From: Halichondria panicea
Taxonomy: Eukaryota; Porifera; Demospongiae; Suberitida; Halichondriidae
Reading direction: 5' to 3'
NCBI RefSeq assembly: GCF_963675165.1
Contig: NC_087393.1
Span: forward strand, 1,803,502 to 1,867,501
DNA: 64,000 nucleotides
Shown here: positions 1 through 64,000 of the stretch, one piece after another
How the letters are laid out: the number at the start of each line of letters is the position of its first letter
How positions within the stretch are numbered: position 1 is the stretch's first letter
Notes under the pieces: generated by a model
Seen by the model: only the letters and a program-made list of their open reading frames with translations
The model's database searches: none
Told to the model about the DNA's origin: nothing
Position numbers and translations under genes: made by a program

Positions 1-2480
1 GAAGCTTTAATCAGGTTCCTTATTGATGTATGTAGTGTTGAAACAAATAGTCAATCACTGGGTTTAACCCGTCACAAGAACGATCAAACATCACAGGTCT
101 CAAACCAGAGCTCCTTCTCCACTCATTGTGTATCATAAGCTGTATTTGGCCGATCAGTGTAGTGTTTCACATGTATCTCCCACCTTAACCACTCCAGCAG
201 TACATACTGTGTCGCTTGAGTTCCGGTATATTGACCTGCTAAAAAGCTAATTTTGAGTATTAATTTTTGTTTATCAATCTACGTATAATTATCTGTACAT
301 GTTCTTATTCTGTAACGCCACATGTACACTGCTTCATTATCTCCTATGTGTGTACAGTGATTAGTATGGTTAACTAGCCAACTGTGAAGGGTCTTGATCA
401 ATATCATAAGGTATTCTGATACCATAGCTATCTTCTAAACACTTCTTTTTATCCTGGACATTTTGGGAGGCAATTTTCGTTGCAACATAGCTGTATAGCT
501 AGCATGAGCTAGCATGAGTTCTGCAATTAGGATTAGATAGTTTTAGATAGCTAGTGCATTCTTCTAATTATTCCAGACATCTCACGTGCGCTATAAAGAT
601 TCGTTCTAGAAAATAATGGCTTTTTTTGCTGTCCGACAATTAGAACATGTAAGATAATAAATAGGTTTGTGAATAATGAGAAAATCGTAATTACTTTTTG
701 TCGCATTAAGGTAGTTTATAGTGGAAATCCTGTGTAGAAACAAATTGTACATGGCCGGCCATCCTTTTCAGTGCACGCACGTTGTTCTGTGATATTAAGT
801 CTCAACAACTACATGTACATGTACGAAGTTAAATAGCATTATTATGTTACAACACTCCTTTATTGTACTTTGGTGGCCCTTATAGCAGGTGATGAATTAG
901 CACTATAATTAAGATAGCCACTAAGAGCAAGTGTTGCCACGTTCAAATGATATTATGTTTCAAGTTTATATCCTGTTACAGTAAATATTTCCCTCCTGAC
1001 CATCAATACCTTTCCTAACGTTTTCACCATGGCAATGTAAACTCTTTTGTGTTCTCGGGTGTAGAAGATGTGTTCAATAGCTGAGCTACCATTAACTTCC
1101 CTTTCCCTATTATGGAAAAACATTGTAATGTCTCTGTTTTGGCAAAGGAATTATGTGTTGTGAAATAGTTGAGATCATTCAAAATGATTGTTTCCTATTA
1201 TGTGCTACATGTAAATTACTGTACCCTAACCTAATACTGCTCAGCTTACTGTAACCACACAAGTGCCTCCTCCATGTACAGTCCTTAGAACTGAGCCAAG
1301 ATTCCATGGATACTGGCTAAATACCATAGAATACCTCTTTTCTGTTATCACCATGTATAGTAGTGACATGACTTGGCTTTTGATGGTGGAGCTTCTATTG
1401 AGCTGTAATTGTATTGATTGAACAATAACTGACAAAGCACTAGAGTGGCTGTATTGTATCACTATCCTTTACAGGCCCAGGCATTTGTACCTGTGATAAC
1501 AGATTAGTGACTCAGTGATAGCCTCTCTTTTTATACCTATTATGGTTGCAAATATCATTGGTGCCTCATCCCCCTATAAACTGGTATTTGCTGACTAAGT
1601 ACAATGATTGAGGATGTGAATTGTGAGGTGATTTGCTGATGTAATTGTGACTGGTTTCCTGAGTGGGCAACCCACACAATGACATTGTACATTTAGAGCT
1701 ACATGCATGTACACTTTGCATACTTCTAGACACTTTTTTTCTCATAGAAGCCGTATTCCTTTCAGTCTCATGTCTCGAGCATGTTAGTTATGTGTACATC
1801 CTGTGTCCAGTAGTTTTAGCCTAGCTCATTATGCGTGTCCACGTAGTCATAAACTGGTATTTGCTGCCCCCACTCAATTCAGCCCTCGTCTACATAAACC
1901 AATAAAGGAAATTGGTGGCTTGGTGGGCTCTTGTTTACCAGGTAGAATGATTTAGGGCAATCATGTACATGTAGCCAGCTACACTGTACCGTTATTTGCA
2001 GTACTAAATACATGTATGAATGGCTGAATCTCTGTGTGTAGTTAGAGGCGTCACTGTGGGTGTTGAAACTTTTAGGCGTGTGCTTGTGATATTCATAGCA
2101 AATTCATTGCTGTTGGTAGATTCATTTGTGCATCTAACTTGGCTCCTTTTCTCTATGATTATCATTGTATGGGTGTGCCTGAAGGAGTATCCAGTGAATA
2201 ACAAACAACCTGTTGTCATGGGATGGACCACACCCACGTTCCCATACACCCTACTCCCCCCACACATCTTCTGTGTCCATTATTCATTCACACCCCACGC
2301 CCTGGAAATGTGCTTTATTCACACACATGTACATTGTCTTGGCTGTTTGCTTATAATAATTATTACTATACTGTAGTTAATTCACTCTCTGTCTCTCCTA
2401 GATACACACAATTTACTGTGCAAAAATACATTCATCACTTAACCCCCCCCCCTCCCCACACACACACACACACACAACAG
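1..2480. other. Upstream region, probably AIMP2 intron or intergenic DNA
   Basis: No coding exon could be recognised here with confidence. The last AIMP2 exon begins at 2481 after a CA-rich stretch ending in an acceptor AG, so at least one upstream AIMP2 exon must exist, either here unrecognised or left of the window. The first about 140 bases are open in frame 1 but match nothing I know. The region ends in a poly-C and (CA)n tract (about 2443-2478). A degenerate MITE copy lies at about 455-660. Confidence 0.4.
455..660. repeat. Degenerate MITE copy, same family as 37114-37702
   Basis: Several blocks match the element at 37.1-37.7 kb in order: a GGCAATTTTCGTTG block near 470, TAGATAG/AGCTAGTGCA near 535-560, TTCTAATTATTCC(A/G)GACA near 570, GCTATAAA near 590 and TTTTTTGCTGTCCGA near 625. 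Its termini are eroded. Confidence 0.5.
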
Positions 2481-2896
2481 AGTCTGTCTGCCCCTCTGCT
2501 ACAATGGTAGTCTCCCCTCACAACCAGACACCAGTGGAAGGTCTTGCAAATATCGCTCGCTACATTTGTCGTCAGTACTGTCCTGCACTGTACGAGGACC
2601 AAGGCCCTATGGCAGCATCTCAAATGGACAACTGGCTCGAAGCAATAATTGGAACACTGTTTCGAGGCAGCTCGAAAGAGAAGGCATCGGTGATTCGAAA
2701 ATTGAACTCCCATGTTGGTTCATCGAGCTTTCTTGGAGGTGATCGCGTTTCCATTGCAGATATCATCTCGTACAGTGTGTTAGCCAGTCTCGATGGTGTG
2801 AAACCGACTTCAAATGTCAAGAAATGGTTGAAAAGAGTAGAGAATTCATTTCCCTGTTTGAAAATCATTCCCTTCACCAGCTTCAAATTGGAATAA
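2481..2896 (+). CDS. AIMP2: AIMP2, C-terminal exon (GST-C-like domain)
   Basis: This is the 3' exon of the multisynthetase-complex scaffold AIMP2 (p38/JTV1). The acceptor AG is at 2479-2480 and the frame enters with two bases of a split codon. About 137 residues follow and end at TAA 2894-2896. The match to animal AIMP2 rests on ordered blocks: an NIAR(Y/F) segment, a conserved SSKEK motif (human AIMP2 has GSSKEKAAV), a SxFLGGDxVSIAD block equivalent to human WLAGNELTVADV, and NVKKWLKRVEN against human NVQRWMRSCEN. This is the GST-C-like fold that AIMP2 uses to bind other complex members in the cytosol. The first ATG in the exon (2504) is internal and not a likely start. Upstream exons were not found. 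Confidence 0.85.
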
Positions 2897-2897
2897 A
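2892..2897 (+). terminator. AATAAA poly(A) signal overlapping the AIMP2 stop codon
   Basis: AATAAA is read at 2892-2897 and the stop TAA occupies 2894-2896, so the polyadenylation signal overlaps the last codons. If used, the 3' UTR would be only about 15-30 bases. No other AATAAA is apparent immediately downstream. Confidence 0.5.
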
Positions 2898-3153
2898 CAT
2901 TCAGTGACTGTGTATAGTTAGAATCAATCTATAATCAAACTTCACTGAATTATTTGTTTGTGTGGGAATGTATTTGCTTTTTTGGATACTATATTGGATT
3001 CATGCTTGACTTTCTATTTCCCCTACTGTGTGTGTTCATGTGGGCTACCTAAACAAAGGAAGTTGTAGTGTGTGGTTGGTACTGCATAATTGCAGTAATT
3101 TGTACACACCAAAGCATCATAATAAGATCTGTATCACAGTAGCCCTATTTTGA

Positions 3154-3163
3154 CCATATAAGG
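3154..3163 (+). promoter_or_regulatory. CArG box (SRF site), distal, actin promoter
   Basis: CCATATAAGG is a perfect CC(A/T)6GG serum response element core. It lies about 200 bp upstream of the actin TATA box. In animals SRF binds such boxes in actin promoters. Binding here is inferred from sequence. Confidence 0.7.
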
Positions 3164-3264
3164 TCATTTTTGGAGCCGTGAGCTCAGCAATGGTCTGTAG
3201 GAGACTTACAATTGCATTCCATTGAGGTTTCAAGGCAACCACAACCTTTGAACAGGGTATATGC

Positions 3265-3274
3265 CCAAATAAGG
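3265..3274 (+). promoter_or_regulatory. CArG box (SRF site), proximal, actin promoter
   Basis: CCAAATAAGG is a second perfect CC(A/T)6GG box, about 92 bp upstream of the TATA box. Two perfect CArG boxes plus CCAAT and TATA reproduce the architecture of vertebrate cytoplasmic actin promoters. Confidence 0.75.
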
Positions 3275-3308
3275 TAATGGTATGAGGCTGCAGTATCCCA
3301 GCTTAGAG

Positions 3309-3313
3309 CCAAT
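3309..3313 (+). promoter_or_regulatory. CCAAT box, actin promoter
   Basis: GCCAATCAG contains a consensus NF-Y site, 44 bp upstream of the TATA box. Its spacing is typical of strong TATA promoters. Confidence 0.6.
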
Positions 3314-3356
3314 CAGATTGCAGAATGACTCAGAAAAGGGGGTGGATCCAATGGAG

Positions 3357-3364
3357 TATAAAAA
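3357..3364 (+). promoter_or_regulatory. TATA box, actin promoter
   Basis: TATAAAAA lies 103 bp upstream of the actin ATG. Transcription would be expected to start near 3385-3392, giving a 5' UTR of about 70 bases with no upstream ATG. Confidence 0.7.
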
Positions 3365-3408
3365 AGCAGCCAAACCACGAAAATTTAATTCACTCGCTCT
3401 CTGGATAA

Positions 3409-4712
<1,304 letters not shown>

Positions 4713-5042
4713 ATATTGCACAAACAAAACTTAACTCTAGATTCTTTTAGAACTGCTCACAATTATGTTGTATATGTTTGCTCTTGTATAGTCTCTTTTT
4801 AATGACAATAACAAATTAATGCTCACTGCTCTGAGCGCATGCAAATCAATATAATTGCATGCAAGAAATGGGAAGCTTATAGTACTTGTTCGTACAGTAA
4901 TCATGTGAACTGTGCAAGTAATTTATGAAAAACACAATTATAAACGACACGAGCCATATATATATGAATCTGACTAGGATATATACAAAGGGTTTGTAAA
5001 AATAATGTTGCAAGCAGCTATAAATAATTATCGTTTCCATCT
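4713..5042. other. Convergent 3' intergenic spacer between actin and P450 gene A
   Basis: AT-rich spacer with no ORF or repeat of note. AATAAA-type signals for minus-strand gene A lie at 5042-5051, overlapping its stop codon. No canonical AATAAA was seen for actin. Confidence 0.5.
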
Positions 5043-8000
5043 TTATTTATTAAATCCAAGTGGGATTGTGGGAGTGACAGTGCAAGGTACATCATCTTTA
5101 GGTTGCAGTGTTGTTCTCTGCACAGCGACCAGCTTGTAGTCCGGAGGAAGAGTAAAGCGGAAGGTCTGCACCAATCTGGCCAGGATCAGCTTAGTCTCCA
5201 TCTACATGGACGATTATTATTATATACAGTTACTATCATAATCGCATGTTGTCCTATTATTCACTGTGATTTGTACAGTGATTAATCGCGTATCAGTAAT
5301 TGCACGTCGTCAAACAATTACTGCCTTGACGACCGCACGTTCGAATAACGGCCGCGGCTAATTTTTTTACTGAAACTGCAGCTAACTTAAAACTGCATCA
5401 CTAACTATCAATGGTATGGCTACTCGTGCAATAAGGGATTAATAGCACTCATAACAAGCACTGACAAGCACTGACAAGGTTAATAGCACTCGGCTACGCC
5501 ACGTGCAATTAGTATCCTTGCCATTGCTTGTTACTTGTGCTATTAATCCCATATTGCACTCTTAGCCATACTATTGACCTTCAAGACTCAAAACAAAAAA
5601 TTAATCGGGAGAAGGTATATACCGGTCTTTTTTCTAAGCAGCTCCCAAAATTTAGCCCAACAAATTACTGGGATTTATTAACGGCCGCGGCTAATTTTTT
5701 TACTGAAACTGCAGCTAACTTAAAACTGCATCACTAACAATCAATGGTATGGCTACTCGTGCAATAAGGGATTACATAACAAGCACTGACAAGGTTAATA
5801 GCACTCGGCTACGCCACGTGCAATTAGTCCTTGCCATTGCTTGTTACTCGTGCTATTAATCCCATATTGCACTCTTAGCCATACTATTAATTATTTGACC
5901 TTCAAGACTCGAAACAAGAAATAAATCGGAAGAAGGTATATACTGGTCTTTTTTCTAAGCAGCGCCCAAAATCTAGCCCAACAAATTACTGGGATTTTCC
6001 AGTGGCACAGATAGCAATTGTACCAAGAGTACACGCATAGCCTCGATTCCAGGCTGCGTTATAATATAAGCGTCAGAAAAATGTTTTTTTTGGCTTTAAT
6101 TAGAGCAAAATAATACCCTTTGGACTTCGCGCTATAACAAAAATAGCAAGAAAAAGACCGTAGGATATAGTTTAATGCTGTAACAGTACTTACCAGAGCA
6201 AATTGTTTCCCAATACAAGAGCGATGGCCGAGACTGAACGGAAAGTAGACAAACGAACTGGGTCTGCAAGAAAACAAAAACACAATATCAAAATACTTTA
6301 CAGTGTGGGCCAGGACAATCATTTCTCACTGTTTGTTCTCTGGGTTGAATCTGGCGGGATTAAAACTATCAGGATCGTCAAAGTACTGGGGTAGCCTGGA
6401 CATCATTGATATTTGCAGCTGGATACAAATTTTTACGATAAATGCTTGCCAGCCATAATTATAAAACCAGAAATTTGTTCAAAACGGCTTATTTGCCAAA
6501 TTTTCCCGTTGTACAGTATATGTATGATAGATACCTCAACTATAAATTAACTACAAACTCACAAATAACGATGTTCCTCCCGGGATGAAGTACTCCCCGA
6601 GCTGAATACCACCCTCCATGGCTTCTTTGGTTACCCCGAAAGCAGGAGGGTACAGCCGCAGAACCTCTAACAGAACCTACATAATTATAGTTACATGTGA
6701 GTGGAAAGATCGAGGTACGTATGAGTAAAACTAATTATACTGACAATTTCTAGTGAATATTATAGTTATAATTTACCTGCTCAGTATATTGTAGCTTCTC
6801 CAGATCTTCGTTAGTCACTTCAGTTCGTCCTTCAAGGACCTCCTCTACTTCAGCTTGGAGTCTGCATAACAATAATTTTGTAGCGTACGGAACATTATTA
6901 GTTTGCTCCATAAGGATTGTTTTCCTAGGCCCTGTCACATATGAATGCATATTATGTGCATACAAACACAACTTTACAGTGACGTTAGATCATATCCACT
7001 AAAATATATGCTTACCGACACAAAACATCAGGATGTTGATGAATCAGAGCAGTGGCAAACGATAGCAAAGTACCAGAGGTCTCTTGTCCTATAGAGAAAA
7101 GAGGTCCGTAGTTAATTAAGTAATTCAATTTGAGTCGTTATATTTACAGTTACCTGCCACATAGAAGGTGACGAAATCGTCCACCAAATCTTCAATGTCC
7201 ACAGACTCCTTGGTAGCTATAATTATATGACAAAATCATCAGTGAGGATACATTAACTTGGAGTACTCACAGGCGACTTGCAGGATTGAGGATAGTATGT
7301 CTCTGGGGATCTGCTCTCCAGCTTCCACTGCTCTAATTCTCTTCATGATGCAGTCTCGTCCAACATTCCTCAGAGCTCTAATAGTCTCCTTGTAGCCTCT
7401 CACTTCAAACGGATGAAGATACTATACAAATGAAGCTAGTAACTTTATAACATCAGTCTGCATATTTACACGAAAAATATTTGCACCATAAAATTATATG
7501 CAACGTTCAAAACTGGAGGATATCAAATAACTAACCGCATAGGCAAAGCCACCAGCAAAGCTCTTTTGCAGACCTTTAAATGCATGACTAACAAGAAAAG
7601 TTAGTTTCCCATTTCCTTTGACCCATTTCAGGCCGAGAGTTGCATCATCCCATTTTCCAGAGAAATCCGATCCAAAAGCCACCTGTGAAGTGGAATTAGA
7701 GCGACAAAATGTATGTGCATGTAAACACACAACCCGATATATACCTTACTAATGACATTCAGTGTGACTTCTGCCAAGTGTTGTTTCATGGGAACTGTTG
7801 TTTTCCCATCAGCCAGAGGTCGTATGGCCTCCAACAATTTGTCAGTGCACTCATTGAAAGAAGGGAGAAGCTCTTCAGGTAGCTATTGTGAGGACACAAT
7901 GATGTAATCCAACAACTTAAACACTGGAAGTTGAACATGATTATACACACCTCTTATTGAACGGCTGATCGTAGATCTTTCGTCTTGGTTTCCAAGTATC

Positions 8001-10230
8001 ATAGTCACGTATGGTGACTAACCCGTTGCCCATAAATCTGAGGTGAAATTACTTTTAGAGAAAGATAGTGGATATGATAATAGCTATACCTTTGCCCAAA
8101 GAGCCATCCCACTCTTGTCTTGAGTTGTTTCACTTTCCCATTCTTTACTTGCATTGTCACAGTCTGTATAAACAGTAAAATCAGAACCTTTACTATAAGA
8201 TGTGGGCAATATAATCAATCAGAACGTAGATCTATTATTGCCGAGCACCTTAGCATGAGGAAACTTATTATATTGAAGCACGAAAAACCTTTATACAAAC
8301 GTGGCATCATGCACGGAAAATTAAGTGTGGCTAACAGATATCGTGTGTCACAGATGCCGTCCAAAACTAACATGCCGTGCAGTTATGCTCACTATAAAAG
8401 CCGTGGGGTACTGCCTGAGGCTCTATGTACGCGTGTTATGTTTTCCCCAGAGTGGCCAGACTACATGTATGGATTGAGGCTTTTATAACGATTAGGCGAA
8501 CAACTTTGGCACTCGGCTTCTTATGCAGTGGCACAATAATAATACATGTAATATAACATGACTAAAATAGAGAAAATAATCTGTTACAGCGCAGCCAAAT
8601 TCCTTATCAACACTGTAACAGGGCAAGACTTGTACAGATTTCAAAATTTATGTATATAGTATACAGCAGTAGAAAAAATAATTACACTTTGGAGTAGGGC
8701 ACTTTTAATTAGAACCCCAAGAATTGCGTTCAATCTGAGCTGGCGCTTATGCGCTACAACTAGTGTAGTGTCTAGTGCAATCTCTTAGTACACAGGATCT
8801 ACTGTTTGATTTTTGGTCTCTCTATGTTACAGCTGCATCTAGACAGTTATGCAGTCGACTCTTATTAACCCGGTCATCCTTGGGGCAGTGCAGTTTGTGC
8901 AATAGCGAGGTGGCTGCATTTCTGAAATTTAGAAAATAGCCGCGGTGCGGCTAAATAGCGGTCCTATCTCGAATCTAATGATTAATTTTGCTGATCTGTC
9001 TCGAGGATTATGAATCATTTTGCCTTCAATTTTCATCTGCCAAACCACACCCAAAACATCATATCCGGTCGTAATAAACGTAAAAACCTAGTTTGGGGCA
9101 GCCAGAACTGATCATATGGAATAGCAAATGGCCGCATTTCAGGACGAGTTTTGTGCAGTAAAGATCAAGCTATAGCAATCCGTGCCAAACGAAATGTCCG
9201 AGGTAACCGTAGTTTAGAGAGCCGGATTAGCGAAAGTCTACAGTATAGCACAGTTATGCATGCAGTAACAGTGACTTGCTTTAGCATAAGCGCCATAAAA
9301 ATTTAATCACAGCACAGTATCTATAAAAAAAATTGCGTCTAGTCTGAGTTGGTTTAAATTACGGTGGCGCTGTAATTACAGCAACTACGGTAAGCTAAAA
9401 AAAATTTTAATCAAACAGCTAGGGCCGGGTGCCTTGTTCTTGCATGTGGGAGGGGAACACTGCCATATATCGTATTACTAGAATGTTTTGCAAGCATCAA
9501 ACATATGCGAACTTTGCGAGGGTTGATCAATTCATGCACAACCCTAAATAGTAAATACACAGTCATGATCCTTGCCAGAGCGCAATAGTTAGATCACAAA
9601 GGGTCAGATGTTCTGCTGAATTGGCTCATTTGCAAAGGCTTTTCACCAGCAAAATACTCTAGTAATACGACAATACCTTGATAGTTTCCGGGTGAGAGGG
9701 AACAACAAACGGAACGTGTAGGAAGAAAACAACAAAAGCACCTGGGCTGTCCAGCTCCAAGCACCTGCAGAGTGATGAATTATGCTGAAGTTAATAATAC
9801 AAGACAATCAGTACCATTTTGTGAACAGCTCCACAACTGGTGTCTCGATACTTGATTTTCTCAATTCAATCAAGTTGTACAAGTGTCCATAAATGTACCT
9901 GCATCGTGAAACCATCGGAAAATCCGTGAAGCATAAAAGATTAATTGGTGTGGCCTAGCCAATGTAATTCATTGACTATCCCTCTGAACTCAGTTACAGT
10001 TTATCGGTAATTTTTTGCTGTAAATAGTCCCAGGGACCATCTACTGACAGGACACAAGAGTGCTATACCGTGTGAGCTCACCCCTTGAGTGACTTGTGCA
10101 GATTGGGAGAGGGGAGGTGGGAGTAGCTGTGTCGAATGTAGTAGATGTACCCCATAAAGCAGAGGAATGATCCAGCCACAAGACCTAGCACACCTCCAAT
10201 CAAGTAAGCCAGCACCAGTAGAGCACCCAT
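5043..10230 (-). pseudogene. CYP46A1-like: CYP46A1-like cytochrome P450, copy A (one-base deletion in exon 6)
   Basis: Fifteen exons resemble human CYP46A1 (cholesterol 24-hydroxylase, ER membrane): 10230-10082, 9898-9815, 9764-9677, 8163-8090, 8037-7951, 7882-7745, 7682-7536, 7421-7271, 7216-7154, 7088-7016, 6861-6777, 6676-6563, 6418-6330, 6263-6194, 5201-5043. Exon 1 encodes MGALLV and a hydrophobic N-terminal anchor. Exon 5 has DTWKPRR (C-helix WxxxR), exons 9-10 AGQETS (I-helix), exon 12 EVLR (K-helix ExxR), and exon 14 [10 protein letters not shown] (heme loop with the Cys ligand). Every exon has GT-AG borders. Exon 6 is 138 bp where all other copies have 139: one G is missing in AGCTTCTCC relative to AGCCTTCTCC near 7870, which shifts the frame. 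It is therefore probably a recent pseudogene, unless this is a sequence error. It is divergent from B and lacks the pogo-like MITE present in intron 3 of C and E. Confidence 0.75.
5345..5998. repeat. Two tandem copies of a ~330-bp hairpin element in intron 14 of gene A
   Basis: A unit beginning AACGGCCGCGGCTAATTTTT occurs at about 5345-5676 and again at about 5680-5998, with the same order of internal blocks. Inside each unit CAATAAGGGATTAATAGCAC is answered by an inverted GTGCTATTAATCCC, and TGGTATGGCTA by TAGCCATACTA, so each copy folds on itself. Copies differ by small indels, for example a duplicated CAAGCACTGA in copy 1. Confidence 0.75.
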
Positions 10231-10302
10231 GGTAGAGAATTCACAGAAAAAATTCACCACCGGCCTAGTCACTGGTAAGCTTCAGGTCATGTACTAGCCT
10301 CG

Positions 10303-10362
10303 ATTCTAGGCCGCGAAGAGAAGGCCTTTCTCTTCGCGGCCTGGAATCGAGGCTAGTCATGT
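10303..10362. repeat. Short perfect hairpin MITE in the A/B promoter region
   Basis: GCCTCGATTCTAGGCCGCG is followed by GAAGAGAAGGCC and its inverted copy ending CGCGGCCTGGAATCGAGGC. The same short palindromic family appears at about 6040, 42832-42885 and 57370-57430. Confidence 0.75.
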
Positions 10363-10378
10363 ACGTGACTTGTGTGAC

Positions 10379-10404
10379 GTTTGGAATGACGCACTTCGCA
10401 ATCT
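10379..10404. promoter_or_regulatory. Conserved 26-bp block in the shared A/B promoter
   Basis: The block centred on TGGAATGACGCACTTCGCAA lies between the divergent starts of A (10230) and B (10589). It recurs without change between C and D and between E and F, while nearby DNA has diverged or taken insertions. It contains a bZIP-like TGACGCA and a C/EBP-like TTCGCAAT half site. A regulatory role is inferred from conservation and position. Confidence 0.55.
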
Positions 10405-10588
10405 GATCTGAGGTTCTTCAGATTGCGAATAGTAGATATCTACAGTCTACGGTTATCATCAGAGATATCTCTGGTATCATGGTATTATGCTCACACAGAT
10501 ATTTTTGCTCAACCTAGCTAGCTAGCTAGCTAGCTAGCTCTGAGGCTTTTTATCTGACATTGAATCTAACCAAGAATCTCTGCTGGCT

Positions 10589-12078
10589 ATGGGTGCTCTA
10601 ATAATCCTGGCTTATGTGGTTGTGGGTCTACTAGCTCTGGTGGTTGGAGCCATTCTCTTCTTTGCTGGAGTCATCAAATACAAACGATCCAAGTTCTCTC
10701 ATCTCCCATCTCCCAAACTTCCCAACACACTCAAAGGGTGAGTAGATATACTGGAATCTTGGTGCCATTGAGCCGTATTGTTGTGGTAAAATGGTAGATA
10801 TCTATGTCTACGTCTAGCCTCTAGGTACGTACAAACACAGTTTGTCATTTAATACAGGTTGTTTCTTGGGCATCTCACATACTTTCTTGAGAGAAGGAAG
10901 TTATCGAAGAATGATGAAGACCCATGCTTAGAGCTCTACCATCAATGGTACAGTAGTAATTGAATATTCATGTATGATATCGTGTACTGAAGACTACAGT
11001 GTTTATTGAAATGCATAATGTGTATAAATGCAGTTGAAAAAATCGTATATTTGTATACAGGTATTCTGAATTGGACAACCCTAGTGTTTTTGTCGTTTTC
11101 ATACTACAAATAACCTTTGTTATAATCTCAGATCCAGAAAGTATCAAGGTGTGTTGAGGTGTGTTGCATAGCGGGAAATTTTGGCTCCAGAGCCCAGAGC
11201 CCCGAGCCCTGAGCAGACATTTTTGTGCGTTCTAATATTTGCATTTCAATGCCAGGAAACCACACCCACCAATAGCTTTGCATGTCGGTGCATGGGAGTT
11301 TATCCTAGTTTTAATTTTCGCGTTAACTATCTGCCCTCAAAAAACGCGCAATTTTGCACCCCACGAAAATTTCCCGCTATACACAGTCACTCTAGTTTGT
11401 TACTGCAGGAGGTGATAATGCAGGTAAAGAATGGTAAGCCTACAATGTTTTCAGACCAAGGAAGTTGGCTGTATGGAGAGAGGTTAGCTTAAAATATAGC
11501 CACACAAGACGTTAAAATAATAACAACACCATCATACAGAAGCTTTTACGTACTACATGCAAACTGGTAAATCACTGTTAAACATCATGGTTTATTGTGA
11601 CATTCATATTGCGTTAATTAGTAACTGGCTGTCTTCATTTTAGGTTTTTTGGAAATGGACTTGTCTCTATCCCTGATCACGATACTTGGAAGCCTAGAAG
11701 AAAGATCTATGAGCACTCCTTCAATAAGAGGTGAGTCACTTAGGATCTCAAATTCGTTGCCCTGAACATTTTACATTTTTTAATGAAAGCACCGCGGGTG
11801 CTGATGCCTCGGTAGAGGTGCCAAAGCTACTAACATAACGCTATATAGCATTCTAGTGCAGAGCTAACTACTAAGTAGAGTAGCAACACTCGGTGAACAA
11901 GTTTGGCTACGTGATCTTCTGAAAAGGCTGCAATGGCATTCCAAGTAAGCAAAACTGGGCATAACTCGAGAACGAAGCTTTATTTTGCAAATCCACGAAT
12001 ACGAATCCAAGAAAACATGACTAGAAGCCTATAGAAACTCTTACTTGCACTTTATTGATTCTTGAGCAGCTGTAACAG

Positions 12079-12160
<82 letters not shown>

Positions 12161-15100
12161 TACACTACCGTATACCTTGCTTGCGCATGCGCACCGAGGT
12201 ATAATTAGTGGGTGCATCTGAGCATGTGCATTATTACATGTGTTGTATTCGCATTATATACAAGCGCACATCTAATAGAAAAACTAGAAGAGAGAAAAAA
12301 GTCAAGAATAACTATAAACCAACTGGAGAGCTCATACACTAGACCCTCAACTCAATAATGAAACTGTTTCAAGAATAATTATTTCGAGCAATGAACTTTC
12401 TCTGTAGTGAAACTTCACATTGCAGATTGAAATAATTATTACCTGCAATTTATGAAAAGAGATTCGATTTGGTCCGCTGCATGGCTTTAAGAGCACATCG
12501 TGAAATAAAGTTTCACAGAAATCGGGCGACGATCCAACTTGTTATTCATGAGCAATTAATAACCTTAATCTGTGTGTTGAGATTAAGCAGCTATACATGT
12601 ATGTATATCAATTCGTTGTCCTCACTATAGCTACTTGAAGAGCCTTCTCCCTTCTTTCAATGAGTGCACTGACAAATTGCTGGAGGGCATACGACCTCTG
12701 GCTGATGGGAAGACAACAATTCCCATGAAACAACACTTGTCAGAAGTCACACTGAATGTCATCAGTAAGGTAGATCTATACGGGTCATGCTTTTATGCTA
12801 CAACAATAATTTTTCAAATGTGCAGGTGGCATTTGGATCCGACTTTTCTGAGCAATGGGATGACAAAACACTTGGACTGAAATTGACTAAAGGAAATGGG
12901 AAGCTTACGTTTCTTATTTCCCACACATTTAAAGGAGCACAGAGAGCATTCAATGGTGGTCCGTTTTTCAAGGTAATCTTCAAGCTACAGTGCAGTACAT
13001 GTATACTATAATATAGGCACAGAATAATAATACGAATGGAACTGTTGACAAAAAGTAGAGTATTAGTCATGATTTTTGGTTGTTGCAGTACCTTCATCCG
13101 TTTGAGGTGAAGAGCTATCAAGAAACTATTAGAGCTCTGAGGATGATTGGACGAGACTGCATCATGAAGAGAATCAGGGCAGTGGAAGCTGGAGAGCAGA
13201 TTCCCAGAGACATACTCTCCTCAATCCTGCAAGTCGCATGTGAGTACTCTAAGTTAATGTTGATCCTCACAGATCATTGCATATAATTGTAGCTACCAAG
13301 GAATCTGTGGACATCGAAGATTTGGTGGACGATTTTGTCACCTTCTATGTGGCAGGTAACAGACTATATACATTTAAATTAAATGTTCTGCTCAATTGCT
13401 GCATGCATGCATGCTTTACATACACAGGGCAAGAGACTACTGGAAACTTGCTGTCTTTTGCAGTAGTCCTCCTCAACCAGCACCCTGAAGTTCTTTGCAG
13501 GTATGTGATAGTGTGCAATAGATATAGCCAATTATTGTGCTTTCAAAACCGATTGTTATGACCTACGATCAGTTGGATGACAATCAGTTGGATGACAATC
13601 AGTTGGATGACTTTCTTTGTTATGCAGGCTCCAAGCTGAAATAGAGGAGGTTCTTAAAGGAAGAACTGAAGTGACTAACGAAGATCTGGAAAGCCTGCAA
13701 TACACTGAGCAGGTACATTCTGTAGGATGGTATACCTAATTGCTAAGTGTCTTCATTCCTCCATTATGATTCCGTAACAACATCTGTGACTATCCTAGCA
13801 AAATATCATCTTTATATACACTAGGTTCTGATGGAGGTCTTGCGATTGTATCCCCCGGCCTTTGGGACTATAAAAGAAACTATGAAGGGTGGTATTCAAC
13901 TTGGGGAGCACTTCATTCCGGAAAAGAGTACTCTATTTGTAAGTTAGTGTTTTCTTGAAACACTAAATTGTTACTTCTTATTTCTCAGCTGATAACAGCA
14001 ATGACGTCCAGGCTGCTCCAATACTTTGACGATCCTGACAGCTTTGATCCATCCAGATTCAACCCTGAGAATCAACAGTGAGTTTGTTATCTTCGTGGAC
14101 ATTTTAATTTTAATAGTAAATTTTTTCAGGCCCAGTTCGTTTGTTTTCTTTCCATTTGGACTCGGTCATCGCTCATGCATTGGAAAACACTTTGCTCTTG
14201 TGAGTACGCTAATATTTATTTTGTGCGCTCAGTTAAAACCTGGACACTGTGACTTAATCAGATTTATCGAACAGAAAAGAGCATGAGCATGAGCCAACGT
14301 ACAATAGGCTCATGGCCTCTCAAGTGAAACACACTATTATTGGAAGTGCTTTCCATAAAAACAGCTGTCTATACAAAAAATAATTATGCCTCGAGGCGTA
14401 GCCGCACGAGGGATACGGTAAAGCTGACTGTGTGTGTGTGTGTCTGTTCCAGCTGTAACTGCTCAACGGTTGCAATGCGACGAAAGCTAACAGCTTCTAT
14501 AGGCTTCTAGCCACGTTCTCTTGGATTTTGATTCGTGGATTAGCAAACTAAAGCTTCTTTCTCGAGTTATGGCTAGTTTGACTCACATTGAAGGCTGTTG
14601 CAGTCTCTTCAGAATCTTTCATAGCATCATCTGTCCGCATAAACTTTCTATTCAACATATGAGTTAGCCTTGCACTAAAGCGCTAGCTTTTTGTTAGCTA
14701 CAATACTCAGTTAAAACAGCTACCTTAAGGTGACATATTTTTACAGGTAGATTTGTTTGCGTTTTTACAGTTTTGTACATTTTGCGGTATAATATTTGCG
14801 AAATGTTGATCTGGATACATTAAACAAGAGGGCGGCCAATTATTTGCGAGTATTAATTTTTGCGATTTTATTCTCATTCGCAGAAATAGCAGAAATTAAT
14901 ACACGCGAAAATATGTCACCTTAAGGTAGCTAACATTTGTGAAATTGGACACACCCTTTAATTATTCCTGTGGATGTAATGCGCATGCGCGCTCATTCCC
15001 CATGTGTGAGAAAATAATATCCAAGATCCAGATCTAGATCCTCCTGGCAGAATTATCTTTGTCTTGAGGGCCTGGTAAGCCACAAAAAACACTACCAGAT

Positions 15101-15757
15101 AACAATATGCATGTACACAGGTCTTTTTTTCTTAGATATTATATACACTGAACTACAGATCCTGGAAGAATCAATTTTATTTCTTGAGGTCCTGGTAAGC
15201 CACATAATACAATAAATAACAACAATAGATGCATGGAAATAAATCTTTTCTTCTCAGTGACTTTATATAGATAAGCTAACTTTAATATAAAATTCATTAT
15301 AGAAACTAATATAACACTCTAATACTTTTGAGCGAAAGCAAAAACATGGCGAGAGGCATTAGCACAGCGCCAGCTTGAACACTAGTTATCACAGTGATTG
15401 TGCAATCTATTATTTGTCTACCTATAATGTTCATTCGAATCTATAATCTTGAAAGTCTGGCAGTTGATTAGTTGGTCCTTGCAACTATTTTTTTTATAAC
15501 CATGTCAGTGAGTTCATTGTATGATTTGTCCCATTCTGCTGTTAGAAGGGTTCCACTGTAGAACTACATAAATGGCCAGTTACAGTATAAATTCAACCCA
15601 CAATTTTTCCATGTAGATGGAGGCTAAGCTGATCCTGGCCAGACTGGTGCAGACCTTCCGCTTCACTCTTCCTCCAGACTACAAGCTGGTTGTTGCTCAA
15701 AGAATAACTGTACAACCCAAAGACAATGTGCCTTGCACTGTTACTCTAGCTATCTAA
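10589..15757 (+). CDS. CYP46A1-like: CYP46A1-like cytochrome P450, copy B (intact)
   Basis: Fifteen exons: 10589-10737, 10858-10947, 11061-11148, 11409-11482, 11644-11730, 12631-12769, 12826-12972, 13089-13239, 13293-13355, 13428-13500, 13628-13712, 13825-13938, 13989-14077, 14130-14199, 15617-15757. They sum to 1560 bp, a 519-residue protein with no stop (human CYP46A1 is about 500). It starts MGALIILAYVVVGLLALVVG (ER anchor), then DTWKPRR, AGQETTGN (I-helix), EVLRLYPP (K-helix), FDPSRFNP (PERF-type) and [10 protein letters not shown] with the heme Cys. Such enzymes are NADPH-dependent sterol monooxygenases; the substrate here is unknown. The start matches the plus copies D and F. It shares a short promoter region with A. 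Intron 5 holds a microsatellite-bearing repeat, intron 3 a MITE, and intron 14 a ~1-kb insertion also found in the M6 gene. Confidence 0.88.
11166..11383. mobile_element. MITE in intron 3 of gene B
   Basis: Terminal inverted repeats ATAGCGGGAAATTTT and AAAATTTCCCGCTAT bound about 218 bp with no coding content. D and F lack it, so it inserted into B alone. It is similar to the ACCGTATAGCGGGTAATTTT family at 40870 and 51360. Confidence 0.7.
11785..12215 (-). mobile_element. Microsatellite-bearing dispersed repeat in intron 5 of gene B, with (AC)n
   Basis: A roughly 430-bp unit reads, on the minus strand, from TATACCTCGGTGCGCATGCG through a pure dinucleotide tract (AC on plus, 12082-12158, about 38 repeats) and conserved internal blocks such as TTTCTATAGGCTTCTAG and GAAAGCACCGC. 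The same order is found at 18236-18640 (C) and 31745-32285 (E), and partly at 14386 and 54135. The layout, a hairpin-like end next to a GT microsatellite, resembles DINE/pearl-type non-autonomous elements. Class assignment is tentative. Confidence 0.65.
14386..15380 (+). repeat. ~1-kb insertion in intron 14 of gene B, copy of the 53470-54135 segment
   Basis: It begins TATGCCTCGAGGCGTAGCCG, continues through a (GT)n stretch, GCTGTAACTGCTCAACGGTTG and two copies of GGTCCTGGTAAGCCAC-like sequence, and ends with ATGGCGAGAGGCATTAGCAC. The reverse complement of 53470-54135 shows the same blocks in the same order. The equivalent intron of D lacks it. Confidence 0.75.
14719..14930. mobile_element. 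MITE nested in the intron-14 insertion of gene B
   Basis: Near-perfect inverted repeats GCTACCTTAAGGTGACATAT and ATATGTCACCTTAAGGTAGC bound about 212 bp of non-coding sequence rich in TTTTGCG motifs. The related segment at 53.5-54.1 kb lacks it, so it inserted later. Confidence 0.8.
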
Positions 15758-17402
15758 TTGCTAGTTTTTAAGCTGTTTATGATCAGTAGAAGTTGAAAAG
15801 GTTTAATGCATGTACAAGTATGCTGTGTCATATTGTCAGTAATGATGTAAGGAAATTTTTATATCCATATGCAGGCTTAGTTTATCTACGGTTCCCTAGC
15901 CGATTTTTTTTCGTTCTATAATAATTATTGGCCAGGTGGTAACGACGCCTTACTATGAAAATTCTTCATGTCTGAAGCCATTCTCATTTTCATACCTCGT
16001 CCTGCCGGAAGCATTACATGTATGTAGATTTATATAATTATTAGTTAAGATTCTAGGGCGGGGGGGGATGGGGATGTTTTATCCTGGTAAATTTACTATA
16101 GATGTAGTATCGTGTAGATTTGTTGTCATTTGACTTTTAGACATAAAGACTCATCATTGTAACAACACGAGTATTTATACAAAACACCAAAAACAGTTCC
16201 TAGAAGGTTCTAGATCTATCTAATAACAACTAGCATAGTACAAACAATCTACCAGAACATTCTAGAATACTCTACTAAATACACGATACAATTAGTTCAC
16301 ATTGCACAATGCACAATAGAGTATAGGGGGATTTCTTACTTTCCTGCCTATTATACTGAGAAAGTCATATATTATAATTATGTTGTGCAATTACTATCTC
16401 TAAGATGAATAGATCCACGTACCCTAGGCCCTATAGCTGATATATTTTTTTCACCCATTATTCTTCTTGAAAATGTGGCTATTCTCATGACATAATAGAC
16501 AAAAATAATTAATATCATGTATTATATATGTGACAGGCTCTGGGAAAAGGCCATATTGGAGCAGGCTACAATTGTTGAGATTTAAATACCAGATGATAGA
16601 GCAAAGAATTGCCTATGCATTGATATGCTTAGTTTGCACATACCTCTTTTCATGCCTGAGTTATGCGCGTTGGAAACTCAAAGTTCTGAAATAGCGGTAT
16701 TGAGAAACGCCCACTTAAAGATTGCTAAATTGGGAAAAGTAAGGTAATGGTGGCTGCTTAGACAAAGCGCTTCGGTGGAACGCGTTGGATTCAGAGCATC
16801 AGAGAGGTAGTAGAAATACTGTAGATAACTATAAGCTTATTATGAGATTATACACTGCAGTCCATAAATCTGGCCATTGCTCAATACCAATATCTGCTCC
16901 AATATGGCCTTTTTCCCAGAGCCTGTCACATATATGATATCTTGAACTGATCCATAATATTCACTTTCAGCCATTTTTTGCCATGAGAACATCATTACAC
17001 AAAACTTAATGTAATGATTTTTACCAAAAATGGACATTGATGTGACAAAAGGTCATCCTATAAGGTTAAGACCTAGCTAGTCAACTGCATGCCCTAATTC
17101 CTTAATTGTGGCCAATGTTTTTACGATATTTGCGAACGCGCATGCAAAAACCAATATAATTGGCAGGAATTGAAGGCTTTACAATTATGTGCAAAACGTG
17201 ACTAAGACATGATAATGTAAAAAGTGAACTAAACAACAATTGGAGCCTGCATTCCTATGAGCCTTAATTAATGCGACATTCCTACAATCATGCTTGGTTG
17301 TCAGTATAAAAATTATACATGACATAATACACAGCGTAAAATTTTTCCCAAAAATGGTGCAAGCAGCTATTGTCATTATTATAGACACATCATTGCTATC
17401 CT
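15758..17402. other. Tail-to-tail spacer between P450 genes B and C
   Basis: No gene seen. The first ~200 bp downstream of B match the DNA downstream of D, and the last ~450 bp downstream of C match that downstream of E (CTGCATGCCCTAATTCCTTA is shared). The spacer was therefore part of the duplicated block. A B/C-specific MITE lies at 16524-16935. Confidence 0.6.
16524..16935. mobile_element. MITE in the B-C spacer
   Basis: About 412 bp with inverted termini of some 40 bp: ATATATGTGACAGGCTCTGG at the left and its reverse complement at the right, followed on both sides by GAAAAAGGCCATATTGGAGC-type sequence. It is absent from the homologous D-E spacer, so it inserted after the block duplication or was lost from the other copy. 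Confidence 0.75.
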
Positions 17403-20400
17403 TTAGTTATGACATTGAATTGAAGTGGGAGTGACAGTACAAGACACATCATCCTTAGGTTGCAGTGTTGTTTTCTGTACCACAACCAGCTTGTAGTCCG
17501 GAGGAAGAGTGAAACGGAAGGTCTGCATCAGTCGGGCCAGGATCAGCTTAGCCTCCATCTGCACGAAAAAGTCACATCATAATTATTTGACCTATATAGC
17601 CTCTATACTCCAGGCTGCCTTCGAAAACTTGAGTAACACGATCGTACTATTTTTTCTATTTATAGTGAGCAACTGTTTTAGGGATTTTCCAGCAATGCAC
17701 AAATATTTTGGCGTATTATACAAGTACTACCCTAGAGGCCATGACGTGGATCATTTGCATGCGCGCCCATAACATTGATTACAGACTGCTTATTTACTTA
17801 ATTAAGGGCCAAAAAAATATTCCAGGCGCTCATAATTATGGCGCTACATAATGATAATGAGAGAAGTACTTACCAGAGCAAATTGTTTCCCAATACAAGA
17901 GCGATGGCCGAGACTGAACGGAAAGTAGACAAACGAACTGGGTCTGCAAGAAACAAAAACACAATCTTAAGATACTTGCAGTGTGGGCCGGGACATTTCT
18001 CACTGTTTGTTCTCTGGGTTGAACCTGGCGGGATTAAAACTATCAGGATCGTCAAAGTACTGGGGTAGCCTGGACATCATTGACATTTGCAGCTGGATAT
18101 GAATTTGCACGAATTAAGCAGACTACCATGCATACATACGATTAGTGGTTTGCAGTTAGACGGTATAATAGTGCATGTACAGTATATATTATCAGTATCA
18201 CTTACTAAAAACAGCACATTATACTGAATGCTTTATTATGCCTCGGTGCGCATGCTCAAGCGAGGTATACGGTAGTGTGTCTGTGTGTGTAGAAGGATTA
18301 ATGAAGTGCAAGTAAGAGTTTCTATAGGCTTCTAGTGGATTTCCAAAATAATGCTTGGTTCTCGAGCTATGCTTACTTGGAATGTTATTTTGCAGCCTTT
18401 TCAGAAGAGTGCTAGCAAAACTTGTCCATAGAGTGTTGCTATTTAGTAGTTAGCTCTGCACTAGAACGCTAGCTATTGGTAGCTGCAAGGATCTACTGCA
18501 CTAATACAGCAGCCATTAATTTTGGCTTTAAAATTATTGTAAAAACATTATGATATCTGTGTGTATTAGCAATAGCTAGTAGCTTTGACACATCCACCTA
18601 GGCATCAGCACCTGCGGTGCTTTCATTTTTAAAGAGCTAATATTTCTCGGATTGCTCAGACTAACCATTTCGAGATAGAGGTTCAAATGACCACACCCCT
18701 ACGGTAGAGAGGTTTATGTTTGAGGCACTAACATTCGAGGTTCAAGGTCATTTTAGCTCCTTGAATATAAAGCGCTATATACGATAAATATTCTTAGAAC
18801 AACAACCTGATACCTCCACATGCATGCTGTGTTGTTATAATTATACACAACTATATAGAATTGTAAACTCACAAATAACGATGTTCCTCCTGAGATAAAG
18901 TACTCCCCGAGCTGAATACCACCCTCCATGGCTTGTTTGGATATCCCAACAACAGGAGGGTACAGCCGCAGAACCTCCAACAGAACCTACATACAATCAT
19001 GTATTCAAAGTGGAAAAAATGTTCCATTTTTCTTATTTTTGGAATAAAGATTAATTGGACCATTTAGAGTCAAAAGAACACACTCAATCTGACAGTTAGA
19101 CTACCTATTATAAACGTGTAATAATTTTAGCGAATTCGTAATTAACACTAAATTAAGTACGCGCTAATAATAAAACGTATTAAAAAAATTATGAATCCCA
19201 TTAAACTAATTACTTTTGAGAGTATGCTAAGCAAGCTAACCCCCCTTTTTTTTTTACTGTATCTGACTCCAAGCTTTCCATTCAACCTTAAAACTCATAC
19301 TTGTACATCTTTTCAAATATTGTGCTAATGAATTTGCTACAATTAATACCCTAAAAACAGAGAAAACACTAAAATTACTACGGTACTACCTGTCTATAAT
19401 AGTAACATTAAGGTAGTCTGAATGCTGACATCGGCACATGACAATATCCATACCTGCTCAGTGTATTGTAGCTTCTCCAGATCTTCGTTAGTCACTTCAG
19501 TTCTTCCTTCAAGGACCTCCTCTACTTCAGCTTGGAGTCTGTATAATGATAGAACTGCATATTCAAGCCCAATTCACGTACATACGTATGTACGTTACAC
19601 AAGTATATAATTATACACACAATGACATAATTTTACAGTGACGTTAAGATGTATCTACTACTACATATAATTATGCTTACCGACACATAACATCCGGATG
19701 TTGATGAATCAGAACGGTGGCAATAGATAGCAAATTACCCGTAGTCTCTTGTCCTATAGAGAAAGAGGAACGTAGTTAAGTAATTTAATTTTGAAACTAG
19801 AGTCACCTGCTATATAGAAGGTGACGAAATCGTCCACTAAATCTTCAATGTCCACAGATTCCTTGGTAGCTATAATTATATGAAACAATGCAATGATTAG
19901 TGAGGATCAACATTAACTTAGAGTACTCACAGGCGACTTGCAGGATTGAAGAGAGTATGTCTCTGGGAATCTGCTCTCCAGCTTCCACTGCTCTGATTCT
20001 CTTCATGATGCAGTCTCGTCCAATATTCCTCAGAGCCCTAATAGCCTCCTTGTAGCCTCTCACTTCAAACGGATGAAGATACTATACACAAACAAAGTGC
20101 TAGTAACTTTATCTGCATACTTAATACATGTAAATATTTACACCGTGAAAAGAAAAGACTTATTCTGCTCTGGGCTCAAACTAGAGGATATCAACTAACT
20201 AACCGCATAGGCAAAGCCACCAGCAAAGCTCCTTTGCAGACCCTCAAATGCATGACTAACAAGAAAAGTTAGTTTCCCATTTCCTTTGACCCATTTCAAG
20301 CCGAGAGTTGCATCATCCCATTTTCCAGAGAAATCCGATCCAAAAGCCACCTGTGAAGTGGAATTAGAGCGGTGAAATGTATGTACATGTAAACACACAA

Positions 20401-23400
20401 CCCGATATATACCTTACTAATAACATTCAGTGTGACTTCTGACAAGTGTTGTTTCATTGGAACTGTTGTCTTCCCATCAGCCAGAGGTCGTATTCCCTCC
20501 AGCAATTTGTCAGTACACTCGTTAAAAGAAGGGAGAAGGCTCTTCAAGTAGCTATTGTGAGGAAACAGGATGTATAACCAACAACTTCATAAGTTGAACA
20601 GAATTATGATTATACATACTTCTTATTGAACGGCTGATCGTAGATCTTTCGTCTTGGTTTCCAAGTATCATAGTCAAGTATAGCGACTAACCCGTTGCCC
20701 AAAAATCTAAGGCGGGATTACTTTAGAGCAATAAGAGCATGGATATACATAATAGCTATACCTTTGCCCAAAGAGCCATCCCACTCTTGTCTTGAGTTGT
20801 TTCACTTTCCCATTCTTTACTTGCATTGTTACAGTCTGTATAAACAGTAAAATCAGAACCTTTATTATAAAATCGTGGGCAATATAATCAATCAGTACGT
20901 AGATTATTGCTGAGCACCTTAGGATGCGAAACTAATCTTATCTCGAATCACGGAAACCTTTATACGTACGTACTTGGTATCATGCACGTTTTATTATGAA
21001 TGGGAAATTTAGTGTATGTGGCTAATTCATGGCTCTAACAGATATCATGTGTTGGAGATGCCGTCTAAAACCACTAACGGACACCATGCAGTTTTGCTCA
21101 CTATAAAAGGTAGACTATAGTATCATCATTAATATGGTGGATCAAGTGAAGAGTGTGAGCTAGAGAGCTTGGTGCTACCATCATCAGCTCGTCGACAATG
21201 ACACTATAACCTGTTTAATACGAGAAATTTAATATGTATAGATCTATACATGTATATAGACTGTCTACTTCTCTGTACAGGAGCAATGGCTAATATCCAG
21301 CTATCCCAACAGTGTTCCTCTTGGCTATACTAACGGACGAGACTGGACAGTTGAGGTAAGGGTTTAACCGTCTTCGGTTTCTTTTAATATTGTCCTATAC
21401 TTACAGGACTGGAGTATGACCTGCTTGTTTGAGCGTTGCTGGGTATCTCAGAGGCATCGAGAAAATCTACGTTTTCTCAAGCAAAGTTTAACTGAGTTAC
21501 GAGTTGGGGCCTAGAATCAGAGAAGTCCAGCAGCCTGCTAAATCGTTTTGAAACATAATTTGAAGCATTCAATCATCCTAAAGTTGCCCTGGGTCACTGT
21601 AATCGTGCTGCAGCACAACTGGAAACTCCCCAGGTCCTTGCGAAGCAGCTCCCTATGTGCATCTTTTGTGTACTCACTCTGTGCATTTTCTGTGTACAAA
21701 TTTCGTTTATTAAATATTTTTGCCGACCACAAATACAATGAAAATTTGACACATGCGCAGACAACTAGTACCAGGCCTAGTTGTTCACCTAACCGTTATA
21801 AAAGCAAAAACTCGGCCTGGGATCAAGGCTACCTTAGGACAGTGCAGTTTGGCCGCAATAGCAAAGTGGCTGCATTTCAGAAAATAAATAATGGTACTAC
21901 TTTGAATCTAAGGACTAGTTTTGCGGCTCTGTTTCAGCTATTTACAGTGGAACCTCTTATAACAGACTCTCTAAATAGCGGATCCCTCTGTTGTAGCGGA
22001 CAGCATGCCTTGTACCAACTGTTTTTACTATCTAACTAGTGTACTTGCAACCCCGAATAGCGGACACCTCTAAACTACAGACAACGGACAACAGCCTTGC
22101 ACGAAAGATACATTCAGTGCAAGAATTAACCTCCTACAACGGATGAAGGGTGTCTCCATGTATACTGATTCAGTTCACCATAGTTATGTTGTGTATTTAA
22201 AGTCATTACTGTCTCATTAAACATTTGGGGTAACGTAACCTTACATGGTATAACCTCCCAATAAAGGAAACCTCTGAATAGCGGACAAAACCTCCTGCAC
22301 CAACTTGTCTGTTATACGGAGGTTCTATGTAAATGTAATCCACAATTTTCATCTGCCAATTAAACCACACTCAAATGTCATAATATTATCGTATAATATA
22401 ACGCATAAAATACCTAGAACTGACCATACAGAATAGCGATTGGCCGCATTTCAGGGCGAGTTTTGTGCATGCAGCAGTAATGATCAAGCTAGCAATCTGT
22501 ACCAAACGAAACGACCGGTATATCGAGGTGCAGAGAGCCGGATTAAAAAGAGTCTACAGTATTATAGCACATGCATGAAGGCTAAAAAATTAATCAAACA
22601 GGGCCGGAGGAAACACTGCCATAATACCTAATGTATGTACCATAATACCTTGATAGTTTCCGGGTGAGAGGGAACAACAAGCGGAACGTGTAGAAAGAAA
22701 ATAACAAAAGCACTTGGGCTGTCCAGCTCCAAGCACCTGCGGAGTGATGAATTATACTGCATGTTTTATAATACAAGACGATCAGTACCATTTTGTGAAT
22801 AGCTCCACAACTGATGTCTCCATACTCGATTTTCTCATTTCAATCAAGTTGTACAAGTGTCCATAAATGTACCTGCATCATGAAACCATGAATATTGTTT
22901 AACCTTCAAATTGGCTTAGGTTACTCACTGAACTGTTTATACGTAGCTTCTAAAGCTACCAAATTACTATTGACATACAACACTGATTGTCTCTGAAATG
23001 CAGGTCAGATATTCATTAGATGTGCGGATCTTATACAATAACTGCATGCCCCCCCCCCCCCCCCCCCAGACAAGTGTATGGTAGAATGCTCTTGCCGTAA
23101 ATATAGCTCTAGATCATCTACGGTAGCATGTATTTCTAACTTCCATTGACTGTTCTTCCAGACTCAGTTAGCGTGCTAGGTTAACTGGACCGTCAGTTTA
23201 TTCATGTTATTGGAACAATTTGCTGCTGTATATATAGTCCCGGGGACCATCTAGACTACTGACATGACACAAAAGGGCTATACCATGTAAGCTCACCCCT
23301 TGAGTGACTTGTGCAGCTTGGGAGAGGGGAGGTGGGAGTAGCTGTGTCGAATGTAGTAGATGTACCCCAGAAAGCAGAGGAATGATCCAGCCACAAGACC

Positions 23401-23445
23401 TAGCACACCTCCAATCAAATAAGCCAGCACCAGTAGAGCACCCAT
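17403..23445 (-). CDS. CYP46A1-like: CYP46A1-like cytochrome P450, copy C (intact)
   Basis: Fifteen exons: 23445-23297, 22872-22789, 22736-22649, 20835-20762, 20706-20620, 20551-20413, 20350-20204, 20081-19931, 19869-19807, 19753-19681, 19538-19454, 18986-18873, 18092-18004, 17943-17874, 17558-17403. They sum to 1569 bp, 522 residues, with no stop or frame break seen. It is the minus subtype, like A and E: MGALLV start, anchor near residues 5-28, DTWKPRR in exon 5, an AGQET I-helix motif, EVLRLYPP with ExxR, and [10 protein letters not shown] as heme loop. The C-terminal tail differs from A and E by small changes near the stop. Intron 3 (1.8 kb) contains a pogo-like MITE shared with E, and intron 12 a microsatellite-bearing repeat. 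Likely an ER sterol hydroxylase; the substrate is unknown. Confidence 0.88.
18236..18640 (+). mobile_element. Microsatellite-bearing dispersed repeat in intron 12 of gene C
   Basis: It starts TATGCCTCGGTGCGCATGCT, has CGAGGTATACGGTA plus a short (GT)n, then CTATAGGCTTCTAG and TTCTCGAGCTATGC blocks, and ends near TGCGGTGCTTTCATTTT. It is homologous to the intron 12 insertion of E, so it predates the C/E duplication, and to the repeat in intron 5 of B. Confidence 0.65.
21944..22330. mobile_element. Pogo-like MITE in intron 3 of gene C
   Basis: Imperfect inverted termini ACAGTGGAACCTCTTATAAC and GTTATACGGAGGTTCTATGT bound about 387 bp rich in AATAGCGGA motifs, with no ORF. The same insertion sits in intron 3 of E (35504-35876) and is missing from A, which shows the empty site. 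Confidence 0.7.
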
Positions 23446-23578
23446 GGTAGAGAATTCACAGAGAAAATACTGGTGAGCTTCAGGTCATGTGCATGTACGT
23501 ACGTACGTAGACGTGCATGTAGATCTATTATAATAAATTATCATTATTAGATCTATGTGTGAAAAAAAGCAGGTAATC

Positions 23579-23604
23579 GTTTGGAATGACGCACTTCGCA
23601 ATCT
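23579..23604. promoter_or_regulatory. Conserved 26-bp block in the shared C/D promoter
   Basis: Same block as at 10379-10404. It is followed by CCCGCATTTATATCAACAAA, shared with the E/F promoter. D's start is now 1.36 kb away because a foldback element inserted between the block and D. Confidence 0.55.
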
Positions 23605-23665
23605 AAAGAACCCGCATTTATATCAACAAACGTTTTTTAACAGCCCCTCCCTCAAGTGACATGTA

Positions 23666-24906
23666 CAGTGCAACAACCAAAGAGAGTAGATTTTTTTTTA
23701 TATTATTTTTTTTCACATTTTGTGGCATATCTTCTGAAGTAAAAGTGATATGATCTATTTGAGTGCAGGTACTGAAAGTTCAATTATTGGCGCTTCCATT
23801 GGACCACCACCTGTTACATCATATGACATCATCACTATGAAATGGCTGTCTGAAGATGTGTACCTCCGAAAATATGTTAGGAATAGAAGTAGCTTATTTG
23901 TTTGAGTTAAGATCTGAAATTTATTGTGTATGTACCTGACTATATTGCTCATCTTTTGAGCTTCAACGGAAGTCTGGGCTGCTAGTAAGTTCTGAGAAAT
24001 ACTGAATTTTGTTGTTTTTTGGTGGCAAATATGTTAGGAATACAACTTTCGATTTTATGCTAGTTAAGGTCTGATTTTTGAGGAGCATGTACTACAATAG
24101 CATAGAATTTATCTGTACTAACTTACAGGAGCTAGATAAGTCTCATCTTTGCTAGAGCAGCCCTTCTTGTCAAAAATGGTGATTTTGCTCCGTTTTGCTA
24201 CTTTTGCTGACGTATGCAATGATATTCATTGATTTGTGACATCACAAATCATCTTGTTGTTATTTGCTACATCCAAAGGTCATGTGATGTCTACCTGCAA
24301 ATACGCAGTTGGTGTTGGTCATTCTGTGTCACAGGGGCGTGGTAATTGAGCTTACTACGTAGCCAAATTGCCCCAAAAGTCATAAAAAGCACTGTTTTTG
24401 ACAAGATGGGCCGCTCTAGCAAAGAAGAGGCTAGCCTAACTCCTGTAAGTTAGTACAGATGAAAAGTACACTATTGTAGTACATGCTGCTCAAAAATCAG
24501 ACCTTAACTAATATAAAATAGAAAGTTGTATTCCTAACATATTTGCCACCAAAAAACAACAAAATGCAGTATTTCTCAGAACTTACTAGTAGCCCAGACT
24601 TCTGTTGAAGCTCAAAAGATGAGCAATATACTCAGGTACATGCACAACAAATTTCAGATCTTAACTCAAACAAATAAGCTACTTCTATTCCTAACATATT
24701 TTCGGAAGTACACATCTTCAGACAGCCATTTTATACTGATGATGTCATGTGATGTAACAGGTGGTGGTCCAATGGAAGCGCCAATAGTTGAACTTTCAGT
24801 ACCTGCACTCAAATAGATCATATCACTTTTACTTTAGAAGATATGCCACAAAATGTAAAAAATGTGTACCAAAAAAAAAAATCTACTCTCTTTGGTTGTT
24901 GCACTG
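23666..24906. mobile_element. 1.24-kb foldback transposon with ~500-bp inverted arms between C and D
   Basis: Termini CAGTGCAACAACCAAAGAGA and its reverse complement are flanked by TA on both sides. The left arm (to about 24165) and right arm (from about 24410) are inverted copies, about 90% alike by eye, around a ~240-bp centre. ORFs at 23755-23952 (-) and 24619-24816 (+) are the same palindromic arm read from each end, not genes. The E/F promoter lacks the element. A TA duplication and CAGTG end suggest a Tc1/mariner-superfamily non-autonomous element. Confidence 0.85.
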
Positions 24907-24962
24907 TATAGACTCGACACTCCAGGATCTTGTCATTCTCCAGCTGCGAAGTTCTGCTGGCT

Positions 24963-27900
24963 ATGGGTGCTCTAATAATCCTGGCTTACGTGGTTTTGGG
25001 TCTACTAGCTCTGGTGGTTGGAGCCATTCTCTTCTTTGCTGGAGTTATCAAATACAAACGATCCAAGTTCTCTCATCTCCCTTCTCCCAAACTTCCCAAT
25101 ACACTCAAAGGGTGAGTAGGTATACTGTTATTTTGTCTTATTGTTTTGGTACATGATATCATATAGTGGGTTATTTTCGAGGCACTAAATTTTCACGGAT
25201 TGCTCAAGCTAAAACATTTCTTTTCGAGGATAGAGGTTAAAATGACCACAGGTCTTTCAAATTAATTTTCACGGCTTGAGGTCAATCCTCGAAAACCTCA
25301 CAAATTCAGTGCCACCAAGGTGTACGATAGATCTAAATAGATGAGTAGAGATAGCCAATAGGTAGATTAATTACCAAATGATTGGCGACCACGCATAATA
25401 GATTCAATCACTGCTACCAGTATTGTTAGGACAACTGCAGACTCTTTTGCTTATTAAAATGTACCTCTTTTTTAACTTTACTATGCTGCAAGTTTAATCA
25501 TTAACTAACTATACTAGGGATGGTACACATAATTATTCATCATTCTGATCAGCTCCGACTTATTACATGTCATAGGTAGCTGGGCGGAGCCTGGACTCTA
25601 CGATTGTAGGTAATGATCGAAATGTCACTTAAGAACCATATGCATTATCTGGCTTATGAGCAGAACTCTTGAAATGGGGCCTTCTGAGCTGTAGAATGGA
25701 GCTCCTCAGTACAATCACTACAATTTTGAAGTCAACTGTTAGAATCTGCAGCAACCAGAGCCACTATAGTTTTAAGTGCCCGACGTCCTTTTTTTCCTCT
25801 CTCCGAATCTCAATGTGACCTGATTAGAGCCTCGCTTCACTCGGAACTAACTGTCATCATGTTATGATCGATAGTAATGAGCGAGTGATGACAGTTAGAG
25901 TGACTACCAATTTTCCCATATATTTTCCCATATATTTCATTTATTCATATATTTTATTTTCCCATATATTTCATAGCTAAGGCGCACTCTATAATCGTTA
26001 GACCCTGCCCCTGTGGTACAAACTGCAGAACTCAGCTGGCTTATTAGCTGTGTTTATTTATGTATCTCTACTTTGCTAATTGAAAGCATATTGCCAGCAA
26101 AGCTGAAAATATCAGCTCCACTATGCTACCACAAAATCGTTATAAATCACAGCCACGCCCATACCAGTCAGCGTAATTTTAGCCAAAATATTGAGGTGTT
26201 GCTGATCTTGGTATTTTACTCTACCCACCCACAAACGACAGTTTGTCGTTATCTTAATACTTTTTAATAAACAGGTTCTTTCTTGGGCATGTCACGTACA
26301 TTCTTGAGAGCAGGAAGTTATCGAAGAATGATGAAGACCCATGCTTAGAGCTCTACAATCAATGGTACAATGTCAACCTCACAATTATGTATAATACTGT
26401 ATACTGAAGAGTAGCCTATAAATAATTTTGGTTGAATTCGATAAATAACAATAAACTTACATGTAGACATAACCACAACCTTTTTGTATACAGGTATTCT
26501 GAATTGGACAACCCTGGTGTTTTTGTCGTTTTCATAATGCAACTACCTTTTGTTGTAATCTCAGACCCAGAAAATATCAAGGTGTGTTGCATACATACTA
26601 TGGTTGAATATATATAGTCACTCTAGTTTGTTAATGCAGGAGGTGATAATGCAGGTAAAGAATGGTAAGCCTACAATGCTTTCAAACAAAGGACGTTGGC
26701 TGTATGGAGAGAGGTTAGCTTCAAATGTATTAGGCAGGCAGGATATAATGTAACTAGGGTAAATCAATGTGTATTTTTTAAGGCCAATTTTCCTGAACGT
26801 CACAGTTTCTATTTTTAGCTATTAAATTCTGAGATATTCATAATTATTGCCTGGTTAATCGCCTGTTTTTCATTTTAGGTTTTCTGGGAATGGACTTGCC
26901 TCTATCCCTGATCACGATACTTGGAAGCCTAGGAGAAAGATCTACGAGCACTCCTTCAATAAGAGGTGAGCCACTTAAGAGCGTATGTAGCTACAATATA
27001 TAACTGAAAACCAAACTATGGCAAACAATAATATACTAGTCAGCTATCAATTCGTTGTCTTCCTCACATTAGCTACCTGAAGGGCCTTCTCCCTTCTTTC
27101 AACGAGTGCACTGACAAATTGCTGGAGGGCATACGACCTCTGGCTGATGGGAAGACAACAGTTCCCATGAAACAACACTTGTCAGAAGTCACACTGAATG
27201 TCATCAGTAAGGTAGATCTATACGGGTCATGCTTTTATACTACAACAATAATTTTTCAAACGTGCAGGTGGCATTTGGATCCGACTTTTCTGAGCAATGG
27301 GATGACAAAACACTTGGACTGAAATTGACCAAAGGAAATGGGAAGCTTACGTTTCTTATTTCCCACACATTTAAAGGAGTACAGAGAGCATTCAATGGTG
27401 GTCCGTTTTTCAAGGTAATCTTCAAGCTACAGTGCAGTACATGTATACTATAATATAGGCACAGAATAATAATACGAATGGAACTGTTGACAAAAAGTAG
27501 AGTATTAGTCATGATTTTTGGTTGTTGCAGTACCTTCATCCGTTTGAGGTGAAGAGCTATCAAGAAACTATTAGAGCTCTGAGGATGATTGGACGAGACT
27601 GCATCATGAAGAGAATCAGGGCAGTGGAAGCTGGAGAGCAGATTCCCAGAGACATACTCTCCTCAATCCTGCAAGTCGCCTGTGAGTACTCTAAGTTAAT
27701 GTTGATCCTCACGGACCATTTTGTATTGTTCCATATAGCTACCAAGGAATCTGTGGACATTGAAGATTTAGTGGACGATTTTGTTACCTTCTATGTGGCA
27801 GGTAACAGACTATATACTAAATGTGTCTGCTCAATTGCTGCATGCATGCATGCTTTATATACACAGGGCAAGAGACTACTGGAAACTTGCTGTCTTTTGC

Positions 27901-29336
27901 AGTAGTCCTCCTCAACCAGCACCCTGAAGTTCTTTGCAGGTATGTGATAGTGTGCAATAGATATAGCCAATTATTGTGCTTTCAAAACCGATTGTACGAC
28001 CTACAATCAGTTGGATGACAATCAGTTGGATGACTTTCTTTGTTATACAGACTCCAAGCTGAAATAGAGGAGGTTCTTAAAGGAAGAACTGAAGTGACTA
28101 ACGAAGATCTGGAAAGCCTGCAATATACTGAGCAGGTACATTCTGTAGGATGGTATACCTAATTGCTAAGTGTCTTCATTCCTCCATTATGATTCCGTAA
28201 CAACATCTGTGACTACCCTAGCAAAATATCATCTTTATTTTAACACTAGGTTCTGATGGAGGTCTTGCTATTGTATCCCCCGGCCTTTGGGAGTATAAAG
28301 GAAACTATGAAGGGTGGTATTCAACTTGGGGAGCACTTCATTCCGGAAAAGAGTGCTCTATTTGTAAGTTAGTGTTTTCTTGAAACACTAAATTTTAATA
28401 ATTATTACTTCTTATTTCTCAGCTGATAACAGCAATGACGTCCAGGCTGCCCTAATACTTTGACGATCCTGACAGCTTTGATCCATCCAGATTTAACCCT
28501 GAGAATCAACAGTGAGTTTGTTATCTTTGATGACATTTTAATAGTAAATTTTTTCAGGCCCAGTTCGTTTGTTTTCTTTCCATTTGGACTCGGTCATCGC
28601 TCGTGCATTGGAAAACACTTTGCTCTTGTGAGTACACTTTTGTGCGCTCAGTTAAAACCTGGACACTGTGACTTATGCTGCCATGCAGTGGTGTCTTTAG
28701 TTAAGGCCTTCTTAAGTGGTTGTGTTCTGTACACCGAAAATGTTGTTTGGTCTGTCTTTTATATCGCAATTGGCCTTTAATTCACCGCGTTGTTCAATCA
28801 ATCAATCAGATTTATCGAACAGAAAGGAGCATGAGCATGAGCCAACGCAAAATAGGCTCATGGCCTCTCAAGTGAAACACACTATTATTGGAAGCGCTTT
28901 CCATAAAAACAGCTGTCTATATATAAAAAATAAAATATCATAATTATCACAGTTTACCTTATTAGCAAATGAGTGATAGGTTGTGCAATCTTGTAATATT
29001 TGTCTACCCATAATGTTCAATAATCTTGAAAGTCTGGCAGTTGATTAGTCGGTCCTTGCAATCTCTTTTTTTTTGTAACCATGTCAGTGAGTTCATTGTA
29101 TGATTTGTCCCATTCTGCTGTTAGAAGGGTTCCACTGTAGAACTACATAAATGGCCAGTTACAGTATAAATTCAACCCACAATTTTTCCGTGCAGATGGA
29201 GGCTAAGCTGATCCTGGCCAGACTGGTGCAGACCTTCCGCTTCACTCTTCCTCCAGACTACAAGCTGGTAGTTGCTCAAAGAATAACTGTACAACCCAAA
29301 GACGATGTGCCTTGCACTGTTACTCTAGCTATCTAA
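24963..29336 (+). pseudogene. CYP46A1-like: CYP46A1-like cytochrome P450, copy D: F/B hybrid with an in-frame stop
   Basis: Fifteen exons: 24963-25111, 26275-26364, 26494-26581, 26640-26713, 26879-26965, 27073-27211, 27268-27414, 27531-27681, 27739-27801, 27867-27939, 28051-28135, 28250-28363, 28423-28511, 28558-28627, 29196-29336. All lengths equal those of B and F. Exons 1-5 and introns 1-5 are nearly identical to F. From late exon 6 onward, introns and exons match B instead, including introns 6, 7, 10, 12 and the 3' flank. In exon 13 the codon that is CAA in B and F reads TAA at 28453-28455, which ends the protein before the [10 protein letters not shown] heme loop. Without the Cys ligand no P450 activity is possible. 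It is therefore probably a young pseudogene, unless this is a sequencing or allele difference. Confidence 0.82.
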
Positions 29337-30046
29337 TTGCTAGTTTTTAAGCTGTTTATGATCAGTAGAAGTACTTGAAAAGATTAAATGCATATACAAT
29401 TATGCTGTGTTATATTTTCAGTATATATAATGACGTAAGGAAATTTTTATATCCATGTGCAGGCTTAGTTTATCGGCTATTCTCACGACATAATAGACAA
29501 TATCATGCATATATATATATATCTCAGTGTTAAGGGCGTATGCCCTATAATTGGTGTTATCTTATACTTTCAGTCACATTTTTTTTGCCATGAGAACATT
29601 GTTACACAAAACTTAGTGTAATAATTTTTACCAAAAAAGGACATTGATGTGCCAAAAGGTCCTCTCCTAAGGTTAAGACCTCACATGAATCAATTAACTG
29701 CATGCCCTAATTCCTTAATTGTGGTATGATGTTTGCGAACACGCATGCAAAAACCATGGCAGGAATTGGTGGCTTTAAATTACAATTATGTGCAAAATGT
29801 GACTGTTTACAAGAAGAAGTGAACTAAACGATTGGAGCCTGCATTCCTATAAGATCACATGAGCCTTAATTATATGACACTCTTACAATCATGCATAGTT
29901 GTCAAATAAATGAAAAACTCAGTATAAAAATATGACATAAAAATTATATATATAATTATATACACAGCGTAAAATGTTGCCAAAAAACGGTGCAGGGGAG
30001 CTATTGTAATTATTGTTGACACAATCGTTGCCATCCTTTAATTAGT
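29337..30046. other. Tail-to-tail spacer between P450 genes D and E
   Basis: No gene seen. It is homologous at both ends to the B-C spacer but about 0.9 kb shorter, because the MITE at 16524-16935 and other B-C sequence are absent. Confidence 0.6.
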
Positions 30047-30216
30047 TTATGAAATCGAAGTGGGAGTGACAGTGCAAGGTACATCATCCTTAGGTTGCAG
30101 TGTTGTTTTCTGCACCACAACCAGCTTGTAGTCTGGAGGAAGAGTGAAACGGAAGGTCTGGACCAATCTGGCCAGGATCAGCTTAGCCTCCATCTGCACG
30201 AAAAAGTCACATCATA

Positions 30217-31085
30217 ATTATGTTATGGTTAGAACATGGGCATGAGGTATCTATGTGTTATAGTGTCCCAAAGCTCGAGGGCTTTAGCCCGAGGGATGAG
30301 GGACACTATAACCATAGATATCGAATGCACATGTTCTAACTGATTTAGATCCCAAAACCTATTGGGTACTAGAAATGCACTAGCTTAGCAACAGTCAACC
30401 TATATAAACAGCCAACCTAGCAACTGCATCATTATTCTTTTGAAAACTAATATCTGAAGTTGGCATCTCTGTGTCTCTACTAAATCTGTGGTCTCTATTC
30501 AAGTCAACCCTGTTCCTCCACCTCAGTTTGATGGACAAAATTATAGTCCTAGCTCCACCTACAAAACGGAAACATCCAGCTCCTCCCCCAGTTTTGCAGC
30601 AAACAAGCCCAGCACACTTCCCAAGAAACGAGCGGCTCGTACTACTCTCACAAAGCGAAAGGAAGACACCTATAAGCTATAATTTGCAGCAAACAAGCCC
30701 AGCAAATGAGCGGCTCCTATACTACTCTTGAACAAAGCGAAAGGAACTTTAGGAAGAAACCAAAGCTAGAATCCCAGCACTTCCATACATCCAGCTCCTC
30801 CCCCATGCAGCCTTGCAAAAAAGCACAGCACACTGCCCAAAAAACGAGCGTCTCCTACTACTTTCGAACAAAGCCAAAAAAAGAAACTAGAGCTTCTCTC
30901 TTTCATTCTAGTTCTGTTATTATATTACTAGACAAAGCATCTAGCTACAATATGTTATTACATGTGTATCTTCTTGTAAATCATAATACAATGTACAATG
31001 TTGTAGTTTGTAGCCCAGAGCAATCTATAGTACCGGTACTATAGCTCATAGTTCCCTGCTAAATACACTCAAATGGGATCTAATT
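30217..31085. mobile_element. E-specific ~0.87-kb insertion in intron 14 with hairpin and internal repeats
   Basis: Compared with C the intron is interrupted after CATCATAATTAT and resumes at AATTGACCTATATAGCCTCT. The left end (30229-30340) is a hairpin with GTTAGAACATG and CATGTTCTAAC ends. Inside are three degenerate ~100-bp direct repeats (about 30565-30665, 30678-30740, 30783-30890) marked by CCAGCTCCTCCCCCA and CAGCAAACAAGCCCAGCA. A 64-residue Ser/Pro/Lys-rich frame (30488-30682) runs through them, but I see no domain. Confidence 0.6.
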
Positions 31086-31347
31086 GACCTATATAGCCTC
31101 TGCTCCAGGCCGCCCTCGAAAATTCGAGTAATACGATCTTAAGTACTGTTTTTTGTAGCGAGCAACTGTTTTGGGGATGTGTTCCAGCAATGCACAAATT
31201 ATATATATAATATTATACAAGAACTACCCTAGAGGCTATGACGTGGATCATTTGCATGCGCGCCCAGAACATTGACTACAAACGCTTATTTACTTAATTA
31301 AGCGCCAAAAAAATATTCCAGGCGCTCAATTAAATTATATGGTGCTA

Positions 31348-31467
<120 letters not shown>

Positions 31468-31744
31468 TTAAAATACTTGCAGTGTGGGCTGGGACATTTC
31501 TCACTGTTTGTTCTCTGGATTAAATCTGGCGGGATTAAAACTATCAGGATCGTCAAAGTATTGGGGTAGCCTGGACATCATTGACATTTGCAGCTGGATA
31601 TGAATTTGCACGAATTAAGCAGGCTACCATGCATGCATACGATCAATGGTTTGCAGTTAGACGGTATAATGTAAGTGCATGCAGTATATCTATATATCAG
31701 TATATCACTTACTAAAAACAAACCAAAAAAACACACATTATACT

Positions 31745-32285
31745 GAGTTGTGCCTCAGTGCGCATGAGCAAGCGAGGTATGCGGTAGGGTGTTTGTGTGT
31801 CCGTGTGTATAGAAGGATTAGCAAACAAGAGTTTCTATAGGCTTCTAGTCACGTTTTCTTGGATTTGCAAAATAATGCTTCATTCTCGAGTTATGCCTAG
31901 TTGTGCTAATTACTTGGAATGTTATTGCAGCCTTTTCAGAAGAGTGCGTAGCAAAACTTGTCCATGGAGTGTTGCTATTCAGTTAGCTCTGCACTAGAAC
32001 GCTAGCTATTGTAGCTGCAAGAATTAGAGCGAATTAGAGCGAATTAGAGCTGCAAGGATATACTGCACTATAAATGCAGCAGCCATTAATTTTAGATTTT
32101 GTACTTTTGGAATCCTTTTTAGCATCGATCTTGATCGATCATTTCCCACTATTTGAGTTTCCTTGTGATTACAGATGCAGCAAAATTATCGTAAGAACAT
32201 TATGATATCTGTGTGTATTAGCAATAGCTAGTAGCTTTGACACATCCACCGAGGCATCAGCACTTGCGGTGCTTTCATTTTCAAA
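31745..32285 (+). mobile_element. Microsatellite-bearing dispersed repeat in intron 12 of gene E
   Basis: It begins GTGCCTCAGTGCGCATGAGC, then CGAGGTATGCGGTA with a short (GT)n, CTATAGGCTTCTAGTCACGT and CATTCTCGAGTTATGCC, ending at TGCGGTGCTTTCATTTT. Homologous to the copy in C. It carries an extra triple GAATTAGAGC repeat near 32025-32050. Confidence 0.65.
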
Positions 32286-32906
32286 GAGCTAATATTTCGC
32301 GAATTGCCCAAACAAAACATTTCAAGATTGAGGTTCAAATGACCACACCCCTACAGTAGAGAGGTTTATGTTTGAGGCACTAACATTCGGTCATTTTAGC
32401 TCCACGAATATAAAGCGCTATATATATACGATAAGTACTCAGAACATCAGAACAACAAACATGATACCTCCACATGCATGCTGTCTTGTTAGCAACTATA
32501 TAAATGTAAACTCACAAATAAAAATGTTCCTCCCGAGATGAAGTACTCCCCGAGCTGAATACCACCCTCCATGGCTTGTTTGGATACCCCGGTAACAGGA
32601 GGGTACAGCCGCAGAACCTCCAACAGAACCTACATAAATTATAAGTGGAAAGAACATTCCAACAAAAAATATTTTTGGCGAAATTAATAGAGTCAAATGA
32701 ACACACTCAATCTGACAGCTTCATACTAGAGACTAGTCTGAATGCTGACATTGACACATGACAATATCCATACCTGCTCAGTGTATTGTAGTTTCTCTAG
32801 ATCTTCGTTAGTCACTTCAGTTCGTCCTTCAAGAACCTCCTCTACTTCAGCTTGAAGTCTGTATAATGATAGAACTGCATATTCAAGCCCAATTCACGCA
32901 TATGTA

Positions 32907-33463
32907 CAGGGTTTCATCCAGAATTTCAAGTTTGGGGGGGGGGGGGTGTTTGAAAAGAAACTGCGCGCGCCAGCGTGAAACATGTGAGGCCACGCCCCCT
33001 ATATTGTTTGTTGTTGGTGTCTATTAGCGATGTACTCCTGGCAATGTGCATTGACAGGCAACTCCATATAACTTGGTATGCTGGTTTGAAATTGTGGACC
33101 GTATCTATAGAACACTATAGAAACCACAAAAGCAATGGATAGATTTGTGGTAATACTATAGGTGATGACCAAGCATCCTCTAGCAAAGCTACATGTAGCA
33201 AAAGACCGTGTCTAGATAATGTTGGTTATAGTACCCCTCTCCCTCCCTCCCTCCCTCTCCCTCTCCCTCTCCCTCTCCCCCTCCCTCTCCCTCCCTCCCT
33301 CCCTCCCTCTCCCTCCCTCCCTCCCTCTCCCTCCCTCTCCCTCCCTCTCCCTCTCTCCCCTTCTTCCTCTCTCTCCTCCTATTTTCCCCTCTCTTTTGGG
33401 GGGGAAGCTGAGCATTTTGGGGGGGAAGCTTCCCCCCCCACCCCCCCACTAGATGAAACCCTG
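32907..33463. mobile_element. hAT-like MITE with internal CCCTCT minisatellite, intron 10 of gene E
   Basis: Ends CAGGGTTTCATC and GATGAAACCCTG bound 557 bp. The flanks, TATGTA on the left and ACGTATGTA on the right, suggest an imperfect short target duplication. Homopolymer G/C runs lie just inside both ends. A (CCCT/CCCTCT)n array occupies about 33232-33360. Long frames at 33189-33497 are low-complexity artefacts of that array. C has the empty site. A related element with CAGGGCTGCAT ends lies at 43052-43203. Confidence 0.75.
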
Positions 33464-35503
33464 ACGTATGTATGTTACACAAGTATATAATACACACAAT
33501 GACATTTTTACAGTGATATTAATATCTACTACTACATGTACGCTTACCGACACATAACATCAGGATGTTGATGTATTAGAACGGTGGCAATAGATAGCAA
33601 ATTACCAGTAGTCTCTTGTCCTGTCGAGAATGAGGAACGTAGTTAAGTAATTCAATTTAAATTAGAGTCACCTGCTATATAGAAGGTGACGAAATCGTCC
33701 ACCAAATCTTCGATGTCCACAGATTCCTTGGTAGCTATAATTATATGGAACAATACAATGATCTGTGTGGATCAACATTTACTTATAGTACTCACAGGCG
33801 ACTTGCAGGATTGAGGAGAGTATGTCTCTGGGAATCTGCTCTCCAGCTTCCACTGCTCTGATTCTCTTCATGACACAGTCTCGTCCAATCATCCTCAGAG
33901 CTCTAATAGCCTCCTTGTAGCCTCTCACTTCAAACGGATGAAGATACTATACACGAACGAAGTGCTAATAACTTTCTGCATACTTTATACATGTAAAATA
34001 TTTACACCATGAAAAGAAAAGACTCTAGCTGGGCTCAAACTGAGCGACATAGAGGATATCAACTAACTAACCGCATAGGCAAGGCCACCATCGAAGCTCT
34101 TTTGCAGACCCTCAAATGCATGACTAATAAGAAAAGTTAGTTTCCCATTTCCTTTGACCCATTTCAGGCCGAGAGTTGCATCCCATTTTCCAGAGAAATC
34201 CGATCCAAAAGCCACCTGTGAAGTGGAATTAGAGCGGCTAAACATAATTATGTGCATGTAAACACACAACCCGATATGTACCTTACTAATGACATTAAGT
34301 GTGACTTCTGACAAGTGTTGTTTCATTGGAACTGTTGTCTTTCCGTCAGCCAGAGGTCGTATGCCCTCCAGCAATTTGTCAGTGCACTCGTTAAAAGAAG
34401 GGAGAAGGCTCTTCAGGTAGCTATTGTGAGGACACAATGATGAATCCGACAACTTATAAGTTGAACAGAATTATGATTATGCATACTTCTTATTGAACGG
34501 CTGATCGTAGATCTTTCGTCTTGGTTTCCAAGTATCATAGTCAAATATAGCGACTAACCCGTTGCCCAAAAATCTGAGGCGGGATTACTTTAAAGCAATA
34601 ACAGCATGGATATACATAATAGCTATACCTTTGTCCGAAGAGCCATCCCACTCTTGTCTTGAGTTGTTTTATTTTCCCATTCTTTACTTGCATTGTTACA
34701 GTCTGTATAAACAGTGTAATCAGAACCTTTACTATAAGATCGTGGGCAATAACCAATCAGTACGTAGATTTATTGCCAAGCGCCTTAGCATGCGAAACTA
34801 ATCTTATATCGAATCACGGAAACCTTTATACGTACTTGGTATCATGCACGTTTTTATAAATGGGAAGTTTAGTGTATGTGGCTAATTCATGGCTCTAACA
34901 GATATCACGTGTTGGAGATGCCGTCCAAAACCACTAACGGACACCATGCAGTTTTGCTCACTATAAAAGCCGTGGGGTACTGCTTTATTGTGTATACGCG
35001 TATCGTGTTTTCCCCAGAGTGGTGGGCCAGACTACATATATATGGCTTGTGGGTTTGGCACTCTGGCTTCCTATGCAGTGGCACAATACTCATGACCACA
35101 ATAGAGAAAATCTGTTACAGCCTAGCCACAATTCAATTACACTTTGTACAGGGCAAGAGTTGTACAGATTCCCAAATTCAGTTCATGTAATTACAGCACC
35201 AGAAAAAATCCGGACTGCCGGATTGAAAGCATTTTTTGGGCGCTTATGCGCTACAGCTAGTGTATAGTGTCTATTGCAATCTCTTAGTGCGCAGGTGGAT
35301 ATACGGTTTGATTTTTGGTCTCTCTATGTTACAGCTGCATCTAGACAGTTATACAGTAGACTCTCGTTAATCAAGTCACCCTTAGGACAGTGCATGCAGT
35401 TTGGCTGCAATAGGGAAGTGGTTGCATTTCAGAAAACAAATAACGATACTACTTTGAATCTAATGACTAGTTTTGCGGTTCTGTTTCAATCATTTTGCTA
35501 TTT

Positions 35504-35876
35504 ACAGTGGAACCTCTTATAACGGACTCTCTAAATAGCGGATCCCTCTGTTGTAGCGGACAGCATGCCTTGTATCAACTGCTTTTACTATCTAACTAGT
35601 GTACTTGCAACCCTGAACAGCGGAAACCTCTAAACTCCGGACAACGGACAACAGCCTTGCACAAAAGATACATTCAGTGCAAGGAATTAACCTCCGGTGT
35701 CTCCATGTATACTGACTCAGTTCACCATATATGTTGTGTATTTAAAGTCATTACTGTCTCATTAAATATTTGGGGTAACGTAACCTTACATGGTATAACC
35801 TCCCAATAAAGGAAACCTCTGAATAGCGGACAAAACCTCCTGCACCAACTTGTCTGTTATACGGAGGTTCTATGTA
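35504..35876. mobile_element. Pogo-like MITE in intron 3 of gene E
   Basis: The same insertion as 21944-22330, with the same ends and flanks. It lacks a short internal block present in C. Shared presence in C and E and absence from A date it between the A split and the C/E duplication. Confidence 0.7.
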
Positions 35877-37113
35877 AATGTAATCCACAATTTTCATCTG
35901 CCAATTAAACCACACTCAAATGTCATAATATTATCGTATACGTATAAAATGTCTAGTTTGGGGCAGTCAGAACTGACCATACAGAATAGCGATTGGCCGC
36001 ATTTCAGGGTGAGTTTTGTGCATGCAGTAATAATCAAGCTAGCAATCTGTGCCAAACGAAACGACCGGTATATCGAGGTGCAGAGAGCTGGATTAAAGAG
36101 TCTACTGATATATAGCACATGCATGAAGGCTAAAAAATTAATCAAACAGGGCCGGAGGAAACACTGCCATAATACCTAATGCATGTACCACAATACCTTG
36201 ATAGTTTCCGGGTGAGAGGGAACAACAATCGGAACGTGTAGGAAGAAAATAACAAAAGCACTTGGGCTGTCCAGCTCCAAGCACCTGCAGAGTGGTGAAT
36301 TATGCTGTATGTTTTATATAATAAAGATGATCAGTACCATTTTGTGAATAGCTCCACAACTGATGTCTCCATACTCGATTTTCTCATTTCAATCAAGTGG
36401 TACAAGTGTCCATAAATGTACCTGCATCATGAAACCATGAATGTTGTTTAACCTTCAAATTGGCTTAGGTTACTCACTGAACTGTTTATGCGTAGCTTCT
36501 AAAGCTACCAAATTACTATTGACATACAACACTGATTGTCCCTGAAATGCAGATCAGACATTCATTAGATGTGCGGATCTTATGCAATAACTGCATGCCC
36601 CCCCCCCCCCCCAGACAAGTGTATGGTAGAATGCTCTTGCCGTAAATATAGCTCTAGATCATCTACGGTAGCATGTATTTCCAACTTCCATTGACTGTTC
36701 TTCCAAACTCAGTTAGCGTGTTAGGTTAACTGGACCGTCAGTTTATTCATGTTATTGGAACAATTTGCTGCTGTATAATTATATAGTCCCGGGGACCATC
36801 TAGACTGACATGACAGAAAAGGGCTATACCATGTAAGCTCACCCCTTGAGTGACTTGTGCAGCTTGGGAGAGGGGAGGTGGGAGTAGCTGTGTCGAATGT
36901 AGTAGATGTACCCCATAAAGCAGAGGAATGATCCAGCCACAAGACTTAGCACACCTCCAATCAAATAAACCAGCACCAGTAGAGCACCCATGGTAGAGAA
37001 TTCACAGAGAAAATACTGGTGAGCTTCAGGTCATGTGCATGTACGTAGACGTGCATGTAGATCTACTTTAATTATTATATTGTGTGAAAAAAAGCTAATC
37101 AAGCAAGCATAAT

Positions 37114-37702
37114 TACCGTATATCTTCTAATTTATCGGACAATTCTAATTACAGTTGAGCCTCGGTTATCCGAATCCCGGTTATCCGAATCCTCGATTAT
37201 CCGAATGCTAGAGCATAGTGCAATCTGAGCATGCGCAGTAGGAAATTGCCCACGTGGCTGGCAAAAAGCCAGCTTTTGATTATCCGAATATTTCACTTAC
37301 CCGAATGGGCCCGGGGCCGGGGACAAAGGTGTTCGGATAACCGAGGCTCAACTGTACCCCAGACACTCTTTTGGGCAATTTTCGTTGTTCTAATACAACG
37401 GGGACACTCCAGTACTTTAATATTACATTCTAAATATCTGGACAATACATTGAAAAGTTGAGTTACCATTCATAGACGGCAAGTAAGACTTAGAGTGCTG
37501 CAGTTAGATAGCTTTGAGTAGCTAGTGCAACTATTCAGTCGTACCCTGTTCTATTAAACTTAGCTAGCTCGCATGCAGCTGCTTGCTTGTTCTAATTATT
37601 CCGGACACTTCGCATGCTCTATAAAAATCTGTTCCAATTATACCCGGACAATTTCCAAAATAATTATTTTTTGCTGTCCGATAAATTAGAAGATATACGG
37701 TA
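37114..37702. mobile_element. MITE with TACCGTATATCTTCTAA ends, between E and F
   Basis: Inverted ends TACCGTATATCTTCTAATTT and its reverse complement enclose 589 bp, interrupted by a second element (37152-37354). C/D lacks it. Its body (GGCAATTTTCGTTGTTCTAA, TTCTAATTATTCCGGACA) matches the decayed copy at 455-660. Confidence 0.8.
37152..37354. mobile_element. Pogo/Tigger-like MITE nested in 37114-37702
   Basis: Inverted termini CAGTTGAGCCTCGGTTATCC and GGATAACCGAGGCTCAACTG with TA on both sides (37150-37151 and 37355-37356). It is 203 bp with several TTATCCGAAT copies. The TA duplication and CAGTTGAGCC ends fit the pogo branch of Tc1/mariner. Confidence 0.85.
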
Positions 37703-37707
37703 TACCT

Positions 37708-37733
37708 GTTTGGAATGACGCACTTCGCAATCT
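37708..37733. promoter_or_regulatory. Conserved 26-bp block in the shared E/F promoter
   Basis: Third unchanged copy of the block at 10379 and 23579. Here the nested MITEs separate it from the start of E, while F begins 128 bp downstream. Confidence 0.55.
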
Positions 37734-37860
37734 AAAGTACCCGCATTTATATCAACAAACGTTTTTTAACAGCCCCTCCCTCAAGTGACATGTAAGACTA
37801 GACTCGACACTCCAGGATCTTGTCATTCTCCAGCTGTGTGACCAAGAAGTTCTGCTGGCT

Positions 37861-40800
37861 ATGGGTGCTCTAATAATCCTGGCTTACGTGGTTTTGGGTC
37901 TACTAGCTCTGGTGGTTGGAGCCATTCTCTTCTTTGCTGGAGTTATCAAATACAAACGATCCAAGTTCTCTCATCTCCCTTCTCCCAAACTTCCCAATAC
38001 ACTCAAAGGGTGAGTAGGTATACTGTTATTTTGTCTTATTGTTTTGGTACATGATATCATATAGTGGGTTATTTTCGAGGCACTAAATTTTCACGGATTG
38101 CTCAAGCTAAAACATTTCGTAGATTTTATTTTCGAGGATAGAGGTTAAAATGACCACAGGTCTTTCAAATTAATTTTCACGGCTTGAGGTCAATCCTCGA
38201 AAACCTTGCAAATTCAGTGCCACCAAGGTGTACGATAGATCTAAATAGATGGGTAGAGATAGCCAATAGGTAGATTAAACACCAAATGATTGGCGACCAC
38301 GTATAATAGATTCAATCACTGCTACCAGTATTGTTAGGACAACTGCAGACTCTTTTGCTTATTAAAATGTACCTCTTTTTTAGCTTTACTATGCTGCAAG
38401 TTTAATCATTAACTAACTATACTAGGGATGGTACACATAATTATTCATCATTCTGATCAGCTCCGACTTATTACATGTCATAGGTAGCTGGGCGGAGCCT
38501 GGACTCTACGATTGTAGGTAATGATCGAAATGTCACTTAAGAACCATATGCATTATCTGGCTTATGAGCAGAACTCTTGAAATGGGGCCTTCTGAGCTGT
38601 AGAATGGAGCTCCTCAGTACAATCACTACAATTTTGAAGTCAACTGTTAGAATCTGCAGCAACCAGAGCCACTATAGTTTTAAGTGCCCGACGTCCTTTT
38701 TTTCCTCTCTCCGAATCTCAACGTGACCTGATTAGAGCCTCGCTTCACTCGGAACTAACTGTCATCATGTTATGATCGATAGTAATGAGCGAGTGATGAC
38801 AGTTAGAGTGACTACCAATTTTCCCATATATTTTCCCATATATTTCATTTATTCATATATTTTATTTTCCCATATATTTCATAGCTAAGGCGCACTCTAT
38901 AATCGTTAGACCCTGCCCCTGTGGTACAAACTGCAGAACTCAGCTGGCTTATTAGCTGTGTTTATTTATGTATCTCTACTTCGCTAATTGAAAGCATATT
39001 GCCAGCAAAGCTGAAAATATCAGCTCCACTATGCTACCACAAAATCGTTATAAATCACAGCCACGCCCATACCAGTCAGCGTAATTTTAGCCAAAATATT
39101 GAGGTGTTGCTGATCTTGGTATTTTACTCTACCCACCCACAAACGGACAGTTTGTCGTTATCTTAATACTTTTTAATCAACAGGTTCTTTCTTGGGCATG
39201 TCACGTACATTCTTGAGAGCAGGAAGTTATCGAAGAATGATGAAGACCCATGCTTAGAGCTCTACAATCAATGGTACAATGTCAACCTCACAATTATGTA
39301 TAATACTGTATACTGAAGAGTAGCCTATAAATAATTTTGGTTGAATTCGATAAATAACAATAAACTTACATGTAGACATAACCACAACCTTTTTGTATAC
39401 AGGTATTCTGAATTGGACAACCCTGGTGTTTTTGTCGTTTTCATAATGCAACTACCTTTTGTTGTAATCTCAGACCCAGAAAATATCAAGGTGTGTTGCA
39501 TACATACTATGGTTGAATATATATAGTCACTCTAGTTTGTTAATGCAGGAGGTGATAATGCAGGTAAAGAATGGTAAGCCTACAATGTTTTCAAACAAAG
39601 GACGTTGGCTGTATGGAGAGAGGTTAGCTTCAAATGTATTAGGCAGGCAGGATATAATGTAACTAGGGTAAATCAATGCGTATTTTTTAAGGCCAATTTT
39701 CCTGAACGTCACAGTTTCTATTTTTAGCTATTAAATTCTGAGATATTCATAATTATTGCCTGGTTAATCGCCTGTTTTTCATTTTAGGTTTTCTGGGAAT
39801 GGACTTGCCTCTATCCCTGATCACGATACTTGGAAGCCTAGGAGAAAGATCTACGAGCACTCCTTCAATAAGAGGTGAGTCACTTAAGAGCGTATGTAGC
39901 TACAATATATAACTGAAAACCAACTATGGCAAACAATAATATACTAGTCAGCTATCAATTCGTTGTCTTCTTCACATTAGCTACCTAAAGGGCCTTCTCC
40001 CTTCTTTCAACGAGTGCACTGACAAATTGCTGGAGGGCATACGACCTCTGGCTGATGGGAAGACAACAGTTCCCATGAAACAACACTTGGCAGAAGTCAC
40101 ACTGAATGTTATTAGTAAGGTATATAAACGGTATACCGTGTAATTTCATGCTTTATGCTACAAAAACAGTGTAACATATGCACATGCACATGCAGGTGGC
40201 ATTTGGATCTGACTTTTCTGAGCAATGGGATGACAAAACACTTGGACTGAAATTGACCAAAGGAAATGGGAAGCTTACGTTTCTTATTTCCCACACATTT
40301 AAAGGAGTACAGAGGGCTTTCGCCGGTGGTCCGTTTTTCCAGGTAATCTCAAAGCTACATGTAGGCACAGAAAAGCTAAATAATATGTTAGGCAACTTTT
40401 TGGTAAAAACGTATTAGTCATGATTTTTGGTTGTTGCAGTACCTTCATCCGTTTGAGGTGAAGAGCTATCAAGAAACTATTAGAGCTCTGAGGATGATTG
40501 GACGAGACTGCATCATGAAGAGAATCAGGGCAGTGGAAGCTGGAGAGCAGATTCCCAGAGACATACTCTCCTCAATCCTGCAAGTCGCCTGTGAGTACTC
40601 TAAGTTAATGTTGATTTTCACCGATCATTGCATTGTTCCATATAATTATAGCTACCAAGGAATCTGTGGACATTGAAGATTTGGTGGACGATTTTGTCAC
40701 CTTCTATGTGGCAGGTAACCCGACTATATTTAAAAAATGTATCTGCTCAATTGTTGCATGCATGTATATACACAGGCCAAGAGACTACTGGAAACATGCT

Positions 40801-42210
40801 GTCTTTTGCAGTAGTCCTCCTAAACCAGTACCCTGAAGTTCTTTGCAGGTATGTGACAGTGTGATGCAATACCGTATAGCGGGTAATTTTCATGGGGTAA
40901 ACATTTCGCTCAACTTGAAAACGATGATTTTTGTGAGTAAAAAATTTGTTTGACTTCACTCCCTGCACTGCATTGCATGTGTTCCGGTAAGCCACGCCTA
41001 CGTTTTCATGGGGAACGAATTTGTGGAGATCAGCTTGCCCATGAAAATAACGAATTTTATCTCACGAAAGTTACCCACTATAATTAATTATATGGTATAG
41101 ACAATGGTGCTTTCTGATTACTTATGTCCTATCTCTAGTTTAGATTTTATTGACTTCCTTATTAAACAGACTCCAAGCTGAAGTAGAAGAGGTCCTTGAA
41201 GGACGAACTGAAGTGACTAACGAAGATCTGGAGAAGTTACAATACACTGAGCAGGTACATGTGCATTCTGTACATACGTATTTGCTATAAGTACCTTTAT
41301 TCCTTCATTTTGATCCCGTAACAACATGACTATTCTTTTAGAGCACAGTACCCTTTATACACTAGGTTCTGATGGAGGTCCTACGATTACATCCCCCGGC
41401 CTTTGGGATTGTGAAGGAAGTTATGAAGGGTGGTATTCAACTTGGGGAGCACTTCATTCCAGAAAAGAGTGGTCTATTTGTAAGTTAGTGTTTTCTTGAA
41501 ACACTAAACTGTAATACTTCCTATTTCTCAGCTGATAACAGCAATGATGTCCAGGCTGCCCCAATACTTTGACGATCCTGACAGCTTTGATCCATCCAGA
41601 TTCAACCCTGAGAACCAACAGTTCGTTTGTTATCTTCGTGGACATTTTAATAGTAAATTTTTTCAGGCCCAGTTCGTTTGTTTTCTTTCCATTTGGACTT
41701 GGTCATCGCTCGTGCATTGGAAAACACTTTGCTCTTGTGAGTGTATTAATTTGTACATTTAGGTTCTAGCTACAGTGAAACCCCGTTATATTGGACACTG
41801 CAGATTTGAGTGGCTATTATGCTGCCTGAAATAGCTAAAATACAGACAATTCTACAAGTAATGCATCTGCTCAGTTATTAGTATAATTATAATAATTATA
41901 CTAAAGAGCTACATTTTAAGACCAAAATAAAATTGATAGGAGATAAGCAGAATGGAGTTTATGACCCCCCCCCCCCCCCCGCTGTTTTGTCAAGCCTATA
42001 CCTTTATAGAACTACACAACAGCGTATATAAATTCAACCCACAATTCAACCCACAATTTTTCCGTGCAGATGGAGGCTAAGCTGATCCTGGCCAGACTGG
42101 TGCAGACCTTCCGCTTCACTCTTCCTCCAGACTACAAGCTGGCTGTTGCTCAAAGAATAACTGTACAGCCCAAAGACAATGTGCCTTGCACTGTTACTCT
42201 AGCTATCTAA
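37861..42210 (+). CDS. CYP46A1-like: CYP46A1-like cytochrome P450, copy F (intact frame)
   Basis: Fifteen exons: 37861-38009, 39184-39273, 39403-39490, 39549-39622, 39788-39874, 39981-40119, 40196-40342, 40440-40590, 40652-40714, 40776-40848, 41170-41254, 41366-41479, 41532-41620, 41667-41736, 42070-42210. They give 1560 bp and 519 residues. Plus subtype: the N-terminal anchor begins MGALIILAYVVLG, then DTWKPRR, AGQETTGN, EVLRLYPP, FDPSRFNP and [10 protein letters not shown]. The intron 13 donor is ACA|GTTCGT, where B and D have ACA|GTGAGT. This weak donor could cause intron retention, and reading through it leaves the P450 frame. Intron 10 contains a MITE. It pairs head to head with E. Probably an ER sterol hydroxylase; the substrate is unknown. 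Confidence 0.87.
40870..41082. mobile_element. MITE in intron 10 of gene F
   Basis: Left end TACCGTATAGCGGGTAATTT and right end GTTACCCACTATA are imperfect inverted repeats around about 213 bp with CATGGGG/CCCATG blocks. B and D lack it. Same broad family as 11166, 48309 and 51360. Confidence 0.65.
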
Positions 42211-42679
42211 TGACTTAATTTTTTGCTTACTTTTTATGCTCCCATCAAGCTGTTCAGTAGAAGTAGAAGTATATACCCGTGTACAGTACAAGAGATGAAC
42301 AATCATGAATTGATGTTCTTGTATGTATGCTGCATTTTGTAAATACCCTCTGTATGGATTTCATTCACAACTTTACTGATCTACTCTCATAAATCAGCCG
42401 CCCTCCTTGTTATTGTTTAGCAAGTTTTGACCTTTGAACCCCTACCCATCCTTCTGGTACTGTCGATGTCAGACTCGACTCGACTGTGTCTCTTCAATAC
42501 TATACTCATGATACTGCTGCTATTTTGGATGCGAGGCTAGGCTAGCTGATCGATGTGAAATTTATTATAAGGTACGTAATTCTACAATGTAGGCTATGAT
42601 TAGATAGTTCCACATTAAGCAACCAGGCTAGTCTGGCCACGCTCCCCAATCTACGTACGTACGTATTACAACAAATAGT

Positions 42680-43040
42680 CTACCGTAAGACCTCGATTTA
42701 AGGCGACCCTCCAAATATGCGACACCCAGGAGCTTCAGCAATTTTCTGACCTCTAAAAGTAGCGACAACTGCGTTGACAATTATTTTTTAATGTCGCGTT
42801 CTAAATAGAGGTAAATGTAGCCACTCCCTAGCCTCGATTGTAGCCCACTGGAAATCAGTGTTTTTAAGCGGCCTGAAATCGAGGCAAGTAGACTCTGTAA
42901 AGTTACCTCCAATGAATTAGATGCGACCCTCTAAATATGCGACACCAGGACTTCAATATAATTTTTCAACCTCCAAAAGATGCGACCTCTGGCTTCGTAA
43001 TTATTAAAAAGTGTCGCTTTAAATCGAGATCTTACGGTAG
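42680..43040. mobile_element. MITE with CTACCGTAAGACCTCGATTT ends and a nested hairpin
   Basis: Inverted ends CTACCGTAAGACCTCGATTT and AAATCGAGATCTTACGGTAG bound 361 bp with repeated AATATGCGACACC-type motifs. Inside lies a CCTCGATT...AATCGAGG hairpin (about 42832-42885) of the same family as 10303-10362. Confidence 0.8.
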
Positions 43041-43051
43041 TCTAGTATCGT

Positions 43052-43203
43052 CAGGGCTGCATCCAGGATTTTGGATCAGGGGGGCGAATTGGGCAATTTA
43101 AAAATGTAGGAGGGGCGATTCAATTCATCAGAATTATAGCAGTACAAATGAATCTGCCAGATCCTAGGGGGGGGGGCAAATTACCCCCCTCAATGCAGCC
43201 CTG
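43052..43203. mobile_element. Small hAT-like MITE with CAGGGCTGCAT ends
   Basis: CAGGGCTGCATCCAGGAT at the left and ATGCAGCCCTG at the right bound 152 bp with G- and C-runs inside the ends, a smaller relative of the element at 32907-33463. Confidence 0.7.
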
Positions 43204-43706
43204 GTTGAGACTAATCCAAAGCCAGCTAAGCATTTCATAGTCATGGAAACGCTGTTTTGTCAAGCCCTATACCTTTAAGAGTCTCATGAATAGTGAATTG
43301 GCTGGCGCATCTTGCCAAGTAGTCTCGCGGACCAGACCCCCTGAAAGAGGGTCTGGCCAATATCACCGTACAGAGTTGTGTTGACCGCGCCACAAATAAT
43401 AGTGGCGCTTTAAGTGCCTGAGAAGTGTCTGTAGTAAGTTGTGAAACTGCACAGCTGCATCGCTACATAGCGATTTGCCATTATGTGGTTTTACACGTCC
43501 GTCCTCTGACCACTAACCACTTCATCAATGCAAACAGCCACTTACACTGCTGCACAAGTAGCTCATGTGTCACATACATTGTAACGGCTGGCTTGCGAAG
43601 CCAGGGAAGGGTAAGCGTCTAAGCACTTTAGTATCAACTGTTTTGGCTAATTACAATCGAATGACAGGAAGCGTACATGTGTTCCACACATGTGGGACGC
43701 ATTTAT

Positions 43707-43857
43707 AGCTAGTGTTAATGGCTATAACTTTATTGGCTAGCGTTAATGGCTATAGCGTTAATGACTATAGTGTTAATGGCTATAGCGTTATTGGCTATAG
43801 CGTTAATGACTACATGTATAGTGTTAATGGCTATAGTGTTATTGGCTAGCGTTAATC
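43707..43857. repeat. 15-bp minisatellite (GTTAATGGCTATAGC units)
   Basis: About ten imperfect units of GCGTTAATGGCTATA run in tandem, varying at the ATGGC/ATTGGC and ATGAC positions. No coding frame is supported. Confidence 0.8.
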
Positions 43858-44145
43858 AGCCCAAAGATAATCCTACTGTTAGTCGAGCTTCTTGCAAGCG
43901 TTCGCGGTTGACCTTTCATGCATGTACGTATTGTACGTATTATTGTACAATAATTGCATTCAATACCAAAGTGCTCAAACGCTTCCCTATCAAGGTGCGG
44001 CTGATTCATGAGACTATACCCAGCTCCATCTTGTATGAGTACACGTTATTATATAAAGTACGAATTCTCCCACTGTATTCCAATATTACTCAGTGTGCAA
44101 GATAAATGAAGTAGGCACTAATACAAACACTCTCCAGTTGGGGCA

Positions 44146-45328
44146 ATGTCGTCAGAGGTACCAGTAATTGTTATTCACAATGGAAGCTTTATGTCTGAAG
44201 TTGGATTCGCTGGAGACGACTATCCAAAAGCTGTCTTTCCTTCAGTTGTTGGAAGGCCCCGTCACATTGACCCTGCCAGAGTTGGTACGGCCGATATAGA
44301 CTGCTATGTTGGAGATGAAGCATACACACAGAAACCCATCCTCTCTATTAAGAATCCAGTAGAGCATGGAGTGTGTTTCAACTGGGGTGACATGGAAAAG
44401 GTATTAACAAAATTAATGTGTTCGTGTCTTAGATAATAATTTTTTATTCTGTATATAGCTATGGCATCATACATTCTACAATGAGCTGCGTGTTGCCCCC
44501 GAGGAACATCCAGTTTTAGTGACTGAGGCTCCCCTAAACCCAAAGATAAACCGTGAAAAGATCACGCAGATCATGTTTGAAACATTCAATGTTCCAGCCT
44601 TGTATGTTACTAGCCACCCTGTTTTATCTCTGTATGCCTCTGGACGCACCACTGGTATCGTGTTTGATTCTGGTGATTCTGTATCCTACAGTGTGCCCGT
44701 TTATGAAGGTCATGCTCTTCCCCATGCAATCACCCATTTACATTTAGCTGGACGTGATCTGACCGACTACCTCATGAAGATCCTCACCGAGCGTGGCTAC
44801 TCTTTCACCACCACTGCCGAACGTGAGATCGTCCGTGACATCAAGGAGAAGCTCTGCTACGTTGCTCTTGACTTCAAACAGGATATGGGAACTGCTGCCT
44901 CCATCGAGAAGAGCTATGAGCTCCCAGACGGACATGTGATCACTGTCGGAAATGAGCAGTTTTGTTGCCCTGAGGCTCTTTTCCAGCCCAACCTCATCAA
45001 TATGGACTGTAGTATTCAACAGAGCTGCGCAAACTGCTTTCTCTCTCTACTTCGATACGATTGTGAATATCGTTATGATGATTTGTGCTCAACCATATCT
45101 TTGTCAGGGGGCAACACTATGTTTTCGGGATTCGCCGAACGAATACAAAAAGAAATTACACTGCTTCTTCCCCCTGGTCCAAAGATCAAAGTTATACCTC
45201 CTGTCAAGCACTCCTCTTGGATTGGAGGGTCTATTGTAGCTTCTCTGTCAACTTTTAATCAGATGTGGATATCAAAAGACGAGTATGATGATTTTGGACC
45301 AGGAATTGTCTTTCGCAAGTGCTTTTGA
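44146..45328 (+). CDS. Divergent actin paralogue 1 (374 aa)
   Basis: Exons 44146-44400 and 44459-45328, with the intron at exactly the same codon boundary as in the actin at 3460. The frame is complete and ends in FRKCF. The first phosphate loop reads HNGSF in place of DNGSG, so the cation-associated Asp and the loop Gly are lost. The second loop is DSGDS in place of DSGDG. The EHG His is kept. The C-terminal half is strongly changed ([16 protein letters not shown] region). By contrast, 44747-44902 is almost identical in DNA to actin 4126-4281, with about 5 mismatches in 156 bp, as if copied by gene conversion. It is probably expressed under constraint, since there are no stops in 374 codons, but polymerisation or ATP use may be altered. 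Codon bias is weaker than in the true actin. Confidence 0.88.
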
Positions 45329-45869
45329 ACTTTTTTTTAATTGAACATGTTTATATTAATGTGTATGGTTATTTTTGGATCACATAATTTATCTGTAAAT
45401 TGAATTACTGTATATATTGGGTTTCGAATGCGAGGTTAATTGATGCGAGTGACACGTTTTTAACTATTGCGAATTGCATACGCATGCTCACTATACTCTG
45501 TGCGAAAATAAATTTTGACCCCCCTGCAAAATAGTGTTTTAAGCGTACATGCAAGCACTAAAATTATAGGCTTGAAGTGCAGTATGGTCTGTAAGAGAAT
45601 CCCAATTCCAATTAGTGACCTTCCACACAACAAGTTATTATTAGGCCAGGTTCGAATTCCGATGTTCAGTCCTTAACTATATAGTGTGCAAACCTATAAT
45701 TATGCATCTGTAACTTAGAATTCTTATATTCAACCATAGATTGAAGAGTTAGAGGGATAGGAAACGGTTGGTATCTCGAGCCTGACATCACTACTGCTAA
45801 GATAATTATTTTATTGACATGTTTGTCACACTGTACAGGCTGCCTTCCATGTGGTATTGGCGTGATATA
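45329..45869. other. Spacer between the two actin paralogues
   Basis: AT-rich with no gene or clear element. A few ATTGCGAATTGC-like words suggest an old repeat remnant. Confidence 0.4.
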
Positions 45870-47152
45870 ATGTCTGCAGAGGATTGGTACGACTACGAGC
45901 CACTAGTATTGGACTTTGGCTCAAACACGACTAGGATGGGATTTGCCGGGGAAGATGCGCCAAGAATCTCCATTCCTACTGTCACTGGAAGATATTGGTT
46001 CAGGGGTGGGGTTACTGGATTTGCAAAGGATGTATACTGTGGTGATGAGGTGAACCAACAGCCAATGATTCTCGCACCAAATCATCCTATTGAGCGTGGT
46101 GTTGTTACCGACTGGAAGGATTTCTTCTCGGTAAGCAATCTCTGCATGCATGTCTTTACAACATTTAATTTATATGATGAAACACCTTGAGGGGGAGGGG
46201 CTAAACGACCATTTTACACTATTAGCTTTATAATTGTAGAGTGATCGATGCCATGCATTATAAATTGATTATGCAGATATGGAATCATGCCACGCGGTAT
46301 GAGCTTAGTGTTGCCCCTGAGGAGCACCCTGTCCTGCTCACTGAGGCTCCCCTTAACCCCAAGGCCAACCGTGAGAAGATGGCTGAAGAGCTTTTTGAGG
46401 ATGGTATTGGACACTTGCAAATTGCGAATCAAGCGGTACTCTCTTTGTACTCCACTGGTAAAATCAATGGTGTGGTTTTGGATTGTGGGGATGGTTCCAC
46501 GAGAGCAGTGCCAGTATATGATGGCTATGCAGTCAAAGATGCTAGTCACGTTGTTGATTTGGCTGGAATTGACCTGACGGAAAAGTTACAGAAAATAATT
46601 TCAAAAAGTGGATACAATATAGCCAAGTCTATTCGGAATTATAAGTTGGAAATTAGCTTGGTACGAGATATCAAAGAGAAGCTCTGTTACATTGCTATAG
46701 ATGTGGACAAGGAAGTGAAAACTGCTAATTTTTGTACGCCAAGTATCTACAAGCTTCCAGATGGAAAAGAAATTGTTCTTGGTATTGAACGGTTCCAATG
46801 TCCCGAAGGTCTCTTCCAACCGTCATTGCTTGGTAAAGAATGTGCTGGTATTCACACCATCCTAAACGAATCCATCACAAAATGTGATGCTGTTTTTCAA
46901 AAAGAACTGTATTCCAACATTGTTCTCTCTGGAGGTACTACACTGCTCCCAGGATTTGTTGAACGGATGCGGAATTGCTTGGCTCAACATAAAACTGACT
47001 TCAACATCACTGTACCAAGAGAACTGAAACACTCTGTATGGCTCGGAGGTTCAATCCTTGCCTGTCTCTGTAACTCTCAAAAGTCCATGTGGATATCTAA
47101 GCAAGAGTATGATGAGTACGGCTCATCTATTGTTCACAGCAAGTGTTTCTAA
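45870..47152 (+). CDS. Divergent actin paralogue 2 (378 aa)
   Basis: Exons 45870-46130 and 46277-47152, 1137 bp in total. The start MSAEDW was chosen because it aligns with actin N-termini; an in-frame upstream ATG exists at 45819. The first loop reads DFGSN and keeps the Asp. The actin YPIEHG block becomes HPIERG, losing the His that is methylated in actins. Residues around [14 protein letters not shown] replace the usual FTTTAEREI stretch. The end is VHSKCF. A patch at 46310-46381 is about 92% identical to actin DNA, while flanks are much more divergent. The intron position is shared with the other two actins. It is an actin-family protein of unknown role, and not a clear orthologue of a named Arp. 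Confidence 0.85.
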
Positions 47153-47376
47153 ATAGTTTTGCGCAGATAATCGACCATCAATACCGTGTATTTCCTCTAG
47201 CCCTTTTCTCATATATATATATATATATAATCTGACTACAAACTTTCCATTCAATTGCAACTCTATAATTATATCTTAGTACAGTGTATATATAGCTATT
47301 AATTAACATCTATATAACAGTGATCATCGTAATAACAGGAGTGCCTGGTAATAATCAATGAGATGTGCCAGGGCTC

Positions 47377-49494
47377 TCACAAGTGAAGTTTCCTATAATA
47401 TTGAGGTGTGAACAAACAAACATCACATGCCATCGTTATAATCATACCTGGTAATAATTTCTCCTTCAAATAGTATCTCAGTTGCCTTTGTATCATACAT
47501 AGTTTTCCACTTCTTGTGCTTCTTCATGTAGACCACCTCCTTAATTCCTGCACGGTATATCCTCACACCATCCCTGGCGGATGGGTAGGAAGTGGTGTAG
47601 AGAATGGAGTCCTTTGTTGGATTATGCTTCTTCCGAGCATCATCTATAGCTTCAACTGCTGCATGTGTGACTGCACATGTGTGTGCATGCGAGTGTGTGG
47701 TGCTTCGTTAAGAGACCCTAGCTTGTGACATGTATGGAGTACCTGATATCTATGTGCATGTATATGTACCACCTGGACCCATGCTTTTGCTGACATGTCA
47801 CAATCACCCCAGTTTTTAAATGCTAGTCAACAGTGTGATAATTATGTATTTTCATAACAACTTTTCGGTAAAATACGAGCCAGCACACATACCATAAGGT
47901 GTTTTTGTCTGCCATCGATTTTTTGCTTTGCTATTCCAAGGCAACCCTTTCTTTGGTAGGTCGTTGTAACCTTCACCAACAATCTCTCCGTGAGCATTTA
48001 CCAGAATTGCTCCAACCTTTTAGGAGGGTAAGACTCAACATGTACAGCTGCAGGGAATTGCTACACTGCATTTACAAACCTTAGTTTCTGGGTCATTGCT
48101 CTTCTTGGCTACCTCAAGAGCTCGCTCCAAACACTTTTTGTCATTTCCGATTGCCAGTGTAGCTTCTATTTCATCTTCATCTTCATTTTCATCCGGGCTG
48201 TCATCACGTTGTAAAGAAGTACCTGCGTTATAATCATAATGTCACATGTTGTACTCATCACCAGGTGCGCATAAAGGGAAGGAGCATCTATAACTCTCTA
48301 CAGTCACTACCGTATAGCAGGTATATATATTCCGAGGGTGTAAATGTTCGCGGTTTTCGCTGATTCAGCATGTACCACGAACATATAAACCCACGAATTT
48401 AAAAGACTGCTATTTTGCGAAAACCTTTCCAACGGTCATTCTGCGAAAGTTGATACCCTCGAAATATATCTGCTACATATCTATACGGTAGCTGTTGTCT
48501 AAGTAGTGTATGCAACATTTATCTGAATATCATTACAAGTGCATGTACTGGTAACGATATTCACAACTATATACCATAATTATGGAGACATTTTGTCAAA
48601 CCACTTAGACAACAGCTAGCTCTTCTACACAGTTAGATGCTCATGTCGTCACCAGGAGCCCATAAGAGAAGGAGCGGCTGACTACGGGGATCACGTTTCG
48701 TAAGTGGTTATGACCGCATTTCCATATATGCAGAGTCACTTAAGTGGTTGAATCCCTACACGTGTTATACGCAATACAGGGCTGCGGTTTGCAAGCACTT
48801 AGTCGCTTCCAAACAAGGAAGTGTGGTTTCACCGGCAATTACGAGACGTGATCCCCGAGTATACGTTGAAGTTAGCCGCTCCTTCTCTTATGGGCTCCTG
48901 CGTCACCTAGCTAATAAACAACTCAATTTCTAATGCTCCCCGTGGGGCTTCAAAATCTGTCCTTATAATCAATGGAGTATTTAAATACATATTGACCTCA
49001 CCAAGTTTTGGACGTTTTGCTGGCGGAGGCTGGTTACTGCGACAAAATAAAGAGCCATATGAATTGATAGACAGAATATGCATAGATCTACATTATCATG
49101 TAGCTAGTAAACTGCACCTTTCGCCTTCATGAGAAGTTGATTGTATGGGTGATGCTTGATGTGATTTACAGCTAATTGGTTCTTTCACCCACCCTAAGGT
49201 AGAAGTGTAATTAGACGACTCACTCCAGAAATGCCGCATTTTAAACTCAGAAACTTTTTGTATGTGGTCAATGCCAATATTGATCCTCTCAAGCATTTTA
49301 ATGAGGTCATCCAAACTTTCCTCGGTCATTTTTAGAGTTTCTTCAAGCTTCGCTAGCATGTTAGCCCTTGTAGGGGTACCCTTTACGGGCAGAACCATAG
49401 CAAGACTGCTTATCTGGTCATCTTCTAAGCTTCTCTCAAACTTGCGGAGGAAACCACTCAATTCACTTGTATTAGGGCTGTTAGGACTAGCCAT
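47377..49494 (-). CDS. Death-effector-like domain fused to a catalytically dead dCMP-deaminase-like domain
   Basis: Six exons: 49494-49118, 49036-49002, 48222-48080, 48016-47893, 47670-47448, 47392-47377. They sum to 918 bp, 305 residues, with matching phases throughout. Residues about 10-85 form an all-helical death-fold pattern most like a DED (FLRKFERSLEDDQISSL, then LEETLKMTEESLDDLIKMLE). A linker carries PPAKRPKL, close to the c-Myc-type NLS. An acidic run (DENEDEDE) follows. The C-terminal half matches dCMP deaminase: VGAILVNAHGEIVGEGYNDL, TPYVTHAAVEAI, YPSARD and AGIKEVVYM, ending RKLHL. In human DCTD the equivalents are CHAELNAI and FPCNEC. Here the catalytic Glu is Ala and both zinc Cys are gone, so deamination is not expected. 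A binding or regulatory role linked to death-fold signalling is inference. The start could also be the in-frame ATG at 49509. Confidence 0.78.
48309..48492. mobile_element. MITE in intron 2 of the death-fold/deaminase gene
   Basis: CTACCGTATAGCAGGTATAT at the left and ATATCTATACGGTAG at the right are inverted. The interior has TTCGCGG/CGAAA blocks. Same family as 51360-51585. Confidence 0.65.
48648..48908. mobile_element. MITE with ~35-bp inverted ends in intron 2 of the death-fold/deaminase gene
   Basis: GTCACCAGGAGCCCATAAGA is answered at the right by TCTTATGGGCTCCTGCGTCA, with AGAAGGAGCGGCT and GGGGATCACGT blocks also inverted. A similar single left end lies near 48259. Confidence 0.7.
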
Positions 49495-49881
49495 GGCTAA
49501 CAGATACATGCATAGAAAACTTTCATCATCATTATAGCCTATACTGCGTTAAAAGTAAACATACAAGTATGACAGCTGTGTCTCTTGCGCTTCAAAAATG
49601 TGCTTACGTGTATATACAGGTATGAATATCACTCACTTTCGTATACATAGGTATTATGAATATCAAGATTATGCACGTATAAGGCTCTATTGTTTCGAAA
49701 GTCCACATGTACAACACATGCATGCATGCATGCCACCCTATACTATGCAAAACTTGGCCCAATGTGTGCTAAAACTTACACTCACTACAGAGCATGCAGC
49801 TAGTACTGATGATTAATTAATCAAGTAGATCGACAGTCAATTAATATAAATTATGTACTCGGTCAATTAAAATCAATGGTA

Positions 49882-50790
49882 TTAACCCTTTCCCTGCTTT
49901 AATTAAAAGTGAATATTCGCATATTTTGTTTAAAAAATTTATAACTCATGAACCGTATATTAAAAACACTTGTAACAAAGTTCCACAGGTAGAACCGGAC
50001 CTGTCGCATTCATGGAATCATCATTGTTGCCTAGCAACCAACCACCACCCCACAAATAACAATTGTTAACAAAAATTCATAATTATGTACACAAACAATA
50101 TTGTGTGATGTTACGAAGTGACTGAACACATGATATAAGTGTTCAGAATGTTCTCACGGTGACATGGCTGACTCAGGACTCAATCAGGATCTGCAGAAAC
50201 TTGTATTTGAGGTTCTATCGGCAGACGCCCTTTTCCCGGGAAATATTTTCTTCACCTACACACAGGTTTATAAGTTTAATGGTGGCTCATGATGTCCACT
50301 GTTGTACTAACTAGCCTAAACAAACCTATAGTGAAGCTATCAAGACTACAAATGCTACTCTATAGTGACTTACCAGGTTCAGGAAGATGGTCCACCTCAA
50401 GTGCGTCTTCCTCAGGATTCTCATGCTCTTTCTTTTTAGCTTGACCTCTGAAAGGAAGCTTCCTACCTAGCTATGATCCCAGTCACTGTCCTCTCACTCT
50501 ACAAGGCCATAGGCATCGATATTCTCACTCTCTAGCTTCCCTAGAACCTCCCTGAGGTTGTACTACAAAGATCTTGTAGCAATTATAAAACGGTCACTTT
50601 TCTTTCGACAATTCTGATCGAACCGTACCTCCAAGCAAAATATTAAAAATACCACGTGGAAGAGCAGCTCAATGCGCATGTGCTGGTACCTGCAGTGTGT
50701 GCATAGCTCCAACACAGCGTGCACAACGATTTTTTGAAATTTATCAGTAGCCATGCCGACTATAGTCGGCTAAAGCGGGGAAAGGGTTAA
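49882..50790. mobile_element. piggyBac-type non-autonomous element
   Basis: TTAACCCTTTCCCTGCTTTA at the left and TAAAGCGGGGAAAGGGTTAA at the right. TTAA ends with CCC-starting inverted repeats are the piggyBac hallmark. It is 909 bp with only short frames. A 34-codon frame from the ATG at 50164 and a Lys/Glu-rich minus frame near 50390-50460 could be remnants, but I cannot assign them. Confidence 0.75.
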
Positions 50791-50955
50791 ACTGGCAATG
50801 GTATTAAACTGGTAAACATAATTAAGAAAGAGAGAATCTCAAAAAAGTGGTCCATTATAAAGTGCTACGAGCCGAATCTCAGAGACACAAAATGGAAGAC
50901 ACAGTGACAAACATGCAGGCACAAATATAGAGTCTTTTATAGTCTGTACTTGGTG

Positions 50956-53900
50956 TTAGTAGTCCCCTCCCGGTCTGTATGATCTCTTGTTACTCTCTCT
51001 CACACTGATGAGGTTACCTGCCTGGATCATGAGCATCATTACCTGCAAAAGACAGTTATTCAAGTTCATTCAATGACACACTATAAATTGTGCTCAAGCA
51101 ACATTCAAGTTGGACGGTGCAATTTTAATCACATCTAATCTCTAATTTGACTTTAGAGAAATGGGTCCGAAATGACGTCTAAGAAAACCACGTGCATCAT
51201 AAAATAAGAAGAGAGGGCATGCAACAGCAAAATGAAACATTCAATTTCAAATCGTGGGCAGAAGAACGTGCATGAATGTGCATGAAGTGCAGAACTTCAT
51301 GCAAATTCCACACATGCACATTCATCTGCCAATGGATTTTGATCGCTACATGTACTAGATACCGTATAGCTAGCTGGTTATTTTCGAGGCACGACATTTT
51401 CGAGGTTTTCGAGGATTGACCCAGAAACACGAAAATTTAGTGCCTCGAAAATTGGTTTACACCCAGTATTGAAATTAACCTCTCTGCTGTATGGGTGTGG
51501 TCATTTGAACCTCCTCTATCCTCAAAAATAAAATCTTCGAACTGTTTAGTTTGGGCGATCCGCAAAAATAACCCGCTATACGGTAGTCACTTACATGCCC
51601 TCTTTAATTGCACTATAAGGTACAAACTATTAGTAAGAGCTGGGCTATTAATAAATATTCCCAGTCTACTATAAGAGAAACTTTGCGCCACTCTCAAACG
51701 TACCAGGCCAATAATGATGACAATAGAGAAGCCGAGTGAGATGGCAAAGGCTAGTCCGATGGTGAGTCCTTGTCTGCATAGTACGTCCAGCTCTCGTACA
51801 CACACCTCCATAGCAGCACCTTCAAAACACCAACACCCGCGTTACAATTAAAAAACATATACATAAATTACGTAGTAGCCGATTGCAATCTAAGTAGTCT
51901 AGGAGTTAAATGTATAATGTCCAAAAGGCAGTGAAATGTCCTAAAATGATTGTAATAAAAGCCCCTTTGGGACATCTCTACCAGCCCCGAATTGGTATAA
52001 CTGTACTCTTTTGAATCAATTTGCATACGATGCAAAAACTCATAATACACCATTCACCTGTTCCACCTTCGAAGCTGAAACATGTTCCAGTGGGGTCACT
52101 GGTGACCTGAGGGCAAGCCCAAGCCAGCTGCACATAGAGGGTCACCAAAAGAGTCAGTCCCACACTTAGCAACAGCCACAGGAGAAAGTAGACAAACGTC
52201 AGCACAATCGACTACAAGGGGAAATCATGTGAAGAAAATACCTGGCTAAGAATTGGGGTGGTACATATTATTGTTGCTAGGGAATTCTGTGGGAGCCTCA
52301 AATTTTGCTTATTACTTTGATGACCTTTTACATCAACTGTTTTATACACTGTTACTGTGTTGTCCACTTATAACGGGCCATTCACAGATCTAAGCACAGA
52401 GCCCTATCAATAGGAAAGTTGCTAGTTGTATACCAGTATACATGTATGCACTTACCCATACATTACACATTTGTCCGACACAGGCCTTTACGAAGGGGTG
52501 GTAGAGTTCGTCCCTCACGTAGCCAGTAACACAGTAGGCCAAGATGGTAGCCAGAATTAGGGGGAATAAGGTGGTCCCTGCGATACCACCAACTATGGGT
52601 GCCAGGATGATCGTGCTGTATGGAGGATAGAGTGGACAAACATTGGAAATTTGCATATATAAACTGTTTGGATTAGCGCGTAAATGATTACTAAATAGAT
52701 ATTACATTCCTACTTTAGGAGTAGCTCACAGAAATTCCTACATGCACTATACTGTACAGTATTATAGAGTGAGTGCATGTGATTGATACTCAGACTGAGA
52801 GTGATTCACTAGGCCACGCATACTTGGATAGCAAGAAATTAATACGAACTAAAATTGTTATTGTAAGCACATAAACAAAACCAACACCACCTGAAACCTA
52901 CCCAAACACCCAGCATAGTTACCAACCTTTTTGAAAGCAACCTAACATTAGCAAGCCCACAACAATATGTTCTATAGCCACCTCTTTGCCTCCTTTGTGA
53001 CCCACCACTCTGGGTTGGCAGAGCAGTGTTGCCGTGGTTTTGAGTGGGTGTTTAGTACGTGTGTTGCCTTATTTAATTAACTAGTTCAAATACCAACAGT
53101 TGCAACACCGCCAACACATGTCTATTATTGTTGTTTACACATTAATAATCTATTGTGGCTTCAGGAATTAAGCAGACGTACTCGGAATGCAATGTAAAGA
53201 TCATGTATTAGGCCAGGTGGAGACAACACCACCTAGTGCCAAGTTTAGGAATTGGAGGCTGTGTATAGATAGCACTTATCGAATTACAAGACACAACATA
53301 ATATTATGTGCTGATCTAAATACAAGTGTGCTTCACAGCCCGGGGAAATGTCAAATATGAAAGTCCACAGTCTCGATGTACGACGATGAGAATACTAGTG
53401 GATAGTTAGGACACACGTTTATGTTAATTGCCACACTATAAGTTTACCTAACAACAGAACGAGTGCTGCAAACTGCGCTGTGCTAATGCCTCTCGCCATG
53501 TTTTGTTTTCGTTCAAAGTTTAAAACTATTGGAGTGTTATAGAAGAGGTAATTATAGTTTGCTTCGTACATTATATTATTGCTGATAGCCAATGAATTCC
53601 ACACAGTCATTATAGGAGAGGAGCTTAATGGAAACAGAAGCCTATTTATCTGATAGGTTGTTGTATGATCTTAAAGGATATAGAAGCAACTGCGCGCGTA
53701 CATGCATGTTATTGTAGATCACAATGTAGAAGTTTACATTTCCTGTCATAATACAAAAGGGGTTTAAGTAGTTAAGAGAAATAGTTGAGTATCTACATGG
53801 TAGCATTGTAATGTTTCGTGGCTTACCAGGACCTCATGAAAAGAAGTATTTAATGTCTCAGGATCTCACATGTGGGATTGAATGCGCATGCGTAGAAAAA

Positions 53901-56900
53901 AGGGGCGCATCTCCAATAGGTTAAAGTTTGCAATGGCTGCTGCTCTCTGGCTGTACAGCTTTTGCAGCTTTTTTCTGACACTTAAATCTAAGAGAACGTG
54001 GCTGCTGTTAGTTTTCCTTGAATTGCAACCGTTCAGCAGTTACAGCTAGAATACACACACACACATACACACACACACATACACACACAGTCAGTTTACC
54101 CTATCCCTCGTGCGGCTCTACGCCTTGAGGCATAATAATGAGTCTGGTGACTTTCTAAAAGACGGGCAACCTTTGATGTTAGACACATGTAAAATAAGCT
54201 TTTGTTCTAAGAAGTGTCTAGACAAGTGTCGCTGAATACTATGTAAAAACATGTTGTACAAAACACTTTCAGTACATTGATAATTGTACATTGTCAGTTC
54301 ACAGCATATAGGCAGTGATATGCGGGACAGTTAAAATGTAATTTGTGAAACATAATAGGTTTGATAGAAACAGTATCTCTTTGTTGCACAACATTCACAT
54401 GCGTAGCAACACACCCTAGCCAGCTGGCTACCAGAATTACCCATTTTTAAATACCTACATATTAATTTTACTGGGTAACTCTCTACATAAGATGTGAATG
54501 CAAGTTGTAGCGTAGTTATGGAAATAAGACACAACATTGACAACAATAGCATGTCTATAATATAAAGTGTGCGTAGTGTCTGCCAAATGAAGGAAGTAAA
54601 TGAAGTTACACAATCGTCTATCAGCGAAAGGAAATGCACATGCATGCTCTACATGCCGACTCGAAGCTTTGGTGGGTAGTGTTCAGTATTGAAGTAGTTA
54701 CAGCACCCTACAAACAATCAACATGTAATAATTATGTGGGGGTATATCACAACAGTTCCTACTCTTTGTTATGAGGGACTAAATACTTGATCGTCCAATA
54801 ACCACGTACGCGCCATGTTCAATTTTAGAGCCCATACAGTAAATTTAATGGAATTAGCTATGAATAGAATCAGACACCACAGGAAAACTACACCAACAAA
54901 TTTAAACCTGTGTGCTCTATTGTGTCATCCACCTCTCCCTTGAATCTCAGTTTACGCTCATTGTCTTAAGAAGTTGAATTGAATCAATAGGTATGTGATG
55001 TGTGTACTAAACACTTTATTATTGCAGCATGCTTTAAAAGGCTTCAAAGGCTATAACCCACGTACACAAACCGTGTGGAAAACTGTGCTGTTACATTCTT
55101 CAAAGATTTAGGACAAAAGGCTTCTGGTACATACTACTGGTACATACTAGAAGTTTCATCGCACTTGAGTGGAGTTGTTTCTGATACAGTAGCACACTAT
55201 AAAAGCAAGCTACAATGCTAGAGTACCTGTCTATTCTGTCCGTTCACACAATCATTGAAGAAGGTGTTCAAACCATCTATATAATTATTGTATCATAGAG
55301 ATGTGTTTCAACCCGTGTTTAAAACAGCCCGTGAAAATGGCCACCTATAAGCTCTTCAGTTACTGTCTACATGTTAGTCTGCTAAAACACAACCTCTTTC
55401 TGAGATGTTGTCGTTTAAACCTATATCTCATGGATGCACACATAATGGTACCACTGCACATGCAAGTATAAATGATGGCTTAGAATTATATGCCTCTATA
55501 AAATTGTGTGATATCTCAAGGCCATAGCAAGTGGTCGGTGAGGCTAGTTCGGTTTTGGCCGGACCACTTTTAGCAGCTAGGTAGGTAATGGTCGTCATTA
55601 GCGTTCTGGTTTCCTGGTAATGTTCGTCAATATAGTTAGTTTCATTACTATAGCACAATTTTTAGGGTAATCTTGGAGCATTGAGGTAATGGAGTCACGC
55701 AGTTGACCTTTTTTTGCTATATTTGGCCTCACCACTCTCAACTTGCTTGCTACGCCCTTGTACCTGTCTCAAAATTTTTTAGGCTACGATACTAAAAGCT
55801 CCCATATACACATACAAAAGGAGCTCACATTACAACTTGAACATGACACCTTGCAAGCATATGGCATTTTATGTTACTGCATGCGCATGTGCATGCAAGT
55901 AGGCAATATCCACAAATCAGGGAAGTTGCAATGCATGCACACGTTGGAGCTGAAACTATGTAGTCACTTGGAGTAGTCTAATATCCAAAATGGCATGTAT
56001 TTTGGGTGCCTTATATTTTTGGTCCCTTATTTACAAGACTCACTTATTTGAGAGTGCTGTAGTCTGACTGACGAGAATGATACTGTATATAGAGGATGAC
56101 AGGAACCCAACCAGACCCACAACCGTGATACTTAATGCGAAGATTGTCCCATATGGAGTACTGTAGCAGCAAATCTTGCAGCAGTCACAGCTCTCTCCTG
56201 CACAGCATAAAAGTATAATAATTCAAAATTACTACATGTACTTAGTGTCTGATTAAAATAATATTTTCATGCAATTCTATTCCCTATACATATCGGTTTT
56301 GACCTTGTGTGATTGTGTGGAAATTTTGATTGATCACAAACTGACGAGTGACAAATAAATTTGTGTAAAATAATACAAAATTACCACTGGGCCTATAATT
56401 ATATACTTATATGTATTTGGATGGATGAGGGAAAGGCAGTTACCATGCAGTGATTACTGATGTGTACCGTATTTAATCTCTAGGATTACCAAAGGCAGTG
56501 ATTCCATCTCTGCATGTGGTAATTATTTTCCTATACTTCTGTGCGAAATGTCCATATAAATATATAAAGGGCATGATTTCTATTAATAGCGAACTAATGT
56601 AATTATTAACTAATGTACTTAATTAGGATTTAGCATTAAATAAATATGTCCAGTGATATTAAATGAACAGTCATAATGAACACTTTCTATGATAGCAATC
56701 ACTTAACTCATAGCTATCGTTATAGCTACCTATGCATACATTGCTATAATGACAAACAGTTAAGCATCCGTTAAATGCAATTGCCTCCTACACAAATTCT
56801 CAAAATACAATAGTTATAAACTACAAACCATCCATGTATAGGTGGTGTGACGTGTCACTTATGAGAATGTATACTCTACATTTAGGTATTTAACCACATA

Positions 56901-57078
56901 TTGTAGACTGAATTGATTGGTTGTGCAAATATATACTAGACTACAGTAACATTCAGCAACACAACATTTTTAGCCCCATTGAATTTTTTATAGCTCTGCA
57001 ACTTCTTGATTTGTAATAATTATAATTATTAGATCTATCTTCTGGTGCTTATCATAGACAAATGCATAACTCACCCAT
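50956..57078 (-). CDS. M6/proteolipid (PLP) family four-TM membrane protein
   Basis: Six exons: 57078-57075, 56197-56044, 52615-52456, 52211-52058, 51819-51704, 51042-50956. They sum to 675 bp, 224 residues, with all phases matching. Exon 1 is just ATG G. The N-terminus MGESCDCCKICC then PYGTIFAL parallels human M6 MGCFECCIKC then PYASL. Four hydrophobic segments fall near residues 17-45, 53-80, 108-133 and 172-200. Between TM2 and TM3, CVGQMCNVW parallels the M6 CGRCVSAW, followed by a FVYFLLWLLL segment like LTYLFMLAWL. The second extracellular loop has the expected Cys residues. M6/PLP proteins organise membranes at neurites, epithelia and tricellular junctions in bilaterians; a role here is unknown. 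Introns carry MITEs and a dispersed repeat. Exon 1 is placed by phase and family precedent, so it is the least certain. Confidence 0.78.
51360..51585. mobile_element. Complete TACCGTATAG MITE in the last intron of the M6/PLP gene
   Basis: Left TACCGTATAGCTAGCTGGTT and right AACCCGCTATACGGTA are inverted. The interior has the TTATTTTCGAGGCAC and GGTCATTTGAACCTC blocks that recur in fragments at 18650-18780, 25165-25330, 32290-32420, 38050-38240 and 63705-63950. This copy is the best reference for the family. Confidence 0.75.
53470..54135 (-). repeat. Dispersed repeat in M6/PLP intron 2, homologous to the gene B intron-14 insertion
   Basis: On the minus strand it begins TATGCCTCAAGGCGTAGAGC, then a (GT)n tract (54053-54090 on plus as CA), GCTGTAACTGCTGAACGGTT and GAGGTCCTGGTAAGCCAC, and ends at ATGGCGAGAGGCATTAGCAC. 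These blocks occur in the same order at 14386-15380. It also supplies the short open frame at 53448-53499. Confidence 0.7.
54136..56043. other. M6/PLP intron 2, distal part
   Basis: No exon recognised. The frames at 54331-54645 and 55428-55658 (-) and 55743-55976 (+) show no family resemblance or splice support and are treated as chance. Confidence 0.5.
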
Positions 57079-57227
57079 TTTATATCTCTGCACTTTAGCA
57101 ACGTATACTCTCACTATAGATTTTTAGTAGTTTTGTACAATTACATGACTAAAATTGCATTTTTATAGCAAACAGTCACCACACCCACATTCTCTCCAAA
57201 CCACGCATGTGCAATAGGGCATTTCAA

Positions 57228-60200
57228 CTAGAGGTCTGTTTTTGACTTCTTCTTAGTTCTTAGGAATGGTTCATGGAACAAATCATACAGCCTCTGAGCC
57301 TGCAGAATGGAATAAAGGAATGGCTAATCAAAAAAACTACCACTACTGTTACAGCTCTACATGAAGGTTAGCCTCGACTTCAGGCCCTTGCAAAGTCTTT
57401 CTTCTTTCATTGCGGCCTGGAATCGAGGCTATAATATTACGAAGGCATAAATAAATTGTCACGCATTAAAAACATTAACTATTGGGTATTATTTAGGAGC
57501 AATATTACTCATGGTAATAAGAAAGAGGGATCCAATGCTATAAGGGTTATCACTGCTAGTCACCTTTTGTGGCCCCAGTCCTGGACACATCGTCAACTCT
57601 TCCTTGGAGGCTTGGACTAGTTTCTCCATTGTCTGTAAGATTAACATGCAACTTGAGTCTGAGTAGTTCATATGCCCATAAACGCAGTGCTTACCTTGAA
57701 ATTATTGAGCAGTGTTGCAGCATCAGTCTTATTCACTTTCTTGACTGTAGTCAGACTGTCAATCACCTGAAAAAAAGAGGGTATACAATAATACGTACTC
57801 TAATTCTAGGAGAAGACTGCTATATTCATGATAGCATGCAATTTCACTTCACTTAAGCGATATTTTTGATTGCCTAGTGAGAGACTACTAAAACGCTAAC
57901 CTGGTTAAATTGATACAACTGATTTGTATAGTTACTTTCCACATACCTGTACCAGTAATGTTATACGTATACTTATCTGCATGGCTATAGAACTGCTAAT
58001 ATCTCACCCTTGAGGAGAAGTCACTGTCCGTCCTCTCCATGATCAAGTCTGGGGGCTTGTTTTCGTACGCCTTGTACGTTTCCAGGTATCGTGCAGCCTC
58101 CTCTGGGCTACAAAGGAAAAAAGCTATAGGTGAAACAACTGAGCGTGTCATCTCTGTACTTCAGGGAGTCTTTATTTAATACGTGGAAAGATGTGATCAT
58201 CGTCACTCGTCACCCAAACACACAACTCCCTTCACACACCAACTTAAGAATAAGGCTTTTGACAGATTATTTAATATTACCTCCAAGCCAGTATGAGAGT
58301 AAGGTCAGCCAGTAGAGCCATCTTGGTCAGTTCTTGCAGAGCATGGTGGCTCTCAGTCTGGGGGAAGTTGTCATGGTGAACAGAGAGGACAGCTAGTGAT
58401 TATTAAACTGACAAGCTTTTGACAATGAAGCTTTCGTGATGGTGAAATGAACTATCATTAACGAGTTAAAACGAGTACACATAATACATGTACCGGTATG
58501 TATTTATTACAAGTATCTCTGTTTAATTTTTTCAATGCACCTATACACACGCACACGCACACAGTGGACCTACCGTGTCCACATAGACTAGCAGTATCCT
58601 GAGCTCGTACTGTTTGCCAAGCTCTTTCAATCGACAATGGATATAGTCAGGGTGCAGGGAGTGATAGCGTACACTGGGGGATAAGGGGGTGGGGGTGATG
58701 GATATAGTCAGGGTGCAGGGAGTGATAGCGTACACTGGGGATAAGGGGGTGGGGGTGATGGATATAGTCAGGGTGCAGGGAGTGATAGCGTACACTGGGG
58801 ATAAGGGGGTGGGGGTGATGGATATAGTCAGGGTGCAGGGAGTGATAGCGTACACTGGGGATAAGGGGGTGGGGGGTGATGGATATAGTCAGGGTGCAGG
58901 GAGTGATAGCGTACACTGGGGATAAGGGGGTGGGGGGTGATGGATATAGTCAGGGTGCAGGGAGTGATAGCGGACACTGGGGGATAAGGGGGTGGGGGTG
59001 ATGGATATAGTCAGGGTGCAGGGAGTGATAGCGGACACTGGGGGATAAGGGGGTGGGGGTGATGGATATAGTCAGGGTGCAGGGAGTGATAGCGGACACT
59101 GGGGGATAAGGGGGTGGGGACGATGGATATAGTCAGGGTGCAGGGAGTGATAGCCGACACTGGGGGATAAGGGGGTGGGGGTGATGGATATAGTCAGGGT
59201 GCAGGGAGTGATAGCGGACACTGGGGGATAAGGGGGTGGGGGTGATGGATATAGTCAGGGTGCAGGGAGTGATAGCGGACACTGGGGGATAAGGGGGCGG
59301 GGGTGATGGATATAGTCAGGGGGCGGGGGTGATGGATATAGTCAGGGTGCAGGGAGTGATAGCGTACACTGGGGGATAAGGGGGCGGGGGTGATGGATAT
59401 AGTCAGGGTGCAGGGAGTGATAGCGTACACTGGGGGATAAGGGGGCGGGGGTGATGGATATAGTCAGGGTGCAGGGAGTGATAGCGTACACTGGGGGATA
59501 AGGGGGCGGGGGTGATGGATATAGTCAGGGTGCAGGGAGTGATAGCGTACACTGGGGGATAAGGGGGTGGGGGTGATGGATATAGTCAGGGTGCAGGGAG
59601 TGATAGCGGACACTGGGGGATAAGGGGGCGGGGGTGATGGATATAGTCAGGGTGCAGGGAGTGATAGCGTACATGGGGGGATAAGGGGGCGGGGGGTGAT
59701 TTAGTGAAACACCTGGTTGTGATTTGCAGTAGAAAAAAGTCATAATTATGAATGCATGGTGGTACAGTGCAATGGGGTTTAAATAACGATGCTACACAAT
59801 TACCTCAGAAATAATGCACACACAGTCCTCCCTAGTTCAAAGTCAGGTGCAATGTCTCCCAGTTCCCAGGGCACATTACGAACATGCTTCATCACAGGAT
59901 TGTTCTTCTACTGGTTCGTGTGTGAGGGAGAGGGGGAGAAGTGTATCGAGTTGTTGACAAGAAGCCTGTCTATTTTTAGCCTTCTACACAGGCCTCGCCC
60001 ATAATAAGAAGCGGAAGTGGGAGTGGGGACGAGGCTAGTCTATTGTATGAAGGATACTGGCCCAAAGTCTCTATAACATGTGTTTCAAAGAAGGTAACCT
60101 CTTTACTACAGCCACTGTTGGGTTAGGGCGACCGTTACACTACATTCAATACAAGCAGGTTGCATGCACGGATAGATTATAGCAACTACTTACAATAATT

Positions 60201-60636
60201 ATATTGTTACCTGTACAATGTTAACAAGGATTGCCCGAGGATTGCAAGGCTTGCGTGGTGTAGCTCCATCTTCATTTTTAGATAGTATTCTTACTTTCTC
60301 TGTGATGTCTCTTGATGTGCTTGACACACCGGCTACAGATGAAGGTTGTGTAGTAACACTTCGAACATCTGTCGTATGTATGTGGGGGGTCTTCACGAAT
60401 GTTTTAACTTTCTCTACTTCTGTGGCCGCTGGAGGCGGCAAGTCTTTTGTCAAACGAACTTCTTTGTGTGGGGTCGAAGCATCGTTAGCCTGTGGTTGCG
60501 TCTTAGTTCGTTTGAAGAGGGAAGCTTCTTTCCTTGAGCTAATCCTTTCAGCCTCCTTTATGACACATATTGAGGGGACTATGAATTTAGCATTGGTTGC
60601 TTTGGGCTGTTTCTCTTCAGCACCTTCTTGACTCAT
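57228..60636 (-). CDS. ERCC1: ERCC1, XPF-partner subunit of the repair endonuclease
   Basis: Eight exons: 60636-60211, 59907-59804, 58673-58574, 58357-58281, 58107-58017, 57766-57695, 57632-57564, 57299-57228. They sum to 1011 bp, 336 residues. ERCC1 pairs with XPF to cut 5' of lesions in nucleotide excision and crosslink repair in the nucleus. The central nuclease-like domain shows [49 protein letters not shown] and YKAYENKP, each close to human ERCC1. The tandem HhH domain shows [10 protein letters not shown] and [20 protein letters not shown]. The N-terminus (about 142 residues) is low in similarity and Lys/Ser-rich, as in other ERCC1s. The start MSQEGAEE is preferred; an in-frame ATG lies at 60723. 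Intron 2 holds an 18-copy minisatellite made from exon 3 and its acceptor. It is divergent with WARS1. Confidence 0.94.
57370..57430. repeat. Short palindromic MITE in the last ERCC1 intron
   Basis: AGCCTCGACTTCAGGCCCTT and the inverted GCGGCCTGGAATCGAGGCT flank AAAGTCTTTCTTCTTTCATT. Same family as 10303-10362. Confidence 0.65.
58637..59700 (-). repeat. 60-bp minisatellite derived from ERCC1 exon 3 and its splice acceptor (~18 units)
   Basis: On the ERCC1 strand each unit reads a C-rich tract, TTATCCCCCAG, then TGTACGCTATCACTCCCTGC and ACCCTGACTATATCCATC. The unit nearest exon 3 (58637-58673) is the real exon start and acceptor. About 17 further units follow into intron 2, mostly 60 or 61 bp, one truncated (near 59315). 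Three consecutive units (58681-58860) are identical. Units vary mainly at GTA/GTC, which is synonymous for Val. Each copy keeps the AG and codes for [12 protein letters not shown] in the same frame. Confidence 0.9.
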
Positions 60637-60849
60637 CTTAGGTAAAGATCTCCAAGTTGATTGTATTATTACTACTGTTGAAATTAGATAAAGATCGTTA
60701 ACCGTACATGTGATATTTTCCACCTAATGAGGGCGTGGTGAGAAACTAGCTTCCACCATTGCATGTGCAGAGCTCATGTTGAAGCAATTGAACTGTAACT
60801 AACTGTTTGTTAAAGAGCAGAGCATAACTCAAACTAAACTCGAACAAAC
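60637..60849. promoter_or_regulatory. Bidirectional promoter between ERCC1 and WARS1
   Basis: Only 213 bp separate the two divergent start codons, so the promoters must overlap. No TATA or CArG box is evident, consistent with housekeeping genes. Confidence 0.6.
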
Positions 60850-62562
60850 ATGGCAGAGGAGCAAGCACAAACTGAAGTGAAGCAGCAAGAAGATAGTGAA
60901 GAGCAGGTAGTTACTCCATGGGTGGCTCATGCAGGAGAAGGACAGACTGGAATTGACTATGAAAAACTTATCAGTAAGCGAGGATTGTGTGCTACCTTAA
61001 CTGTTGTGTGGCAGATTATTGTACGCATTGCATGTATGCAGGAGTGTGGAGTATATCGTTTCAAATGTACATGCATGTACATGTATATATGCATGCAGGG
61101 CAATTTGGAAGTCAAAGAATTGATGGTGACATGATGCAAAGGATTGAGTCTGTAACTGGCCAAAAGCCTCATCACTTTCTGAGGAGAGGGATTTTCTTCT
61201 CACACAGGTTAAAGATAATTATATCTACTGAATAATCAGTTCAAGCGTCTTTGTTCCTTTTGCTTTGCACACAGAGATTTGGCTGGAACTCTGGATGCGT
61301 ACTCTAGTAACAAGCCATTCTACCTCTATACAGGACGAGGACCATCTTCTGAGTCCATGCATTTGGGACATCTCATTCCTTTCATGTTCACCAAGTATGA
61401 CACAAATTACACCAATCATCTTACAATCTTAATTTCTGCAGGTACCTCCAGGATGTGTTTGACGTGCCGCTTGTGGTCCAAATGACGGACGATGAGAAGT
61501 TTCTCTGGAAGGACCTCACTGTGGAGGAGGCTCATCGTCTGGCATTTGAGAATGCCAAGGACATTATAGCCTGTGGGTTTGACATTGAGAAAACTTTCAT
61601 TTTCTCAGACATTGACTACTTGAGGTGAGATCAACAAAAAAGTATTTCTAAAAATTGAACACTCTTTTCTTTGCAGCACTGAGCCAAGCTTTTACAAGAA
61701 CATCCTTCGAGCACAAAAGTGTGTGACTGTAAACCAGGCAAAGGGAATCTTTGGTTTCCAGGACTCCGATTGCATTGGAAAGATTAGCTTCCCTGCAGTC
61801 CAAGCTGTACCTTCATTCAGCACCACTTTCCCAAAGATCTTTGGGGAGAGCAAAGACGTACAGTGTCTAATTCCTTGTGCAATTGATCAGGTGGATACCA
61901 TATTAATTATTATCTTGCTACTGTATCATTATAATTATTTGCACACTCATGCAGGATCCATACTTTAGGATGACTCGTGATATAGCTCCTCGTCTTGGCT
62001 TCCACAAGCCAGCAATCATTCACTCCTCATTCTTTCCTGCGCTGCAAGGGCCCCAGTCAAAAATGAGCGCATCTGATCCCACCTCCTCCATCTTTTTGAC
62101 TGATACTATGGACCAAATAAAGAACAAGGTATACCGTGCATATTATAATTATATAAGGTTGCTGTTTTGGCAGATCAACAAGTATGCTTTCTCTGGAGGA
62201 CGGGACACAAAGGAGGAACATGAAGAATTTGGGGGGAACACAGAACTTGACATCTCCTACCAGTACCTCACATTTTTCCTCGAAGATGATGAGAAGTTGA
62301 CTCATATCAAGAAGGTATATATTGTGCATGCATCTTTCTAACAAGTAAATGCATGATTGCACACCAGCCCCATGCACCCTGTATATTGATTATATAGGAG
62401 TATGAGAGTGGTCGTATGTTGACGGGAGAGTTAAAGAAAGAGCTGATTTCAGTACTCCAAGCTCTGGTAAGTAAGCATCAGGAGAGGAGGAAGAAAGTCA
62501 CTGATGATATCGTCAAGACTTTCATGAGCTATCGACCACTGACATTTAGAGCAGCAGAGTGA
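60850..62562 (+). CDS. WARS1: Cytoplasmic tryptophanyl-tRNA synthetase (WARS1), no WHEP domain
   Basis: Eight exons: 60850-60973, 61099-61207, 61275-61394, 61442-61624, 61677-61890, 61955-62128, 62174-62314, 62398-62562. They give 1230 bp and 409 residues. It charges tRNA-Trp in the cytosol. Hallmarks are [33 protein letters not shown] (HIGH-type GHLI), [51 protein letters not shown] and the KMSAS loop (KMSKS type). The C-terminus has a FLEDDEKL and [10 protein letters not shown] segment as in human WARS1. The N-terminal ~42 residues are an acidic, Gln-rich tail leading to GIDYEKLI. The WHEP domain of vertebrate WARS1 is not present. Confidence 0.96.
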
Positions 62563-64000
62563 CTTGAACAATTTATTCTCAACTTATATATAGAATAGAT
62601 TAGCATGATAAGAGTGATGACAATTATTATTACATAATTATAGTGGCTATGCATATTATATATACAGTTGTTCGAATGCATGGATTTATATGATTAAAAA
62701 TGAAGTGAACAGCCAGTAAGAAACAAGTGTTGACCCCAAGTCCGAGATGAATTTCTGGCTTTGCATACATATACTGGTATAAATTATAGTCATGATAATA
62801 GACTGCATGAGCCACATGATTTTTGTTGAAAGATCGATTAAATATATTATTACGATTGTATAATATGCATGGGAATGTGCATGTTGACATATGATTATTA
62901 ATTAATGTCCATAGGGCAATGATAATCATGCATGCCATTTGTGAGATCACTTACACTAATTATCTGCATGGGGACCAACCCAGGGACAATCCCAGGGACA
63001 ATCCCAGGGAAAGCTTTCAATTGTGCCACATTTGCAATTTAGTACTATACACAGCTTGTTTATAATTATATTGATAGCATATTGAAAATGACCTTGTGTA
63101 AATATAATATTATTATATAACTGTATATGCATGTGACTTCTGTGCATCAATGTTGTTATGTAAATTAAGTGTGTATTGTGGTTAAAGGTCTCAAGTGCTT
63201 TTTGTGATTGTTTTAATTATGTGTTGTTTGTACTGCCATGATCGAGTTTACTAAGACAAAATCGCACAACATAGTTAGAGTCTGAACCAGCCAGTTAGCA
63301 ATCAGAATCAGCAACAACATTGTGTAAGAATATTAACAATTATACATGTATTATGATAGCTAGACTCTCTGTCTGTTAAAAAGCGAATTTGGAATGTATG
63401 TGACCCTATATATAGAAATATGCTGACATGTAGAGATGCATGGCTCCAATTACAAGTCAAAGTGCAGCTATAATCAATTGTCACTATTAATCATATTATG
63501 TATACTGCACCAGAAATTAGTTTTCCTATGTGCCAGAGATCAGCACGTGAATATAAATACAACTTGCATATGTGTATATGCATGTACATGCAATCGTCAT
63601 GGCGGATAGCAAATGACTTAGTATACTATGAACGTTTATTGTGCAAGGTGTATATATAATTATGCCTTGTGATTTAGCTAATTTTCTGATTATTTATTTT
63701 ATTATACCGCGTAATTATAGCGCTTTATTTTGTAAAACTAAAATTTCACGGTTTTCACGGATTGACCTCAAATCTCAAAATTTGGGATTCATTATTTACT
63801 TCCGGTATTGTATACTATAGAGGTGTAGTCATTTGAACCTCTCTCTATATATATATAATTATATCCTCAAAAATAAAATCCGCGCGAAATCTATATAATT
63901 ATTTTGAGCAATCCGCTAAATTTAAAATAAGATGCTATATATGTGCACGGTATGTATAGCTTATTTTAAAATCACAATCTACCCGACAATTATTTTTCAG
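62563..64000. other. Downstream of WARS1: no gene seen
   Basis: AT-rich sequence. It contains three tandem GGGACAATCCCA units at about 62979-63012 and a decayed TACCGTATAG-family MITE at about 63705-63955 (TTTCACGGTTTTCACGGATT, GTCATTTGAACCTC). Open frames here are short and unsupported. Confidence 0.5.

Follow-up and report, generated by a model that had tools for sequence, protein, structure and literature searches.

Fusions of a pseudoenzyme with a death-fold domain are few and informative. FLIP(L) has been called the only human pseudo-caspase (PMC7586951). DCTDs have been reported to form ring hexamers, and their allosteric response to dCTP and dTTP is assigned to a G(Y/W)N(A/G) motif (PMC12088426). 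In Amphimedon, Death-like/TRADD-N units whose tails vary and include nucleotide enzymes have been described as a large theme (PMC8195603). Here we describe a gene, DPD1, in which a DED-like N-terminal domain is joined to a DCTD-like domain devoid of its catalytic residues. Among the papers listed by text searches of open-licence PMC, none describes such a protein in its title or the start of its abstract. DPD1 lies in a stretch of 64,000 nucleotides from Halichondria panicea (C17:1803502-1867501), referred to here as the window, and the comparisons below draw on the genome to which the window belongs (131 Mb, 39 contigs). Our results point to a retired enzyme that has been put to new use in signalling. 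The genome also encodes an intact DCTD, which offers a ready control, and an early-animal link between nucleotide metabolism and cell death would become testable.

Gene structure and the deaminase half

Between 49494 and the TGA at 47377 the DPD1 gene forms a single open frame of six minus-strand exons with GT/AG borders and compatible phases. The first-pass annotation had given six phase-matched exons and a product of 305 residues, and we reproduce this when exon 1 ends at 49118; an end at 49193 gives 280 aa. Both ends appear equally compatible with the sequence, which does not tell them apart. The features are as follows.

49193..49494, minus strand: exon 1, with the start codon and the helical DED-like domain (49118 being the other possible end)
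49240..49467, minus strand: DED-like domain, approximately residues 10-85, placed by hhalign against the DED profile of the same genome
49002..49036, minus strand: exon 2, basic linker NQPPPAKRPKLG, from the spliced gene model
48653..48900, no strand given: inverted-repeat element, MITE-like, in intron 2 and outside the gene proper
48080..48222, minus strand: exon 3, coding for an acidic linker and for helix 1 of the pseudo-deaminase
47893..48016, minus strand: exon 4, with VGAILVN, GYND and TPY|V; borders at the same places as in the DCTD of this genome (by eye)
47448..47670, minus strand: exon 5, catalytic region without catalytic residues
47657..47665, minus strand: HAA replacing HAE, the proton-shuttle Glu gone
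47570..47584, minus strand: PSARD replacing PCxxC, both zinc Cys gone; R-D in all four copies
47377..47392, minus strand: exon 6, KLHL and stop; R| border as in DCTD and the paralogues

The basic linker of exon 2 we take to be NLS-like, as judged by eye against the consensus; a PPPAVKKR stretch resembling it is present in the N-terminal tail of the genome's own DCTD. The element in intron 2 has 31-nt arms that are 97% complementary and an inner second pair (48685-48706 / 48836-48857). Elsewhere in the window, three actin-family (PF00022) frames lie on the plus strand at 3774-4709, 44459-45325 and 46226-47149 (E 2.4e-117, 1.1e-90 and 2.7e-82), the last of which leaves a gap of some 230 bases to the DPD1 3' end.

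Single-protein searches of the genome identified three tandem paralogues on the minus strand at C17:567.4-572.2 kb, DPD2, DPD3 and DPD4, each with a helical first exon, a DCTD-like half and internal introns as in DPD1. A MAS start is common to DPD1 and DPD2, and DPD4 starts MAA. DPD3 (C17:569463-570644) contains no ATG in frame at the position corresponding to the start of DPD4 and may therefore be damaged or begin elsewhere; it was read from its first in-frame codon, with no start codon. The linker reads PPAKRPKL in DPD1 and PPPRKL in DPD2; DPD3 and DPD4 carry just an RKK stretch there. No convincing fifth copy was found in searches of the genome with the DPD1 and DPD3 deaminase halves, the DPD1 and DPD2 N-domains and the genome's own DCTD, and we did not count the stray matches on C16 (E=0.36) and C2 (E=3.6) as copies. 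Since a search of the genome with PF00383 missed DPD1, short diverged exons can escape, and four copies is a lower bound.

The DCTD-like nature of the second half, also part of the first-pass annotation, is borne out by a Pfam scan, in which PF00383 matches DPD1 with E=5.5e-13 (49.1 bits against a cut-off of 25), and by a match to human DCTD (2w4l) with E=1.4e-16. Two other family assignments, both to weaker or partial relatives in the deaminase superfamily, were rejected: MafB19-deam, which scores 27.4 bits where the cut-off is 27, and the NCBIfam anti-phage dCTP deaminase, which has E=2.8e-14 but only 52.8 bits against a cut-off of 400.

The changes from HAE to HAA and from PCxxC to PSARD are both seen as claimed. 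The corresponding motifs are HAA/PSSRD in DPD2, NSA/PANRD in DPD3 and HSA/PANRD in DPD4, so that no copy has the catalytic Glu or either zinc Cys, and all four have R-D where the compared DCTDs have E/D-C. DPD3, possibly a damaged copy, has NSA where DPD4 has HSA. The further claim that exactly those residues had been lost does not hold. We defined 23 columns as invariant across four DCTD sequences (the catalytic Glu column falls outside these because one PDB sequence carries Gln there); DPD1 retains 15 and has lost eight, of which the zinc Cys are only two, and nine of the 23 persist in every DPD. Apart from the two zinc Cys, the residues that each copy lacks are the GYNG Gly, the HAExN Asn and a Lys and a Gln in the helix following PCxxC. 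VG(A/S), GYN and the YV ahead of His are retained in every copy.

None of the four DPDs has the allosteric G(Y/W)N(A/G) of DCTD, the motif reading GYND, GYNF, GYNR and GYNR in DPD1 to DPD4, respectively. The fourth position is Gly in the genome's own DCTD, in human DCTD and in ten of ten bacterial and viral relatives. These relatives, from one scan each with exon 5, were confirmed at eight loci among 169 pattern matches in bacterial and archaeal genomes and at two among 18 in viral contigs, and GYNG, HAExN (with HAE) and PCNEC are intact in all ten that were fetched. The DPD genes are almost certainly non-catalytic, and we infer from the sequence that deaminase activity is missing. A DPD hexamer is only putative, because DCTD-conserved positions beyond the catalytic ones have been lost.

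The genome's own DCTD, on C6 (about 5889116-5891257), is intact, with CHAE and PCNEC. Three of its introns, with exon borders taken by eye from translated frames, coincide with those of DPD1: one ahead of VGA, one inside PYG|V and one following the R that precedes the last exon. We take these coincidences as strong evidence that the pseudo-domain is a DCTD duplicate. In a tree of eight sequences, in which two of the DCTDs are short fragments, the DPDs split from the DCTDs with UFBoot 97. Given this separation and the R-D common to all four copies, a single loss after which the new residues were conserved is the simplest reading, and the three catalytic residues, the Glu and the two zinc Cys, most likely disappeared in one event that preceded the divergence of the DPDs. 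We have high confidence in the four-locus layout and in the origin from DCTD. Further PF00383 matches occur on C3, C15 and C6/C27; those at C6:6270253-6270570 and C27:6325-6642 (a 57-kb contig) score identically and perhaps represent one place that is present twice in the assembly.

Relationship of the N-terminal domain to DEDs

The DED-like character that the first-pass annotation assigned to the N-terminal domain survives in part: profile comparison agrees with it, while a Pfam match above the cut-off and a close resemblance between DPD1 and its paralogues do not appear. In the Pfam scan none of the four copies reaches the PF01335 cut-off. PF01335 DED is the sole family listed for DPD2 (E=0.0036, 17.9 bits against a cut-off of 35.9, profile positions 2-81 of 82), and just weak, unrelated families are listed for DPD1, DPD3 and DPD4. 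A Death-like/TRADD-N adaptor was likewise absent from the Pfam scan of the DPD1 protein.

In an hhalign comparison, a profile of the four copies scored 97.4% against 16 DEDs of the same genome and 2.9% against 21 of its CARDs, and the DED and CARD profiles scored 3.7% against each other. The references had been picked by hand beforehand, as 16 of 30 DED loci (full length, with fewer near-duplicates) and 21 of 25 CARD loci (some near-duplicates being kept), and five of the 16 DEDs are themselves under the Pfam cut-off. By this profile-profile comparison, which covered DED and CARD, the N-domain is closer to DED. Taken singly, DPD1 to DPD4 score 65, 94, 90 and 95% against the same DEDs, values that none of 200 shuffles reached in any case, and reversed N-domain sequences score only 0.3-2.7%.

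The place of DPD1 within this group is less clear-cut. Its N-domain scores 8.5% over 24 columns against those of DPD2-4 (a score reached by none of 300 shuffles), its pairwise global scores with DPD2, DPD3 and DPD4 are matched by 18, 83 and 157 of 1000 shuffles, respectively, and a search of the genome with it found no match but DPD1 itself. Adding DPD1 to the profile of the trio raised the score against DEDs from 52.5 to 59.6. In a search of PDB with the four-copy profile, eight of the 15 sequences listed, including the top two, are viral or cellular FLIP DEDs. This listing is weak (best E=0.19) and the eight FLIP matches represent just the cellular and the viral kind of FLIP; no death domain or CARD protein is named among the 15. 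The DPD2 N-domain alone found no DED in PDB.

The E/D-RxDL sequence has been described as a DED motif (PMC4558505). By eye, its D is kept in all four copies and the R and L positions differ. A single-sequence structure model of exon 1 is of low confidence (pLDDT 71, pTM 0.38), and as the best-modelled stretch (residues 43-99) forms a single long helix and no death fold, it lends the DED no support.

On the profile comparisons, the N-domain of the DPD2-4 trio is a divergent DED. That of DPD1 is probably, although not provenly, a DED itself, and we consider it likely that it is a DED of common origin with the N-domains of the paralogues; a single DED gain in the family is suggested.

Selection and the integrity of the genes

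The deaminase halves of DPD1 and DPD2 are 48% identical with no stop, at a dS of about 2.1, which is near saturation and makes the ratio of about 0.2 a rough one. In neutral simulations (200 runs each) identity was at most 39, 26 and 13% at d=0.6, 1 and 2, with an average of 5.5-6.3 stops, against none in DPD1/DPD2. For DPD3/DPD4, dN/dS is 0.51 in the deaminase half (bootstrap 0.30-0.93, with 1.4% of replicates at or above 1), 0.55 over the whole length (bootstrap 0.38-0.86), 0.41 in the linker (0.09-1.73) and 0.72 in the N-domain (0.34-1.71, an interval that includes 1). The DPD2/DPD4 ratio for the N-domain, at saturated dS, is about 0.18, which suggests constraint on the N-domain as well. 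Judged from these sequences, the deaminase half is under purifying selection and neutral evolution is rejected, so that retention of this half by selection, as first proposed, is upheld by the simulations for DPD1/DPD2 and by dN/dS for DPD3/DPD4.

These results bear on several other ways of accounting for the locus. The helical exon and the deaminase exons might belong to separate genes that the model has mis-joined, and intron 2 is indeed 779 bases long and contains a repeat element. However, the same exon order recurs in three tandem paralogues whose introns are mostly short; separate transcripts are therefore disfavoured, and we reject the mis-joining as exceedingly improbable. The possibility that the DPD genes are duplicates on their way to becoming pseudogenes draws on DPD3, which has no in-frame ATG where DPD4 starts. 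It is opposed by the open frames of DPD1, DPD2 and DPD4 (280, 339 and 304 codons), deaminase dN/dS below 1, and an identity in DPD1/DPD2 that neutral runs do not approach even at d=1; neutral decay is rejected on the simulations and dN/dS, and we regard it as highly unlikely. It is also conceivable, though unlikely, that DPD1 and the tandem trio acquired different helical N-domains, that of DPD1 not being a DED. The low score between the DPD1 and trio N-domains, the failure of the genome search to connect them and the lack of a Pfam DED for DPD1 would fit such independent gains, but the DPD1 domain alone matches the genome's DEDs beyond all shuffles and strengthens the trio profile when added to it, and the genes have an identical exon order and a shared start.

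Possible function and comparison with known systems

We propose that a duplicate of the DCTD gene acquired an upstream DED-like exon, giving rise to at least four DPD (DED plus pseudo-DCTD) genes, and that the catalytic centre was lost and the deaminase fold thereafter held by purifying selection. The pseudo-deaminase may then bind a partner or multimerise and so hold the DED in place or cluster it, and the DED in turn would connect to the genome's own FADD-like and tandem-DED caspase machinery. DPD might promote or restrain the assembly of caspases, much as FLIP(L), a pseudo-caspase, acts on caspase-8. We favour this reading, a non-catalytic scaffold or regulator in a DED-caspase network, at about even odds. 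That the pseudo-deaminase is under death-fold control, in the words of the first-pass annotation, is likewise something that we infer.

The genome has 33 DED matches (E<=10), 33 caspase-domain matches (E<=0.001, some of them fragments) and at least 150 Death-domain matches. At C7:1623085-1623814 a DED in two pieces (1623085-1623429) is followed by a Death match (1623677-1623814), a FADD-like candidate as read from coordinates. Pairs of DEDs at C10:859830-860339 and 2922809-2923384 lie, by their coordinates, about 1.9 and 0.8 kb from same-strand caspase domains, and the regions C10:859830-862894 and C10:2921362-2923384 are candidate caspase-8-like initiators, as read from coordinates.

The first-pass annotation had suggested a nucleotide-sensing or scaffolding role. 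A sensor of the nucleotide pool would be a dead deaminase whose former active or allosteric site still accommodates a (d)NTP, a change in the multimer exposing or clustering the DEDs and leading to death or defence. VG(A/S), YV and GYN are retained in all four copies, the pocket-lining role of VGA being mapped from V340-G341-A342 of CDADC1 (PMC12088426), and dCTP binding is reported to stabilise DCTD hexamers (PMC12088426). A bacterial defence enzyme is reported to sense dTTP (PMC12265719), and death-like domains with nucleotide-enzyme tails have been reported in Amphimedon (PMC8195603). Nevertheless, the allosteric motif ends in D, F, R and R, and this, together with the further shared losses of the HAExN Asn and of the Lys and Gln in the helix after PCxxC, weakens nucleotide sensing, the more so as GYNG, HAExN and PCNEC are intact in all ten fetched relatives; we consider such a sensor unlikely. 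The more specific version, in which a multimer of the dead dCMP deaminase that depends on a nucleotide, or on a viral protein of nucleotide metabolism, nucleates DED filaments, reads the deoxynucleotide pool and sets off caspase-dependent death, is very unlikely. If true, a death sensor of the deoxynucleotide pool would be an animal counterpart of bacterial nucleotide-sensing defence. A FLIP-like inhibitor, whose single DED caps caspase-8-like DED filaments while the dead deaminase acts as inert bulk or stabiliser, would match the layout of FLIP(L), a DED with a dead enzyme (PMC7586951, PMC4558505), and the DED matches of the four-copy profile in PDB are FLIP DEDs. Yet the enzyme half has long been conserved, and inert bulk would need no such upkeep; moreover, FLIP has tandem DEDs and a pseudo-caspase, whereas DPD has one DED-like domain and a pseudo-deaminase. 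We give this inhibitor only a small chance. Alternatively, DPD might be a nuclear regulator that works outside caspase control, in which a DED is followed by a basic linker and by a second half that binds DNA or protein. DEDD and DEDD2, which would be the model for it, carry a nuclear signal, and DPD1 has the PPAKRPKL linker, but this reads PPPRKL in DPD2 and is a mere RKK stretch in DPD3 and DPD4, and it may derive from the N-terminal tail of DCTD. From the sequences such a regulator seems quite improbable.

The preferred reading, a DCTD duplicate turned into a non-catalytic partner of a DED-like domain, can be set beside the closest known systems. With DCTD (human 2W4L) the DPDs share the fold by sequence, GYN, the YV before the active-site His and, with the DCTD of the same genome, three intron places; the HA of the DCTD active site is kept in two of the four copies. 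They differ in the loss of the catalytic Glu, both zinc Cys, the HAExN Asn and the GYNG Gly and in the gain of a DED-like domain, and in DPD1 the C-terminal tail is shortened to four residues. The N-terminal domain of vertebrate CDADC1 is similar in being a naturally inactivated DCTD-like domain in a non-catalytic role, but its PCxxC and zinc persist and its fusion partner is a working deaminase (PMC12088426). DPD1, by comparison, retains no zinc ligand except His and is fused to a DED-like domain. Identity with CDADC1 itself is rejected by layout, as DPD1 has one deaminase domain and CDADC1 two in one chain, the second of them active. DEDD and DEDD2 are alike in their single DED (PMC4558505) and differ in having no deaminase. 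The Death-like/TRADD-N proteins of Amphimedon also have a death-fold N-terminus, some with a C-terminal PNPase or HD; the excerpted text of that report names no deaminase among the tails (PMC8195603), and the enzyme domain of DPD is dead. FLIP(L) likewise combines DED with a dead enzyme half (PMC4558505, PMC7586951), but with two DEDs and a caspase fold, where the DPDs combine a single divergent DED-like domain with the fold of a deaminase.
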